Source of the DNA: Comamonadaceae bacterium
GTDB taxonomy: Bacteria > Pseudomonadota > Gammaproteobacteria > Burkholderiales > Burkholderiaceae_C
Assembly (NCBI GenBank): GCA_947453645.1
Contig: CANGHG010000004.1
Coordinates: 1-38,667, forward strand
Direction of reading: 5' to 3'
Length of the DNA stretch: 38,667 bases
Shown: positions 1 to 38,667 of the stretch, in pieces
Position numbering within the stretch: position 1 is the stretch's first letter
Layout of the letters: each line of letters starts with the position of its first letter
Notes under the pieces: model-generated
Databases searched by the model: none
The model's input: the letters and a program-made list of their open reading frames with translations, nothing else
What the model was told of the DNA's origin: nothing
Program-made: the position numbers and the translations under genes

Positions 1-338
1 CAGGGTTTGGCGTAATGGTGAATCAAATGGTTCAAGCGGTACTCTTCGGTGAAGAAATCATCCAAGGCCGCGTCACCAGCCAATGCCGCTGTGTGAAAAA
101 ACCGAATGTCCCCTCCCGCGCAAAACGCACCGAACGCGCCCTCTTTGCCCATGCCCCGCATGGCCACGGCTTGCACACGATGGTCTTTCGCCCACGCCAA
201 CAACACCTCGGTGAGGCTTCGCACCATGCCCAAGGACAAGGCATTCAAGGCCTTGGCGCGGTTCAAGGTGATCAGGCCTACCGTGCCTTGCACCTCGGCC
301 AACACATCACCGTCTGGGATTGAAAAAGGATCATTCAT
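1..338 (-). CDS. 3-hydroxyisobutyryl-CoA hydrolase-like enoyl-CoA hydratase/isomerase (3' part cut by window)
   Basis: Only the first 112 codons are in the window; the gene runs off the left edge. The protein starts MNDPFSIPDG and has the crotonase N-terminal strand (VGLITLNRAKALNAL) followed by the oxyanion-hole segment FCAGGDIR at about residues 72-79. The stretch FFTEEYRLN (about residues 95-103) is typical of the 3-hydroxyisobutyryl-CoA hydrolase branch, which hydrolyses that thioester in valine breakdown, rather than of generic enoyl-CoA hydratases. The ATG overlaps the stop of the upstream transporter gene by 8 bases, so the two are probably translationally coupled. Catalytic residues further downstream cannot be checked because the rest is missing. 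Membership in the crotonase superfamily is firm; the exact substrate is inference. Confidence 0.82.
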   Translation of the reverse strand, partial: MNDPFSIPDGDVLAEVQGTVGLITLNRAKALNALSLGMVRSLTEVLLAWAKDHRVQAVAMRGMGKEGAFGAFCAGGDIRFFHTAALAGDAALDDFFTEEYRLNHLIHHYAKP

Positions 339-1221
339 GTTGTGTCTTCCTGTTTCGCGATTCGTTCCACGCCAAAGCGCACAGCACCAAGCCGCCGCCC
401 ACCAACACATTCAAGCCAGGCTCTTCACCGGCACCCCACCACGCCCAAGCAATGCCAAACAACACCTCGAGCAGGGCCAACAAAGCCACTTCATGCGACT
501 TCAACACCTGTGCGGCCCAGACAGCCAACAAACAAGGCACGGCCAATTGAAACAAGCCCAAGCAAGCCAACCACAGCACATCGCTGCCGCTGGCGACGCC
601 TGGCAATGCCAGTGGTGCGGTGATCAGACTGGAGATCACAGCACCCACCCACACGGCAGGCATGAAGTCCGCAGGCGTGTCAACCGATTGTTGATGATGG
701 GTGACATTCCATTGCACCGCACCTGCTACGGGGACGCACAAGGCCACGGCCATGCCCCACAGATGCGAGCCACCATCCATCTGGACTTGGCTGCTGAACA
801 TGAATGCCATGCCCATGCAAGCAGCCGCAATGGACAGCCAGGTGTGCGCGGCCAAAGGCTTGTGCAACACAAATCGAGACATCAAGGCGGTGAACATCGG
901 GCCCAAGGCCATGGTGATCAGCACATTGGCCACCGTGGTCATGGTCATGGCCAGCATGAAGGCGGTGAACATGGTGGCCCAGCACAGCCCTGAGAGCCAA
1001 AAGGTCTTGTCGCGCCAAGGCAACTGCGACCACAAAGCCCGGCCCTTGACCACAGGCAGCAGCACACTGAGCGAGAGCACGGTGAACAAACTGCGCCAAA
1101 AAGTGACCTCAAACCCTTGGGCTTGGGTCATTTGGCGAGACACCACCCCAGCGATAGACCACAGCAAAGTGGCCAACACCATCAAGCTCATGGCCTGTTT
1201 GTGGCTGAGCTTGTTAGCCAT
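331..1221 (-). CDS. EamA/DMT-family membrane transporter
   Basis: A 296-residue hydrophobic protein with about ten predicted membrane segments arranged as two EamA repeats (roughly residues 8-138 and 148-285), which is the usual DMT-exporter architecture and length. Family members export metabolites or amino acids; the substrate cannot be told from sequence. I start it at the ATG at 1221 (MANKLSHKQ) rather than the TTG two codons upstream. It begins 11 bases after the typA stop and its own stop overlaps the start of the crotonase gene, so it probably reads from the tail of the rimP-typA operon. It is not closely similar to the second EamA protein at 16106-17002. Confidence 0.85.
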   Translation of the reverse strand: MANKLSHKQAMSLMVLATLLWSIAGVVSRQMTQAQGFEVTFWRSLFTVLSLSVLLPVVKGRALWSQLPWRDKTFWLSGLCWATMFTAFMLAMTMTTVANVLITMALGPMFTALMSRFVLHKPLAAHTWLSIAAACMGMAFMFSSQVQMDGGSHLWGMAVALCVPVAGAVQWNVTHHQQSVDTPADFMPAVWVGAVISSLITAPLALPGVASGSDVLWLACLGLFQLAVPCLLAVWAAQVLKSHEVALLALLEVLFGIAWAWWGAGEEPGLNVLVGGGLVLCALAWNESRNRKTQHE

Positions 1222-1232
1222 GGCCAAAGTGA

Positions 1233-3059
1233 TCAGTTATCGCGACTGGCGCGTTTGCGTTCGTGCTCTTTCAAGTGACGCTTGCGCAAACGAACGCTTT
1301 TCGGGGTGATTTCCACCAACTCGTCGTCTTCAATGAATTGAACACCGTACTCCAAGGTGCATTGGATGGGTGGTGTGATTTTGATGGCATCTTCCTTGCC
1401 AGACACTCGGAAGTTGGTCAGCTGTTTGGTACGGGTGGCGTTCACCACCAAGTCGTTGTCGCGGCTGTGGATGCCCACAATCATGCCCTCATACACAGGG
1501 TCATTGGGTTTGACGAACATGCGACCACGATCGTCCAATTTGCCCAAGGCGTAGGTGAAAATTTCACCATCGTCCATGGAGATCAGCACGCCGTTTTTGC
1601 GGCCACCAATCTCCCCCTTGTGCGGTTCGTACTTGTCGAAGATGTTGGAAATCAGACCCGATCCACGTGTCAAGTTCAAGAACTCGGTGGTGAAACCAAT
1701 CAGGCCACGCGCAGGAATGCGGTATTCCAAACGCACACGACCACGTCCATCGGGCTCCATGTTGACCAACTCGCCTTTGCGCTCGCCCAAGGCTTGCATC
1801 ACGCCGCCCTGGTGTTGTTCTTCAATATCGGCAGTGACCAACTCGATAGGCTCGCAACGCTCGCCATTGATTTCACGGAACACCACACGCGGCTTGGAGA
1901 CAGCCATCTCGTAGCCTTCGCGGCGCATGTTTTCCAACAAAATGGTCAAGTGCAATTCACCACGACCGGCCACTTCAAAAATACCGTCTTCATCGGTTTC
2001 TTTGACGCGCAGCGCCACATTGTGTTGCAACTCTTTTTGCAGACGGTCCCAGATTTGACGGCTGGTGACGTACTTGCCTTCGCGACCAGCCAAGGGGCTG
2101 GTGTTGACACAGAAATTCATGATCAGCGTGGGTTCGTCCACTTTCAACATGGGCAGTGGCGCAGGTGTCAATGGGTCGGTCACGGTCACGCCAATGCCAA
2201 TCTCGTCGATGCCGTTGATCAAGACGATGTCGCCTGGGCCTGCTTCAGTGGCTTGAATGCGGTCCAAGCCCTGGAATTTCAAAACTTGGTTGATGCGGCC
2301 TTTGACAGGCGTGCTGCCAGGGCCTTCCATGACCACCACGTCCATGTTGGGCTTGATGGTGCCTGCACTGATACGGCCCACGCCAATGCGGCCCACAAAG
2401 GTGGAGAAGTCGAGCGCAGAAATTTGCAACTGCAAAGGCGCAGCAGGGTCACCTTGTTGGGCAGGCACATGCTTCAACACGGTGTCAAACAAGGCTGACA
2501 TGTCGGGGCCCCATTGCTCGCCTTGCGGGCCTTCTTCCAAGGATGACCAGCCATTGATGCCGGAGGCGTACACCACGGGGAAATCGAGTTGCTCGTCGTT
2601 GGCGCCCAGCTTGTCAAATAAATCGAAAGCGGCATTGATGACCTTGCCGCAATCGGCACCAGGCTTGTCCACCTTGTTGACCACCACGATGGGCTTCAAG
2701 CCCAAGGCCAAAGCTTTCTTGGTCACAAAGCGGGTTTGCGGCATGGGGCCTTCTTGCGCGTCGATCAACAGCACCACGCCGTCAACCATGGACAAGGCAC
2801 GTTCGACTTCGCCACCAAAGTCCGCGTGTCCGGGCGTGTCCACGATGTTGATGTGGGTGCCTTTCCAGCTGACCGCGCAATTCTTGGCCAAGATGGTGAT
2901 GCCGCGTTCACGCTCAATCGCGTTGTTGTCCATCACGGTATCCACCACTTTTTCGTGGTCGGCAAAGGTGCCCGACTGACGCAAGAGTTGGTCCACCATG
3001 GTGGTTTTGCCATGGTCAACGTGGGCAATGATGGCGATGTTTCGAATTTGTAAGGTCAT
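1233..3059 (-). CDS. typA: Ribosome-associated translational GTPase TypA/BipA
   Basis: 608 residues, the usual length for TypA/BipA, a GTPase that binds the 70S ribosome and supports 50S assembly and stress or low-temperature growth. The G1 motif HVDHGKTT lies at about residues 13-20, DTPGHADF (G3) at about 72-79 and NKVDKPGA (G4) at about 127-134; EF-G-like domains III and V and the BipA-specific C-terminal domain follow. The start at 3059 (MTLQIRNIA) is chosen because it begins at the conserved N-terminus and its ATG overlaps the truB stop in an ATGA arrangement. An upstream in-frame extension to 3200 lies inside truB and is not conserved-looking. It is the sixth gene of the rimP-nusA-infB-rbfA-truB-typA run. 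Confidence 0.97.
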
Positions 3060-4006
3060 GCTGCACTCTCGAGTAAAGATTGGATTTCTTGGGGATTCAA
3101 CAAGCGCTCGGGAATCAATTCCCCAGCGCGAACATGGGCGGTACCCAGCAATGCATGGGGGCTGGCACCGTAAACAGCCACTTGGTCCTGGTCGGGCCAA
3201 GCGCCACGGCGACGCACACCGCTTAAGAAGCGACCTGCATCATCGGCTTGCAATGTGATGGGGTGATGACTGTCTAGCAGCGCATCCACCGGTTTCAACT
3301 GGGTGTGCAACTGTGCCTCGGACATGGCTTCCAAGGCTTCCAGGCTGACGCATTCATCAATGGCAAAGCGTCCACTTTGTACGCGGCGCAATGCACTTAA
3401 AAACGCACCGCAACCCAAGGCAAGGCCAATGTCTTCGCCCAGCGTGCGGATGTAAGTGCCCTTAGAGCAATGGGCTTTGAGCCACACGCTGCGCACACCG
3501 TCTTGTTCGGGCAATTCTTTCAATTCAAGCGCGTGGATGGTGACTTGCCTGGGGGCGCGTTCCACATCCACACCCTCGCGGGCGTATTCGTACAAGGCCT
3601 TGCCGTCTTTTTTCAAGGCACTGTGCATGGGCGGCATTTGCATCAACACACCTGTGAACAAGGCTTGCACTTGCGTCAATTGTTCGGGTGTGAAATTCAC
3701 GGGTGCTTCGGCAATCACCTCGCCTTCAGCGTCTGCGGTGCTGGTGCGCTGCCCCATGCGAAGCACGGCTTCATAGGTTTTGTCGGCATCCAAATGCAAT
3801 TGGCTGAACTTGGTGGCCGCGCCAAAACACAGGGGCAACACACCGGTGGCACGTGGGTCTAGCGTGCCGGTGTGACCCGCTTTTTCAGCGCGCAGCAACC
3901 ACTTGGCCTTTTGCAAAGCCTGGTTGCTAGAGAGTCCGAGGGGTTTGTCCAACAGCAACACCCCATGCACGGGGCGCCGTTGCACCCGTGTGCGTGGCGT
4001 GTTCAT
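3056..4006 (-). CDS. truB: tRNA pseudouridine(55) synthase TruB
   Basis: 316 residues. TruB isomerises U55 to pseudouridine in the T-loop of tRNAs. The N-terminal HGVLLLDKPLG motif (residues 14-24) and the catalytic-Asp motif GHTGTLDP (Asp50) are both present, and the C-terminal region carries the TruB second-domain and PUA-like segment (RRRGAWPDQDQVAVY). The start MNTPRTRVQRR at 4006 fits family N-termini and lies 4 bases after the rbfA stop. An in-frame extension further upstream would run into rbfA. The stop overlaps the typA ATG by 4 bases, which suggests translational coupling. Confidence 0.96.
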   Translation of the reverse strand: MNTPRTRVQRRPVHGVLLLDKPLGLSSNQALQKAKWLLRAEKAGHTGTLDPRATGVLPLCFGAATKFSQLHLDADKTYEAVLRMGQRTSTADAEGEVIAEAPVNFTPEQLTQVQALFTGVLMQMPPMHSALKKDGKALYEYAREGVDVERAPRQVTIHALELKELPEQDGVRSVWLKAHCSKGTYIRTLGEDIGLALGCGAFLSALRRVQSGRFAIDECVSLEALEAMSEAQLHTQLKPVDALLDSHHPITLQADDAGRFLSGVRRRGAWPDQDQVAVYGASPHALLGTAHVRAGELIPERLLNPQEIQSLLESAA

Positions 4007-4010
4007 GTGC

Positions 4011-4382
4011 TTATTCGGTGTCTTTGGCGCGTGAGGCGACAGCTCGCGCAATCAAGGCGTTCATGTCGGCAGCGCGTTCGGGGGTGCGGTCGTATTGGAA
4101 ATGCAATGTGGGCACGGTGTGGATGTGCAAACGTTTGAACAAACCATTGCGTAAAAAACCCGCTGCTTGATTCAAGCCTTCTGCACAGGACTCTGGCTCA
4201 CCCACCAAGACGCTGAAAAACACCTTGGCGTGCGCATAGTCGGGTGTGACTTCCACCGACTGGATGGTGACCATGCCCAACCTAGGGTCCTTCAACTCGC
4301 GGATCAACTCGGCCAAATCACGCTGGATTTGGTCGGCGACGCGAAAACCGCGATGGGCTGTTGAAGACTTCTTGGCGGGCAT
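4011..4382 (-). CDS. rbfA: 30S ribosome-binding factor RbfA
   Basis: 123 residues. RbfA is a small KH-fold protein that binds the 30S subunit during late 16S rRNA maturation and cold adaptation. Visible family features are [14 protein letters not shown] near the N-terminus, the [22 protein letters not shown] strand region and the [11 protein letters not shown] motif near the C-terminus. The start at 4382 ([14 protein letters not shown]) is 8 bases after the infB stop; an upstream in-frame extension has no family resemblance. Its place between infB and truB is the conserved one. Confidence 0.95.
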
Positions 4383-4390
4383 GCAGTGTC

Positions 4391-7192
4391 TTAAATCGTG
4401 CGAGCGACTTCCTTGATTTCGAAGAATTCGAGTTGATCGCCTTCTTGGATGTCGTTGTAACCCTTCAGATTCAAACCGCACTCGAAGTTTTCTTTGACTT
4501 CGCGCACGTCATCTTTGAAGCGCTTCAAGCTCTCGAGTTCGCCTGTGAAGATGACCACGTTCTCGCGCAGCAAACGCAAACGCGCATTGCGACGCACCAC
4601 CCCGTTGGTGACCATGCAACCTGCAATCGCACCAATTTTGCTGATGCGGAAGACTTGGCGAATCTCGGCCATGCCAATGACTTCTTCCTTCTTGTCAGGC
4701 GTCAACATGCCTGACATGGCGGCTTTCAATTCATCGACCGCGTCGTAAATGATGTTGTAGTAATGGATGTCCACACCATTGCCTTCGGCGAGCTTGCGCG
4801 CGCCTGCATCGGCACGAACATTGAAGCCGATGACCACCGCTTTGGACGCGATGGCCAAGTTGATGTCCGACTCGCTGATGCCACCAACCGCGCCGTAGAC
4901 CAATTGCACACGCACTTCTTCGTTGGTGAGTTTGAGCAAAGAAGCGGCCAAGGCTTCTTGCGAACCTTGCACGTCGGCCTTGATGATGATGGGCAGGTTT
5001 TTGATTTCGCCAGACGCCATGTCGGTGAACATGTTCTCCAGCTTGGCGGCTTGTTGCTTGGCCAGCTTGGTGTTGCGGAATTTGCCAGCACGGTAGGTGG
5101 CAATTTCACGGGCGCGACGTTCGTCACTGAGCACCATGAATTCGTCACCCGCTTGGGGCACTTCGGTGAGACCTTGAATTTCCACCGGGATGGAAGGACC
5201 AGCCGATTTGATGGACTTGCCGTTTTCGTCCAACATGGCGCGCACTCGGCCATAGGTTTGACCGGCCAACACCACATCGCCTGTTTTCAAGGTGCCTGAT
5301 TGCACCAAGATGGTGGCCACAGGGCCGCGACCTTTGTCCAAACTGGCTTCAATGACCAAGCCTTTGGCCATGGCGTCGATGGGTGCTTTGAGCTCCAACA
5401 CCTCGGCTTGTAGCAGCACTTGCTCCAGCAAATCGTCAATGCCTTGACCGGTTTTGGCAGACACCGACACGAAGGGCGAGTCCCCTCCGAATTCTTCGGG
5501 CACCACTTCTTCAACCACCAACTCGCCTTTGACGCGGTCGGGGTTGGCATCGGGCTTGTCGATCTTGTTGATCGCGACAACGATGGGCACACCGGCTGCT
5601 TTGGCGTGTTTGATGGCCTCTTTGGTTTGCGGCATGACGCCGTCATCGGCGGCCACCACCAAGATGACGATGTCGGTGGCTTGGGCACCACGGGCACGCA
5701 TGGCCGTGAAAGCCTCGTGTCCAGGGGTATCCAAGAACGACACCATGCCACGCGGTGTTTCCACGTGATAAGCACCAATGTGCTGGGTGATACCACCTGC
5801 TTCACCCGAAGCCACTTTGGCACGCCGGATGTAGTCAAGCAAAGAGGTTTTGCCGTGGTCCACGTGGCCCATGACCGTGACCACAGGGGCACGTGTGACG
5901 GATTCGGCTTGAAGACCTGAGGCTTCTTCTTCGGTGAAGGCTTCGGGATCATCCAAGGCTGCGATGACGGCTTTGTGGCCCATTTCTTCCACCACGATCA
6001 TGGCGGTGTCTTGGTCCAAAGGCTGGTTGATGGTGACCATCTGACCCAATTTCATCAGTTGTTTGATGACCTCAGAGGCTTTGATGGCCATCTTGTGGGC
6101 CAACTCGGCCACAGTGATGGTTTCAGGCACATGCACTTCAATGACACGCGCTTCCACCGGTGCTGATTGCACGGGCGTGTCGTCGCGATCGCGGTCACGG
6201 CGACCACGTGGGCCACCACGCCAGCTGTTGCGACCCACACCACCACTGGCATCGCCACGGGTTTTGATTTCTTTTTTCTTGGCTTGTTCATCGGCCCAGC
6301 TGGACGACAGCTTGGCGCTTTTGACTTCTTTTTGACCGTCTTTGGTGACCGCACCACCTGCGGGCCTGGCCCCAGGCGCGGTGCTGCCAGCAGCCGGTTT
6401 GTGCAAAGTGCCTTTGATGGCTTTGGGGTCAGCTGCGGGTTTTTCGGGTTCGGGTTTTTTCGCGACCAAGACCTTCTTGGGCGCATTCATCATGGTGCGA
6501 ATGGCTTCGGCTTCGGCCAAGGCAGTGCGGCGACGAGAGTCCAAATCTTTGGCACGAGCGGCGTCTTCTTCGGCACTGGCTTTGGCGGCAGCTTCACGCT
6601 CAGCAGCTTCAGCTTGGGCCTTGGCCAATTGCTCGGCTGCTTTGACTGCATCTGCATCCACGGCGGGTGCCAGCTTGGCTGCTTGGGCTTCGCGCTCTTT
6701 GGCCTCTTGGGCTTCGCGCAAGCGGCGTTTTTCAACCAGTTCTTCTTCTTGACGGCGAATGAACTCGGCTTGGCGACGTGCTTCTTCTTCGCGCCTGGCA
6801 AGTTCGGCTTGGTCGAGGATGGGTTGTTGAGGCGCGGGCGCTTCAACATGAGGCTCAGCCTCTGGTGCGGCAGTCGCGTCCACGGGTTCATCGTCGCGTT
6901 TGATGAAGGTGCGTTTTTTACGCACTTCCACCTGAATCGTGCGGGCCTTGCCAGTGGCATCGGCTTGCTTGATCTCAGAGGTGGATTTTTTCACCAGCGT
7001 GATTTTTTTACGCTCAGGCGTGTCTGTTCCATGACTGGCTTTCAAAAAACCCAGCAATTTTTGCTTGTCAGCATCCGTCAACTCGTCAGCAGCAGAGGCC
7101 TTGGCCACGCCTGCAGACTTCAACTGCTCAAGCAGTGTGTCGGGTGATTTTTTGAGTTCCTTGGCAAACTCGGCAACCGTTGTGATGGTCAT
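4391..7192 (-). CDS. infB: Translation initiation factor IF-2
   Basis: 933 residues, a normal length for a betaproteobacterial IF-2, which delivers fMet-tRNA to the 30S initiation complex and promotes subunit joining with GTP. The N-terminus has the IF2-N fold (about 1-52), then a long charged Ala/Glu/Lys/Arg-rich linker (about 120-345) likely to be coiled or disordered, then a second IF2-N domain (about 352-405). The G domain starts at GHVDHGKT (442-449) and includes DTPGHEAF and NKIDKP. Domains II to IV follow, ending near [10 protein letters not shown]. The start has an AGGAA ribosome site. Its linker produces long open frames on the opposite strand that are shadows. Confidence 0.98.
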
Positions 7193-7216
7193 CTGTGGTG
7201 TTCCTCTTCATGACCG

Positions 7217-8701
7217 TTACGCTTGACCCGTGAACCAATGTTCACGCGCCTTCAGGATCAAAGTTTTTGCATCTTCTTCAGACTGACCGGTGATGTCCAC
7301 CAGTTCGTCCACCGCCAAATCGGCCAAATCGTCACGGGTGTGCACGCCACCCAAGGCCAATTTGGCAATCACTTCAGCATCTAAGCCGTCCAAGTCGCGC
7401 AGGTCTTGCGAAACTTCTTCAACGCTTTCTTCACGGGCAATTTCCATGGTGAGCAAAGCATCTTTGGCACGGGCCCGCAATTCGTTCACGGTGTCTTCGT
7501 CAAAGCTTTCAATTTCCAGCATTTCTTGTAGCGGCACATAAGCCACTTCTTCCAAGCTGGTGAAACCTTCTTCAATCAGGATGTCGGCCACTTCTTGGTC
7601 AACGTCCAGTTTTTCAACAAACAAAGCACGCAAACCTTCGGTTTCGTTGGCTGCTTTTTGCGCCGATTCGGCCGCGTCCATGATGTTGATTTTCCAGCCG
7701 GTGAGGTCAGAGGCCAAACGCACGTTTTGACCGCCGCGACCGATGGCCATGGCCAGGTTCTCATCGTCCACCACCACGTCCATGGCATGTTTTTCTTCGT
7801 CCACCACGATGGACGACACATTGGCTGGGGCCAAAGCGCCGATGACGAACTGGGCAGGGTCTTCGCTCCACAGCACGATGTCGACGCGCTCACCTGCCAA
7901 TTCATTGGTCACCGCGTTGACCCGGGTGCCACGCACACCAACACAGGTGCCGATGGGGTCGACGCGTTTGTCATGGGAAATGACAGCGATTTTGGCGCGT
8001 GAACCAGGGTCACGAGCGCAGGATTTGATTTCCAACAAGCCTTGCTCAATTTCGGGCACTTCCTGACGGAAGAGTTCAATCATGAATTCAGGGGCTGAGC
8101 GCGACAAGATGATGGGCGCACCACGCAAGGTGGTGTCGACTTCCATGATCATGGCGCGGACACGGTCGGCGCTGCGCAGGTTTTCCTTGGGGATCATTTC
8201 ATTGCGACGCAAACGGCCTTCCACACGACCGCTCTCCACAATCAGGTCACCCTTGTCCATGCGTTTGACAGTACCGACAAAAATTTTGTCGCCACGCGCC
8301 AAAAAGTCGGACAAGAGCATTTCGCGCTCTGCGTCGCGGATTTTTTGCAAGATGACCTGTTTGGCCGCCATGGCACCAATGCGACCGATGGGCAAAGACT
8401 CGATGTTTTCCTCGATGTACTCGCCCTCTTCAATGTCTGCCAGACGCTCTTTGGCATCCATCAGCATTTCTTCAGCATCGGGGTTTTGCAAGCCTGCTTC
8501 ATCAGGCACCACCAACCAACGACGGAAGGTTTCGTATTCACCTGAATCACGGTCCATGGCGACGCGGATGTCCACATCGCCTTCATACAATTTTTTAGTG
8601 GCTTGGGCCAACGCGGATTCCACCGCACCAAACACCAAGTCGCGCTCGACATTTTTCTCGCGCGAGATGGCGTCCACCAACATGAGCATTTCGCGATTCA
8701 T
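7217..8701 (-). CDS. nusA: Transcription termination/antitermination factor NusA
   Basis: 494 residues, matching proteobacterial NusA. NusA binds RNA polymerase and nascent RNA to modulate pausing, intrinsic termination and antitermination. The order is an N-terminal polymerase-binding domain (about 1-130), an S1 domain (about 135-200, [16 protein letters not shown]), two KH domains (about 200-345; [16 protein letters not shown] and [11 protein letters not shown] are the recognisable parts) and two acidic helix-hairpin repeats at the C-terminus (about 355-490). The ATG overlaps the rimP stop by 4 bases (ATGA). In E. coli NusA feeds back on its own operon, which matters for the hairpin in the rimP leader. 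Confidence 0.98.
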
Positions 8702-9276
8702 GATTCAGTACTCCTGTTCTCAGCGGGCCTGCGGCCCTTGAAATTCACAATCGGCGCCAGGCGAGCGTCGCGCAATTCACTCAAGGTGAACTGCAACGCT
8801 TGCACTGGCAAGTCTTTTTGGACCCGCGCTGGGCGCATGCCCGGCTTGCTGGTCGGCTCATCACGCCAGGTGATTTGCCAAGTTTGTGGGGTATCCGTGC
8901 TTTCCAACACCCCTCGAAATTTCTTGCGATTGGCGGCCACCAAGCCACCGGCTGCCGCCCCCATGGGCGCTTTGAGCGTGAGGTCGATCTCTTGACCCAC
9001 AAAACGCAAAAAATCGTTTTCTGAACGCAAAGGTCGGTCGATACCGGGCGAGGACACCTCTAAACGGCTGTACTCGGTACCTTCAACTTCCAACACGAAT
9101 TGCAATTGGCGAGTGACTTTTTCACAGTCTTCCACCTGAACAAACAGCTCGGGCGCACCCGGCTGCCAAGGCAAATCGAGGGTGACGCGCAACAAACCAC
9201 CGGCGGATCGCTCCACCTCCACCAGCTGGTAACCCAAGCCCGTGACAGTCTGTTCAATGATGTCTTGCAATGCCAA
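8698..9276 (-). CDS. rimP: Ribosome maturation factor RimP
   Basis: 192 residues; first gene of the nusA-infB operon. RimP assists 30S subunit maturation. The two RimP domains are visible: an N-terminal alpha/beta part with [13 protein letters not shown] and the signature [13 protein letters not shown] (about residues 73-85), then an Sm-like C-terminal domain. The start is a TTG at 9276 (TTG GCA TTG CAA). No in-frame ATG lies near, and [22 protein letters not shown] aligns in length with known RimP N-termini. A purine-rich GGGTGAAAAG sits just upstream. A rare start codon in this first gene could limit its translation. Only 16 bases separate the T-run of an intrinsic terminator from this start. 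Confidence 0.94.
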
Positions 9277-9292
9277 CGCTTTTCACCCGACC

Positions 9293-9325
9293 AAAAAAAA
9301 CGGGCGGTTGGGATGTCCGCCCGTT
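9293..9325 (-). terminator. Intrinsic terminator or attenuator in the rimP leader
   Basis: On the minus strand a 9 bp perfect stem (AACGGGCGG paired with CCGCCCGTT, arms at 9317-9325 and 9299-9307) with a 9-base loop is followed by a run of eight T (9300-9293). It lies 42 bases after the yejF stop and ends 16 bases before the rimP start codon. It can terminate the yejABEF transcript. Because no promoter fits between it and rimP, transcripts for rimP must pass through it, so it may also act as an attenuator. Confidence 0.85.
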
Positions 9326-9343
9326 ATCGTTCATTTGGCCGCT

Positions 9344-9349
9344 ATTGTA
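9344..9349 (-). promoter_or_regulatory. rimP: Candidate -10 element for the rimP-nusA-infB operon
   Basis: The minus strand reads TACAAT here, one base from the sigma-70 consensus, inside the 90-base gap between yejF and rimP. The -35 position (17 bases upstream) is poor and falls at the end of yejF. A start about 7 bases downstream would give a leader of about 60 nt that contains the whole terminator hairpin. This is a sequence match only. Confidence 0.45.
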
Positions 9350-9366
9350 ACCATTTATCAGCCGGT

Positions 9367-10962
9367 TTAGACGCCCCCGATGAAGGAAGCTGCCAACAAA
9401 CTGCGGGTGTAGTCGGATTCAGGGGCTCGCATCAGCTCGTCCATGGTGCCGGACTCCACCACTTGGCCGTCTTTGAGCACCATCACATGGTGGGCCATGG
9501 CTTGTATGACCTCGATGTCGTGGGTGATCAGCAAATAGCTCAAATCCCGCTCGCGTTGCAGGCGCTGCAGCAAATCCAGCACTTGTTTTTGGATGGACAC
9601 GTCCAAGGCGCTGGTGGGCTCGTCCAGCACCAACACACGGGGTTGCACGATCAGCGCCCGAGCAATGGCGATGCGCTGACGCTGTCCCCCCGAGAACTCG
9701 TGCGGATAACGGGCCAGCAGCCCCGGGAACTGCTCTTCAGTCATGCCCACCTCGGCCAAGGCCGCCAGCACCTTGATTTGACGCGCCAAAGAGTTGAGCT
9801 CAGGGGCATGGACCTGCAAGCCCTCGCCCACCACTGCTTCCACGGTCATGCGAGGTGATAGCGACGAAAACGGATCTTGAAACACCACTTGCAGCGCCCG
9901 ACGCATGGGCAAATCGCGCTCGGCATTGCCGCTCCAGTGTTGCCCTTCAATTTGCAAATCGCCCTTGAACGGCATGAGGCCCAGGGTGGCCAAGGCCAAA
10001 GAGGATTTGCCCGAGCCCGACTCGCCAATGATGCCCAGGGTTTGGCCGCTGCGAAGTTCGAAATTCGCCTCATGCAGGGCCACGAATTCGCCTTGCCCCA
10101 ACCAACCCCGCCATCCCGAACGGGGAACCGGGTAAGACACCCTCAGGCCTTGGGCCTGCACCAGCACCTCGGCGTTGGACACGGGTTCGAAGACATTGCG
10201 CTCTGGCTGGCTTTGCACCAAACGGCGGGTGTAAGGGTGCTGGGGCTGACTCAGCACCGCACTCACCTCGCCATGCTCCACCATCAGGCCGTTTTCCATG
10301 ACCACCACCCGATGGGCGAATCGGCGCACCATGTTCAGGTCGTGGGTGATCAAGAGCACCGCCATGCCATGCTTGGCCTGCAAGCTGTCGAGCAACGCCA
10401 AAATTTGCCCGCGCAAAGACACGTCCAGCGCCGTGGTGGGCTCGTCAGCCAGCAACAGTTTGGGCTCGCCCGCCAAGGCCATGGCGATCATGGCGCGTTG
10501 GCGCTGACCACCCGAGAGTTGATGTGGGTAGCTGTTGACCCGTCGCTCGGGCTCTGGAATGCCGGTGTCTTCCAGGAGTTCAATGGCTCTGGCCCAGGCG
10601 TCTTTGCGCGACAAGCCTTTTTTCAGCTCCAGCACCTCGGCAATTTGGTCTCCAATGGTGAACAAGGGATTGAGCGCGGTCATGGGCTCTTGAAACACCA
10701 TGGCGATCTCGCTGCCCCGAATGCCACGCAACTCGGTCTCGCTCATGTGCAGCAAATCGCGCCCCTCGAACAAGGCCTCGCCACGCACCCACGCCCCGCG
10801 CGCCAAACCCAGCAGGCTGAGCGCGGTGACGGTTTTGCCCGAGCCCGACTCGCCCACCAAGGCGAGCTTTTCACCCGCTTGGATGGAGAAAGACACGCCG
10901 TGCACCACCTCGCGGCCTTGGAACGACATGTGCAAGTTATGCACCTTGAGCAATGGCGTCAT
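9367..10962 (-). CDS. yejF: Peptide ABC transporter, duplicated ATP-binding protein YejF
   Basis: 531 residues with two ABC ATPase domains in one chain (about 1-265 and 280-531), as in YejF of the YejABEF importer that takes up oligopeptides and, in enterobacteria, microcin C. Each half has a Walker A (GESGSGKT, GESGSGKS), a signature loop (LSGGQRQR and FSGGQRQR) and a Walker B (LLADEPTTALD, LVLDEPTSALD). The start at 10962 (MTPLLKVHNLHMSFQG) overlaps the yejE stop as ATGA. An in-frame extension up to 11454 lies antiparallel to nothing useful and inside yejE, so it is excluded. This is the last gene of the transporter operon; the hairpin at 9293-9325 follows. Confidence 0.96.
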   Translation of the reverse strand: MTPLLKVHNLHMSFQGREVVHGVSFSIQAGEKLALVGESGSGKTVTALSLLGLARGAWVRGEALFEGRDLLHMSETELRGIRGSEIAMVFQEPMTALNPLFTIGDQIAEVLELKKGLSRKDAWARAIELLEDTGIPEPERRVNSYPHQLSGGQRQRAMIAMALAGEPKLLLADEPTTALDVSLRGQILALLDSLQAKHGMAVLLITHDLNMVRRFAHRVVVMENGLMVEHGEVSAVLSQPQHPYTRRLVQSQPERNVFEPVSNAEVLVQAQGLRVSYPVPRSGWRGWLGQGEFVALHEANFELRSGQTLGIIGESGSGKSSLALATLGLMPFKGDLQIEGQHWSGNAERDLPMRRALQVVFQDPFSSLSPRMTVEAVVGEGLQVHAPELNSLARQIKVLAALAEVGMTEEQFPGLLARYPHEFSGGQRQRIAIARALIVQPRVLVLDEPTSALDVSIQKQVLDLLQRLQRERDLSYLLITHDIEVIQAMAHHVMVLKDGQVVESGTMDELMRAPESDYTRSLLAASFIGGV

Positions 10963-12005
10963 GGCTGGGTCTCCTGCGCCAATTTGCGGGGATCCAAAGC
11001 GTCGCGCAATGCGTCTCCCATGAAGGTGAGCAGCAGCAAGGTCAGCACCAACACGCCAAAGGTGGAAATCGAAATCCACCAAGCGTCGATGTTGTTTTTG
11101 CCTTGGGACAGCAACTCCCCCAAGCTGGGTGTGCCAGGGGGCACGCCCAAACCCAGAAAGTCCAGGCTGGTGAGCGCCAAAATGGCCGCGCTCATGCGGA
11201 ATGGCAAAAAGGTGACCACTGGCGTCATGCTGTTGGGCAGCACATGTCGCCAAATGATGGCCCAGTTGGACAGGCCCAAAGCGCGGGCGGCACGCACATA
11301 GTCGAGCTGGCGGTTGCGCAAGAACTCGGCCCGCACATAGTCGGACAGGCCCATCCAGCCAAACAGGCTGAGCAAGATTAGCAGCAGGCTGACGCTGGGC
11401 TCGAACACCGCCGAGAAGATGATGAGCAAATACAGCTCGGGCATGGCACCCCAAATTTCAATGAAACGCTGAAACGCGAGGTCGATCTTGCCGGCGAAAA
11501 AGCCTTGAATCGCCCCAGTCACCACGCCCAGCAAGGTGCCTGTGATGGTCAGTGCCAAGGCAAACAACACCGACACCCGAAAGCCATAAAGCAAGCGGGC
11601 CAGCAAATCACGGCCACGGTCGTCGGTGCCCAGCCAGTTGTCGCCCGAGGGCGGCGCGGGGTTGGGCTCCTTGGCAAAGTAGTTCAGGGTGCTGTGGTGG
11701 TAGGGGTTGAGTGGGAACACCGCCCAGTTGCCGGGCTTGGCCAACTGCTGGCGAATGAAGGGATCGAAGTAATCGGTGGGCGTTGCGAAGTCGCCGCCAA
11801 ACGCCGTCTCTGGGGGGTTCTTGAACACAGGGAAATACAACTCACCCTGGTAACTGGCCACCAAGGGCTTGTCGTTGGACACCAGTTCAGCGGCCAGACT
11901 GACCACAAACAGGACCACAAACAACACCAAACTGACAAAGCCCATGCGGTTGCGCTTGAAGCGACGCCAAGCCAAAGCGGAGGGAGACAGGGAGACGGTG
12001 CTCAT
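10959..12005 (-). CDS. yejE: Peptide ABC transporter permease YejE
   Basis: 348 residues. It has an N-terminal membrane segment (about 20-42), a roughly 90-residue periplasmic insertion (YFPVFKNPPETAFGG and following) typical of YejE, and then the BPD_transp_1 permease core with the ATPase-contact EAA loop around RAARALGLSNWAIIWRHVLPN. GTDDRGRDLLARLLYG just before the core is a hallmark of OppC/DppC-type permeases. The start at 12005 (MSTVSLSPSALAWRRFKRNRMG) lies 5 bases after the yejB stop. The stop overlaps yejF. Confidence 0.95.
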   Translation of the reverse strand: MSTVSLSPSALAWRRFKRNRMGFVSLVLFVVLFVVSLAAELVSNDKPLVASYQGELYFPVFKNPPETAFGGDFATPTDYFDPFIRQQLAKPGNWAVFPLNPYHHSTLNYFAKEPNPAPPSGDNWLGTDDRGRDLLARLLYGFRVSVLFALALTITGTLLGVVTGAIQGFFAGKIDLAFQRFIEIWGAMPELYLLIIFSAVFEPSVSLLLILLSLFGWMGLSDYVRAEFLRNRQLDYVRAARALGLSNWAIIWRHVLPNSMTPVVTFLPFRMSAAILALTSLDFLGLGVPPGTPSLGELLSQGKNNIDAWWISISTFGVLVLTLLLLTFMGDALRDALDPRKLAQETQP

Positions 12006-12010
12006 GGGGC

Positions 12011-13045
12011 TCAATCGAATTTCACACGCGGGTCCACCCACGCATAACAAAGGTCGCTGATCAGCTTGGTGACCAAGCCAATCAGGGTGAACAAATACAA
12101 GGTGCCCAGCACCACGGGGTAATCGCGGCGCATCACGCTTTCATAGCTCAGCAGCCCCAAACCATCGAGGGAAAACAGGGTTTCAATCAGCAGCGAACCG
12201 GTGAAAAACGCCCCCACAAAAGCCGCAGGAAAGCCGGTCACCAAGGGAATCAGGGCGTTGCGCATGACGTGCTTCCACAGCACGGTGCGCTCGGACAGGC
12301 CTTTGGAACGGGCGGTCAGCACATATTGCTTGCCAATTTCTTCCAAGAAAGCGTTTTTCGTCAGCATGGTGGTGACCGCGAAAGCACCCAACACGCTGGC
12401 CGTGATGGGCATGGCGATGTGCCACAGGTAATCCACCACCTTGGCGCCTGTGCTGAGCGTGTCCCAATTGCTCGAGGTCAGCCCCCTCAAGGGAAACCAT
12501 TGCAACTGTCCGCCAAACACCACCAACAAAGCCACACCCAGCACAAAGCCTGGAATGGCGTAGCCAATCAGCACCACCACGCTGGTGAGCATGTCAAAGC
12601 GCGAACCCGCCCGCACCGCCTTGGCAATGCCCAGAGGCACCGACACCAAGTAGCTCAGGAAAAAGGTCCACAGCCCCAGGCTGATGGAGACCGGCAGTTT
12701 TTCTTTCACCAACTGCCAGACGTCCTTGGGGTAGAAAAAACTCTTGCCCAAATCGAAGCGGGCGAATTGCTGCAGCATTTGCACAAAGCGCTCAAGCGGT
12801 GGTTTGTCAAAGCCATACAGTTGCTTGATTTCTTCAATCCGCGCCGCGTCCACGCCTTGTCGACCACGGTAGCCCGCGCCGCTGGCGGCCGCACCCTCGC
12901 CGCCACTGTCACGGCCTTGCAACTGCGACACCATTTGCTCCACGGGTCCGCCTGGGACGAATTGAATCACCACGAAAGTCAGCAACAAAATGCCGAACAA
13001 GGTGGGGATCATCAGCAGCAACCGCTTCAAGATATAGACAAACAT
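12011..13045 (-). CDS. yejB: Peptide ABC transporter permease YejB
   Basis: 344 residues. It opens with the OppB-type N-terminus (MFVYILKRLLLMIPTLFGIL), which is followed by GPVEQM and a Gly/Ala-rich insertion (about 45-70). The permease core has about five further membrane helices and the EAA-loop segment LTARSKGLSERTVLWKHVMRNAL. It ends SDLCYAWVDPRVKFD, the typical YejB tail. Together with YejE it forms the membrane channel of the importer. The gene begins 1 base after the yejA stop. Confidence 0.96.
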   Translation of the reverse strand: MFVYILKRLLLMIPTLFGILLLTFVVIQFVPGGPVEQMVSQLQGRDSGGEGAAASGAGYRGRQGVDAARIEEIKQLYGFDKPPLERFVQMLQQFARFDLGKSFFYPKDVWQLVKEKLPVSISLGLWTFFLSYLVSVPLGIAKAVRAGSRFDMLTSVVVLIGYAIPGFVLGVALLVVFGGQLQWFPLRGLTSSNWDTLSTGAKVVDYLWHIAMPITASVLGAFAVTTMLTKNAFLEEIGKQYVLTARSKGLSERTVLWKHVMRNALIPLVTGFPAAFVGAFFTGSLLIETLFSLDGLGLLSYESVMRRDYPVVLGTLYLFTLIGLVTKLISDLCYAWVDPRVKFD

Positions 13046-13046
13046 G

Positions 13047-14870
13047 TCAGCGCTCCCCCACCAAGTTGTCGGTACTGGCCCACCAGGTGGACGTGATCCA
13101 GGTTTCAGGCTGGTAGTAGCGCGGCGTCACATTGGGGCGCTCAAACCGCCCCGCACGCCAAGCAACACGGTGCACACTGCCATACCAATGCGGCACGCTG
13201 AAGTGGCCATGGCGCAAAACTCGGTCGAGTGCCTTCAAAGCCGCCACCAATTGGGGGCGGGTTTGGGCTGCAACTGCTTTGTCCAGCAAGGCATCGATGG
13301 CTGGGTCTTTCACCCCGATGACATTGCTCGATCCCTCGGTGTCGGCGGCCTTGGACCCAAAACGCTCGAGCAGCTCGGTGCCAGGCGCTTCGCTGCCACC
13401 AATGCGGTTGCTGATGAGTTCGAAGTCGAACACATCCATGCGCTTTTGCAGCACCGCAAAGTCGACCACCTTGTAATTCACCTGAAAACCCAGCTTCTCC
13501 AGGTTTTTGGCGTAAGGCGTGACTACCCGCCCCATGGAGCCCGAGTTGTCCAAAAACTCCAGCGTGAACGCCTCCCCCTTGGCGTTGCGCAGGGCACCAT
13601 CGCGGTAAGTCCAGCCCGCTTGCGCGAGCAGGTCACGGGCCAAGCGCAGGTGGTCACGCAAGGTCTCGCCGGTTGCAGGGTCCAAGCTGGTCACAGGCGG
13701 CAAAGGCACAGGCTGGTTGAACACCTCTGGGGGCAATTTGCTTCTCAAGGGCTCCAGCAAGCTCAGTTCATCTGGTGAAGGCAGGCCTTTGGCCTCGAAA
13801 TCGCTGCCCACGAAATAGCCCCGCACCCGGGTGTAGGCCTGGTAGAACAGTTGGCGGTTCATCCATTCGTAATCCATGGCCAAGCCAATAGCTTGGCGCA
13901 CCCGTTTGTCCTGGAATTTGGGCAAGCGGGTGTTGAACATGAAGCCCTGAAAGTCTCCGGCGTTGCCGTGCTGCAACTCTTGTTTGATGAGCGTGCCGTT
14001 GTCAAACAACTTGCCCTTGTAGGCCCGAGCCCATTCGCGGGCCACAAAGGCTTGGATGTAATCGAACTCGCCCGCTTTGAAAGCCTCGAACTGCGCGGTC
14101 GTGTCTTTGTAGAGCTTGTAGGTGATGCGGTTGAAATTGAACATGCCACGGCGCACGCCCAGGTTTTTGGCCCAGTAGCTCGGGTTGCGCACATATTGAA
14201 TGTCTTTGCCAAAATCGGTTTTGCCCAATTTGTAGGGGCCCGAAGCGATGGGCGGGTCGGTGACCACTTGGTCGAAGGACTTGCCAGCGCCCCATTTTTG
14301 GCTGAACACCGGCATGCCACCCACGATGAGCGGCAACTCGGCGTTGGCGCGTTTGAAATCGAAGCGGATTTCACGCTCGGACACCACTGTGGCCCCTTTC
14401 ACCTCGCTGAAATAGGTGCGAAATTGAGGCGCGGCTTCCTTGCTGGTCAGTCGGTCAAAAGCATATTTCACATCAGACGCCAGCACCGGGTCGCCGTTTT
14501 GGAACTGCGCCTCGGGGTGCAGCTTGAAGCTGACCGAGAGCTTGTCGGCGCTGACCGTCACGTCCTCGGCCAACAAGCCATAAGCGGTGGTGGGCTCCTC
14601 GGCATTGCCGGTCAGCAAGGTCTCAAACATGAGGGCGCTGATGCCCGGGGGCGCGGTGCCCTTGAGCGTGAAGGGGTTGTATTTGTCAAAGCTGGAAGCG
14701 CGGGAGGGAGCCACCAGACTGATGTCGCCACCCTTGGGGGCAACGGGGTTCACATAACTGAAATTTCTGAACCCTGGCGGGTATTTGATGTCGCCAAATT
14801 GGGCGTAGGCATGGGCGGCCCAAGCGCCCGAAGAGCTGAAAAGTACCAGACCAAGTAAGAAAGTTCGCAT
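13047..14870 (-). CDS. yejA: Peptide ABC transporter periplasmic binding protein YejA
   Basis: 607 residues with a signal peptide ([18 protein letters not shown], cleavage probably after residue 18-20) and an SBP_bac_5 fold, the size expected for YejA. The early motif [24 protein letters not shown] is characteristic of the YejA branch. It captures peptides in the periplasm for YejB/E/F. I start at the ATG at 14870; a TTG five codons upstream is less likely. It is the first gene of yejABEF and is divergent from fabI with only 35 bases between start codons, so its promoter must overlap the start of fabI. Confidence 0.95.
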
Positions 14871-14905
14871 GCGACAATTCTGCAAGATTTTTCAGGAGCT
14901 TCCAC

Positions 14906-15706
14906 GTGCAACCAAAAACAGGGTTTTTAGCTGGTAAAAAATTATTGATCACCGGCGTCTTGTCCAACAGGTCGATTGCCTACGGCATCGCCAAAGCCTG
15001 CCATGCGCAAGGTGCCGAGCTGGCCTTCAGCTACCAAGGCGAACGCTTCAAGGAGCGCATCACCGAATTCGCTGCCGATTTTGGCTCTAGTTTGGTGTTT
15101 GACTGTGATGTGTCAAGCGACGAGCAAATCGCCAGTTTGGTGAATGGTTTGACCGCCGTTTGGCCCAAGATGGACGGTTTCGTTCATGCCATCGGCTTTG
15201 CGCCACGTGAAGCCATCGCAGGCGACTTTTTAGACGGCTTGAGCCGCGAAGCTTTTGCCATTGCGCACGACATCAGCGCCTACAGCTTTCCGGCCATGGC
15301 CAAAGCGTTGTTGCCGTACCTCAATGACAACGCCGCCCTGTTGACCTTGAGCTATTTGGGTGCATTGCGCACCGTCCCCAACTACAACACCATGGGTTTG
15401 GCCAAGGCCTCCCTTGAGGCTTCGGTGCGCTATTTGGCCGAGTCCTTGGGCAGTCAGAACCGAGGTTTGCGGGCCAACGGCATCAGCGCCGGACCCATCA
15501 AAACCTTGGCCGCCTCTGGCATCAAAGGATTTGGCAAGATTTTGGAAGTGGTGGCCGCCAACTCCCCCATTCGCCGCAACGTCACCATCGAGGATGTGGG
15601 CAACGTCGCCGCCTTCTTGCTCTCTGACTTGGCGGCAGGTGTCTCAGCTGAAATCACCTATGTGGACGGCGGCTTCAGCCAAGTGGTGGGTGGGATTGCA
15701 GACTGA
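14906..15706 (+). CDS. fabI: Enoyl-[acyl-carrier-protein] reductase (NADH) FabI
   Basis: 266 residues. FabI performs the last reduction in each cycle of type II fatty-acid synthesis. The glycine-rich cofactor segment [15 protein letters not shown] (residues 15-29) and the catalytic Tyr150, Tyr160 and Lys167 (in SYLG and YNTMGLAK) correspond to E. coli Tyr146/Tyr156/Lys163. The start is GTG at 14906, supported by an AGGAG ribosome site at 14894-14898 with 7-base spacing; no better ATG exists. It stands alone and is followed by a long non-coding structured region. FabI is the triclosan/isoniazid-class target, and nothing in the active site looks altered. Confidence 0.97.
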
Positions 15707-15713
15707 GCTCTTG

Positions 15714-16090
15714 ATTGCTCGTCATTGCGAGGCCGCAGGCTGAAGCAATCTCTGCATGCCAGCCAAGGGACATCGAACGCCGCTCACCGCAGCAAAGCTG
15801 CGATGTTCGCTACGCGTCCGATGCCCCCTGACTGGCTTCAAAGTTTGGTAGTCACCGCAGACCACCAATTCATTTGCAAGCGACTGTCCCAGCGCAATCG
15901 ACCCGCGCATGCAATCGGAGGCTCCTCTGATCGACAGCCCTCTCAAGACAGGTGTCATTCGAAGCTGCACGATCCACCGGCACACGGACTGGGGGGCATT
16001 TTGTGAGCGAAAGAGCAGCAAAATGACCCCCCAGTTCGGGTGACGGTTGCATGGTTTGCTTCGGCCTACGGCCTCGCAATGACGAGCAAT
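15714..16090. repeat. REP-like structured intergenic element with 35 bp terminal inverted repeat
   Basis: This roughly 375 bp stretch fills the gap between fabI and the next gene and has no credible coding frame. Its ends (15714-15748 and 16056-16090) are 35 bp inverted copies with two mismatches, containing GTCATTGCGAGGCCG, the core of a widespread REP type. Inside are an 18 bp inverted repeat with three mismatches (15758-15775 with 15819-15836) that encloses a 6 bp hairpin (15788-15802), and a near-perfect hairpin with 16-17 base arms (15988-16003 with 16019-16035, one bulged base). It may be a REP pair, a MITE-like element or a structured RNA. I saw no clear target-site duplication and no T-run that would make it a terminator. 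Confidence 0.8.
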
Positions 16091-16105
16091 GACTCGCTAG
16101 CAGGA

Positions 16106-17002
16106 CTAGCCGCTTTTCTGTGCCAGGGCCACGCCCGGGAGGATGAGCAGTGCGCCCAGCAGATGGTGCAATCCCAAGGGCTCGCTCAACACCCCCCAAG
16201 AAACCACGGCCCCCCACAGCGGCCCCAAATAAAGCACCATGCTGACCCGGCTCGCGCCCAACAGTTGTTGCCCCCAGGCGTAAACGCTGTAAGCCAAGAT
16301 GCCAGGGAACACGCCGACCACCAGCACCATGGCCCCAGCCTGCCAAGTCCAGGCGGGGGTGCTGGGCAGCGTGGCCTCCCAGAGTACAAAGGGCAACACC
16401 ACCAAACACCCGAAAAACGCCATCACCGACAACCTGGCCAGCCCACCCAAGGGTGAGGGCCAGCGTTTTTGCAGCAAAGCGAAGGCTGCCCAGCTGCAGG
16501 CGGCCAGCAAGATGAGCGCATCGCCCTCGACCCATTGCACCTCGGACAAGGTGGCCCAATGGCCTTGCACCACCACATGCACCACGCCCAAGAGCGCAAT
16601 CAACACGCCCAAAGCCTGCCACCAGCGCATGCGCTCTTTCAGCCAGAACACCGCAGCCAAACAAATGAACACCGGCGAAGAGGAGTAAATGAGGGAGATG
16701 TTCATGGCCGAGGAGGTTCGAGCCCCAACATACACCCAAGCGCCACAGATCAACATACCAAAAGTGCTTAAAACAAGGTAACGTCGCCAATCTTGTCGAA
16801 TATGGCTTCTAAATTGCCAAATTTCAGCCCTGCACCACCAACCCAAACAGACGGTCACGATCAGCCAGCGCCCCAGCGCCAAACCGTGCGGTTCGATGAC
16901 GCCAGGCGCCATGCGCGCCACCATGAAGTTGAAGGCCCACATGGCGGGCACGCACCAAATGGCCACCGCCGCCCAGCGGCTTGATTGGGCAAGGTCTTTC
17001 AC
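16106..17002 (-). CDS. EamA/DMT-family membrane transporter
   Basis: 298 residues with about ten membrane segments in two EamA repeats (roughly 12-140 and 152-290). The N-terminal helix motif WCVPAMWAFNFMVARM is typical of RhaT/YdcZ-like DMT proteins; the substrate is unknown. The start is a GTG at 17002 whose last bases overlap the dusA stop (GTGA), giving MKDLAQSSRW; an upstream extension to 17263 runs antiparallel-looking, Pro/Gly-rich sequence inside dusA and is excluded. It is therefore the second gene of a dusA operon. It ends at the edge of the structured repeat element. Confidence 0.85.
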   Translation of the reverse strand: MKDLAQSSRWAAVAIWCVPAMWAFNFMVARMAPGVIEPHGLALGRWLIVTVCLGWWCRAEIWQFRSHIRQDWRRYLVLSTFGMLICGAWVYVGARTSSAMNISLIYSSSPVFICLAAVFWLKERMRWWQALGVLIALLGVVHVVVQGHWATLSEVQWVEGDALILLAACSWAAFALLQKRWPSPLGGLARLSVMAFFGCLVVLPFVLWEATLPSTPAWTWQAGAMVLVVGVFPGILAYSVYAWGQQLLGASRVSMVLYLGPLWGAVVSWGVLSEPLGLHHLLGALLILPGVALAQKSG

Positions 17003-17979
17003 AGCTTCAAGGCTTCCTGGGCCAGCAAGGCCACTTCGGCGGCTGGGCGGTCTTTCAGGCGGTGATCGCTCCAAACCTGCCGCCATCTGCGAGCGCCTTT
17101 TTGCCCATGACGCAGGCCCAAGATATGACGCGACACCGCGAACCAGCCCACGCCCAGCTTGGCTTGGGCACCCATGTAGTCCACCATCTGGGCTTCCACC
17201 TGGTCCATGTCCAGTGGCGCTGAAGGGTGGTCCATCAAGCTGTCCCACTCGCTCAAGAACCAAGGTCGGTGATAGGCCTCGCGCCCCACCATGACGCCGT
17301 CCAATTCGCCCAGGTGCTGGGCAATTTGGTCTGAACTGGTGATGCCGCCATTGATGACGAATTTCAAGCCAGGGAAATCAAGCTTGAGGCGCAGCACCCA
17401 TTCGGGCTTCAGGGGCGGAATTTCGCGGTTTTCCTTGGGCGACAGGCCTTGCAGCCAGGCGTTTCGGGCGTGGACGATGAACAAATCACAACCAGCTTGT
17501 GACACCGTACCTACAAAATCGCGCACAAAGTCGTAGCTCTCACCTCGGTCAATGCCAATGCGGTGCTTCACGGTCACGGGGATGCTCACCGCGTCTTTCA
17601 TGGCCTTCACGCCATCGGCAACCAGTTGCGGCTCAGCCATGAGGCAAGCGCCAAATGCGCCGCGCTGCACCCGCTCCGAGGGGCAGCCGCAGTTGAGGTT
17701 GATCTCTTCGTAGCCCCAACGCTCGCCCAGCTTGGCGGCACGGGCCAGGTCGGCAGGCTCGCTGCCGCCCAATTGAAGCGCCACAGGGTGTTCTTCGGGG
17801 TTGAAGTCCAGGTGGCGCGGCACATCGCCATGGATCAGCGCCCCCGTGGTGACCATCTCGGTGTAGAGCAAGGCGTGGCGCGACAACAGGCGGTGGAAAT
17901 ACCGACAGTGGCGGTCGGTCCAGTCCATCATGGGAGCGACGCTGACTGAGTGGTTTTTAACTTCGGACAATTGCTGCAT
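16999..17979 (-). CDS. dusA: tRNA-dihydrouridine(20/20a) synthase DusA
   Basis: 326 residues, an FMN-dependent TIM-barrel enzyme that reduces uridine 20/20a in the tRNA D-loop. The N-terminal SVAPMMDWTDRHCRYFHR (12-29) marks the DusA branch. The catalytic cysteine is Cys99 in NCGCPS, followed by GAFGACLM. KHRIGID and the FMN-phosphate motif INGGI are also present. The start at 17979 (MQQLSEVKN) fits family N-termini. It shares a 4-base overlap with the transporter gene downstream. Confidence 0.96.
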   Translation of the reverse strand: MQQLSEVKNHSVSVAPMMDWTDRHCRYFHRLLSRHALLYTEMVTTGALIHGDVPRHLDFNPEEHPVALQLGGSEPADLARAAKLGERWGYEEINLNCGCPSERVQRGAFGACLMAEPQLVADGVKAMKDAVSIPVTVKHRIGIDRGESYDFVRDFVGTVSQAGCDLFIVHARNAWLQGLSPKENREIPPLKPEWVLRLKLDFPGLKFVINGGITSSDQIAQHLGELDGVMVGREAYHRPWFLSEWDSLMDHPSAPLDMDQVEAQMVDYMGAQAKLGVGWFAVSRHILGLRHGQKGARRWRQVWSDHRLKDRPAAEVALLAQEALKL

Positions 17980-18148
17980 TCAGGCCGTTGTGAACAGGGG
18001 TGAAAGCCCGAATTATGGTCAATCTGAAGAAGAGGCCCGGTTGCGTTCGACGGCGTACAGACCCATAGACCCTGAATACCTAGAGTGAGCTCGTGTGGCT
18101 TTCGCCATATCTCGACCACTTGTCGAGCAACTTCTCTAGGACAACATC

Positions 18149-18466
18149 ATGATGATTCAATTATTAGCGCCTTTGTTACTGGTCGGTGCATTGTTTGGCC
18201 CCGTGGTCAGCATGGCCAAGGACACCACCACAGACACGACTGTCGAGTATGTCGATGATGCAGCCATCACCGCCAAGGTGAAAGCAGCCTTTGCCAAGAA
18301 CAAGCTGGTCAAAGGCCGCGACATCAGCGTGCGCACAGACCATGGCGTGGTGGATTTGACTGGCGAAGTCAAAAGCAAGCGCGAATCCGACAAAGCCACC
18401 GACTTGGCCACCAAGGTGAAATCGGTCAGCGCGGTTCACAACAATCTGACCATCGCACCCAAGTAA
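18149..18466 (+). CDS. Small exported BON-domain protein
   Basis: 105 residues. Residues 1-22 form a signal peptide (MMIQLLAPLLLVGALFGPVVSMA). One BON domain covers about 35-103, with DDAAITAKVKAAFAKNKLV and VVDLTGEVKSKRESDKA, which resemble OsmY-type domains. Such proteins act in the periplasm, often at membranes during osmotic or envelope stress. Two adjacent ATG codons (18149, 18152) both fit an AGGA ribosome site at about 18138. A small hairpin (CTCGAC/GTCGAG, 18111-18127) lies in its 5' leader. The collagen-like gene starts 15 bases downstream, so the two are probably co-transcribed. Confidence 0.85.
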   Translation: MMIQLLAPLLLVGALFGPVVSMAKDTTTDTTVEYVDDAAITAKVKAAFAKNKLVKGRDISVRTDHGVVDLTGEVKSKRESDKATDLATKVKSVSAVHNNLTIAPK

Positions 18467-18481
18467 TCAGGGCTCAAACCC

Positions 18482-19411
18482 ATGTCGTGCCAGATTGCAA
18501 TCAGGACCTTTTGGGCGCTGGGCTGCACGACTTTGATTTTCTTGAGCGCCTACGGGGGGCAAACCGACCCCGCAGAAATCAAAGCAAGGCCAAACCAACC
18601 TATCGCGGTTGCCATGCTCAATATGGCACCCATCAGCGCATGCCCCAGCGGAGGCATCACCATTCAATCAGGCATCGACGTGAATGCCAACCAAATACTT
18701 GAACTCACAGAAGCGAGCAGCACCCAGTATGTGTGCGACGGACTTGACGGCCTGAGTGGCACCAGCAGCCTGAACGCGCTGGTGCTGATCACCAGTGAAG
18801 CTGCTGGGGCTCACTGCGCAACAGGAGGCAGCTTGGTCAGCGTGGGACTGGACAGCAACAGCAACAGCATTCTGGAAAGCGGTGAAATCACCTCTTTCAA
18901 ATACATCTGCAATGGTGCTCGTGGCACGACCGGTGCCACTGGGGCCACTGGCGCAACGGGGGAAACCGGCCCTTCTGGCGGCGGGCTTTCAGCCTATGCC
19001 TACATCTACAACCTCAGCCCCCAAACAGTTGAAATCATGAAAGACAAGCTGTTTGAAAAGAGCGCTGTGTTGTTTGACAGCAATGGCGTGATGGTGGGCG
19101 TGCGGCATGAGCCTGGCTCGGACCAGATCATCATCGACAACAGCGGTGTTTACTATCTGAACTTTTCCATTTCGGGCACTGAACCCAACCAATTTGCTAT
19201 TTTTGTGAATGACAAAGTGGCTGCAGGGTCGGTTTATGGCTCAGGCGCTGGGACTCAGCAAACCTTCGGGCAGGTCATCATTGAACTCAGCCGTGGGGAT
19301 GTGTTGCGCTTGGTGAACTACAGTTCTGACGCGGCCGTTGGCTTGGCCAGTGTGATTGGCGGCACCCAAGCCAATGTGAATGCGTCCATGGTTATCCAAA
19401 AACTCAACTGA
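18482..19411 (+). CDS. Exported collagen-like protein with DUF7151-like repeats and BclA/C1q-like C-terminal domain
   Basis: 309 residues. Order: a signal-like hydrophobic segment (about 8-23), two cysteine-bounded repeats of the form CxxGG...GxDxNxN...E...YxC(D/N)G (Cys54-Cys85 and Cys112-Cys143; I recall this family as DUF7151), seven Gly-X-Y triplets (145-165: GAR, GTT, GAT three times, GET, GPS), then a roughly 140-residue beta-rich domain (170-309) like the trimerising BclA/C1q/TNF fold. This predicts a trimeric surface or secreted stalk protein. Position 24 reads LSAY-GG where related lipoproteins have LSAC-GG. The start is 15 bases after the BON gene; the 3' end overlaps the convergent gene by 8 bases. 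Function is unknown. Confidence 0.85.
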   Translation: MSCQIAIRTFWALGCTTLIFLSAYGGQTDPAEIKARPNQPIAVAMLNMAPISACPSGGITIQSGIDVNANQILELTEASSTQYVCDGLDGLSGTSSLNALVLITSEAAGAHCATGGSLVSVGLDSNSNSILESGEITSFKYICNGARGTTGATGATGATGETGPSGGGLSAYAYIYNLSPQTVEIMKDKLFEKSAVLFDSNGVMVGVRHEPGSDQIIIDNSGVYYLNFSISGTEPNQFAIFVNDKVAAGSVYGSGAGTQQTFGQVIIELSRGDVLRLVNYSSDAAVGLASVIGGTQANVNASMVIQKLN

Positions 19412-20063
19412 ACAAGTCCAGCTGGGGTGAATGCAGCAGGTGATTGGCCACAAATTGCCAAAGCAAGGGGTGGTGCGCGTTCAGGTGCCAGTGGGGTTGC
19501 ATGTATTTCTTGCTGTACCAGTGCGCTTGGCTTTCCAAGTGACAGCCAATGAGGCCGACCGAGCCCTGCACGATGGCCATGGGGTCGCCGTTGGCATAGC
19601 TGGCCATGGTTTGAAACGAGCCGCCCAAAAAGGTCGGGCCATCGTAAAAGTACATCTGGTGGGGCTGACCCAGCCAGTTCACAGGTGCCACCGTGCCATA
19701 GGAAGACCGAATATCGGCCTTGGGACGCTTGATGTACTGCACGCAGCGCGTGCCCTTCAAGAGGTTGAAGTAATAGGCGTCAGCCCAATACGCCCCCATG
19801 CAGATGCCCAGGTACTTGCCGCCGCGCTGCATGTAGGCGCGGATGTCGGCCAAATTGGGCTTCAAAACAGTTCGAAAAGCGGTGGCCTCGCCGTCCCCGC
19901 CCGGGAACACCACCAGGTCCACGTCGTTGAAAAACCCCTCGGCCACCTTGTGCTTGGTGAAGATTTTGATGCGGGCCATGGCCGAGAAGGCCGCAATCAG
20001 ACCATTCACCGAGTCGGCCGAGCAGGTCGGGTGGTGCAAAAAGATGGCAATGGTTTTCTTCAT
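19404..20063 (-). CDS. BPL_N-type glutamine-amidotransferase-like protein
   Basis: 219 residues. It resembles the N-terminal domain of eukaryotic biotin-protein ligase, a class I glutamine-amidotransferase-like fold. VVFPGGDGEA (51-60) is followed by GICMGAYWA with a nucleophile-position Cys88, and CHLESQAHW supplies a His175-x-Glu177 pair, so a Cys-His-Glu triad looks intact. The substrate is unknown and no biotin ligase catalytic domain is present. It starts 22 bases downstream of the quinone-reductase gene and is probably the last gene of the pha operon. Its 3' end overlaps that of the convergent collagen-like gene by 8 bases. Confidence 0.8.
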   Translation of the reverse strand: MKKTIAIFLHHPTCSADSVNGLIAAFSAMARIKIFTKHKVAEGFFNDVDLVVFPGGDGEATAFRTVLKPNLADIRAYMQRGGKYLGICMGAYWADAYYFNLLKGTRCVQYIKRPKADIRSSYGTVAPVNWLGQPHQMYFYDGPTFLGGSFQTMASYANGDPMAIVQGSVGLIGCHLESQAHWYSKKYMQPHWHLNAHHPLLWQFVANHLLHSPQLDLFS

Positions 20064-20085
20064 GCAAGACTACCGCACCAGCCAA

Positions 20086-21069
20086 TCAGTGGGCGATGTC
20101 GAGCACCACGTTGCCAATGGTCTGCCCTGCCTCCACGGTCACATGGGCCAGCACCACTTGCTCTAGCGGGAAGGCCGCGCCGATGGTGTGCTGCAAAGCG
20201 CCTAGGGCCAACATGTCGCTGAGTTGCGCCAAACAAGCTTGACGGTCGGCAGGCAGCAGGTCGTATACCAAGAAAAACTTCAGACCGATGGAGTTCATCA
20301 GCAAAGGGCGAAAGCTCAAACTGATGTCGGGCGGCGGGTTGGAGCCGTAGCAAATCAACTGACCATGGGGCTTCAACACACCTTGCGCCAACCAGGCGGC
20401 GGTGGTGGAAAAGTCCATGTCAATCACCACATCCACGCCGCGCCCATCCGTGAGCTCTTTCACCCGCGCCACCACGTCTTCGGTTTTGTAGAACAGGCAG
20501 TGCGCCGCGCCCGCAGCCTGTGCATGCGCCGCTTTGGCTGGGCTGCCCACGGTGCCAATCACCTGGGCACCTGCTTGCATCAGCATTTGGGTGATGTAGT
20601 GACCCACCGCCGACGAAGCGCCTGTCACCAACACCTGCTGGCCCCGGACCTCGCCTGCCAATCGCACCGCTTGCAAGGCCGTGAGGCCAGGAATGCCCAT
20701 GCAAGCCCCTGCGTGAAACGACAGGCTCTGGGGCATCAACACCGCTTGCGCACTGGGCAACACCACATACTCGGCCGAGGTACCAAAGGGGCGCTGCCAC
20801 TGGGCGTTCCAGGTCCAGACCCGTTCGCCCACACGGCTGGTAGACACACCCTCGCCCACCGCGTCAATCACCCCAGCGCCATCGCTGTTGGGCAGAATGC
20901 GCGGCCCGCCCAAAGGGCGCGCCATGCGCGACTTGACATCCGAGGGATTGACGCCAGAGGCGTGCAAGCGCACCCGAACCTCGCCGGCTGCAGGATCTGG
21001 GGTGGGCATCTCACCCACCACCATCACCTCGGCGGCTGCACCGTTGCGTTCATACCAAGCCGCTTTCAT
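20086..21069 (-). CDS. NADPH:quinone reductase-like zinc-independent medium-chain dehydrogenase
   Basis: 327 residues. It is an MDR-superfamily protein with an N-terminal GroES-like domain (about 1-125; HASGVNPSDVKSRMARP) and a Rossmann domain (about 126-265; QVLVTGASSAVGHYITQ). The cysteine/histidine ligands of zinc alcohol dehydrogenases are absent, which points to the quinone-oxidoreductase group acting on quinones or reactive carbonyls with NADPH. It starts 2 bases after the phaB stop, so it is surely in the phaC-phaB transcript. A redox or enoyl-reduction role next to PHA genes is inference. Confidence 0.88.
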   Translation of the reverse strand: MKAAWYERNGAAAEVMVVGEMPTPDPAAGEVRVRLHASGVNPSDVKSRMARPLGGPRILPNSDGAGVIDAVGEGVSTSRVGERVWTWNAQWQRPFGTSAEYVVLPSAQAVLMPQSLSFHAGACMGIPGLTALQAVRLAGEVRGQQVLVTGASSAVGHYITQMLMQAGAQVIGTVGSPAKAAHAQAAGAAHCLFYKTEDVVARVKELTDGRGVDVVIDMDFSTTAAWLAQGVLKPHGQLICYGSNPPPDISLSFRPLLMNSIGLKFFLVYDLLPADRQACLAQLSDMLALGALQHTIGAAFPLEQVVLAHVTVEAGQTIGNVVLDIAH

Positions 21070-21071
21070 GA

Positions 21072-21809
21072 TCAGCCCATGTGCAGGCCGCCGTTGCAGG
21101 AAAAGTCTGCACCGGTGGTAAAGCCTGACTCGTCACCGGCCAACCAGCCCACGATGGAACCAATTTCCTCCGGTGTGCCCAAGCGTTTCACAGGAATGGT
21201 GGCGACGATTTTTTCCAGCACTTCGGGCTTGATGGCCTTGACCATGTCGGTGCCGATGTAGCCAGGGCTGACCGTGTTGACCGTCACACCCTTGTTGGCC
21301 ATTTCTTGCGCCAAGGCCATGGTGAAGCCGTGCATGCCGGCTTTGGCCGCCGAGTAATTGGTTTGACCAGATTGGCCTTTTTCACCGTTCACCGAGGAGA
21401 TTTGGATGATGCGGCCCCAACCCTTTTCCACCATGCCAGGCACCACTTGCTTGGTCACGTTGAACATGGCGTTCAAATTGGTGTCAATGACGGCCTTCCA
21501 GTCCTCAGGCGTCATCTTTAAGAACATGCGGTCGCGGGTGATGCCAGCGTTGTTCACCAATACGTCAATGGGGCCGTGTTCGCCCACCGCTTTGCTGAAG
21601 GCTTGGGTGGTGGATTCCCAATCAGCCACATTGCCCACAGACGCATAAAAGGTGTAGCCCATGGCTTTTTGCTCGCCCAGCCATTTGTCAAAGTCACGGC
21701 TGGGGCCGCAGCCGGCAATGACCTTGTAGCCCATCTTGTGCAAGCGGTGGCAAATGGCGGTGCCGATGCCGCCCATGCCGCCGGTCACGTATGCGATTTT
21801 TTGACTCAT
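21072..21809 (-). CDS. phaB: Acetoacetyl-CoA reductase PhaB
   Basis: 245 residues, very similar in layout to Cupriavidus PhaB. It reduces acetoacetyl-CoA to (R)-3-hydroxybutyryl-CoA with NADPH, feeding PHA synthase. The short-chain dehydrogenase features are the TGGMGGIG cofactor loop (9-16), NNAG (86-89) and catalytic Ser139, Tyr152 and Lys156. The ATG has a strong AGGAGAC ribosome site. It lies 48 bases after phaC. No phaA thiolase gene accompanies the pair here, so that step must be encoded elsewhere. Confidence 0.96.
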   Translation of the reverse strand: MSQKIAYVTGGMGGIGTAICHRLHKMGYKVIAGCGPSRDFDKWLGEQKAMGYTFYASVGNVADWESTTQAFSKAVGEHGPIDVLVNNAGITRDRMFLKMTPEDWKAVIDTNLNAMFNVTKQVVPGMVEKGWGRIIQISSVNGEKGQSGQTNYSAAKAGMHGFTMALAQEMANKGVTVNTVSPGYIGTDMVKAIKPEVLEKIVATIPVKRLGTPEEIGSIVGWLAGDESGFTTGADFSCNGGLHMG

Positions 21810-21857
21810 TTGTTGTCTCCTGTGGTTGTTTTGAATTGAAATGCTGGGGGTTTGGGG

Positions 21858-23444
21858 TCAGGCCCTGGTTTTGACATAACGGCCAGGGGCGGGCTCGATG
21901 ACTTTGTGCTTGCCACGGCCATAGGTTTTGGGTGCCGTGATTTGCTGACCCGCGTGTTTTTTCAACCAGGCTGACCAGTCGGTCCACCAGCTGCCAGGCT
22001 GTTCCTTGGCCCCTGCGCGCCATTTTTCGAGGGTGGCGGGCAATTGGGTGTCCGAGCGCACCCAGTAACAGCGCTTGTTGGCAGCAGGCGGGTTGATGAC
22101 ACCCGCAATGTGGCCAGAAGCGCCCATGACAAAGCGCTTGGGGCCTGGGAAGACCTGGGTAGAGGCATAAGCCCCTGCGATGGGCACGATGTGGTCTTCC
22201 AAAGAGCCATACAAGTAAACCGGCAAATCCACCTTGCGCAGGTCGAGCTTTTCGCCACAAATGGTGGTTTTGCCAGGTTTGATGAAATTGTTTTCCAAAT
22301 AGGTGTTGCGCAAGTACCAGGCGTACATGGGGCCAGCCAAATTGGTGGCGTCACTGTTCCAGTACAGCAGGTCGAATGGCGGCGGGGTTTCGCCCTTGAG
22401 GTAATTGCCCACCACGTAGTTCCAGACCAAGTCGTTGGGGCGCAAAAAGCTGAAAGTGGACGCCATGTCGCGCCCCGCCATCAGGCCACCCTCGGAAAAC
22501 TGAGCTTCGCGGAATTTCACAAAAGCCTCGTCGATGAAGACGTCCAACACGCCCGCATGCTCAAAATCGACAAAGGTGGTGAGCAAGGTGGCGCTGGCCA
22601 CAGGGTCTTCGCCACGCGCGGCCAACACGCCCAAAGCAGAGGTGAGCAAGGTGCCCCCCACGCAAAAACCCAGGGCGTTGATTTGCGGCATGTTGCCAAT
22701 TTGACGAGCCACTTCGATGGCCTGCATCACGCCCTTTTCAACATAGTCGTCCCAGGTGGTCTGGGCCATGTCGGCGTCGGGGTTGCGCCAACTCACCACG
22801 AAGGTGCGGTGACCTTGGGCCACGGCATAGCGGATCAGTGAATTGGTGGGCTGCAGGTCGAGGATGTAGAACTTGTTGATGCAAGGCGGGACCAATAAAA
22901 ACGGGCGCTGATATACCTTGGCCGTGAGCGGTTTGTACTCGATGAGCTGGAACAACTCGTTTTCAAACACCACGGCACCCTCGGTGGTGGCGACGTTTCT
23001 CCCCACCTCGAACAGGCTTTCGTCGGTCATGGACACATGGCCTTGCTGCAGGTCGTGCAGCATGTTTTGCAGGCCCAGTTTGATGCTCTCGCCTTGGGTA
23101 TCAATGGCTTTTTTCTGCGCCTCGGCGTTCAAAGCCAGGTAGTTGCTGGGCGAAGAAGCCGCCACCCATTGCTCCACCGCAAAGCGAATACGGGCACGGG
23201 TTTTGTCGTCTGTTTCCATGGCCTCGGTGAAGGACATCATGGTACGCGCATTGAGCAAATACAAGGCGGCATTGAAGCCCGCGAGTGCATTTTGCTGCCA
23301 GGCGTCATTGGCAAAACGGCGGTCTTTGAGCGGGGTATTGGTCTGCAAGCCTTGCTCCCACAGGGCTTGCAACTCCTTGGCGTAGTCGGCCTGCAGTTGG
23401 CTTAACTTATCGGGCGCTATGTTCAGGCTGGGTAAGGAGTTCAT
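21858..23444 (-). CDS. phaC: Class I poly(3-hydroxyalkanoate) synthase PhaC
   Basis: 528 residues. It polymerises (R)-3-hydroxyacyl-CoA into PHA at the granule surface. The lipase-like box GFCVGG carries catalytic Cys261; Asp417 (in EDHIVP) and His445 (in GASGHIAGV) complete the triad with the same Asp-His spacing as Cupriavidus PhaC (480/508). The N-terminal PhaC_N domain and the NSDATNLAGPMY segment are also present. It is about 60 residues shorter than the Cupriavidus enzyme, mostly at the N-terminus. First gene of phaC-phaB-quinone reductase-BPL_N. No strong ribosome site precedes its ATG. Confidence 0.96.
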   Translation of the reverse strand: MNSLPSLNIAPDKLSQLQADYAKELQALWEQGLQTNTPLKDRRFANDAWQQNALAGFNAALYLLNARTMMSFTEAMETDDKTRARIRFAVEQWVAASSPSNYLALNAEAQKKAIDTQGESIKLGLQNMLHDLQQGHVSMTDESLFEVGRNVATTEGAVVFENELFQLIEYKPLTAKVYQRPFLLVPPCINKFYILDLQPTNSLIRYAVAQGHRTFVVSWRNPDADMAQTTWDDYVEKGVMQAIEVARQIGNMPQINALGFCVGGTLLTSALGVLAARGEDPVASATLLTTFVDFEHAGVLDVFIDEAFVKFREAQFSEGGLMAGRDMASTFSFLRPNDLVWNYVVGNYLKGETPPPFDLLYWNSDATNLAGPMYAWYLRNTYLENNFIKPGKTTICGEKLDLRKVDLPVYLYGSLEDHIVPIAGAYASTQVFPGPKRFVMGASGHIAGVINPPAANKRCYWVRSDTQLPATLEKWRAGAKEQPGSWWTDWSAWLKKHAGQQITAPKTYGRGKHKVIEPAPGRYVKTRA

Positions 23445-23520
23445 GGGTGGGGGCTGGTGGCTTCAGATCATCTTAGGCCTCGAATTAGATTTGAATACCC
23501 CTACAAACCCCTGACATGGC

Positions 23521-24261
23521 TCAAATCAAACTGATGCCCGCCGCGAATCGACCACTCACGCCATCGCGGCGGTGGGAATAAAACAGCTTTGCTTGGCTGA
23601 AGGTGCACCAAGACGGGGAGCCATCATGGCCTTGCACCTCTTTCACGCCCATCTGTGTCAAGCGTTGACGAGCCAAGGCGGGCAAGTCGGCCAGGTACTT
23701 GCTGGGCGTCGTCAGCGGCTTGAAGTGGTTCTCGGCCTGGGGGTCGGCCCCCACAAAAGCCGCTCGCACCTCGGGGCCCACCTCGAACGCGCTGGGGCCT
23801 ATGCACGGCCCCAGCCAAACTTTCAAATCCTCGGTGCTGTTGAACACCCGCAAGGTGTTTTCCAATACCCCACCCACCAAACCACGCCACCCAGCATGGG
23901 CGGCGGCCACGCGATGTTCTGAGGGCGAATACAGCAACACAGGCAGGCAATCGGCCACCATGATGGTGCAGGCCAATTGCGGTGTGCGGGTCCAGCAGGC
24001 GTCGGCCACAGCGCCATCGGGTGTTTGCGGGGTGATTTCCAGCACCTGGGTGCCATGTACTTGCTTCAAGAACACGGGCTTGGCGCCACAAGCCTTGGCC
24101 AAGGTTCGGCGGTTGAGCGCCACATGTTCGGCTTGGTCTCCCACATGGTCGCCCAGGTTCAGGCTGCCATAAGGGATTTGTGACACCCCGCCTTGGCGGG
24201 TGCTGCAAAACACCCTCACCCCAGGCCAATCGGGCAAGTGGATGGGCGCTTCAGGGCTCAA
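23521..24261 (-). CDS. pgeF: Peptidoglycan editing factor PgeF (YfiH/laccase-domain family)
   Basis: About 246 residues. YfiH/PgeF proteins keep L-Ser out of peptidoglycan in E. coli, and members also show purine-nucleoside phosphorylase or adenosine-deaminase activity. The metal-binding residues of the family are visible as His69 (KQVHGTQV), Cys105 (VADCLPV) and His122 (AAHAGWRG). The start is uncertain: no ATG is near, and I use TTG at 24261 (11-base overlap with maiA); a TTG at 24321 would give a 71-base overlap, and TTG at 24237 would avoid overlap. It is the second gene after maiA. Confidence 0.88.
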   Translation of the reverse strand: MSPEAPIHLPDWPGVRVFCSTRQGGVSQIPYGSLNLGDHVGDQAEHVALNRRTLAKACGAKPVFLKQVHGTQVLEITPQTPDGAVADACWTRTPQLACTIMVADCLPVLLYSPSEHRVAAAHAGWRGLVGGVLENTLRVFNSTEDLKVWLGPCIGPSAFEVGPEVRAAFVGADPQAENHFKPLTTPSKYLADLPALARQRLTQMGVKEVQGHDGSPSWCTFSQAKLFYSHRRDGVSGRFAAGISLI

Positions 24262-24889
24262 AGTCGGGACAGGCGCTGGGTTGCGCTTGCTGGAAGGCGG
24301 GCATGGCCATGCAGGCGTCAAACACCGCCATGGTGCGTGGGAACAAGCTCAAGTCCACCTTGAAACGCTGGGCATTGAAAATTTGCGGTACCAACACGCA
24401 GTCGGCCATGGTGGGCGTGTCCCCATGGCAAAAACGGCCTGTGGCGGGCTGCGCCAGTTGCTTTTCAAAGGCTTGTAAACCCAGGTCCACCCAATGGCGG
24501 TACCAGGTGTTTTTGGTGTCTTCGTCCAGCTTCAAGGTGCCGCTCAGGTATTTCAAGATGCGCAGGTTGTTCAGCGGGTGGATTTCACAGGCGATGGACT
24601 GCGACAAAGCACGAACACGGGCTTTACCAGCAGCGTCTGACGGCAGCAAAGCAGGGGTGGGATGGGTGTCGTCCAGGTACTCCATGATGGCCATGGACTG
24701 GGTCAAGCGCAAACCATCGACCTCGAGCATGGGCACCAGGGCGTCACCATTGAGCTGGGTGAATGATTCTTGGAACTGTTCACCTTTGCCAATGTGCACA
24801 GAGACGTATTGGTAGGACAGGCCTTTGAGGGCGAGCGCAATGCGCACCCGAAAGGAGGCGGAAGATCGAAAGTAGTTGTGGAGTTTCAT
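24251..24889 (-). CDS. maiA: Maleylacetoacetate isomerase (zeta-class GST)
   Basis: 212 residues. A glutathione-dependent isomerase of tyrosine/homogentisate breakdown, converting maleylacetoacetate to fumarylacetoacetate. The zeta-class active-site motif SSASFRVR (9-16) and the glutathione-binding VPMLEVDG and LTQSMAIMEYL segments are visible, and the C-terminal helical domain contains PTMADCVLVPQIFNAQRF. I prefer the ATG at 24889 (MKLHNYFRSS) to the GTG two codons upstream. Divergent from the Nudix gene across 77 bases; the partner pathway genes are not in this window. Other GST substrates cannot be excluded. Confidence 0.88.
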   Translation of the reverse strand: MKLHNYFRSSASFRVRIALALKGLSYQYVSVHIGKGEQFQESFTQLNGDALVPMLEVDGLRLTQSMAIMEYLDDTHPTPALLPSDAAGKARVRALSQSIACEIHPLNNLRILKYLSGTLKLDEDTKNTWYRHWVDLGLQAFEKQLAQPATGRFCHGDTPTMADCVLVPQIFNAQRFKVDLSLFPRTMAVFDACMAMPAFQQAQPSACPDFEP

Positions 24890-24966
24890 GCTCACAAGGA
24901 TACCAAGTCAAGTGCCCTAAACTCGGCGCACGCTGGGGGCCATCGCCCTTAATTGAAAGCCAACAC

Positions 24967-25521
24967 ATGGACTACGCTGGGTCGGGAAGCATCCAACATT
25001 GCAAAAATTGCGGCACCGCCGTGGTGCGGCGTTTACCTGACGATGGCGACACCAAACTGCGCGCGGTTTGCCCGGCTTGCCACACGGTGCATTACGAAAA
25101 CCCCCTGAATGTGGTGGGCACCATTCCCGTGTTGGGCGACCAAGTGCTGCTGTGCAAGCGCAACATCGAACCACGCAAAGGCTTTTGGACCCTGCCGGCG
25201 GGCTTCATGGAGCTGCGCGAAACCTTGGCCGAGGGCGCGGCCCGCGAAACCGACGAGGAAGCTGGCGCGCAAATTGACATGCAAGCCTTGTTTGCGGTGC
25301 TGGACGTGCCTCGCGTGGGGCAGGTGCATTTTTTCTTTCGCGCTCAGATGCACAACGATCACCTCAACCCTGGGCATGAAACCATGGAAGCGCGTTTGTT
25401 TTCAGAGGCCGACATCCCCTGGGATGACTTGGCATTCAAGACGGTGAAAGAAACCCTGCGCTGCTTTTTCGCCGACCGTGCCAAGGGGTCATTTGGGTTT
25501 CACACCTTGACCATCCATTGA
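24967..25521 (+). CDS. Zinc-ribbon Nudix hydrolase
   Basis: 184 residues. An N-terminal zinc ribbon (Cys12/Cys15 and Cys35/Cys38) precedes a Nudix domain with a complete Nudix box from Gly79 to Ala101 (G-x5-E-x7-REUxEEXGU pattern; E85, R93, E94, E97, E98). Enzymes of this layout cleave nucleoside diphosphates such as NADH, ADP-ribose or FAD-like compounds; the substrate here is not determined. It is divergent from maiA, and its stop lies 3 bases before that of the convergent acyl-CoA dehydrogenase. Confidence 0.9.
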   Translation: MDYAGSGSIQHCKNCGTAVVRRLPDDGDTKLRAVCPACHTVHYENPLNVVGTIPVLGDQVLLCKRNIEPRKGFWTLPAGFMELRETLAEGAARETDEEAGAQIDMQALFAVLDVPRVGQVHFFFRAQMHNDHLNPGHETMEARLFSEADIPWDDLAFKTVKETLRCFFADRAKGSFGFHTLTIH

Positions 25522-25524
25522 TGC

Positions 25525-26688
25525 TTACTTGGTGCCAATGCCCATGCTACGGGTGATCACTTCCTTCATGATCTCGTTGGTGCCGCCGTAAATGCGCTGC
25601 ACCCTGGCGTCGGCATAAGCGCGGGTGATCGGGTACTCCCACATGAAGCCACTGCCCCCGTGCAGCTGCACACACTCATCCATCACCTTGCATTGCAAAT
25701 CGGTGCACCAGTACTTGGCCATGCTAGCGGTGGCAGTGTCGAGTTGGTCTTTCAGCAACAACTCGGTGCACTTGTCCACAAACACCTGGGCAATTTGCAC
25801 CTCGGTTTGCATTTCGGCCAGTTTGAAGCGGGTGTTTTGATAAGCCGCCAAGGGCTGTCCAAACACCTGCCGCTGCTTCACATGCTCCAAGGTCCAACCT
25901 ATGGCCGCTTGCGACGCTGCCACCGCACCGATGGCGATTTGCAAACGTTCCCAAGGCAGTTGCTCCATCAGACATATGAAGCCCTTGTTCAGGTGCTTGT
26001 CTCCGCCCAACAGGTTTTCAGCAGGAACGCGCACCTGGTCGAAAAACAGCTCACAGGTGTCTTGTGCGCGTAGCCCCAGTTTTTTCAGGGGCTTGCCCTT
26101 GGTGAAACCCGCCAGGCCCTGCTCGACCAAGAACAAGCTGGTGCCTTTGGCGCCCGCGCTGGGGTTGGTTTTGGCGACCACGATCACCAAGTCGGAATGC
26201 CAGCCATTGGTGATGTAAGTTTTGCTGCCATTGAGCACATAGCTGCCGTCTGCTTGCGCCATGGCCGTGGTTTTGATGCCTTGCAAATCGCTGCCCGCCG
26301 CTGGCTCGGTCATGGCGATGGCACCGACCATCTCGCCACTGGCCAGCAAGGGCAAGTACATGGCTTTTTGCGCCTCGGTGCCGTAATGCAGCACATAGGG
26401 GGCCACGATTTCGGAATGCAGGCCAAAACCAATGCCCGAAAAACCCGCCGCACTCAGTTCTTCAATTTGAATGATGGAGAACAATTTGTCCGCGTCCGCC
26501 CCGCCATAGGCCTCGGGTAGGCTCATGCCCAAAAAGCCCAAGGCACCCGCTTTGTTCCACACCGCCTTGTCCACATGGCCATCCTCTTCCCATTGGGCGT
26601 GATGAGGCGCAATTTCTGCATTCATGAAGCGCTTGAAACTGTCACGAAAGGCATCGTGTTCAGGTGAAAAAAGAGTTCTTTCAATCAT
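25525..26688 (-). CDS. Acyl-CoA dehydrogenase, long-chain/isovaleryl type
   Basis: 387 residues, a normal length for the FAD-dependent acyl-CoA dehydrogenases of fatty-acid and branched-chain oxidation. The signature AMTEPAAGSD (125-134) and the C-terminal QLHGGSGFMWEYP and YGGTNEI are present. The catalytic Glu is most likely Glu242 in LMEQLPWERL, as in long-chain and isovaleryl enzymes; the medium-chain position before GTNE is Gly, so the medium-chain type is unlikely. Divergent from the lactate permease, with 84 bases between starts. Chain-length preference is inference. Confidence 0.93.
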   Translation of the reverse strand: MIERTLFSPEHDAFRDSFKRFMNAEIAPHHAQWEEDGHVDKAVWNKAGALGFLGMSLPEAYGGADADKLFSIIQIEELSAAGFSGIGFGLHSEIVAPYVLHYGTEAQKAMYLPLLASGEMVGAIAMTEPAAGSDLQGIKTTAMAQADGSYVLNGSKTYITNGWHSDLVIVVAKTNPSAGAKGTSLFLVEQGLAGFTKGKPLKKLGLRAQDTCELFFDQVRVPAENLLGGDKHLNKGFICLMEQLPWERLQIAIGAVAASQAAIGWTLEHVKQRQVFGQPLAAYQNTRFKLAEMQTEVQIAQVFVDKCTELLLKDQLDTATASMAKYWCTDLQCKVMDECVQLHGGSGFMWEYPITRAYADARVQRIYGGTNEIMKEVITRSMGIGTK

Positions 26689-26738
26689 GTTTGTCTCACT
26701 GGTTTAGGTGCTCGGGTAAACCCTTGAGGGGGTATTTC

Positions 26739-26744
26739 TATAAT
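26739..26744 (+). promoter_or_regulatory. lctP: Candidate -10 element for lctP
   Basis: A perfect TATAAT hexamer at 26739-26744, 28 bases upstream of the lctP start. The -35 position (17 bases upstream) reads GTAAAC, which is weak, so an activator may be needed. A GGAG-type ribosome site follows at about 26760. Sequence match only. Confidence 0.5.
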
Positions 26745-26772
26745 TTTCGTTTTTCGTCTCGGAGATGACCTC

Positions 26773-28434
26773 ATGGTATGGCAACAAATATACGACCCAA
26801 TGGGCAGCATGTTCTTATCCACGCTGTTGGCCGCAGTGCCTGTGGTGGTGATGCTGGTTGGCTTGGGGTTTTTGCACATGAAAGCCCACATAGCAGCAGC
26901 CGCAGGACTGGTTGCGGCTTTGGCCGTGGCAATTTTGGTTTACGGCATGCCCAGCGGCATGGCTGCCAACGCAGCCTTGTATGGCGGCTTGACTGGCTTG
27001 TTGCCCATCGGCTGGATCGTGCTCAACATCATCTTTTTGCACCAACTCACTGAGCAAAACGGCAGTTTCCAAATCCTGCAAGACTCCATAGCTAGCATCA
27101 CCGAAGACCGTCGTTTGCAGTTGCTCTTGATCGCCTTTGCATTCGGTGCATTCTTCGAAGGCGCTGCTGGTTTTGGCACCCCCGTGGCCGTGACAGCCGC
27201 TATCTTGATTGGCTTGGGCTTCTCACCTCTGGCAGCCTCTGGTTTGTCTTTGATCGCCAATACCGCCCCTGTGGCCTTTGGCGCTTTGGGCACCCCCATC
27301 ATCACCTTGGCCAAAGTGCATGGCTATGACGCCATGGCCGTGTCAGCCATGGTCGGTCGCCAACTGCCCTTCTTCTCATTGCTGGTGCCGTTTTGGCTGA
27401 TCTGGGCTTTCGCTGGTCGCCGCGCCATGATGGAAGTCTGGCCTGCCATTTTGGTCACAGGCTTGAGCTTTGCGATCATGCAGTTCTTCGTGTCCAACTA
27501 CATTGGCCCCGAACTGGTCGACGTGATCGCCGCCGTAGTCTCTATGGCCTGCTTGGTGACTTTCCTCAAATATTGGCAGCCCAAAACCATTTGGACCTCG
27601 GTATCGCTCAAAGGCCATGAAACAGATGGCGGCGAAGGCAAACCCGCCAAGGTTCACACCAAGCATTCACGCGCCGATGTGCTGCGCGCATGGACACCAT
27701 GGGCCATCCTGACTGTTTTCATCTTCATCTGGGGCCTGCCTCCAGTGAAAGAATTTTTCAACAGCATCTTTGCGCCCAAGTTTCCCATCGACGGTTTGCA
27801 CAACCTGATTGAAAAAATGCCCCCTGTGGTGCCCGCACCCAAGGCCGAAGGCGCTGTTTACACGCTCAACTTGTTGTCAGCCACGGGAACCGGCATTTTG
27901 TTGTCAGCCATCGTGGGCGGTTTGGTCATGAAGTACAACCCGATCAACATGATCCGCATCTTCTTCAATACCATCTGGTTGGTGCGCTATTCCTTGTTGA
28001 CCATTGTGTTGATGTTGGCGCTGGGTTCACTCACCCGCTACTCGGGTACCGACACCACCTTGGGCTTGGCCTTTGCCAATACCGGCGTTTTCTACCCCTT
28101 CTTCGGCACCCTCATGGGCTGGCTGGGTGTGGCACTGACGGGTTCAGACACAGCGTCCAACGTCTTGTTTGGCGGCATGCAAAAAGTGGCGGCCGAGCAG
28201 CTTGGTTTGTCCCCCAACCTCATGGGTGCAGCCAACAGCTCTGGCGGCGTGATGGGCAAGATGGTGGACGCGCAGTCCATTGTGGTGGCTTCCACCGCCA
28301 CACGTTGGTTCAACCACGAAGGCGACATCCTGCGTTATGTGTTCTTCCACTCCATTGCCTTGGCCTGTTTGGTGGGCATCTTGATCACCTTGCAAGCCTA
28401 TGTATTCCCATTCACCCTGATGGTTGTGCATTAA
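26773..28434 (+). CDS. lctP: L-lactate permease (LctP family)
   Basis: 553 residues with about 12-14 membrane segments; an inner-membrane transporter that takes up lactate, and in some members glycolate, with protons. The family hallmark is FGAFFEGAAGFGTPVAVTA (about 123-141); GSDTASNVLFGGMQ (about 460-473) is the matching second conserved patch. The ATG at 26773 (MVWQQIYDPMGS) fits the family N-terminus. It stands alone, divergent from an acyl-CoA dehydrogenase, and ends in a clear intrinsic terminator. Confidence 0.95.
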   Translation: MVWQQIYDPMGSMFLSTLLAAVPVVVMLVGLGFLHMKAHIAAAAGLVAALAVAILVYGMPSGMAANAALYGGLTGLLPIGWIVLNIIFLHQLTEQNGSFQILQDSIASITEDRRLQLLLIAFAFGAFFEGAAGFGTPVAVTAAILIGLGFSPLAASGLSLIANTAPVAFGALGTPIITLAKVHGYDAMAVSAMVGRQLPFFSLLVPFWLIWAFAGRRAMMEVWPAILVTGLSFAIMQFFVSNYIGPELVDVIAAVVSMACLVTFLKYWQPKTIWTSVSLKGHETDGGEGKPAKVHTKHSRADVLRAWTPWAILTVFIFIWGLPPVKEFFNSIFAPKFPIDGLHNLIEKMPPVVPAPKAEGAVYTLNLLSATGTGILLSAIVGGLVMKYNPINMIRIFFNTIWLVRYSLLTIVLMLALGSLTRYSGTDTTLGLAFANTGVFYPFFGTLMGWLGVALTGSDTASNVLFGGMQKVAAEQLGLSPNLMGAANSSGGVMGKMVDAQSIVVASTATRWFNHEGDILRYVFFHSIALACLVGILITLQAYVFPFTLMVVH

Positions 28435-28446
28435 GCAGTTGTTCCC

Positions 28447-28475
28447 AAAGCCGCCCTGTGGGGCGGCTTTTTCAT
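28447..28475 (+). terminator. Intrinsic terminator after lctP
   Basis: A 10 bp perfect stem (AAAGCCGCCC at 28447-28456 paired with GGGCGGCTTT at 28461-28470), a four-base loop TGTG, then TTTTC. It sits 13 bases after the lctP stop on the plus strand. Confidence 0.92.
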
Positions 28476-28551
28476 TTTGTTTGCTCAAGTTTGGGTGGTT
28501 TTGGTCGACCTATTTGTGATCGATCAAATTTTCTCCACCTTGAGGTTGTCC

Positions 28552-29220
28552 ATGAAGTACTTCTCCACCCATTTAATTCTGCTTGGCCTGCTCGCCTTGC
28601 TGGGATGCGTCGCGCCCAATCCTGAGGTCCACCATGTGGTTCTGGGTTCTGGCTCATATGGTTACCCCAGTGCCAATGTCCGTGTTTTGAATGTGGTGCA
28701 AGGTGATGATTTCGAACTCAGGTTCAGTCAAGTCAAATACCCTGAATGCGTTTCAGGTTCTTTAGATGTGGTGGAATTTTCAGGCACCATCAGTCAACAA
28801 AGTCTGCCCCAACTCAATGCCATGCTCAACCGAATCAACCCCTGTGTGCGCCGTGATGGTCGCCGCGTGGTCAATCCCATCTACCTGAACTCTGCACAGG
28901 GTGAATTGCTGTTGGGCATTCAATTGGGTCAATGGTTTCAAAGCAAGGGCATTGAGGCCATCGTCACAGAAAGCCAGGTGTGTGAATCTGCCTGTGCATT
29001 GGCCTACCTGGGCGCACAGCGCAAGCAGGTGCAAGCCAATGGCCGTGTGGTGATGCATTTGAGCGGCGAGCAAGGCAAAGGCTTTGACTGTGCTCGCTCT
29101 GTTGACATGATGCCGCTTCGCAATTACCTGATCGCCACATCAGGCAAACAGTCAGGCCAGGCCTTGTTCAATCAAGCCCTCACCTATTGCCGAAATGGAC
29201 AAGGTTGGAATTTGTCTTGA
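28552..29220 (+). CDS. Lipoprotein with ClpP/crotonase-like fold (COG3904-type)
   Basis: 222 residues. The start at 28552 has a TTGAGG ribosome site. A lipoprotein signal ends in the lipobox LLGC with lipidated Cys19. The body (about 70-215) resembles periplasmic ClpP-like proteins: DVVEFSGTIS, then IYLNSAQGELLLGIQLG, then CESACALAYLGA, where Ser146 occupies the nucleophile-like position, and VVMHLSG. A protease activity is possible but the full Ser-His-Asp set is not certain. An orphan ParA gene starts one base after its stop, so they are probably co-transcribed. Confidence 0.75.
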   Translation: MKYFSTHLILLGLLALLGCVAPNPEVHHVVLGSGSYGYPSANVRVLNVVQGDDFELRFSQVKYPECVSGSLDVVEFSGTISQQSLPQLNAMLNRINPCVRRDGRRVVNPIYLNSAQGELLLGIQLGQWFQSKGIEAIVTESQVCESACALAYLGAQRKQVQANGRVVMHLSGEQGKGFDCARSVDMMPLRNYLIATSGKQSGQALFNQALTYCRNGQGWNLS

Positions 29221-29221
29221 T

Positions 29222-29845
29222 ATGCCAGTAGTTGTCATTGCCAACCCCAAGGGGGGCGCCGGTAAATCCACCCTGTCCACCAATGTGGCAGGGTATTTTG
29301 CGTCCAAGGGCCATGCCGTCATGCTGGGCGACGCGGATGTGCAGCAATCTTCCAAACTTTGGTTGAGCCTGCGGCCTGAGGCGGCCAATCCCATCACCAC
29401 CTGGGAGTTGCAAGCCGATTTGGTCTTGACTGCGAAACCGCCGCGTGGCACCACCCATGTGGTGATTGACACCCCAGGCGGCTTGGGCGGTTGGCGCTTC
29501 AAGGAAGTGGTGTCCAGGGCTGACAAAGTGATGATCCCCATCATGCCCAGCATTTTTGACATGTACGCCGCGCAAGCCTTCATCACCCAACTGCGTGAAG
29601 TGACCAAAGGCACCAAGACCCGGGTGGGCATCGTGGGCATGCGGGTGGATGAACGCACCATTGCCGCCAATAAATTACGTGAATTCATGGAAACGCTGGA
29701 TGTGCCCATCATCAGTTTCTTGCGCGATACCCAGTACTACCTGCACATGGCGGCACACGGCTTGAGCTTGTTCGATCTGCACCGCAGCAAAGTTGAGAAA
29801 GACCTGCTGCAGTGGCAACCCATCTGCGATTGGCTGGAGAGTTGA
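29222..29845 (+). CDS. ParA/MinD-family ATPase (orphan)
   Basis: 207 residues. A deviant Walker A KGGAGKST (10-17), switch DADVQQSS (37-44) and DTPGGL (83-88) mark it as ParA-like. Such ATPases position DNA, chemotaxis arrays or other cargo along the nucleoid or membrane. No ParB, centromere-like repeat or plasmid gene is nearby, so a chromosome/plasmid-partition job is not supported. I start it at MPVVVIANPKGG (29222), 1 base after the lipoprotein stop; ATG 29195 in the same frame is an alternative. Its stop abuts, with no gap, the stop of the convergent hydrolase gene. Confidence 0.86.
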   Translation: MPVVVIANPKGGAGKSTLSTNVAGYFASKGHAVMLGDADVQQSSKLWLSLRPEAANPITTWELQADLVLTAKPPRGTTHVVIDTPGGLGGWRFKEVVSRADKVMIPIMPSIFDMYAAQAFITQLREVTKGTKTRVGIVGMRVDERTIAANKLREFMETLDVPIISFLRDTQYYLHMAAHGLSLFDLHRSKVEKDLLQWQPICDWLES

Positions 29846-30721
29846 TCAGGCGATGAATTGCAATATGGCTTGCGCCACTTTGCTAGGGGCTTCTCGTTGC
29901 GGGAAATGACCCACACCTTTCAACACCTGGCGCTCGTAACGACCGCTGAAAAACTGCTCTTTATGGGCCGAAGTGGCTGGCAAACTCGCACCATCCAATT
30001 CACCATGCAACACCAAGGTCGGCAGGCTCAAAACGGGTGCTGGGTGAAGCAAGGCCTCATCGGCGGTGTAATACGGGTCTGAAGGTGCATGACCCCAGCG
30101 GTGTTGGTAGGAGTGCAACACCACTTCGGGCCAGTCTGGGCTGTTGAACGCCAAAGCGGTTTGGTCAAACTCATGGGGCAAGTACCAACCTTTGGGTGCC
30201 CAGGTGTCCCACATGTGCTGTGCCACGCCCTTGGCATCCTCACGCAAGACACGCATGCCGCGATCGGTGGCAAAAAACCAGTGGTACCAGTACAGCTGTG
30301 TTTGTTCCATGGTCAGTGCTTGTGAAGGATCGTTGGTGCCATAACCCACGGACAACAGCACCATGTGACTGGCCAAACCTGGGGCCAAACCACACGCATT
30401 GGCGACTGCACGAGCGCCCCAGTCATGGCCCACCAGCACAGGTTTTTCCAAGTGCAAGGCCTGAACAAAATCCACCATGTCTCGGCCCAAGGCAGACAAC
30501 TGTCCAGTGCGTGGTGTGTCGTCACTCAAAAAAGTAGTGGGTAAAAAGCCGCGCAATGCTGGTGCGACGACACGGTAGCCCGCCTCCACCAGAAAAGGCA
30601 CGACATGGTGCCAACAACGCAAGCTGTCAGGCCAACCATGGGTCAACACCACAGTTCGCTGTCCTTCTGGGTTCCATTCTTTGTAACCAATACGCAGCAG
30701 GGGGGTTTCGATGAATTTCAT
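29846..30721 (-). CDS. Alpha/beta hydrolase, epoxide hydrolase/haloalkane dehalogenase-like
   Basis: 291 residues. The nucleophile elbow GHDWGA has Asp100, the charge-relay acid is Asp243 (GELDGASLP) and the base His272 (GVGHFPQREAP). An aspartate nucleophile with HGWPDS (28-33) as oxyanion motif points to epoxide hydrolases rather than esterases. The cap region contains a tyrosine- and tryptophan-rich stretch (about 152-160) that could hold the epoxide. The ATG overlaps the upstream small gene by 4 bases. Substrate unknown. Confidence 0.87.
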   Translation of the reverse strand: MKFIETPLLRIGYKEWNPEGQRTVVLTHGWPDSLRCWHHVVPFLVEAGYRVVAPALRGFLPTTFLSDDTPRTGQLSALGRDMVDFVQALHLEKPVLVGHDWGARAVANACGLAPGLASHMVLLSVGYGTNDPSQALTMEQTQLYWYHWFFATDRGMRVLREDAKGVAQHMWDTWAPKGWYLPHEFDQTALAFNSPDWPEVVLHSYQHRWGHAPSDPYYTADEALLHPAPVLSLPTLVLHGELDGASLPATSAHKEQFFSGRYERQVLKGVGHFPQREAPSKVAQAILQFIA

Positions 30722-31113
30722 TTGGAAGAACGAATCAGGGGATAACGCAAACAGGCATGGTTTTGAATGCTTTTGAAAATGGAGTTGAACTCAATGCTTC
30801 CCCACTCGCTGGTGGTGGGGTTGTGAATCAACTTGGCCCCAGTTTGCATTTGTCCTTCATAGCCATAAACCGCCAAGTAACGATACTTGTTTTTATCGCA
30901 GTCAATCTCCACCCACTTACTGACCGACAAGACATCTTGAACAGTGGGAGAACCATAGTTGGTGAGCATCCAGATGGTGGCGTTGCGTTTTTTTTGAACC
31001 AGCGTGGACTTGTCAATGAGCACGGTGTCGCCATCCAAGGTGCCCAGATAGGTCCAGCCTGCATGGGCCTGAGCAGACAAGCCCATGATCAACATGCAAA
31101 GCCAGACACGCAT
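30718..31113 (-). CDS. Small exported surface-adhesin-E-like protein
   Basis: 131 residues: signal peptide MRVWLCMLIMGLSAQAHA (1-18) and a roughly 110-residue domain of the surface-adhesin E type (CNP1-like; name from memory). Features are WTYLG...VLIDKS, IWMLTNY, VEIDCDKNKYRYL and a final Cys in NHACLR. It is paralogous in pattern to the protein at 35446-35823. The ATG shares one base with the peroxidase stop (TGATG) and its stop overlaps the hydrolase start (ATGA), so the three genes are one translationally coupled operon. Function unknown; an adhesion role is only a family label. Confidence 0.75.
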   Translation of the reverse strand: MRVWLCMLIMGLSAQAHAGWTYLGTLDGDTVLIDKSTLVQKKRNATIWMLTNYGSPTVQDVLSVSKWVEIDCDKNKYRYLAVYGYEGQMQTGAKLIHNPTTSEWGSIEFNSIFKSIQNHACLRYPLIRSSK

Positions 31114-32174
31114 CAATGCGGCGCCACAGGCAACTGAGGCACTTGGGCAAAATTGGCAGGCACCTCACCCGTGAGGCTCTCCAGGAAAGCCACGATGGCA
31201 TTGACGTCCTCATCACTCAAATCTTTGCCCAACTGCAACTGCCCCATGATGCGCACGGCCTGAGGCAAGGTCGCCACAGATCCGTCGTGAAAATACGGCG
31301 GCGTGGCGGCCACATTGCGCAACTGTGGCACCTTGAACATGAAGGCGTCGGCCTCGTTCTTGGTGTCATGAAAACGACCTTTGTCATAACCTTTGAAAAT
31401 CTCTTTTTCGGTGCTGCCCGTGAGCTTCCAATAATCTTGGGTGATGCCAAATTTTTGATAGCTTTGACCACCCACGGTGACACCGTTGTGGCAGCCGGCA
31501 CAGCCTGTGTCGATGAACGTGGTGAGCCCCTTTTTGGCCAGTGGCGACAAGGCTTTGGTATCGCCTTTGAGGTATTTGTCAAAAGGGGATGGTGTCAGCA
31601 GCGTGCGCTCAAAAGCACCAATGGCTTTGCCCCAATTTTCAGCACTCAGTGGTTTGGCTTCGCCTGGATAGGCCTTGTCGAACCACGATTGATAACCGAG
31701 TTGCGCGAGTTTTTTCTCCACTTGCTCGTAGCTGGTATTGCCATAAGCCAAAGGACTGAGCAAGGCCTTCACCGCCTGGTCTTCCACACTCACTCGGTTT
31801 CCACCGTAGTGTTGGGCCACCAACAAAGCGGTGTTGAACACCGTGTGGGCATTGCGTGGCAACACCTTGCCATTGATGCCAACCGACAAGGCCAATGAAT
31901 CAGCACCATGGTAGGCCGGGTTGTGGCAGGTGGCACATGCCAAACGCCCATCGTTGGACACACGAGTTTCAAAAAACAAGGCTTTACCCAAAGCCACGCG
32001 GGTGGGCGTGAGCGATGAGTTTTCCAAAGCGGCAGTTGCAGGCAATGGCTGGAACAAGGCCTTGGCTTTGTCCAACAAGGCTTGATCCCCATCTGCGGCA
32101 CTCAGGGGCCAGGCCAAGGCCAACAAAGCAGTTGTCATGCTGAATTTGGTGATAAATTTGCTGTGCATGGTCAT
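31113..32174 (-). CDS. Di-haem cytochrome c peroxidase (CcpA/MauG-type)
   Basis: 353 residues. A signal peptide (about 1-26) exports it to the periplasm. Two c-type haem sites are present: CATCH (80-84) and CAGCH (225-229), the two-domain layout of bacterial cytochrome c peroxidases, which reduce H2O2 with electrons from cytochrome c. The VPQLRNVAATPPYFHDG segment (282-298) is typical. The ATG at 32174 has a GAAAG site upstream; an ATG at 32168 is also possible. It is the first gene of a coupled three-gene operon and starts 11 bases after fhs. Confidence 0.92.
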   Translation of the reverse strand: MTMHSKFITKFSMTTALLALAWPLSAADGDQALLDKAKALFQPLPATAALENSSLTPTRVALGKALFFETRVSNDGRLACATCHNPAYHGADSLALSVGINGKVLPRNAHTVFNTALLVAQHYGGNRVSVEDQAVKALLSPLAYGNTSYEQVEKKLAQLGYQSWFDKAYPGEAKPLSAENWGKAIGAFERTLLTPSPFDKYLKGDTKALSPLAKKGLTTFIDTGCAGCHNGVTVGGQSYQKFGITQDYWKLTGSTEKEIFKGYDKGRFHDTKNEADAFMFKVPQLRNVAATPPYFHDGSVATLPQAVRIMGQLQLGKDLSDEDVNAIVAFLESLTGEVPANFAQVPQLPVAPH

Positions 32175-32185
32175 GAGCTGTGCTT

Positions 32186-33859
32186 TCAAAATAAACCAAC
32201 GATATTGCCTTGTGCATCCACATCAATCGCATGGGCAGAAGGAATTTTGGGCAGTCCTGGCATGGTCATGACGTCACCGCAAACCATGACTACGAATTCT
32301 GCACCGGCGGCCAAACGTACTTCACGGATGTTCATGGTGTGGCCAACAGGTGCGCCCAACAATTTGGGGTCTGTGGAAAACGAATACTGCGTCTTGGCAA
32401 TGCAAACCGGGTAATGTCCGTAGCCTTGCTCTTGCAGCTTGTCTATTAGGGTTCGGATTTTTGCGTCCGCCGAAATGCCTTGAGCACCATAAATTTTGCG
32501 CGCAATGGTTTCTGCTTTCTCCCACAGTGACGCTTGCTCTTCATAAACAAAATGAAAGTCATTGGGCTGGTTGCACAACGCCACAACGGCGTGCGCCAAG
32601 TCCACGGCACCTGCACCACCTTCGGCCCAGTGCTTGGCCACCACCACTTGTGCGCCATAAGCGGCGCAAGCTTTTTCGAGCAATGCCACTTCGGCGGCTG
32701 TGTCCTCGGTGCGGTGGTTGATGGCCACCACACAGGGCAAGCCGTAGTGAGTTCTGATGTTTTGCAAATGCTTTTCCAAATTGACCATGCCTTTTTGCAA
32801 AGCCGCCAAGTTTTCAGCACCCAGTTCTTTCACAGCCACACCGCCGTGGTATTTGAGAGCGCGAACTGTCGCCACCAGCACCACGGCAGACGGCTTCAAG
32901 CCTGCTTTGCGGCATTTGATGTCGATGAATTTTTCTGCGCCCAGGTCTGCTCCAAAACCCGCTTCCGTGACCACATAGTCGGCCAATTTGGCGGCCGTGG
33001 TAGTGGCAATCACCGAATTGCAGCCGTGGGCGATGTTGGCAAATGGACCGCCATGAATGAAAGCCAAATTGTTCTCAAGCGTTTGCGCGATGTTGGGCGC
33101 CAAGGCATCTTTCAACAATGCTGCCATGGCGCCATGCGCTTGCAAGTCACTGGCCAACACAGGGGCACCCTCGGTGTTGTAGGCCACCACGATACGTCCT
33201 AGTCGGTTTTTCAGGTCACTCAAGCTGGTGGCCAAACAAAAAATAGCCATGACCTCAGAAGCCACCACGATGTCGAAACCGTCTTCACGGGGCACGCTGT
33301 TGGCCGTACCGCCCAAACCCACCACCATCTGTCGCAAAGCTCGGTCGTTCATGTCCATGACCCGCTTCCAAGCGATGCGACGGGTGTCAATCTTCAAGGC
33401 ATTGCCATGGTGAATATGGTTGTCCAACATGGCAGACAGCAGGTTGTGCGCCAGGGCAATGGCCCCGAAGTCTCCGGTGAAATGCAAATTGATGTCTTCC
33501 ATGGGCACCACTTGCGCCATGCCGCCGCCTGTGGCACCACCCTTCATGCCAAAGACAGGACCAAGGGAAGGTTCTCGCAGGCATATCAAACTCTTCTTGC
33601 CAATCTTGCACAAGGCGTCGCCCAAACCCACGGTGGTGGTGGTCTTGCCCTCACCTGCTGGGGTCGGCGAAATGGCCGTTACCAAAATCAATTTGCTGTC
33701 ATTTTTAGCAGGCAGATTGGCGATGTACTTGAGGGACAGTTTGGCTTTGTGATGGCCATATGCGTAGAGATGGTCGTCATCAATATTCAAATAAGATTTC
33801 ACCAATTCAGGAATACGTTGGAGGCTGGCGGCCTGTGCGATTTCAATGTCACTGCGCAT
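32186..33859 (-). CDS. fhs: Formate-tetrahydrofolate ligase
   Basis: 557 residues, the usual length. It makes 10-formyl-tetrahydrofolate from formate, tetrahydrofolate and ATP in one-carbon metabolism. The P-loop-like PTPAGEGKT (65-73) and [20 protein letters not shown] (about 97-116) are diagnostic. Its start is the first ATG at 33859 ([10 protein letters not shown]). The upstream region holds no convincing promoter or riboswitch. It reads toward the cytochrome c peroxidase gene 11 bases away, so read-through is likely. Confidence 0.96.
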
Positions 33860-33952
33860 GATGTTGATGCCCGTAAATAAGACAATCCGAAGTTTACGTC
33901 AGCCACTCCTTGAAATGACGCAATAATGGCGCAAGTTCAAGAGGAGAACGTC

Positions 33953-34393
33953 ATGAAATGGGCAGTGATTTGCATACTGGCTGCGTTCAGTCAGGCTTGC
34001 ATGGCAGAGAGCAGTTTGCAGGTGAACTTTCGATGGCAAATTGCCCACCATTGCACGAACACGTCCCCCCTCATCCAGCTGAAAAACATTCCTCCAGGTA
34101 CCACGCATTTGTTGGTGGAGATGAAGGATTTAGACAGCAAGAATCCGCTTCACGGTGGAGGTGGCGGCGAATTGGTGGATGAATCCGGCTTTCCTGCCGA
34201 ATACACCATCGCTTCAGGCGCGTTGAACAAGTACCAAGGGCCTTGCCCTGACAACTTCACTGGCTTGGGGCATGAATATCAAATCAAGGTCACTGCCTTC
34301 AACGACCAACGACAAACTCTGGCACAAGGTGCGCATCAAGCGCCGTTTTCAGGGAAATTTGTGATCCTTCAGGGAGTGATCGGGAGTCCCTGA
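33953..34393 (+). CDS. Small exported PEBP-like protein (YbhB/YbcL-type)
   Basis: 146 residues. The start at 33953 has a strong GAGGAG ribosome site. A signal peptide (1-18, ending ACMA) is followed by a segment resembling phosphatidylethanolamine-binding proteins of the YbhB/YbcL family: SPLIQLKNIPPGTTHLLVEMKDLD (about 38-61), YQGPCP (94-99) and HEYQIKVTAF (107-116). It is shorter than typical YbhB. Its ligand is unknown. Its stop is one base from that of the convergent gene. Confidence 0.7.
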   Translation: MKWAVICILAAFSQACMAESSLQVNFRWQIAHHCTNTSPLIQLKNIPPGTTHLLVEMKDLDSKNPLHGGGGGELVDESGFPAEYTIASGALNKYQGPCPDNFTGLGHEYQIKVTAFNDQRQTLAQGAHQAPFSGKFVILQGVIGSP

Positions 34394-34394
34394 T

Positions 34395-34829
34395 TCAGTG
34401 GAACAGTTCGCTAGTGAGGTCTTGAAGCAGGTCTTGGTAAAGATTTGAAAATTCCTGTTCGCTCAACTGTTTGGCTTCTGGCAAAAAACCATCATTCATC
34501 ATGACAGGTTGTAATAACGCCCGATTAACCTCCCAATGTTGGTGAATGGCGTGCTTCACACACATGCGAAAAGAAACCAGGCAAGCTTGGATCTCTTTGT
34601 CCTTGAGCCCCAATTCTTCAAGGTGGTATGTGAATTTTTGTAACTTGCTGGGGCTGATGTCGCTCAGGGGTAATGCCCCAAAAAAAGTGAGCAGATAACT
34701 ACCTAGGTGCTCGAGTCGGCGATAGCGTTGAGCATCTGACATGTTTGCGGCATGACTCGCCACATAACTCAAAGCCAGTTCATTGAACGAATGTGGCTGC
34801 GACATCTGTTTGCGCTGGTCAGCATTCAT
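34395..34829 (-). CDS. Protein resembling only the core-binding (SAM-like) domain of tyrosine recombinases
   Basis: 144 residues. I do not recognise a named family. Residues about 12-92 look like the N-terminal DNA-binding domain of XerC/XerD-type integrases: LGSYLLTFFG.LPLSDISPSKLQKFTYHLEELGLKDKEIQACLVSFRMCVKHAI, and the tail has an LSEQEF stretch like the LTxxE linker to the catalytic domain, after which the protein ends. No catalytic Arg/His/Tyr set exists. It could be an integrase remnant or a repurposed DNA-binding protein. The ATG has an AGGGGG ribosome site and lies 12 bases after the globin stop, so they share an operon. Confidence 0.6.
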   Translation of the reverse strand: MNADQRKQMSQPHSFNELALSYVASHAANMSDAQRYRRLEHLGSYLLTFFGALPLSDISPSKLQKFTYHLEELGLKDKEIQACLVSFRMCVKHAIHQHWEVNRALLQPVMMNDGFLPEAKQLSEQEFSNLYQDLLQDLTSELFH

Positions 34830-34841
34830 ATTGCCCCCTGG

Positions 34842-35381
34842 TTAAACAATGATCATTTCACGAATACCTTCAATGCGATGCATGATTTGGGCAATGTCCG
34901 GTTTGGACACGCCAGCACTGGTCAAAATATCTTTGAGTACATCAGCGACTTCATCAAAATGAATGCCGTGAATATGGTATTTGGAATGGGCTGTGTACAT
35001 GTCGCGGCCTGTATACACTTCAGCAGGTTTTCCCATCACATAAGCGATGTATTTGACAGTGTGCTCGGCCAAAACAGACATTTCAATGCCATCAAAGTAA
35101 GCTGCCAAATGATGGCGCTGCATGATTTCTTTGTGAAAGGCTCTGACCAACTTGGCGATGGTTGGGACACCACCATATTTGTCAAACAAAGTCATGTCTG
35201 AAGTCACAGCTGGGGCTGCCTGCGCAGGCGATGCTGTCACAGTAGGAGTCACAGCGGCAGGCTTTTTGCTGAATGCAGAACCACTGGACTCGTAAAACTC
35301 TTTGCCTCCACATTTAGAGCAACGAATGGGCTTGGCATCTTCTGCGGCCACACCACATTTCAAGCACACCATCTCGGCCAT
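34842..35381 (-). CDS. Group I truncated haemoglobin with N-terminal zinc ribbon
   Basis: 179 residues. An N-terminal zinc-ribbon-like motif (CLKC at 6-9, CSKC at 21-24) is joined by a Pro/Ala/Thr-rich linker (about 37-62) to a group I truncated globin (about 64-178): TLFDKYGG start, YTGRDM (123-128) and the proximal His132 of AHSKYHI. Such globins bind O2 or NO. I start at the ATG at 35381 (GGAG site 8 bases upstream) rather than the GTG at 35390. It is followed 12 bases later by the recombinase-domain protein. The ribbon may regulate or localise the globin; this is inference. Confidence 0.8.
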   Translation of the reverse strand: MAEMVCLKCGVAAEDAKPIRCSKCGGKEFYESSGSAFSKKPAAVTPTVTASPAQAAPAVTSDMTLFDKYGGVPTIAKLVRAFHKEIMQRHHLAAYFDGIEMSVLAEHTVKYIAYVMGKPAEVYTGRDMYTAHSKYHIHGIHFDEVADVLKDILTSAGVSKPDIAQIMHRIEGIREMIIV

Positions 35382-35445
35382 GAAATTCACTCCAAATTAT
35401 TCGTGACAGCATCAAACTGCGGGGCATGCTAACCCAAAAGCGAGC

Positions 35446-35823
35446 TTATTTGTTGCTTTGGCAGGCCTCCAACATGATGATTTTGTCGACAGACCCTTCC
35501 TCGGGTGTGGACCACTGTCCATTGCCATGGCGTCTGGCCAGCACGTTGCCGCCGCCCATCTCACCATCAAATGCTGCTATTTGCATCACTCTGGCTGTAT
35601 TTTTGATGCAATCGTATTCTTCTACAGAGCGAAATGACCTCGCACCTTGTGCATTTGGTTTGTCCAAGTTGTTCATGACCCAAACCCGCTGGAAGCCATC
35701 GACCAAAGCAATATTGGTTTGATCAATGAAGTACTTGCCATTGCTGGCATCCGTGTGAATCAAACGCCAATCAGCATGGGCGTTGATTGAGATCAAAGCA
35801 AGCACAAAGAGGATTTTTTTCAT
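35446..35823 (-). CDS. Small exported surface-adhesin-E-like protein, second copy
   Basis: 125 residues: signal peptide MKKILFVLALISINAHA and a domain sharing landmarks with the protein at 30718-31113 (W at start of mature chain, a FIDQ/LIDK motif, VWVMNN/IWMLTN, VEEYDC/VEIDC and a C-terminal Cys). It lies just downstream of tRNA-Pro and its terminator, which ends 24 bases before the start codon. A GGTG(A) site could serve for translation. A promoter of its own is not clear. Function unknown. Confidence 0.75.
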   Translation of the reverse strand: MKKILFVLALISINAHADWRLIHTDASNGKYFIDQTNIALVDGFQRVWVMNNLDKPNAQGARSFRSVEEYDCIKNTARVMQIAAFDGEMGGGNVLARRHGNGQWSTPEEGSVDKIIMLEACQSNK

Positions 35824-35846
35824 AACGGTGAAACCTGTAGAACATG

Positions 35847-35881
35847 AAAAAAGGGTTGGTTCCTTGTGAGAACCAACCCTT
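35847..35881 (-). terminator. Intrinsic terminator after tRNA-Pro
   Basis: On the minus strand a perfect 12 bp stem (35870-35881 with 35851-35862), a 7-base loop and then TTTTTT (35852-35847 including stem end). It lies just after the tRNA 3' CCA, separated by 8 bases, so it should end the tRNA transcript. Confidence 0.9.
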
Positions 35882-35889
35882 GGTGTTGA

Positions 35890-35966
35890 TGGTCGGCGTG
35901 GCGGGATTCGAACTCGCGACCCCTTGCACCCCATGCAAGTGCGCTACCAGGCTGCGCTACACGCCG
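35890..35966 (-). tRNA. tRNA-Pro (anticodon GGG)
   Basis: The minus strand reads a 77-base tRNA: acceptor CGGCGTG pairs with CACGCCG at the 3' side, followed by A and encoded CCA. The D-arm contains AGCGCAGCCTGGTAGCGCA. The anticodon arm is CTTGC-ATGGGGT-GCAAG, so the anticodon is GGG, reading CCC (and CCU if modified). The T-arm GTTCGAATC is standard. It sits between merR and the adhesin-E-like gene, a common place for this tRNA in Burkholderiales. Confidence 0.98.
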
Positions 35967-35974
35967 AGAACGAA

Positions 35975-35980
35975 ATTATA
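35975..35980 (-). promoter_or_regulatory. Candidate -10 element for tRNA-Pro
   Basis: The minus strand reads TATAAT, a perfect -10 hexamer. It ends 8 bases before tRNA position 1, so a start about 7 bases downstream would give a 5' leader of only about 1-2 nt. The -35 position is weak (TGATTC). Sequence match only. Confidence 0.5.
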
Positions 35981-36000
35981 ACTGTCCTAGAGGAAAAGAA

Positions 36001-36444
36001 TCAGTCTAAGAGGCCGCGGATTTCAAATAATTCTTGTCGAAGCATTTTCAAATTGCTGGCGTCGCTCACAGACACATGTGTAGACCAAGATTCGTCTGAT
36101 TTGGCTTCACCCATTTGAAGGTTGTCTTCCAATTCGTCCAAACCATTGAGCATGACTTCACCTGCGCGTTTTTTGTCTCGTTCAACTTGAACCAATTCTT
36201 GCAACTTGTTACGTGCGCCGCTGATGGTGAAGCCTTGCTCATAAAGCAAATCGCGAATACGGCGGATCATCAATACTTCGTGGTGCTGGTAGTAACGTCG
36301 GTTACCACGACGTTTCATCGGGCGCAACTGTGTGAATTCCTGCTCCCAATAGCGCAGCACGTGCGGCTTGACGCCGCACAACTCGCTCACCTCACCAATG
36401 GTGAAGTAGCGTTTTGCTGGAATAGAGGGGAGAGAGTTCTCCAT
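36001..36444 (-). CDS. MerR-family transcriptional regulator
   Basis: 147 residues. The N-terminal winged-helix MerR domain (about 13-82) includes YFTIGEVSELCGVKPHVLRYWEQEF and the wing RRGNRRYY. The C-terminal part is a coiled-coil dimer region (about 85-110) and an acidic tail, with no cysteine-rich metal site, so the inducer is unknown. It follows ihfA after 167 bases, an arrangement common in this group. Confidence 0.9.
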   Translation of the reverse strand: MENSLPSIPAKRYFTIGEVSELCGVKPHVLRYWEQEFTQLRPMKRRGNRRYYQHHEVLMIRRIRDLLYEQGFTISGARNKLQELVQVERDKKRAGEVMLNGLDELEDNLQMGEAKSDESWSTHVSVSDASNLKMLRQELFEIRGLLD

Positions 36445-36620
36445 GAATACAGTCGTCTGAAAAAGGAATGCTGAGGTTACACGAAGTAAATGCCCAAGTT
36501 AAGCTTATCGGCAGGAAATTCCTAAAATAAAGTTGTAAACGATAGATGTTTGGATAAATTGCCGATTACTTTTGCCGCCATTCCCCAGTGCATCAATCGA
36601 AAATGAAGATCTTAGTTTTC

Positions 36621-36953
36621 TTATTCGGCAGCAGGCGTTGATGTTCCCTGAATTTGTTCTTTTAGCTTGTGGCTGGCATGAAACGTCACCACTCGACGTG
36701 CTTGTATGGGAATGGCTTGTCCGGTGCGGGGATTGCGACCAGGACGAGGCGCTTTGGTGCGTATTTGGAAGTTGCCAAAGCCCGAAATTTTGACGTCTTC
36801 ACCGTCGACCAAACGCTGAGAAATGAGGTCAAAAAAAGCGTCAATCATGTCTTTGGATTCACGCTTGTTCAAACCAATTTGATCGAACAACAGTTCAGCC
36901 AATTGAGCCTTGGTCAACGCTGGGGTTTCTATGCTTTCAAAAGAAATATCCAT
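36621..36953 (-). CDS. ihfA: Integration host factor subunit alpha
   Basis: 110 residues, slightly longer than E. coli IHF-alpha (99) through an N-terminal extension of about ten residues. IHF bends DNA at specific sites in recombination, replication and transcription. [29 protein letters not shown] and the beta-arm motif [11 protein letters not shown] with the intercalating proline are diagnostic. It starts 14 bases after the pheT stop, the conserved pheST-ihfA order. Confidence 0.97.
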
Positions 36954-36967
36954 GGTCTTTCTCCTTG

Positions 36968-38667
36968 TTAGCTTCTGAGTTTGGCTTTGAGATGGGTGGT
37001 CAACTGGTTCACAACAGCTTGAACAGATTCTTCAATTTGAGATTCTGTCAACGTTGTCTCGTCGGTGCTTTGCAAGATCAATCGAACGGCCAGACTTTTC
37101 TCACCCAATTGCACGGCGCCGCCTTCTTTCAGTGGCCGATAAACGTCAAACAATATAGCGTCTTGCAACAAGCCTTGAACAGGTGCAGACCAAATGCAGT
37201 CCATCAATGCCTGATGCGTGGTCCCTTCATCCACCACGACAGCCAAGTCACGCTCAACATCTTGCAACCTGGAAATTGGTTTGGCTTGGGGAACATCATG
37301 GGCTAAAACATCATCCAGATACAGCTCAAACAAGACTGGGGCCTGAGTGAAATCCCACTGTTGACGCCACTGCGGGTGCAGCTCACCAAGCCAGCCGACC
37401 ACCCTGCCCTTTGATTCAATTCGAGCACCACGTCCTGGGTGTAGTGCAGGATGTTCAGCCGCGATGAAAGTCAAATGATGTCCACTCATGAGTGCGCAAA
37501 CATCTGCTTTGACATCAAAGAAATCAGCTGTCGAGCGAGTGGCATTCCATCCAAGAGGTTGGGCTGGGCCCAAGGACAAACCAGCGACACGCATCGGTTG
37601 ATTGATACCCCCAACAGATTGCAAAGAGTCTTGTATATGAGCGTCACGCAAGAACACGCGACCAATTTCAAACACACGAACACGAGTCGCCTTGCGATCA
37701 AGATTGAATTTTGCGACTTGTAACAAAGAGCCCATCAATGAAGAACGCATCACACTCATCTGGCTAGCAATGGGATTGAGCAACTCAATAGGTTTGTCGT
37801 TGCCCGCTAGGGTATGTTCCCATTTGGCGTCTACGAAGCTGAAATTGATGGTCTCTTGATACCCCAAAGCAGCCAATTGCCGACGCAACTGAAAGCTGTT
37901 GCGCTTATTTTCTGCTTGAAGTTTTGGTGTGATGGGGGCTTGAGGTGGTGTATCAGGCAGTTTATCAAACCCAACCATGCGAGCCACTTCCTCGATCAAA
38001 TCTTCTTCAATTTTCAGATCGAAGCGATAAGAAGGTGGCGTGACCGAAATCAAACCAGGCAATTCGGTCACGGGCAAATCCAAACCCTTGAGGGCAGCGA
38101 CCATCTCAACTTGACTCAATTGGGTCCCAATGATTTTGTTGGCTCGCGCCACGCGCAGCGTCACTGGATTCAATACAGGCAAGTTGATGATTTGGTCATC
38201 TACAGGCCCCACTTGCGTATTGGAAGTACCGCAAATGGACAACACCAGCGATGTGATGTGCTCAATGTGCTCAACGGTCAATGCAGGATCAACACCACGT
38301 TCAAAGCGGTGGCCAGCGTCAGTAGAAAAATTGAACCGTCTAGAACGTCCTGCAACGGCTTGGGGCCACCAAAATGCAGCCTCCATGTAAATATCTTGTG
38401 TTTCGTCTGACACGGCAGTCGCTTGACCACCCATGATGCCTGCTAAAGACTCGACTGCTTTAGCGTCAGCGATGACACCCACTTTGTCGTCAACAGTCAC
38501 AGTTTGACCATTCAACAGTTCAAGTTGTTCACCTGCTTGGCCCCAGCGAACTTCCAAATCACCATGGATCTTGGCCAGATCAAATATATGAGATGGACGT
38601 CCAAATTCAAACATGATGTAGTTGGAAATATCAACCAAAGCACTGACACTTCGTTGACCACACCGGG
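36968..38667 (-). CDS. pheT: Phenylalanine-tRNA ligase beta subunit PheT (5' part cut by window)
   Basis: The last about 566 codons are present; the 5' end runs off the window. PheT forms an alpha2beta2 enzyme with PheS; it holds the editing site and tRNA-binding domains. Visible parts are the B1-like [12 protein letters not shown], the B3/B4 editing domain (through about [17 protein letters not shown] and [14 protein letters not shown]), the B5 domain, a catalytic-like core and the anticodon-binding FDX-ACB domain at the C-terminus ([15 protein letters not shown] to LKAKLRS). It is followed by ihfA after 14 bases. The missing N-terminus is expected to continue beyond 38667 with pheS upstream. 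Confidence 0.96.

Follow-up and report, generated by a model that had tools for sequence, protein, structure and literature searches.

A short fibre gene joins DUF7151 repeats, collagen-like triplets and a BclA_C head

The window, by which we mean the whole 38,667-nucleotide stretch of Comamonadaceae bacterium DNA that was analysed, carries a 309-aa open reading frame, here called the fibre gene, which encodes two DUF7151 repeats, two collagen-like stretches, and a C-terminal head. The gene is present as a single copy in its assembly (116 contigs totalling 1.59 Mb, with a completeness of 69%), which is probably a metagenome-assembled genome (MAG). The gene, its parts, and its nearest neighbours are as follows.

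16999–17979, reverse strand: dihydrouridine synthase gene (dus), left border of a variable interval
18149–18466, forward strand: BON-domain gene, 15 bp upstream of the fibre gene and its possible operon partner
18482–19411, forward strand: whole fibre gene (P0001), ATG start, 309 aa, DUF7151/collagen-like/BclA_C-head protein (open reading frame and Pfam)
18482–18553, forward strand: signal-like N-terminal segment ending in LSAY(GG) (sequence)
18551–18553, forward strand: Tyr24 codon, at the place of the lipobox Cys of relatives (sequence, comparison)
18641–18742, forward strand: DUF7151 repeat 1, Cys54 to Gly87 (Pfam and sequence)
18677–18712, forward strand: EF-hand-like loop of repeat 1, DVNANQILELTE, residues 66–77 (motif; putative Ca2+ role)
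18740–18766, forward strand: collagen-like linker of three triplets, GLD-GLS-GTS, between the two repeats (sequence, linker register)
18773–18916, forward strand: DUF7151 repeat 2, Pfam residues 98–143, core Cys112 to Gly145 (Pfam and sequence)
18851–18886, forward strand: EF-hand-like loop of repeat 2, DSNSNSILESGE, residues 124–135 (motif; putative Ca2+ role)
18914–18985, forward strand: seven Gly-X-Y triplets plus GGG, residues 145–168 (sequence; below the Pfam Collagen cut-off)
18983–19408, forward strand: BclA_C/C1q-TNF-type C-terminal head, residues 168–309 (Pfam, sequence, predicted fold)
19404–20063, reverse strand: convergent BPL_N-like gene whose end overlaps that of the fibre gene by 8 bp; it borders the variable interval on the right

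Pfam identified DUF7151 (PF23657) twice within residues 54–145 (104.1 bits, E = 3.7e-30, cut-off 27.2), and a profile search of the genome scored it at 65 and 46.4 bits. BclA_C (PF18573) passed narrowly, with 39.3 bits against a cut-off of 38 (41.1 bits in the genome search), while C1q (17.8 vs 23.7 bits) and Collagen (PF01391; 8.6 vs 27.2 bits) remained below their cut-offs in this protein. The second collagen-like stretch is short but regular in its Gly-X-Y pattern, reading GAR-GTT-GAT-GAT-GAT-GET-GPS followed by GGG. An earlier note on this DNA, made from the sequence alone, had described two DUF7151-like repeats in this open reading frame and a BclA/C1q-like C-terminal domain, both of which these searches recover, together with a seven-triplet stalk made mostly of GAT; the number of triplets is correct, but GAT accounts for only three of the seven. 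The linker GLD-GLS-GTS and the tyrosine at the lipobox position were absent from that note. The frame of 309 codons is intact and keeps the four cysteines of the repeats, the two loops, and the core of the head.

The fibre gene and a BON-domain gene fill a variable interval

Around the BPL_N-like gene, which was detected in 36 of the 84 genomes of the genus, loci from 29 congeners were compared. Eight of these 29 loci also include the dus gene, and none of the eight has a fibre gene between dus and the BPL_N-like gene. The interval between the two border genes measures 16–81 bp in six of the eight, 452 bp in another (L179), 944 bp in the last (L175), and 1,425 bp in the window (17980–19404). 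Since the interval varies in this way across congeners, the BON-fibre pair fills a variable interval. The 944-bp interval holds a 276-aa open reading frame that looks MORN-like by eye.

Homologues of the BON-domain protein (56–75% identity) occur in ten congeners, two of which (G229 and G241) also possess a fibre gene, though on a contig other than that of the BON gene, and the pairing with a fibre gene was not seen in the open reading frames around the ten congener BON genes, two of these loci (L209 and L211) being short. The long fibre copies of G229 and G241 are located elsewhere, near two genes that, judged by eye, are common to both. In a further congener (G240, L194:808–1116), a BON gene lies near the BPL_N-like gene in another relative orientation and without a fibre gene. 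Between positions 17900 and 19600, a sigma-70 promoter scan found none, and three terminator-like sites were present against 1.5 expected. The fibre gene has the lowest GC3 (0.642) among nine genes compared, with a GC content of 0.514 in the part that encodes the head; in overall GC content, the BON gene (0.538) lies below the fibre gene (0.548). Elsewhere, a serine recombinase gene (L128:3136–4803) lies 243 bp upstream of the fibre gene of Limnohabitans sp. 15K, and a cut fibre copy in the congener G258 lies near an IS110-type transposase; such neighbours are hints of mobility only.

The head is predicted to adopt the C1q/TNF jelly-roll fold

The head (alignment A4) and the repeat pair (A3) were modelled separately, the head with 46 aligned homologues. 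A full-length alignment (A2) of repeat pairs and heads together was dropped, as repeat pairs fell under head columns. The predicted head has a mean pLDDT of 92.2 and a pTM of 0.88. Its best sequence match among solved structures is 9h38_A (2e-8), the F-BclA tip, with which the model also agrees in structure (Foldseek E = 2.9e-13, TM 0.89, 26–28% identity; VIA Z 22.5, rmsd 1.7 over 135 aligned residues). Matches of similar kind were obtained to BclA (1WCK; Z about 17.5–17.6, rmsd 2.0, 125 aligned, 17–20% sequence identity), to BxpB/ExsF (Z 16.1–17.2), and to C1q (Z 16.1, rmsd 2.2, 125 aligned). By these model comparisons, the head is a predicted jelly roll of the C1q/TNF superfamily. Both a structural match of the C-terminal domain to the C1q/TNF fold and a match of the repeats to DUF7151, on which the earlier note had made its reading depend, were thus found.

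The C-terminal domain of F-BclA is described as a trimeric TNF-like jelly fold at the tip of the F-ENA fibre of Bacillus thuringiensis (PMC11952670). The molecule name FliK given in PDB entry 9h38 is ill-suited, as the associated paper presents the structure as the F-BclA head (PMC11952670); a Bodo saltans virus record bears a name similar to FliK. Seven residues around MKDKLFE (19037–19063, approximately residues 186–194) are inserted in the window head compared with each of the four other heads of alignment A1.

DUF7151 repeats enclose an EF-hand-like loop

The core of the DUF7151 repeat spans 34 residues, CxxGG...GxDxNxNxxLxxxE...CxG, in which two cysteines flank a loop resembling that of EF-hands. 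The core loop motif was defined as [DN]x[DNS]x[DNSG]xx(hydrophobic)xxx[EDQ]. Of the distinct repeats, 31 of 32 in the group of head-bearing or genus proteins have it, as do 36 of 39 in the family group and all six taken from other classes, compared to approximately 1–2% of shuffled sequences; as the repeats are homologous, these counts measure conservation and are not independent evidence. A stricter PROSITE-type EF-hand pattern is matched by 17 of 32, 32 of 39, and five of six repeats, respectively. Tested for an EF-hand-like loop of the kind DxNxNxx[hydrophobic]xxxE, both window repeats fit the core pattern, and repeat 1 also passes the stricter one, which repeat 2 fails. Pfam EF-hand_6 passes on one relative (L002, 28.5 vs 25 bits), where the score is a sum over the protein with no single stretch passing alone and the best stretch lies inside a repeat; EF-hand models stayed below their cut-offs in L003 and L057. 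A Dx[DN]xDG motif is reported to be used by diverse families for Ca2+ binding (PMC3123361). Judged by its motif, the DUF7151 loop probably binds Ca2+.

The model of the repeat pair is moderate (pLDDT 75.0, pTM 0.49), with beta strands surrounding the loop. Searched with this model, solved structures gave no convincing match (best Foldseek E = 3.1), and the best VIA hit was a cystatin-type chain (Z 3.0, rmsd 4.1 over 47 residues); given the moderate model, these values indicate neither a new fold nor likeness to cystatins. DUF7151 is uncommon, exceeding the cut-off in nine of 299 sampled phylum genomes, the window genome included. Matches to the window protein were found in 13 of 200 family genomes, twelve of them through its N-terminal half. 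Our literature search found no paper naming DUF7151.

Linkers between repeats keep a whole-triplet register

Among 52 distinct inter-repeat linkers of up to 140 residues, 46 have a length divisible by three, where one third would be expected (23 of 25 in head-bearing or genus proteins, 20 of 23 in the family, and three of four in other classes), and six break the triplet rule. After the opening CxG, glycine recurs in every third position, up to the third glycine or beyond, in 43 of the 52. The binomial tail of 2e-16 overstates the case, since the linkers are related, and length steps in units of triplets could arise partly from DNA slippage in nine-base units. Collagen lengths that vary in steps of three are also described for the EPcl proteins of Escherichia coli (PMC3368898). 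Pfam Collagen exceeds its cut-off in nine of 18 DUF7151 relatives scanned (L003, L006, L008, L012, L017, L020, L027, L053, and L128) and stays below it in L011 and L055. With a loop between the cysteines and linkers mostly of whole triplets, DUF7151 arrays look like beads along a collagen-type stalk.

Alternatively, the DUF7151 part could be a monomeric spacer whose glycine-rich linkers are merely flexible and form no collagen-type trimer. The subthreshold Collagen scores of the window protein and of L055 are consistent with this reading, as are the propeller-type heads borne by related stalks, for which we know of no trimerisation. It is nonetheless quite unlikely in view of the whole-triplet register of 46 of the 52 linkers, the Collagen matches in half of the relatives scanned, and the C1q/TNF-type head in which the window stalk ends. 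On our preferred collagen-type reading, the window stalk, with seven triplets, GGG, and one proline, may be too short to form a triple helix without the head.

The head occurs in bacteria and viruses, but its fusion to DUF7151 is found only in betaproteobacteria

In a scan of a species-genome collection, the window head shares 62–63% identity with heads of its own genus and a similar 61% with that of Shimazuella soli. The scan recovered 99 relatives, the best 80 of which correspond to 79 loci, 68 of them from Bacillota by record title and 11 from elsewhere (two uncultured Burkholderiales, Limnohabitans, Gallionella, Pseudolysobacter, a member of the Methylococcaceae, two Dependentiae, and three Actinomycetota). 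The two Dependentiae heads are encoded in MAGs (L070 and L115). Among predicted viral structures, a protein of Bodo saltans virus matches best (53% identity, TM 0.89), followed by one of Klosneuvirus KNV1 (37%, TM 0.88). Dependentiae and these giant viruses are associates of protists, Bodo saltans virus being kinetoplastid-infecting.

Head and DUF7151 occur together in four of the 79 open reading frames from the best 80 relatives, 16 of which are cut off at the N-terminus, and in none of 38 head-bearing open reading frames from viral contigs, two of which are cut off likewise; further fusions could be hidden among the cut N-termini. All four fusions are betaproteobacterial, with ten repeats each in L055 and L057, four in Gallionella (L116), and three in Limnohabitans sp. 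15K (L128), and the genus search adds one more that is cut by a contig end (G237). The fusion is therefore seen only in betaproteobacteria, namely in the window, in three of 83 other genus genomes, in Limnohabitans sp. 15K, and in a Gallionella MAG. Wherever the N-terminus is in view, the head-bearing proteins of Bacilli, Dependentiae, and viral contigs lack DUF7151. The protein is matched in five of 84 genus genomes and the head is present in four, the window genome included in both counts; in the fifth (G258), the contig ends before any head. In a sample of 399 family genomes, strong head-profile matches came only from the window and one other genome (G583), with three weaker ones. The G583 protein has a signal-like N-terminus, collagen, and a head, without DUF7151. 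The earlier note, whose reading is partly supported, had called the architecture unusual; it is rare, but not unique, and recurs in this small set of betaproteobacteria. Plasmid records gave one match, to the DUF7151 part only, on a Variovorax replicon.

A quick tree built from 89 heads has a branch (SH-aLRT 87, unstarred) with five of the six fusion heads to the same side of it and Gallionella outside. A more careful tree of 43 of these rows, from which the long-branched G237 was left out, groups four of five fusion heads together (85/81). On the 43-row tree, AU tests rejected neither a single clade of the five fusion heads (p = 0.42) nor a single clade of the 29 Bacillota-type rows (p = 0.065). 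One origin of the DUF7151-head fusion is thus compatible with the AU test, which is not a demonstration of it.

The presence of the head in viral contigs raises the alternative that the fibre gene is a prophage remnant, namely a gene for a tail fibre or virion decoration. Residues 144–308 match PHROG 30509 ("collagen like minor tail"; E = 2.5e-38), and in one viral contig (L033) the head-bearing gene adjoins a major head gene. However, none of the ten window open reading frames scanned is a phage gene, so the neighbourhood is not that of a phage tail fibre, and DUF7151 was absent from the viral open reading frames described above. Phage records gave no match to the window head, although this says little, since a control head from a viral contig (L134) was unmatched there as well. 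We regard a prophage origin as very improbable. The same ten open reading frames include no spore gene, in agreement with the absence of a spore context claimed in the earlier note. The L033 gene (1747–3267) encodes a 506-aa protein that contains the head and lies directly 3′ of the major head protein gene, without a long collagen stretch; similar head-bearing proteins without such a stretch occur in L166, L167, and L170.

The window copy differs from its relatives in anchor and repeat number

Where the N-terminus is intact, 19 of 21 distinct DUF7151 proteins carry a lipobox. The two exceptions are L011, which has a different architecture, and the Gallionella copy (L116), in which an LAACGG segment is out of frame with the repeats. 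The window protein reads LSAYGG in place of the LxxCGG of its relatives, and with tyrosine at the place of the lipobox cysteine, the window copy encodes no lipid-anchored fibre. Fusion copies with both ends in view have 3–10 repeats and a lipobox (in another frame in Gallionella), compared to two repeats in the window. In the Gallionella MAG (L116:5040–5280), the different frames of the lipobox segment and the repeats indicate either a damaged gene or an assembly error.

The C-terminal domains of DUF7151 proteins are diverse. BNR/Asp-box or Sortilin-type domains exceed the cut-off in L002, L003, L004, L008, and L017; others carry a lactonase propeller (L007), FG-GAP (L027), Calx-beta with RCC1 (L231), or a carboxypeptidase-regulatory domain (L234). 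BclA_C is C-terminal in L055, L057, L116, and L128, and falls below the cut-off in L053. Pfam found no other head domain above its cut-off in L006, L009, L011, L012, and L020; in several of the relatives scanned, the open reading frame is cut by the locus end.

With its anchor absent and its beads few, decay is a serious rival explanation for the window copy, which would then be the remnant of a lipid-anchored fibre gene that was once longer, its frame open by chance and without present function. In favour of decay, more repeats and LxxCGG are seen in all four other head-bearing copies whose N-terminal region is in view, few genus genomes have a match to the protein, and the Gallionella copy also looks damaged. 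Against it, the 309-codon frame is intact and its repeat cysteines, loops, and head core are kept, the head model is confident, and the heads of the two long congener copies remain 64–66% identical to that of the window (42% for G237). On balance we consider decay unlikely, while giving it more weight than the other alternatives.

Identity counts of individual repeats bear on how the short form arose. Window repeat 2 is closest to the second repeat in L057 and L116, with ties in L128, while in L055 it is closest to repeat 10, with the second repeat next. Window repeat 1 is closest to the first repeat only in L128, and not in L055, L057, or L116. This pattern makes deletion of middle repeats possible without showing it, and expansion in the relatives fits equally well.

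Comparison with known systems and a proposed model

The closest structural counterpart is F-BclA (9H38) of the B. thuringiensis F-ENA appendage tip, which likewise carries a C-terminal head of the same fold on a collagen-like protein. Unlike the window protein, with its seven triplets, DUF7151 beads, and lack of a spore setting, F-BclA is described as having a 701-residue collagen region and an F-ENA docking motif (PMC11952670). BclA of the Bacillus anthracis exosporium shares the BclA_C domain above the Pfam cut-off and the same fold, whereas the collagen part of the window protein is very short and its setting, with no spore gene among the ten open reading frames scanned, is not that of an exosporium in a spore-forming host. 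DUF7151 proteins of the same family share the N-terminal repeats and mostly whole-triplet linkers; of those listed, 14 are complete at the N-terminus, with 1–8 repeats by pattern and, in 13 of the 14, a lipobox. They differ from the window protein, with its C1q-type head and no lipobox cysteine, in bearing other C-terminal domains where Pfam names one. Among the E. coli prophage tail proteins, EPclB has two collagen stretches split by a globular domain, Pf2 (PMC3368898). A trimerising C-terminal domain caps the collagen of EPclA and EPclB as it may in the window protein, but their described globular domains are different and are accompanied by coiled coils and a prophage setting (PMC3368898).

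We modestly favour a model in which the product of the fibre gene is a short "beaded collagen" fibre protein that is exported, trimerised by its head, furnished with Ca2+ beads, and secreted or periplasmic. From its fold, the BclA_C/C1q-type head would form a trimer and hold three chains in register, which would allow the two Gly-X-Y stretches, one preceding repeat 2 and the other preceding the head, to wind into short triple helices. Each DUF7151 repeat would be a small bead in which two cysteines, probably disulphide-bonded after export, flank the EF-hand-like loop, and Ca2+ probably bound there would stiffen the stalk. In the relatives, a longer stalk of 3–10 beads, tethered through the lipobox cysteine, would hold the head off the membrane as a binding tip. 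The window copy, with tyrosine for that cysteine and two beads, would most likely be a short secreted or periplasmic trimer, its putative export depending on an N-terminus that appears hydrophobic by eye. By analogy, the head may act in adhesion or cell-cell contact, with a surface, a glycan, or a neighbouring cell as its most likely ligand.

More broadly, and with less confidence, we suggest that DUF7151 arrays might constitute a distinct bacterial stalk of Ca2+-loaded, disulphide-closed beads that is lipid-anchored in Gram-negatives and takes interchangeable heads. The betaproteobacterial head is found also on Bacillus spore fibres, in Dependentiae, in viral contigs, and in giant viruses, and a single trimeric tip may thus have been traded between very different surfaces. 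Head and DUF7151 are both known modules, and their combination is seen in few betaproteobacteria; the literature that we found holds no report of this fusion, of the bead-and-triplet reading, or of the spread of the head over bacteria and viruses.

For DUF7151, which Pfam lists among its domains of unknown function, the loop motif and the linker register suggest a testable role as a Ca2+-dependent bead in a collagen-type stalk. Short natural proteins of beads and helices may also offer a possible model for collagen folding without proline-rich helices. Finally, the head links the tip of a spore fibre with surface-type proteins of betaproteobacteria and with giant viruses, and would thereby provide a case for the movement of a tip between stalks.
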